A DNA stretch of 14,826 nt, from assembly GCA_003132905.1 (NCBI GenBank), contig PKZC01000324.1:12641-27466 (forward strand), written 5' to 3'. The position numbers and the translations under genes were made by a program. Position 1 is the first letter of the stretch, and the number at the start of each line of letters is the position of its first letter. Positions 1 to 14,826 of this stretch are shown piece after piece. The notes beneath the pieces are model-generated. The model had not been told where the DNA came from. It worked only from the letters and a program-made list of their open reading frames with translations, and searched no databases. Origin of the DNA: Bryobacterales bacterium (GTDB lineage: Bacteria; Acidobacteriota; Terriglobia; Bryobacterales; Bryobacteraceae).

Positions 1-129
1 ATTCTGATTCTGCTGCTCCTCTTCGGAGGCGGTGGTGGATATTATTACGGCGGCCCGATGATGGGAAGCGGCATTGGCGGCGTGCTGCTGGTCGTCCTTA
101 TCGTCTATCTGATCATGGGGAGGCGTTAA
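1..129 (+). CDS. Small glycine-rich membrane protein, 3' end (DUF3309-like)
   Basis: The window opens inside this frame, which reads 42 codons to a TAA at 127-129; its start lies outside. The visible part has a leucine/isoleucine segment (about residues 1-8), a Gly/Tyr-rich turn (GGGGGYYYGG), and a second hydrophobic segment of about 16 residues ending in GRR. Two short hydrophobic stretches around a glycine-rich linker is the layout of DUF3309-type small membrane proteins, whose function is not known. The family call is by resemblance only. The stop codon overlaps that of a possible minus-strand frame ending at 126. Confidence 0.5.
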   Translation: MLILLLLFGGGGGYYYGGPMMGSGIGGVLLVVLIVYLIMGRR

Positions 130-298
130 GCTCTGCTGCGGCGCTCGCGTTCGACCACCGCATCTGCATTCTGCGCTGTCCGAAGCGCATAGCTGTCGCC
201 GTTCTCCCTGGCCTTGCTGCTCAGTTCAGATAACCGGGCGGCCGTTTCCTCAACATTGTGTCCCCGACGCAACCGGGAAGTGACAACCCGAGATCCGG
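126..298 (-). pseudogene. Possible C-terminal remnant of a gene split by the 299-982 element
   Basis: The minus strand is open for 57 codons from the edge of the inverted-repeat segment to a TAA at 126-128. It has no start codon of its own. The peptide is charged and helix-like (it includes HNVEETAARLSELSSKAREN) and ends in ERERRSRA. It lies on the same strand as the truncated frame at 983-1555 on the other side of the element, so the two may be halves of one gene. No family is recognised. An open stretch this short can arise by chance in GC-rich DNA, so the call is weak. Confidence 0.3.
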
Positions 299-305
299 TA
301 GTGGG

Positions 306-680
306 CTACTTTGACTTTTCTACGAGTATGCAGGCAATTCGCCATTGCCTTCCATACTTTCTGAAAAGCAGCAGTGTTGGCTGACTCCGCCTCAAAATGA
401 GGGACCCGTACTGAATGTTGTCGGCCTCAACTATTGCAATGTTTGGTGAGACGATACGGGTAGAGCGCACTGCCAATTGAGAGTGCGTGACCTCAGACCA
501 CTGTTCTTCAGTCCCGAATACTGGATCGATATCCACATTGTCGGGAGCGAGAAGATCTGAGAGTGAATCGGCCTGACTATTCAGGGATGCAATGATCCCC
601 ACGATTGCCGCACGTTCGTTCGCGTCGTCGGCCAAGGCTGGATAGGCAAGAATAATCGCTAGCCCGAGGATCGCACTCAC
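306..680 (-). CDS. Secreted NTF2/SnoaL-like small protein
   Basis: This 124-residue protein begins at a GTG (678-680). A hydrophobic signal peptide (about residues 1-17, ending AYPALA) precedes a compact alpha+beta domain. The helix (NERAAIVGIIASLNSQADS), the strand-rich second half, and the closing LLLFRKYGRQWRIACI strand resemble SnoaL/DUF4440-type NTF2-fold proteins, which serve as small-molecule binding or cyclase-like domains. No catalytic residues can be assigned. In-frame codons upstream of the GTG run only to a stop at 702-704, and an ATG in another frame does not fit. It ends inside the left inverted repeat of the segment it occupies, so it may be a passenger gene. Confidence 0.6.
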   Translation of the reverse strand: MSAILGLAIILAYPALADDANERAAIVGIIASLNSQADSLSDLLAPDNVDIDPVFGTEEQWSEVTHSQLAVRSTRIVSPNIAIVEADNIQYGSLILRRSQPTLLLFRKYGRQWRIACILVEKSK

Positions 681-701
681 GGGACCATCATACCGCCTTA
701 C

Positions 702-980
702 TTACGCCGCTCTACCTAATCCCCCTTCTTCAGCTTCGAGTAGGGCCACGAGGGCGGATACTTCCCACAGCCGATCTGCTACGCAAGCCGCCATAGCAGG
801 CGTGCAACGCAGCGTGCCATGGATCTTTATGACATTGTGTGCGAAGTAGCCGAGCGAGACAGCGGCGGAATGATTCTCAATCTTCTTCCTGAAGGCATTT
901 GTCAAACGTGTGTAGCGCCGATTCGTCATGCGCACGGACAGATTATGGCGTTCAACGAAGGACGTTGAAAAGTAGCCCAC
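702..980 (-). pseudogene. IS1-type transposase, C-terminal fragment
   Basis: The 92-residue frame carries the tail typical of one large IS1-type transposase group: STSFVERHNLSVRM, then RRYTRLTNAF, KKIENHSAAV, and a closing TPAMAACVADRLW. The Glu in VERHN probably corresponds to the last acidic residue of the DDE triad (inference from family). Intact members are roughly 230-280 residues, so the N-terminal zinc-binding and first catalytic parts are missing. In this frame a TGA lies about 30 bases upstream of the GTG at 980, and the N-terminal GYF comes from the inverted-repeat arm. The fragment is not expected to be active. Confidence 0.7.
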
Positions 981-982
981 TA

Positions 983-1207
983 TCGGCCCGTCCAGCTCTA
1001 TCCCGTTTCAACCGGATCTGTTCGCGTAGAATCACTTCGACCATGAGTATCGTGAGCTGGTGACGCGCGGCGATGAAGGCATTGCTGAGAACCGCGCCCA
1101 TTTTGTGATTCTTGGCCTGCTCCTGGTCGTGACGCTCCTTCAGTTTCGGCCCAATGACCGAGACTTGCGGTAGCGGGTAGTGCGCTAAATCTGTGTCCCT
1201 AGCGCAA
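983..1207 (-). pseudogene. Frame-shifted continuation of the 1208-1555 gene, cut by the mobile segment
   Basis: After the stop of the 115-residue frame at 1208-1210, a neighbouring minus-strand frame continues open with reasonable codon use. It reads RDTDLAHYPLPQVSVIGPK, then a charged helical stretch (KERHDQEQAKNHK) and a hydrophobic one (HQLTILMVEVIL). It has no start codon until an ATG at 1099-1101. The two frames overlap openly around 1205-1270, so a single indel there would join them. The frame runs into the inverted repeat at 982 and stops at 952-954. No family is recognised. Confidence 0.35.
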
Positions 1208-1555
1208 TCACTCTCCGTGCTGAGGGATTCCGTGGGCCTTGAAGGTTTCGGCGCGGACCAGTTCTATAAGTCTCTTGTCACGCAGCCCGCTCTCACGAGC
1301 GGCTCTATCGACAGCCTCGTTAAGCTGTTTGCGCCTAACCACGACTTGCTGATCCTGCATGTCCTCTTTGATTTGATTCTCTTTCTGAGTGCACCATTGT
1401 TGTACGCGCCCATAGTTCTCGTGCCCCTGATGCGCATAGAGCCAGAATCGCACTTCAGGCAAGACCTGCGTTTCTTCCCTTCCAGCACTGAGGGCACGGC
1501 CATCCTTTGAAAACCGGATGTGGAACCCAGTGCTGATCGGGATTCGGTCGTTCAT
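1208..1555 (-). CDS. Hypothetical soluble protein, probably truncated
   Basis: This frame gives 115 residues from an ATG at 1553-1555. The protein is hydrophilic. Its N-terminal part looks beta-rich (GFHIRFSKDGRALS), and it has a long charged helical middle (QKENQIKEDMQDQQVVVRRK) and a second helix (DRAARESGLRDKRLIELVRA). There is no signal peptide or membrane segment. It lies 12 bp downstream of the 60-residue gene at 1568-1750 on the same strand, suggesting co-transcription. Codon use favours this strand over the overlapping opposite-strand frames. The reading frame may originally have continued past 1208. I do not recognise the family. Confidence 0.45.
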   Translation of the reverse strand: MNDRIPISTGFHIRFSKDGRALSAGREETQVLPEVRFWLYAHQGHENYGRVQQWCTQKENQIKEDMQDQQVVVRRKQLNEAVDRAARESGLRDKRLIELVRAETFKAHGIPQHGE

Positions 1556-1567
1556 AGGAGCGGGGCC

Positions 1568-1750
1568 TCAGTAGCAAAACACCTTGCCATTCGGATCTTT
1601 GCTAAGGCGGCGCTGTGCGTCTTCCAGAGAATCGCAACGCTCGTAAATCTTCGCTCCGTACTGTTGCGCCAAGTCCTCTGGATTTGAGCCTGGTTTGCAT
1701 TCGACAATCGGGCGGCTTCCGTTCTCGCAAGAGAGTATAAGCTTCGTCAT
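1568..1750 (-). CDS. Hypothetical 60-residue protein
   Basis: A short frame starts at ATG 1748-1750 and ends at a TGA at 1568-1570. The peptide has three cysteines in its first 40 residues (SCENG, VECKPG, ERCDS) and a fourth near the end (VFCY). An acidic/amphipathic stretch (SNPEDLAQQYGAKIYERCDS) resembles a small folded domain rather than noise. It has no signal peptide. No clear Shine-Dalgarno sequence precedes it. It probably forms a two-gene unit with the frame at 1208-1555. No function can be given. Confidence 0.4.
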   Translation of the reverse strand: MTKLILSCENGSRPIVECKPGSNPEDLAQQYGAKIYERCDSLEDAQRRLSKDPNGKVFCY

Positions 1751-2142
1751 GCAGCAAGGCTACACCGAACTCGGCTGCCATTCAATATGCGAAAAGAGAG
1801 ATGCTGGTGACGCGTGCATGATTTGGACACGTTTGCGCGCGGGTCTCGACACTACTTTCAAAGCGCTGTCAATGAATTGCAGACTATTTTGTGGTGACCC
1901 TCCCTCCCCTCTAGGTTACGGGAATCGCTGCTTATGCCTCTAAGCAATTTCCGAACGCTCCACATGTGATCGGCTATCCCCGCTGCCACTCCAGGTAGCC
2001 GCTAAATGTGTGCGGGGCGTTCGTTAAGCGCGTTCATCGCGCCAACTTAAGGTTTTCGCCCAATTGAAGAGAGACATGAGCACGGCTAGGATCTATCTAT
2101 CCATCGCTCTACGGTGCCCCGCGCTGGCGTGAAAAGGGAAAG
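1751..2142. other. Non-coding stretch with an imperfect inverted repeat
   Basis: No convincing gene is seen in these 392 bases. The main structure is an imperfect inverted repeat: CGAACGC at 1952-1958 matches GCGTTCG at 2017-2023, with further partial pairing inside. There is no T-tract, so a terminator role is not supported. The stretch ends at the ribosome-binding region of the small gene at 2143. Confidence 0.4.
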
Positions 2143-2340
2143 ATGACAAAAAACACTGTCCGCCGGATTGTATTGCTGCTAGCTCTGGCCGGTGCTCTGT
2201 TCGCATTCAACGTGGACTGCCCTATTGATGGCAGCTCCGCTATCTGGACCGGGAAGACGGTGATAGATCAAGCAACCGCGAAGATACTCTACCAACACAA
2301 GTGCCTACGCGGGCACGTGTTTTGGGCTTTGACTCCATAA
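2143..2340 (+). CDS. Small exported or membrane-anchored protein with CPxDG...CxxGHxFW motif
   Basis: This 65-residue protein starts at ATG 2143 behind a GGGAAAG ribosome-binding sequence. Residues about 6-22 (RRIVLLLALAGALFAF) form a signal or anchor segment. The mature part has CPIDGSSAIWTGKT followed by KCLRGHVFW, a pattern recalling small zinc-ribbon-like proteins with one Cys pair half missing. Only two Cys and one His are available, so metal binding would need dimerisation or is lost. The gene overlaps only the untranslated leader of the VWFA gene that follows. The role is unknown; the motif recurrence is from memory. Confidence 0.65.
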   Translation: MTKNTVRRIVLLLALAGALFAFNVDCPIDGSSAIWTGKTVIDQATAKILYQHKCLRGHVFWALTP

Positions 2341-2423
2341 ACTCCAGCGATCCCGGTGCCTGCCACCTCAGCCCGCTAACCGCCCACTACCAGCGATCCA
2401 AACCTGAGACAATTCAAGTAAAG

Positions 2424-3383
2424 ATGTACCTGCACGTCCGCTGGTCCGCTATTCTTTTCGCCTTTTTGCTGCCGCTCTCGGGTCAGACGCCCAGCTCCGA
2501 TCAAGCGCCTAACAGGGACGAGCCGACGTTTTCCACCGACGTCAAAGTGGTCAACGTCCTGGCCACCGTACGCACGAAGGCGGGCGCAATCGTCAATGAT
2601 CTAAGCAAAGATGATTTCGCCGTCACCGAGAACAAGCGCTCCCAGGACATTCGGTATTTCTCGCGCGAATCGGATTTGCCGCTCACCATCGGCCTGATGG
2701 TGGACACCAGCATGAGCCAGACGCGGGTGCTGGAGAGCGAGCGCGCCGCCAGCTTTCAGTTTGTGGATCAGGTTTTGCGCGAGGGGAAAGACAAGGTGTT
2801 CGTCACACAATTTGACATGGCGGTGATGACTCGCCAGAAGCTCACCTCATCGCGCCGCGATCTGGAAGCATCGCTTCCCTTTGTCGACACGCCGAGCAAG
2901 AACGAACTCGAAGCCCAACGCGGTGGCGGGACGCTGCTTTTCGATGCCGTGGCGAAGGCGTCGCGCGAGATCATGAGCGGCCAGCAGAATCGCAAGGCGA
3001 TGATTATCCTGTCGGACGGCGGCGACAACGGCAGCGATGAAACGCTGGCCTCGGCCATCGAAGCCGCACAGCGCGCCGATACAATTATTTACTCGATTCT
3101 GTTTTCCGATGCCACCTACTACGGAGGCTATGGAGACGGCGGCGGTAAGAACGCGATGATGCGGTTGGCGAAGGAAACGGGTGGCAGCTTTTTTGAGGTA
3201 TCCAAAAAGCTGAACATCAACCAGATTTACGGGATTATCGAGCAGGAACTGCGCAGCCAATACAACCTAGGGTTCGTTTCCGATCAGCCGGTGCGGATCT
3301 CGGAATTCCGGAGTCTGCAACTGACGACGAAGCGCAAAGACCTAGTGGTCGAGGCGCGGGACCGTTACTGGGCGCAGCGCTAG
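2424..3383 (+). CDS. Secreted VWFA domain protein of the acidobacterial type
   Basis: The chosen start is ATG 2424, giving 319 residues that begin with a signal peptide (HVRWSAILFAFLLPLSGQ). The frame is open further upstream to 2301, but that part is not protein-like. A beta-rich leader (VKVVNVLATVRTKAGAIVNDL, 'DFAVTENK') precedes the von Willebrand A domain. The metal-ion-dependent adhesion site is complete: DTSMS at residues 94-98, Thr170 in GGGTLLFDAV, and Asp198 in LSDGGDN. This is the architecture of the acidobacterial VWFA-related family (TIGR03436), secreted proteins of unknown binding partner. Its 3' end overlaps the convergent gene at 3342 by 42 bp. Confidence 0.85.
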   Translation: MYLHVRWSAILFAFLLPLSGQTPSSDQAPNRDEPTFSTDVKVVNVLATVRTKAGAIVNDLSKDDFAVTENKRSQDIRYFSRESDLPLTIGLMVDTSMSQTRVLESERAASFQFVDQVLREGKDKVFVTQFDMAVMTRQKLTSSRRDLEASLPFVDTPSKNELEAQRGGGTLLFDAVAKASREIMSGQQNRKAMIILSDGGDNGSDETLASAIEAAQRADTIIYSILFSDATYYGGYGDGGGKNAMMRLAKETGGSFFEVSKKLNINQIYGIIEQELRSQYNLGFVSDQPVRISEFRSLQLTTKRKDLVVEARDRYWAQR

Positions 3384-3674
3384 CTGCTCCTTCGAGGCCC
3401 AGCGATCCGAAATAATTCTGGCCGCGAACAGCAATCCGGAAAGCGTCGCGCTGAACGACAGCGACATTTTCTGACCGCAAAGGAACGAAACCACCGTCAA
3501 TGCCAGCGAGGCCATGAAGAGCAAATTGCTCACAGCTGTCACCGGCGGCTTGGGCTTCGGCGCCCGCTTGCGCCGCAAGAGACCCTTCTTAGCGCCTGGG
3601 ACGGGCAGTCCGCAGATATAGCATTCCGCATCGTTCATCGTAACGACGCTGTTGCATTCATTGCATCGGGCCAT
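3342..3674 (-). CDS. Zinc-ribbon protein with two membrane segments
   Basis: This 110-residue protein starts at ATG 3672-3674. The N-terminus has a CxxC...CxxC zinc ribbon (Cys4, Cys7, Cys18, Cys21), then a basic linker (KKGLLRRKRAPKPKPP). Two hydrophobic segments follow (about 48-65 and 70-86), and a short tail. This is the common layout of small cytoplasmic-ribbon membrane proteins whose substrates are not known. The gene is convergent with the VWFA gene, and their coding ends overlap by 42 bp. I see no reason to link the two functionally. Confidence 0.7.
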   Translation of the reverse strand: MARCNECNSVVTMNDAECYICGLPVPGAKKGLLRRKRAPKPKPPVTAVSNLLFMASLALTVVSFLCGQKMSLSFSATLSGLLFAARIISDRWASKEQLALRPVTVPRLDH

Positions 3675-3785
3675 GACTAATTAAAATCCCAAAGCAGTTT
3701 GGCGTCTATGGATCGGGTGTACCTGAAAAATTGGTACTTTCGTTTATTGCTTGACTCCGCCGGAAAAGCGCGCTGGAATTTTAGA

Positions 3786-5276
3786 ATGAAGCATTTGGGA
3801 GCCTTCTTACTTCTCGCTCCCACGCTATTCGGCCAGGCGATCGAGGGCACGGTGGTGAACTCCGTCACCGGAGAGGCCATAGGCGGCGCTTCCGTACAGA
3901 TCGAAAACGCCGGTAAGTCCCCATACCAGACGACCTCGGACGCCCAAGGCGCCTTCCGCATCGAAGGAGTGGCGGACGGAACCTATACCGCGATCGCGTT
4001 CAAAAGCGGCTTCCTAACGATACAAGATGACGCGGCCCGTCGACCTTTTCACGTGGTTGCCGGTCTCGATCCGGTCGAATTGAGAGTTTTCTTAATTCCT
4101 CTGGGACGCATCTCAGGGCGGGTACTGGACGGCGAGAACCGCCCCCTCGCTGGAGCCGACGTGGCGTTGGTGCAAGGAACGGACACCGGCCAGAGTGGCC
4201 AAACCGATGTGAGCGGCAGCTTCTCGTTCGACGTCGCACCTGGCAGCTATCTTCTGAGCGCGCGCCCGCCTGTCAAACTTGCGCCTCCCCCGCCGGTGGG
4301 CGATCAACATTACGCCTGGACCAAGACCTGGTTTCCGGGCGTAACGGAGACGAGCGCCGCGCAGAAAATCCTGATTCGTCCCGGCGTCGAGCTCATGGGC
4401 CAGGACATTAAATTTCGCGCCGTGAACGCATACAGTATTCGCGGACGGATACGCGACAGCAACGGCGATCCGGCGTCCAAAGTTTCGATACAGCTCTCTC
4501 GCGCCGAGGACTACCATCACGCCGAACGTACCACCCTCTCGGGAAAAGATGGCAGCTTTGAGTTTGCCGATATATACGATGGCGACTGGCGTTTGTCATC
4601 GAATCTAAGCGGCAAAGATTTTGTTTGGCGGGCCTTCGCGTCCGTCACGGTTACCGGCCGCGATGCGGAGGACGTGGATCTTAGGCACAACGCGCCGTTC
4701 AGCGTGCCAGTTGAATTTTTGCTCGAGACATCGGACGCTGTCGCGAAGATTCCTGGCAACGCGATGCTCGCTCCCGAATGGGGCGGCCCATCTCCCGCCA
4801 GTAATCGGAACAAAAACGGAACTTATAAGATCGACGGATTGTATCCCGGCCGCTATTGGGTCAGCGCTCTCCCTCGCGCCCAGTCTGGATATTATCTTGC
4901 TTCCATCACTTTGGGCGACCAGGACGCCCTGGGGAAGATTGTGGAATTTAGCCCCGATTCGGCTCTCTTAAAAGTAGTCTATCGATCCGACGGCGGCACA
5001 CTGCGCGGCACCGTGGAAAATTGCGGAAACGCCACCATCGTCATTGCGCAACGTAACGTGCCTTCGGTGCGATTTGCGCATTGCACTGAGGGCGGTCATT
5101 TCGAAATACCGAACCTGCGCCCAGCAAATTACTATGCGTTTGCTTTCGATCAACTGGAGACAAATACATCCAACTTCTTGTCGAGCCTGCCGGGTTTGAT
5201 AAACAAGGCCACAACCGTGGAAGTAAAGGCCGGCCAAGTCTCCAACATCGAGCTTAAGATCACGACACCCTTCTAA
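3786..5276 (+). CDS. Secreted protein with carboxypeptidase-regulatory-like repeats
   Basis: The preferred start is ATG 3786, giving 496 residues with a clean signal peptide (KHLGAFLLLAPTLFGQ). The open frame upstream to 3699 would put 29 polar residues before it and is unlikely to be translated. At least three CarboxypepD_reg-like beta-sandwich repeats are visible: IEGTVVNSVTGEAIGGASV (about 19-75), ISGRVLDGENRPLAGADVAL (about 110-160), and IRGRIRDSNGDPASKVSI (about 218-275). A more divergent C-terminal unit contains GTLRGTVENCG. Such proteins are abundant in Solibacter-like genomes and are thought to act outside the cell in binding or adhesion. No peptidase catalytic residues are present. 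Confidence 0.8.
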   Translation: MKHLGAFLLLAPTLFGQAIEGTVVNSVTGEAIGGASVQIENAGKSPYQTTSDAQGAFRIEGVADGTYTAIAFKSGFLTIQDDAARRPFHVVAGLDPVELRVFLIPLGRISGRVLDGENRPLAGADVALVQGTDTGQSGQTDVSGSFSFDVAPGSYLLSARPPVKLAPPPPVGDQHYAWTKTWFPGVTETSAAQKILIRPGVELMGQDIKFRAVNAYSIRGRIRDSNGDPASKVSIQLSRAEDYHHAERTTLSGKDGSFEFADIYDGDWRLSSNLSGKDFVWRAFASVTVTGRDAEDVDLRHNAPFSVPVEFLLETSDAVAKIPGNAMLAPEWGGPSPASNRNKNGTYKIDGLYPGRYWVSALPRAQSGYYLASITLGDQDALGKIVEFSPDSALLKVVYRSDGGTLRGTVENCGNATIVIAQRNVPSVRFAHCTEGGHFEIPNLRPANYYAFAFDQLETNTSNFLSSLPGLINKATTVEVKAGQVSNIELKITTPF

Positions 5277-5284
5277 TTTGGGGA

Positions 5285-5722
5285 TCAGGAGGCGCCGATG
5301 TAGGTGGCCGAACTCTTGTCGCGACTTTGTATCTGTTCCATCATCCCCAGCATGTCCCAGTTCTGCCAAGCTTCGACAACCTTGCCTTCACTCGCGCGTA
5401 AGATTGTTATGCCGGTGATGTGAATTGTCTTTCCGCTGGCAGGAATACCCAACGCCGCGCCGGTGTGCTTCCCGGTGCACGACCAACGAATACAGGCGCT
5501 ATTACCCTCCGTGATCGTATCTTCCACGGTGACATGCATCTCGGAAAACGTTGTGGTCATGCGATCGAAGAACGGATAAAAACCGTCCGGACCAGTGGAA
5601 TCAATGGCCCCGTCATGAATGTGGCAGGTGGGGGCGATCATTTCCCCAATTGCTTCCCGCCGCCCGCGATTCCAGACTTCTTCAAACCAACGTCGTCCCA
5701 GCTCGCTCGCCGTATCGGCCAT
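5285..5722 (-). CDS. SnoaL-like / ester cyclase family protein
   Basis: This 145-residue cytoplasmic protein starts at ATG 5720-5722. A strong GGAGGA ribosome-binding sequence (plus-strand 5727-5732) lies four bases before it. The opening ELGRRWFEEVWNRGRREAI and the core HDGAIDSTGPDGFYPFFDRM, then CTGKHTGAALGIPASGK and AWQNWDMLGMM, are typical of SnoaL-like polyketide-cyclase/ester-cyclase proteins of the NTF2 fold. Members act on small molecules, but most have no known substrate. The gene is transcribed away from the NRPS operon and shares its 145-bp upstream region. A role in that pathway is possible but not shown, since SnoaL-like genes are common everywhere. Confidence 0.8.
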   Translation of the reverse strand: MADTASELGRRWFEEVWNRGRREAIGEMIAPTCHIHDGAIDSTGPDGFYPFFDRMTTTFSEMHVTVEDTITEGNSACIRWSCTGKHTGAALGIPASGKTIHITGITILRASEGKVVEAWQNWDMLGMMEQIQSRDKSSATYIGAS

Positions 5723-5867
5723 GTTTTCCTCCGATGTCCAACAATGCTACTCCAAAATGCGGGGGAAATCTTCCAGTACTAACAGCGTGGCACCTTAGGA
5801 CCCTCTGCGAGTACTGATGGTTTATTCATCTTGAGTTGACGCCGGAGCATACTAGGGTCAATCAATT

Positions 5868-7781
5868 ATGTCTTCTTCACCTCAACCGATACCGAGCGGG
5901 AGTGATTACATCGCTTCCCTTGGAGGCTTTCCGCAGCCCAACCGGGTGGGAAACGAACGGCGTCGCGTTTGTGTGGCAGATCTTGTGATGGAAGCTGCCA
6001 AATCTTTTCCAGAAGCAGTGGCTCTCTCGCAAGGCCGCGATACCCTGACGTACGGCGAACTGGTGGCTCAATCCACCCGCCTGGCTAGCTACCTGATTGC
6101 CCTCGGCGCAGGTCCTGACGTGGCAGTAGGGGTGTGCCTGGAACGTTCCTTCGATTTCATAGTGTCGGCGCTGGCTGTGTTGGTATCGGGCGCAGCGTAT
6201 CTTCCTCTGGACCCCGCTTGGCCGGCCGCGCGTTTACGTACTATTCTGGACGACGCTCAGGCGCCTCTGGTCATCTCGCGCGGTTCGCTAGCCAAACGTG
6301 TTTCCGGGAATGCAACCCACACCATCGATCTGGATACAGCCGCCGATACACTTCAGCTCTGCGATCCTTTAACTGAACCCGTTGCCATAACGCGCGATCA
6401 CTTGGCTTATATCATTTACACGTCCGGATCCACCGGACAGCCAAAGGGCGTCGAGGTGACGCATGGCAATCTTTTGAATCTCATCTTCTGGCATCGGAGC
6501 ACTTTCGGCGTCACTGCTGCCGATCGCGCCAGCCATCTTGCCGGACTCGGATTTGACGCCGCTGCCTGGGAGATCTGGCCGCATTTAACTGCCCGCGCGA
6601 CCGTGGTGCTGGTAGAGGATCAAACTCGCACATCGGCCGATCTTCTGCGCGATTGGCTGGTCAAAGAGCGCATTACAGTAGCATTCGTTCCGACTATCTT
6701 CGCCGAATCCATGCTTGCCAATTCGTGGCCGCCCGAAACGGCTCTCCGGTATTTGCTTACGGGCGGCGAGGCATTGCATCGATATCCGTCGGCGGGACTG
6801 CCTTTCGCCGTAGTAAACAACTATGGCCCTACCGAGTGCACCGTGGTAGCGACCTCGGGGCTGATTCCAGTCGACCGGCCTTCAGATTTGCCGCCATCCA
6901 TCGGCAAGCCCATCGCGCACATGCAAATCCGTATTCTCGACAATCAGGGCCATGCCGTTGCGCCTGGCCAAACCGGCGAGATCTTTATCGCTGGAACCAG
7001 CGTCTCCCGCGGGTACCGCAACAATTCCGCGTCCACCCAGGAACGCTTCTTGGTGGATTCGATGAGTCCTCGCGCCGGCGCGCGGATGTATCGTACCGGC
7101 GACCTGGGCTGTTTGCTTCCCGACGGACAAATCGCGTTTCGCGGGCGCCTGGACAGCCAGGAACAGATTCACGGTCACCGCGTTGAGCCGGACGAAATCG
7201 TATGCGCCCTGAACCGTCACCCGGGCGTTGCTGCGAGCGCGGTAATCGCACGGAGCCACAACAGCAGCAAACCCTCTGCTCCCAAATCTCTGGTGGCTTA
7301 CGTGGTGCCGCAAGCAAGTACGGTGCTTTCGGCTTCCGGTTTACGCGAATTCCTTTCGGCGACCTTACCTCATTACATGGTCCCGTCGACGTTCGTGAAG
7401 ATCGCGGAACTGCCCTTCAACTCGAACGGCAAACTTAATCGCGAAGCGCTCCCCGAACCGGCCCCCGGCAATCGCATTGAAGATACCGGTTATCGGGCGC
7501 CTAGTACGCCGACCGAACAAATCCTGGTCGAAATCCTGGCCATTCTCCTGGAAGTGGATCGCGTGGGAGCCGATGACAATTTTTTCCTCCTGGGATTCCA
7601 CTCGTTGCTGGCAACTCAGGTTGCGATCCGCGTCCACGAGCGGTTCGACATTCAACTCGGCCTGCGGCATCTATTCGAAGCCAAAACGGTAACGCGGTTG
7701 GCCGCTGAGGTGGATCGCCAGCTGATTGAAAAGCTAAACTCGATGAGTGACGAAGAAATCGCGCGCCGCTTGGCAGACTAA
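5868..7781 (+). CDS. Stand-alone NRPS adenylation-carrier protein (A-PCP), predicted leucine
   Basis: This 637-residue protein activates an amino acid as its adenylate and loads it on its own carrier domain. A-domain core motifs are present: YTSGSTGQPKG (184-194), FDAAAWEIW with Asp230, NNYGPTE (317-323), YRTGDL, and NSNGKLNR with catalytic Lys522. Aligning to GrsA numbering gives the ten pocket residues D230, A231, W234, F273, L297, G299, N318, V326, V327, K522. Together these read DAWFLGNVVK, a recognised leucine code. The carrier domain (about 545-620) has its phosphopantetheine Ser579 in LGFHSLL, where LGGHSLL is usual. There is no condensation domain. The C-terminal tail (LNSMSDEEIARRLAD) looks like a docking helix. 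In-frame TGA 5832 limits the start to ATG 5868, with only a weak ribosome-binding sequence. Confidence 0.93.
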   Translation: MSSSPQPIPSGSDYIASLGGFPQPNRVGNERRRVCVADLVMEAAKSFPEAVALSQGRDTLTYGELVAQSTRLASYLIALGAGPDVAVGVCLERSFDFIVSALAVLVSGAAYLPLDPAWPAARLRTILDDAQAPLVISRGSLAKRVSGNATHTIDLDTAADTLQLCDPLTEPVAITRDHLAYIIYTSGSTGQPKGVEVTHGNLLNLIFWHRSTFGVTAADRASHLAGLGFDAAAWEIWPHLTARATVVLVEDQTRTSADLLRDWLVKERITVAFVPTIFAESMLANSWPPETALRYLLTGGEALHRYPSAGLPFAVVNNYGPTECTVVATSGLIPVDRPSDLPPSIGKPIAHMQIRILDNQGHAVAPGQTGEIFIAGTSVSRGYRNNSASTQERFLVDSMSPRAGARMYRTGDLGCLLPDGQIAFRGRLDSQEQIHGHRVEPDEIVCALNRHPGVAASAVIARSHNSSKPSAPKSLVAYVVPQASTVLSASGLREFLSATLPHYMVPSTFVKIAELPFNSNGKLNREALPEPAPGNRIEDTGYRAPSTPTEQILVEILAILLEVDRVGADDNFFLLGFHSLLATQVAIRVHERFDIQLGLRHLFEAKTVTRLAAEVDRQLIEKLNSMSDEEIARRLAD

Positions 7782-7796
7782 TTCGGGAGAAATTCA

Positions 7797-9017
7797 ATGA
7801 GCGCTGATATCAGCTTGTGTCAGCTCACCGAACCGGACGTCATGGCGTCTCCGTACCGGTTCTATCGAGAGCTGCGCGAAGCCGACCCGGTGCATTGGGA
7901 TCCGTTCCTTCACGCCTGGGCAGTTACCCGATATGTCGACATTGTAACTGTGCTCACTCGTTTCTCGGCCGACCGCACTCTCACAGCCGAGCAGTTAGAC
8001 GGCATGGGACTCGGCGGCATGAAGCCGATTATTGAGGTGATGGCGCGACAGATGTTGTTCCGCGATCCGCCTGCTCACACCCGCCTGAGAAACCTGTGCG
8101 CCGCGGCATTTACTCCGGCTCGAGTTGCGGTTCTGCGCGCGCATATTCAAGACATCGCCGATAGCCTGATTGACAAATTCATTGGCCGGGGAACGGCTGA
8201 CATCGTAGCCGATTTGGCCGCGCCGATGCCAGCCATTGTTACAGCCGAAATGCTGGGCGTTCCCGTGAACGATCACGAAAAGCTAAAGCAATGGTCTATC
8301 GACTTCGCGGAAATCCTGGGTAATTTTCAACATCAGCCCGATCGCGTAGCGCGCGTGGCCGCCAGCGTCCGCGATATGACCGATTATTTTCGCGCCGTCA
8401 TTCGCCAGCAGGAGACCGATCCCCACGAGGGATTGGTGAACTCGCTGGTGCAGGCGCAAGTGGACGGAAACCGTCTTACGGAAGAAGAAATCATCGCCAA
8501 TTCAATTCTCACGATGATTGGCGGACAAGAGACATCCACGAATCTGATCAGCAGCGGCTTGCTGACTCTGCTGCGACATCCCGAGCAGATGCGCATGCTT
8601 TTGGACGATCCGTCCCTCATCACCTTGGCGGTTGAAGAATTGCTGCGATATGAGAGCCCCATCCAGCACACGGCGCGGGTGGCCCACGAAGATTTCATGC
8701 TGGGCGGGAAACTGATCCGGCGCGGCCAGTCCGTGGTGGCCGTTCTGGCGGCTGGCAATCGCGACCCCGAACGCTTTCCCAATCCGGATTTGCTGGATGT
8801 AAAGCGCGGCGATAAGGGGCATCTGGCGTTCGGTTGGGCGGCGCACTTTTGTTTCGGCGCTCCGCTGGCACGCATCGAAGGGCAAATTGCCTTCAGTACA
8901 CTTTTGCGGCGTTTGAAGAACTTAGAGTTGGCATCGGAGGATTTCGGTTGGCGTGAAAATTTCGGCTTGCGAGGTCTCAGTAGCCTGCCGGTTCGCTTCG
9001 AGGCTCGCAACGAATAG
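7797..9017 (+). CDS. Cytochrome P450, probable oxidase of the carrier-bound amino acid
   Basis: This 406-residue soluble bacterial P450 starts 15 bp after the A-PCP gene behind GGGAGA. Visible signatures are the C-helix DPPAHTRLR, the I-helix oxygen-activation motif GGQETS with Glu245-Thr246, the K-helix ExxR (Glu281-Arg284), and the heme loop FGWAAHFCFG with Cys352 as heme ligand. The usual heme motif is FxxGxHxCxG, and here the fourth position is Ala348 instead of Gly. Position between an A-PCP and a C*-PCP-TE gene matches P450s that hydroxylate amino acids tethered to carrier proteins, as NovI with NovH or NikQ with NikP1. Beta-hydroxylation of Leu is the simplest guess. Redox partners are not in the window. 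Confidence 0.93.
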   Translation: MSADISLCQLTEPDVMASPYRFYRELREADPVHWDPFLHAWAVTRYVDIVTVLTRFSADRTLTAEQLDGMGLGGMKPIIEVMARQMLFRDPPAHTRLRNLCAAAFTPARVAVLRAHIQDIADSLIDKFIGRGTADIVADLAAPMPAIVTAEMLGVPVNDHEKLKQWSIDFAEILGNFQHQPDRVARVAASVRDMTDYFRAVIRQQETDPHEGLVNSLVQAQVDGNRLTEEEIIANSILTMIGGQETSTNLISSGLLTLLRHPEQMRMLLDDPSLITLAVEELLRYESPIQHTARVAHEDFMLGGKLIRRGQSVVAVLAAGNRDPERFPNPDLLDVKRGDKGHLAFGWAAHFCFGAPLARIEGQIAFSTLLRRLKNLELASEDFGWRENFGLRGLSSLPVRFEARNE

Positions 9018-9051
9018 AGGCTCGCAACGAAATAGAGGCAAGCAACGAATA
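9000..9051 (+). repeat. Three-copy 17-18 bp tandem repeat at the end of the P450 gene
   Basis: GAGGCTCGCAACGAATA (9000-9016), GAGGCTCGCAACGAAATA (9017-9034) and GAGGCAAGCAACGAATA (9035-9051) follow each other without gaps. The first copy encodes the last residues of the P450 (EARNE) and supplies most of its stop codon. The other two fill the space to the ATG at 9056. They look like slippage duplications of the gene end. Confidence 0.9.
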
Positions 9052-9055
9052 ACCG

Positions 9056-11575
9056 ATGACCACGCCCGACACCATTTCGGAAGCCCGCCGGCAACTGCTC
9101 GAAAGATTCCGCCGAGGTGAATTGCGTGCGTCCAACGGGGCGCTGGCAACACCTCTGGTTGCGCGGCCAGCCAGCGGGGACGCTCCCATTGCACCCGACC
9201 TGGAGCAACTGTGGATTCACGATCGGCTTGCCGCCGGCGCTGCCATCAATAACGAATCGTTTATCATTCACAAACGGGGTTCGCTAGCCCCCGCGATCCT
9301 CGAACGCTGCTTTAACGAGATTGTCTGTCGTCATGAGATTTGGCGATCCGCGTTTCCAATGGTCGATGGGAAGGCCGTTCAGCGCATCGATTCGCATGTT
9401 CACGTGCCATTGGCGTTTGACGACCTGAGCCATCTTCCGATGGAAGAGCGCGAAGAACATTCTGTTCGAATCGCGACCGAAGCTGCCCAACGTCCCTTTG
9501 ATTTGAATGAAGCGCCGCTATTCCGCGTGAGCCTGGTTCGATGGTCTGAGCATTACCATCGGATCTATCTCACAGTGCATCGGCTGGTCTTCGATTGCGT
9601 CTCCATCGAGCGCGTTCTTATTACGGAGCTGGCCGCGCTGTACAAGGCTTTTTCAGTTGGCCAGCCATCTCCACTTCCTGAACTCGCGTTCCAATATAGC
9701 GACTACGGCGCCTGGAAGCAGCGCCAAGCAGCCGGTGCCAATCAAGCGGCGCAGCTGGAATACTGGCGAAAGAATCTCTCGGGCGATCTGACGCCGGTGG
9801 AACTGCCGGCGGACCGACCACGACCTGCGGAGCCGACCTGGCAGAGTGGAATGGAAACATGCATGCTTCCGGCACAGGTGGTAGAGAAGCTCAAGGAATT
9901 CGGCCAAGCCGAAGGCGTCACGCCTTACATGATCCTTTTGGCTGCGTTCCAGGTTTTGCTGCATCGGCATTCGGGCCAGACTGACCTCATCATCGGCGGC
10001 AAAACCAATTCGCGCGCCAGGTCTGAATTTGAGCCATTGATCGGGTCTTTCGTGAACACGATTGTCCTGCGAACTGCAATCGAAGCCGAGGTTTCGTACC
10101 GGGAGTTTCTGGGATGCGTCAAGAGCACCGTGCTTGGAGCGCTGGCGCATAGCGAGATTTCGTTCGACGATGTGGTCCGTGAACTTGCGCCTCAGCGCAC
10201 AAGCCTGCGTCACCCGTTGTTTCAGGTTCTGTTCTCCATCCGGGCGCCCTTCGCCGATTTTCCCGATGGCTGGGATCTTACCGATTTCGAAGTACACAGC
10301 GGCGCTTCCGGGTTTGACCTTTTCGTGGAATTTGCGGAGCTTTCGCAGGGATTGGCTGCGCGCTTCGTATACAGCACCGATCTGTTCGACCGCACCACGA
10401 TCCAACAATTGCAGCAGAAGTTCCAAGTGCTCCTGCAAGACTTGCTTGCGAATCCTCAACAATCCGTTTCGTCGGACGCTGCTCTCGAAGCCGCCCCGAC
10501 TTTCGTGCGAGCCGAGCAACGTCAGTTCGTTCCACCGCAGGATGAAATCGAAGAGCGCCTGGTGAACCTGTGGCAAGAGCTGCTGTCCAGGGAATCCATC
10601 GGCGTCACCGATAACTATTTCGACCTGGGCGGCGATTCTTTACTGGCAGTCCGGCTTTTCGCCGACATCAAGTTTTGTTTCCAGCTCGAATTGCCGCTAG
10701 CCACCCTGTTCCATGCCCCAACCGTAAGAACTATGGCCCAGGTCGTCCGCGATTCCGGCGTTCAAGCCGCCTCGCCCATCGTTCCTATTCAACCCGGCGG
10801 CACTAAACCGGCGATCTTTTGCATTGGTCCGGTGAACGGCGAGGTGATCCTGTTCCGTCGCCTGGCGTTGGAACTTGGACCGGATCAGCCTTTGTACGGA
10901 CTGCAGCCGTTCAGTTTGGCCGACCGCCTGGCAACCGTGCAGACATTAGCGGCCAGCTATATCGAACAGCTGAAAGCGTGGGGCGAGAATCGGCCGCAAT
11001 GTCTCTTGGGTTATTCATTCGGGGGCTTAGTGGCCGTGGAAATGGCTCGGCAGTTGCGTGAAAGTGGCGCGGAGCCGCCGATTGTGGTGCTGATCGATTC
11101 CGATTACTTGGCAGGCTGTAAAGCACTCGAACCCTGGAACGATCGTCTCCGCCGCTACCGCTTTCACGTACACAAGATCCTCCATGAGCCAGGCGGTTTG
11201 GCTCATCTGGTGGACCGGCTACGTTCCTATTCATTTCGGAAGATACACAAGTTCTCGACAGCCGCAGGCGTTGAAGTACCCCAGATCGCAACCGATATCA
11301 GAGGACGCCAGCTTTTAGCCGCCGAGAACTATCGCGCTAAGCCATACCCAGGCCGGGTGCATCTTTTCAAAGCGGAATCACGGCCGGAATTTTTCGCCAC
11401 CGATCCGGCCTTGGGATGGGGAGAGATTCTATCCGATCTGCGGATCGAAGAAGTCACCGGCGATCACGGGACAATTACCACGGGCATGAATGTGAAACTT
11501 CTAGCGGGAAAGCTGACAGCGGTCCTCGACAAAAATCAACTCACGCCCAGCCCACACGCTTGCGTAACTCAGTAA
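9056..11575 (+). CDS. NRPS C*-PCP-TE protein with degenerate condensation domain and no A domain
   Basis: This 839-residue protein has a short basic helix (about 8-23, ARRQLLERFRRGEL), possibly the docking partner of the A-PCP tail. A condensation-fold domain follows (about 45-470) with RHEIWRSAF, YSDYGAWKQ, IGSFVNTIVLR and RHPLFQVLF in order. Its active-site motif is HRLVFDC at 175-181 instead of HHxxxDG, so the catalytic second His is Arg176 and the Gly is Cys181. The carrier domain (about 500-570) has Ser528 in a normal LGGDSLL. The type I thioesterase (about 580-830) has GYSFG with Ser654, Asp681 in VLIDSD and His804 in GDHG, a complete triad. No adenylation domain is present. The gene follows the P450 by 38 bp, filled by tandem repeats, and has no clear Shine-Dalgarno sequence, so coupling to the P450 is likely. 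Confidence 0.92.
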   Translation: MTTPDTISEARRQLLERFRRGELRASNGALATPLVARPASGDAPIAPDLEQLWIHDRLAAGAAINNESFIIHKRGSLAPAILERCFNEIVCRHEIWRSAFPMVDGKAVQRIDSHVHVPLAFDDLSHLPMEEREEHSVRIATEAAQRPFDLNEAPLFRVSLVRWSEHYHRIYLTVHRLVFDCVSIERVLITELAALYKAFSVGQPSPLPELAFQYSDYGAWKQRQAAGANQAAQLEYWRKNLSGDLTPVELPADRPRPAEPTWQSGMETCMLPAQVVEKLKEFGQAEGVTPYMILLAAFQVLLHRHSGQTDLIIGGKTNSRARSEFEPLIGSFVNTIVLRTAIEAEVSYREFLGCVKSTVLGALAHSEISFDDVVRELAPQRTSLRHPLFQVLFSIRAPFADFPDGWDLTDFEVHSGASGFDLFVEFAELSQGLAARFVYSTDLFDRTTIQQLQQKFQVLLQDLLANPQQSVSSDAALEAAPTFVRAEQRQFVPPQDEIEERLVNLWQELLSRESIGVTDNYFDLGGDSLLAVRLFADIKFCFQLELPLATLFHAPTVRTMAQVVRDSGVQAASPIVPIQPGGTKPAIFCIGPVNGEVILFRRLALELGPDQPLYGLQPFSLADRLATVQTLAASYIEQLKAWGENRPQCLLGYSFGGLVAVEMARQLRESGAEPPIVVLIDSDYLAGCKALEPWNDRLRRYRFHVHKILHEPGGLAHLVDRLRSYSFRKIHKFSTAAGVEVPQIATDIRGRQLLAAENYRAKPYPGRVHLFKAESRPEFFATDPALGWGEILSDLRIEEVTGDHGTITTGMNVKLLAGKLTAVLDKNQLTPSPHACVTQ

Positions 11576-12074
11576 TGTGCGCGGTGTGATGCCGCGAATG
11601 CCACGCGAGCGCTGGAAGAATATCCTGAATAGTCAGAGCGCCGCGTTCCGGATGGAAGAACTTTCTGTCCCAATCCGCGGGCGCAAGGGATTTAAAGAAC
11701 AGCACGGTGCGGGCGTGGATGCCTTCCAAAATCCGGAGCGACGGTTCAATATCGTCCGCGCGGCCATCTTGCAGTTCGGCCCATAGATTTTCATTGAACG
11801 CCTGAATGGTTGGCCCTTCCTCGGTCAATGCCAGCTTGGCGCGGATGTACCAATTCAAATGGGAATCCGGCAGGTGATGGATCACTTGACGGACCGTCCA
11901 ACCGCCAGTTCGATACGGAGTGTCCAGTTGGGCGTCTGAAAGATTTGCGACTGCGGAGCGCAAAAGCGCCGGAGCTTCCGCTACCTGCGAAAGATACAGC
12001 GCGCGCTCCTGCCCGGATACGGGAAGACCGAATTGAAACGGGCCGACGGGATAACGGACGTCTACAGCGGACAT
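11541..12074 (-). CDS. DinB-superfamily YfiT/BstA-like putative metal-dependent hydrolase
   Basis: The chosen start is ATG 12072-12074, giving 177 residues beginning MSAVDVRYPVGPFQFG, the usual N-terminus of this family. A start at 12116 would overlap the end of the preceding gene. Family features are the opening YPVGPF, the conserved YRTGGWTVRQVIHHLPDSH with its His residues, and the C-terminal WHSRHHTAHI that completes a metal-binding histidine set in the four-helix DinB fold. Related proteins include bacillithiol S-transferases and uncharacterised hydrolases, and the substrate here is unknown. Its 3' end overlaps the NRPS gene tail to tail by 35 bp, and it probably forms a unit with the frameshifted gene upstream. 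Confidence 0.82.
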   Translation of the reverse strand: MSAVDVRYPVGPFQFGLPVSGQERALYLSQVAEAPALLRSAVANLSDAQLDTPYRTGGWTVRQVIHHLPDSHLNWYIRAKLALTEEGPTIQAFNENLWAELQDGRADDIEPSLRILEGIHARTVLFFKSLAPADWDRKFFHPERGALTIQDILPALAWHSRHHTAHITELRKRVGWA

Positions 12075-12100
12075 GGCCACACTGTAGCAGTGCAGCTTCG

Positions 12101-12729
12101 TCAGTGAATCAACCAATGTGGCATGAATTCCCGCAGGACATTCATTCCCACATCAATGCCGAGCGACACGCTGCCAGCGTCGATTCCTTGCTGCACGTTG
12201 TGGAACCGGTCGGGTACCACTCGCGCGAGATGAAGCCCGCGCCATAGTCTCCGATCAGCCGGCTATAGGCAAACATCTGGCCGCCGGTATCGCGCCGTGT
12301 AATGAAACTGTGTACGACCGCGTAGCGTGTCCGCGGCCAAACGCCGTGAAGTTCGCTGCGACGATGCCGTGGGTCTTCGTGATCAATCGCCCAGACCCCA
12401 AACTCGATCTGCTCTTTGATCAAATGCTGCCCGAAACCCGAAGCCATACGAACGCCGAACGCATCCCAACCCTGCCCCCATTCGTCGGGATAATTACGCT
12501 CTTGGTCGAGCGCCGCACCGAAAGCGATACGGACGAATTCCATCGGATCGATGGAGCGGTCGATGGCCAGATGGTACTTTTCGCCCAGAGTCAACGGCTC
12601 GGACGTCGCCTGGGGATCCTGCGCGGAATTACCAGGATCGGGCGGCAGTCGTCCCGGCTGCTGGACTTGAGCGAATAAGACCGGCGATAACAGCAACGCG
12701 CCAGCTGCAAAGCGATTCCAGAGGCTCAC
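12101..12729 (-). pseudogene. Secreted conserved acidobacterial-type protein with a C-terminal frameshift
   Basis: From ATG 12727-12729 the frame gives 195 residues to a stop at 12142. It has a signal peptide (NRFAAGALLLSPVLFAQ), a Pro-rich linker, and a folded part with IEFGVWAIDHEDPRHRRSE and YAVVHSFITRRDTGGQ, ending GDYGAGFISREWYP. After that the frame turns nonsensical. A neighbouring frame then reads RFHNVQQGIDAGSVSLGID and VGMNVLREFMPHWLIH, stopping at 12101-12103. This looks like the genuine C-terminus. Restoring one base in the GGG run at plus-strand 12212-12214 would join them. Function is unknown; secreted or outer-membrane location is inferred from the signal peptide. It could be a true mutation or a sequence error. 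Confidence 0.7.
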
Positions 12730-12804
12730 AGCGATCTGGACTCCGCGGGCGCGTTTCGGTTACACAACCTGGTTAGACGGACTTTGGTGGCCGAACTTTT
12801 CGGG

Positions 12805-12832
12805 TGGTGAGCGCGGTAGGAATCGAACCTAC
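12805..12832 (-). tRNA. 3'-terminal fragment of a tRNA, possible attachment site
   Basis: The minus strand carries a complete T arm (stem GTAGG/CCTAC, loop TTCGATT), a 3' acceptor strand CGCGCTC, a discriminator A and an encoded CCA (plus-strand 12805-12807). The matching 5' acceptor GAGCGCG, D arm and anticodon arm are not found within 400 bp upstream on that strand. The isoacceptor cannot be assigned. A tRNA 3' end alone is the usual trace left by integrative elements that use tRNA genes as attachment sites. Confidence 0.65.
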
Positions 12833-12839
12833 AACATGC

Positions 12840-12883
12840 GCCACTAGGGACGGTCACTTGATAATGATCTGCACCCTAGCGGC
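12840..12883. repeat. 10-bp inverted repeat next to the tRNA fragment
   Basis: GCCACTAGGG (12840-12849) and CCCTAGCGGC (12874-12883) pair at nine of ten positions, with a 24-base loop. They begin seven bases from the T arm of the tRNA fragment. No T-tract follows on either strand. Confidence 0.7.
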
Positions 12884-13597
12884 CGAGGCGAACTCCACTG
12901 CTGGGTGCCGGCCACTCAACCTGCTGCATCACTTCGCCGGCGCCAAGCCAGACCGGCAGACCGCGATCGAGGGGTGGCGGTTGCGGCACCGGTGATGCAG
13001 ATGGCACCACCACTCCACTCGACGCCGCGGTCGTACCTAGCACCATTGCCGGTTGGCGCATCTTCCCGCTCAATTCCGCGCTGGAAGTTACCGCTCGACA
13101 CGTCGCCGCCGTGATCGAGCAGAGCAAGGACGGACTGCCGCCTTCGCGACGGCCGGCCGATAGCTGTGTGCTCTCGCCACCACGGACTACCTAAGCGCCA
13201 TAACTAATCCAGTGGGGACGTCGCGCAGACGGATTGCCATCCATGAGTATCCATGAACGCGACTGCGGCAGCCGACTGCAAGCGCTGTGTTATCAAGCGT
13301 GTAGCCCTGCAACTATTTAAAACAAGGGCCGCAGGTGCCGAAACTTGTAAATAGCTCGTATTACGACTTCCACGGTAAGTGCTACGGACCATTTCTAACT
13401 GACTTGTTTGATGGAGGAAAGGAACTTCTGACGCGAGATCGTAATGAGGGATGTGGTATGGAGACGCAAGCGAGAGGGAGATGGTTTGCGGGAGGTAGTG
13501 CGCTTGCACCCATGGTCCGCTCGCATGTGTCTCCCTGTGAAAAGAATTCTCCGGTACTATCAGTACAAAAGCAGGCGAAAACGTGGCCAAGAACGAG
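12884..13597. other. Stretch without a convincing gene
   Basis: No recognisable protein is encoded here on either strand. One plus-strand frame stays open for about 90 codons to a TAA at 13192-13194. It contains PSTIAGWRIFPLNSALEV and RHVAAVIEQSKDG but has no early start codon and no family I recognise, so it may be a gene remnant. An imperfect inverted repeat lies at 13313-13354 (CTATTTA-AAA-CAAG against CTTGTAAATAG). Other frames in both directions look like chance. Confidence 0.4.
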
Positions 13598-13625
13598 TTA
13601 ACAATAGTGCGTTCTGTTATATACT
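13598..13625 (+). promoter_or_regulatory. Sigma70-type promoter of the PEP-CTERM gene
   Basis: TTAACA (13598-13603) and TATACT (13620-13625) each match the consensus at five of six positions and are 16 bp apart. Transcription would start near 13632, just upstream of ATG 13652, which supports that start over the longer open frame from 13583. Recognition by an acidobacterial sigma factor is assumed. Confidence 0.45.
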
Positions 13626-13651
13626 ATTTTTTAGCCCGCAATGGAAGGACG

Positions 13652-14383
13652 ATGAGCTTACGCAATTTCACTCCCATGACCAAATTACAGCTATTTGTAT
13701 TGTTGCTTCTCGCGTGCGGCCCCGGTATTAGTGAAACAATTGTTTCAACCTTTGCGTCAGACGCAAATATCCCACCAGACGGATTCCTTGACTGTTGCGG
13801 CGAGGGAGTTGTCGCTCCCTACCAAATAGCTTATCCCTTTCTAATTCCTACAGGCTCTAACTTTACATTTGAGAGTGCGACGTTGGCGTTGGCAGAGGGA
13901 ATCGGCGACGTGAATGGGGTCGATATTAGCTTGGCCACGGATTCATCTAACCAGCCCGGCACCGTGTTAGAGACTTTTGATCTTGCAGGCGTCCTCGGGC
14001 AGTTCGGAACGAACAATCCTCCCATCGTCGTAGATTCCTTGCTTGATCCGTTGCTCCTTGCCGGAGCGCAATACTGGTTAATTGTGACGCCTTCAGCTCC
14101 TGGAAACGGAGTAGTTTGGCTAACGGCGACTCTAGCGCCGAATCCCTCAGAAATAGCAATCAATGACGGTAATGGATCGTGGAGCGTTGACTCCACTTCC
14201 AATGACAGTGATCCGGGCGCCTTCAGTATCTCGGGCATGGCGGTCCCAAACTCAGCGGTCCCTGAGCCAGGTTCAGGAACCTTCTTGTGCGTCACGATTC
14301 TGACGCTCTGCGCATTGCGCCGGAAGTTCCAAGAAACCGGCAGGCAGCAGTCGCACCGGAAGATCGCACGCGAGCGATCCTAG
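13652..14383 (+). CDS. PEP-CTERM sorted extracellular protein
   Basis: The preferred start is ATG 13652, giving 243 residues. A GGAAGGA sequence at 13643-13649 is close before it, and ATG 13676 is the alternative. A signal peptide (TKLQLFVLLLLACGPGIS) leads into a beta-rich, acidic, low-lysine domain of about 180 residues with one CC pair (LDCCGEG), resembling the choice-of-anchor domains of PEP-CTERM proteins. The C-terminus has the sorting signal VPEPGSG, a hydrophobic segment (TFLCVTILTLCAL) and a basic RRKF tail. An unusually long basic extension of 16 residues follows. An exosortase would process it at the cell surface; none is in the window. Confidence 0.82.
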   Translation: MSLRNFTPMTKLQLFVLLLLACGPGISETIVSTFASDANIPPDGFLDCCGEGVVAPYQIAYPFLIPTGSNFTFESATLALAEGIGDVNGVDISLATDSSNQPGTVLETFDLAGVLGQFGTNNPPIVVDSLLDPLLLAGAQYWLIVTPSAPGNGVVWLTATLAPNPSEIAINDGNGSWSVDSTSNDSDPGAFSISGMAVPNSAVPEPGSGTFLCVTILTLCALRRKFQETGRQQSHRKIARERS

Positions 14384-14475
14384 GGAAGCGTGGGCTCTAG
14401 TCGGCGTGAAGAACCGAACTTCGCAGTTCCCGCCAAGCGCCCTTATGAAACACATGGTGAACCCGCAGAACCTGC

Positions 14476-14631
14476 TTATTTGGTAGCCGTCCAATCCCGG
14501 AAAGTGCCCGCAATCTCCTTGAAGCTCTCATTCATGCCTTTCAGCGCTTGAGCAATTGTCCAGAGAACCCAGACCGTGAAAATCCAGACGGCGCCGTAGA
14601 GTATGGGGAAAAGAAAAGCGGAAAGTGTCAC
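14476..14631 (-). CDS. 51-residue single-pass membrane protein
   Basis: A GTG start at 14629-14631 lies seven bases after an AGAGGA ribosome-binding sequence, and the frame ends at a TAA (14476-14478). The first 30 residues are a strongly hydrophobic, Trp-rich helix (FLFPILYGAVWIFTVWVLW). A charged amphipathic tail follows (KGMNESFKEIAGTFRDW). The good ribosome-binding site and clean membrane-helix-plus-amphipathic-tail layout support it despite its size. It probably sits in the inner membrane. No family is recognised. Its promoter would lie in the repeat-bearing stretch to its right. Confidence 0.6.
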   Translation of the reverse strand: MTLSAFLFPILYGAVWIFTVWVLWTIAQALKGMNESFKEIAGTFRDWTATK

Positions 14632-14826
14632 GAGTGCGTCCTCTCAGCTAGCTTATGCCCCCCACGAGTCGCTGCAAAGTGACGATCGCCTGTTCGGGTT
14701 GTAATCAACGAAAAAAGTACTAGTCGTAGTGCCGGTTTCATCAGTACTAGTACATCGTACAGTTAGTCCTTTATAGTAATGGCCGGGACCTTTCTTTGCC
14801 TCGGCTGCTTGGGGTGTGCCGTTTGG
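14632..14826. promoter_or_regulatory. Intergenic region with paired AGTACTAGT repeats
   Basis: AGTACTAGT occurs at 14716-14724 and again at 14743-14751, 27 bp apart. The second copy is part of the perfect palindrome GTACTAGTAC (14744-14753). A TATAGT sequence lies at 14773-14778. The layout could be an operator or promoter between the minus-strand 51-residue gene and a plus-strand gene outside the window. No gene can be assigned to the last 48 bases. Confidence 0.35.

Follow-up and report, generated by a model that had tools for sequence, protein, structure and literature searches.

A reduced A(Leu)-PCP / P450 / C*-PCP-TE operon predicted to oxidise carrier-bound leucine and apparently derived from a dipeptide synthetase

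NovH/NovI and NikP1/NikQ/NikP2 are discrete routes to free beta-hydroxy amino acids, each combining an A domain, a carrier (PCP), a cytochrome P450, and a thioesterase (TE). In glycopeptide synthetases, the X-domain lies between the last PCP and the TE, and terminal modules of the EntF type carry a serine code. For polyoxypeptin A, a discrete A protein (PlyC), PCP, P450 (PlyR), and TE have been proposed to supply free 3-hydroxyleucine, and the substrate of PlyC is given there as not predictable (PMC3943440). An earlier note on the DNA studied here had named no case with a leucine code and an inactive-looking condensation domain; since this route had already been proposed, the leucine part of that statement does not hold. 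X-domains with the motif HRxxxDE are described as inactive (PMC6565677), and the X-domain itself has been interpreted as what is left of a lost module (PMC8949500). The P450 partners of X-domains carry PRDD/PxDD at the F helix (PMC6565677, PMC8949500). Two P450s of NRPS pathways, Sky32 and Tem23, act on PCP-bound leucine and on leucine, respectively (PMC9321520). Among the open-licence papers listed in our literature search, none described the operon type presented below or a C domain acting as a transthiolase, which does not imply absence from print.

The DNA analyzed here is a stretch of 14.8 kb (the window) in which three consecutive forward-strand ORFs at positions 5868-11575 encode, on the basis of Pfam matches and motif reading, a leucine-type A-PCP protein, a P450, and a C*-PCP-TE protein whose condensation (C) domain has an altered active site (C*). 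The A-PCP didomain (5868..7781, 637 aa) matches AMP-binding, AMP-binding_C, and PP-binding; the second gene (7797..9017, 406 aa) matches p450; and the third (9056..11575, 839 aa) matches Condensation (289 bits), PP-binding, and Thioesterase. The gene content proposed in the earlier note, namely a leucine-type A domain, two carriers, a P450, a degenerate C domain, and an intact TE, was confirmed by these matches and motifs, and the sequence also supports its A-PCP + P450 + TE logic. The ORFs are separated by spacers of 15 and then 38 nt. A 17-nt direct repeat in three copies (9000..9051, + strand) straddles the 3' end of the P450 gene and the spacer that leads to the C*-PCP-TE gene, and it could be a slippage scar. 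The remaining scanned ORFs of the window are non-biosynthetic (VWA, carboxypeptidase-regulatory repeats, SnoaL-like, YfiT/DinB, and a choice-of-anchor domain) or, in three cases, had no domain match, in agreement with the previous statement that no other biosynthetic gene is nearby. The VWA-domain protein at 2301-3383 matches NCBIfam TIGR03436 (acidobact_VWFA). No match to a phosphopantetheinyl transferase was found among the scanned ORFs, no Rfam match was obtained, and the search for promoters and terminators gave no signal exceeding that of shuffled sequences.

Anchored without gaps on conserved motifs, the A domain gives the code DAWFLGNVVK, which in GrsA numbering we take to be a leucine code, and the serine of the first carrier (PCP1) is present in LGFHSL. 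The window thus has a code-bearing A domain, with predicted specificity, fused to a serine-bearing PCP. The residues DAWFLGNVV were found at the nine positions in 113 of 120 A-PCP proteins and by eye in four more, the others being one protein with Y at position 278 and two that lack the motif (a cruder first parse, with some positions unread, had given a leucine-type code in 87 of 118). The first A domains of the genome loci L002-L005, L023, and L024 also have the leucine code (6/6, by eye). These readings suggest that leucine is the actual substrate of the A domain.

The P450 has both the heme string (AAHFCFG) and the ExxR motif (ELLR). Its relative P0129, labelled Bryobacteraceae by its source, is 97% identical, which makes this family (Acidobacteriota) the probable home of the host; the P450s of L002/L003 are 85-91% identical and those of the Caulobacter loci L004/L005 60-62%. 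At the presumed position of the F-helix motif, placed by eye without an alignment, the window P450 (P0002) reads GVPVNDHE. A plasmid search returned five P450s with 38-42% identity. The solved P450s listed first by sequence, among the best 60 of 444 matches, were BioI and PksS, and these 60 do not include the entries that we take to be P450sky and OxyD.

The C* domain (approximately residues 1-473; 9056..10474, +) reads HRLVFDC (H175, R176, D180, and C181; motif codons 9578-9598) where the canonical motif is HHxxxDG. C domains with arginine at the second histidine are here called HR, and those with both histidines HH. A tree of 87 C domains placed every HRxxxDC row, 33 in total, in a single clade (99/97). 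This tree comprised 80 of 121 proteins (the query and its 120 matches) and seven loci, and left out the fragments P0045 and P0054 as well as multi-C or distant matches. The clade was also monophyletic when the motif was masked (31 of 77 rows, 100/96); for the masked tree, the topology tests, and the branch test, ten further rows were left out (P0117, P0108, P0119, P0074, P0076, P0077, P0041, L005x, L023x, and L024x). The C* change therefore appears, from these trees, to have a single origin within a large clade. P0036 reads HQLVYDC, has no second A domain, and shows HH-type residues at sites 49, 65, 316, 331, and 333. In this protein the change of Gly to Cys at the motif end is seen a second time (HQxxxDC), and one origin for the HR clade and P0036 was not rejected (p-AU 0.242).

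Comparison of 26 HR with 30 HH C domains revealed non-overlapping residues at sites 49, 176 (R/H), 181 (C/G), 316 (K versus A, T, or V), 331 (S/Y), and 397 (A versus P), and hardly any overlap at site 333. H176R and G181C were fixed in 26/26 HR rows. In total, eight sites are fixed in the HR clade (49, 176, 181, 235, 316, 331, 333, and 397); the HR branch accordingly carries eight qualifying differences, and no unrelated bipartition among the 24 testable ones has more than four. Sites 49, 176/181, and 331/333 belong to core motifs C1, C3, and C5. The same comparison yielded no separating site in P450s linked to HR versus HH C domains (13 versus 11) and one weak site in the A-PCPs (12 versus 12). 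With hardly any corresponding change in the P450 and the A-PCP, the front end appears to have retained its function, and the C domain would be either new in function or blocked. Mean identity was 68% among the 26 HR rows versus 72% among the 30 HH rows, and the new residues look fixed rather than drifting, which points to change rather than decay. A first AF2 model built from 22 rows was poor (pLDDT 60.5), and no reading presented here rests on it.

Downstream of C*, a linker (approximately residues 474-494; 10475..10537, +) marks the site where relatives have a second A domain or its scraps. It is followed by the second carrier, PCP2 (residues 500-563; 10553..10744, +), with serine S528 in LGGDSL, and by the TE (from residue 587; 10814..11542, +) with an intact triad (S654/D681/H804). 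The PCP2 serine is invariant in all 34 HR or HQ proteins examined, which suggests that PCP2 is still loaded and under selection to be so. The TE nucleophile in these 34 proteins is Ser in 30 and Cys in three, and is missing from one fragment; the catalytic Ser or Cys, Asp, and His and the PCP2 serine were retained wherever a protein extends that far. Cys in place of Ser occurs in P0055, P0057, P0058, L053, and many relatives with a fused second A domain (such as P0046-P0069), and PCP-TEs of two types are found in otherwise alike genes.

The best 120 matches to the third protein included two main kinds, one of approximately 820-870 aa and one of 1340-1400 aa, and in the long kind an A domain separates C from PCP. 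The code of this second A domain was DVWHFSLVDK in 32 of 55 rows, which we take to be a serine code. It comes from four ungapped strings (FDVSVWE, ITTIHFVPS, RVFASGE, and LHNLYGPTEAAVDV), with H at position 278 taken by hand from ITTIHFVPS. P0019, P0051, and P0059 have a valine-like code, and distant rows differ again. Among rows longer than 700 aa, the second A domain was kept in 51/51 HH proteins; in the 32 HR proteins it was absent from 24, a remnant in two, and full-length in six (this count includes P0042, of 724 aa, whose TE ends before the histidine). The two remnants, P0012 and P0021, are reduced to the C-terminal subdomain, and shorter A-domain scraps persist in the linkers of P0013 and P0017. 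Four of the six full-length copies, belonging to one lineage (P0015, P0018, P0024, and L001), read TSGSTGVPN in motif A3, with Asn for the P-loop Lys, so only P0016 and P0041 look sound; both keep the A3 lysine, as do 31/31 HH rows examined. In the rows examined, the second A domain is absent only where the second histidine has changed, which also holds for P0036 and L053.

A single loss of the second A domain was rejected: forcing the split rows into one clade cost 201 log-likelihood units (p-AU 1.95e-9), although a second A domain regained by recombination would look alike. The multiple losses could therefore partly be regains, and P0016, whose second A domain groups with those of HH genes, may be such a case. 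HR and HH rows were mixed almost at random in the PCP-TE tree (39 rows, 10 changes, shuffled mean approximately 11) and mixed with weak clustering in the trees of the P450 (22 rows, 5 changes versus 7.4) and the A-PCP (23 rows, 6 changes versus 7.7). P450 and C modules appear to have been exchanged. The simplest history would be one change of the C site followed by several instances of damage to or deletion of the A domain, complicated by recombination. As the ancestor, the intermediates (with full-length, damaged, and scrap A domains), and the end form all exist, the likely order of events can be read: the condensation site changed first and the A domain was lost later. By this evidence, the window operon probably descends, through loss of parts, from an A(Leu)-PCP / P450 / C-A-PCP-TE dipeptide synthetase.

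Related operons were found in 19 genomes of two phyla, and in 20/20 of them (each counted once, L002-L005 included) the P450 lies between the A-PCP and the C domain, in the same order and on the same strand. In L002 and L003, for instance, the order is A-PCP, P450, C-A-PCP-TE. Orphan genes are under-counted, because the operons were found via their P450 or C domain. Of the genomes sampled, 13 of 396 from the Acidobacteriota phylum and two of 289 from the Caulobacter class had P450 relatives. An A domain follows the C domain in 18 of the 20 operons, L045 and L053 being the exceptions. L053, from a distant genome, encodes an A-PCP, a P450, and a C*-PCP-TE protein with HFLVYDD and no second A domain; in its TE, Cys replaces Ser and Asn replaces Asp, and in this assembly the frame stops short of the TE histidine. 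In L045, the A-PCP and the P450 are accompanied by a C protein on its own, which reads HQSVTDG and has an internal gap. Both reduced operons are carried by the same genome (G445). The HRxxxDC split gene was absent from all fetched genome loci, and its linkage outside the window rests on contigs of equal length: at least 32 were common to the match lists of the third protein and of the P450 or A-PCP, and at least 11 to all three lists (eight with a split and three with a fused third protein), in a comparison that took 80/120, 59/120, and 44/120 rows of the three lists. A chance match of lengths such as 121228, 335730, and 2564547 is unlikely. The earlier note would have abandoned its proposal had the three genes not been conserved together in any relative; the 20/20 genome operons and at least 11 shared contigs indicate that they are. 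The HRxxxDC C-A-PCP-TE gene at L001:10001-14107 is an orphan: neither an A-PCP nor a P450 occurs within the 10 kb upstream and the 7 kb downstream of it, and the single P450 match of that genome at 1e-60 (61%) belongs to a different operon (L023). A phosphopantetheinyl transferase gene is located upstream of the operon in L002 (7292-8065, -) and inside it in L004 (11557-12195, +). In L048:6035-11575 (-) and L049:6480-11927 (-), the P450 and C-A-PCP-TE share one stop-to-stop frame, perhaps through a fusion.

We estimate a probability of roughly one half (0.5) that this three-gene pathway oxidises carrier-bound leucine and frees a modified amino acid, most likely 3-hydroxyleucine, having been reduced from an A(Leu)-PCP / P450 / C-A(Ser)-PCP-TE dipeptide synthetase. 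Specifically, the A domain would put leucine on PCP1, the P450 would oxidise it there, C* would join PCP1 with PCP2-TE or hand the acyl group on without forming a peptide bond, and PCP2 and the TE would release the oxidised leucine. If the A domain loads leucine and the P450 acts on PCP1, the intact TE makes free oxidised leucine the likeliest product. Of this account, the sequence itself shows the gene content, the codes, the conserved order, the descent, the disappearance of the second A domain, the one origin of the C* changes and their fixation, and the invariant PCP2 serine; the leucine substrate, carbon 3, the absence of condensation, the route between the carriers, and the free amino acid are inferred. 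The acyl group might travel from PCP1 to PCP2 by trans loading or C*-mediated transfer, or the TE might act on PCP1. Several observations stand against this reading. P0016 and P0041 are HR proteins that appear to keep a second A domain with a sound code and core motifs; the mixing of HR and HH rows in the PCP-TE tree would fit a TE that releases similar products in the two forms; PCP2 would be superfluous if the TE acted directly on PCP1; and nothing points to carbon 3, the presumed site of oxidation, the first-listed solved P450s by sequence being BioI and PksS. C* is taken as probably non-condensing because a second-His-to-Gln mutant of the fuscachelin C3 domain retains approximately 1% activity (PMC8097023) and the Arg-bearing X-domains introduced above are described as inactive and blocked. 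A more daring version, which we put forward only tentatively, sees in C* a new working type of condensation fold, in which a newly fixed set of residues (Arg176, Cys181, Lys316, and Ser331) would carry the oxidised leucyl group across from PCP1 to PCP2. Cys181 might act as a relay thiol, and the A domain of the C* module would thereby have become dispensable and been repeatedly deleted.

It is also conceivable, if unlikely, that C* still condenses, the one A domain loading PCP1 in cis and PCP2 in trans to give an oxidised Leu-Leu dipeptide or diketopiperazine, a product that the earlier note had listed among its options. The invariance of the PCP2 serine where the second A domain is mostly gone fits this possibility, as something must then be loaded there. 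So do the HQxxxDG operons L040-L044, from five genomes of the Acidobacteriota phylum, which keep the second A domain and the TE; an altered second histidine may hence be tolerated in this family, and its loss need not mean that the dipeptide or condensation was lost. The residual activity of the fuscachelin mutant, the inactivity reported for X-domains, and the restriction of A-domain absence to proteins with a changed second histidine all weigh against it. We regard it as slightly less likely still that C* is an X-like docking platform for the P450 or PCP1, devoid of chemistry of its own, with oxidation taking place at the synthetase. Its His-to-Arg change is like that of the X-domain (HRxxxDE, HRxxxDD), beside a P450 gene and in an A-less module, the X-domain being thought a relict module too, and in L045 the C protein stands alone behind the A-PCP and P450; yet the P450s show no site that would indicate a new interface, five of the eight sites fixed in C* belong to core motifs C1, C3, and C5 and not to a known P450-binding face, and P450 and C modules were apparently exchanged. 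Least plausible by far is a decaying dipeptide operon with no product, which the linker scraps, the altered P-loop lysine in four second A domains, and the orphan gene of L001 would suit, but which is at odds with 24 split relatives longer than 700 aa, the C* identities given above, the retained catalytic and carrier residues, and new residues that are fixed instead of drifting.

Release of oxidised leucine thus remains our preferred reading, of what seems to be a real, conserved, and reduced NRPS/P450 operon whose A-PCP/P450/TE tailoring is of a kind already known and whose separately derived, non-canonical C domain is unusual. The probable reduction from a dipeptide synthetase, the single origin of C*, and the apparent selection on PCP2 for loading go beyond the earlier note. 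The locus offers an assembly line caught while shrinking. It also provides an independent instance of a C domain that acquired the His-to-Arg change next to a P450, so that ideas on how X-like domains originate can be put to the test. The three-protein system is also a very small model for the role of a non-condensing C domain, and the pairing of its A(Leu)-PCP/P450 front end with interchangeable back ends might be useful in engineering.

Several known systems come close to the window operon. In Acidobacteriota, the A(Leu)-PCP / P450 / C-A(Ser)-PCP-TE operons at L002 and L003 have the same genes, order, and leucine code as the window. Together with their Caulobacter cousins L004 and L005, whose second code differs, they keep HHxxxDG and the second A domain, unlike the window, and we know of no product for operons of this type. 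Modules of the EntF type share the C-A-PCP-TE order and the serine code with the ancestral form, whereas in the window the A domain is gone and the C site changed. The glycopeptide X-domain (teicoplanin, kistamicin) resembles C* in its C-type fold, the second His replaced by Arg, the lost Gly, a P450 partner, and the idea of a relict module. However, the last motif position is Cys in the window and Asp or Glu (HRxxxDD/HRxxxDE) in X-domains, C* precedes the PCP-TE, and an ordinary C domain gives it a higher score than an X-domain does. Membership of the X-domain family was rejected on motif (HRLVFDC) and position (before the PCP), and the two His-to-Arg changes, although alike, would have arisen separately. 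Finally, the Nov, Nik, and Ply pathways (PlyC-PlyD/Q-PlyR-PlyS in the last case) are like the window in using one A domain, a carrier, a P450, and a TE for a single oxidised amino acid, here with a P450 conserved as a unit with the A-PCP and a TE that has its catalytic triad. The window differs from them in having a whole C*-PCP-TE module, presumably inherited from a dipeptide synthetase, in place of a lone TE, and in standing apart from further pathway genes.
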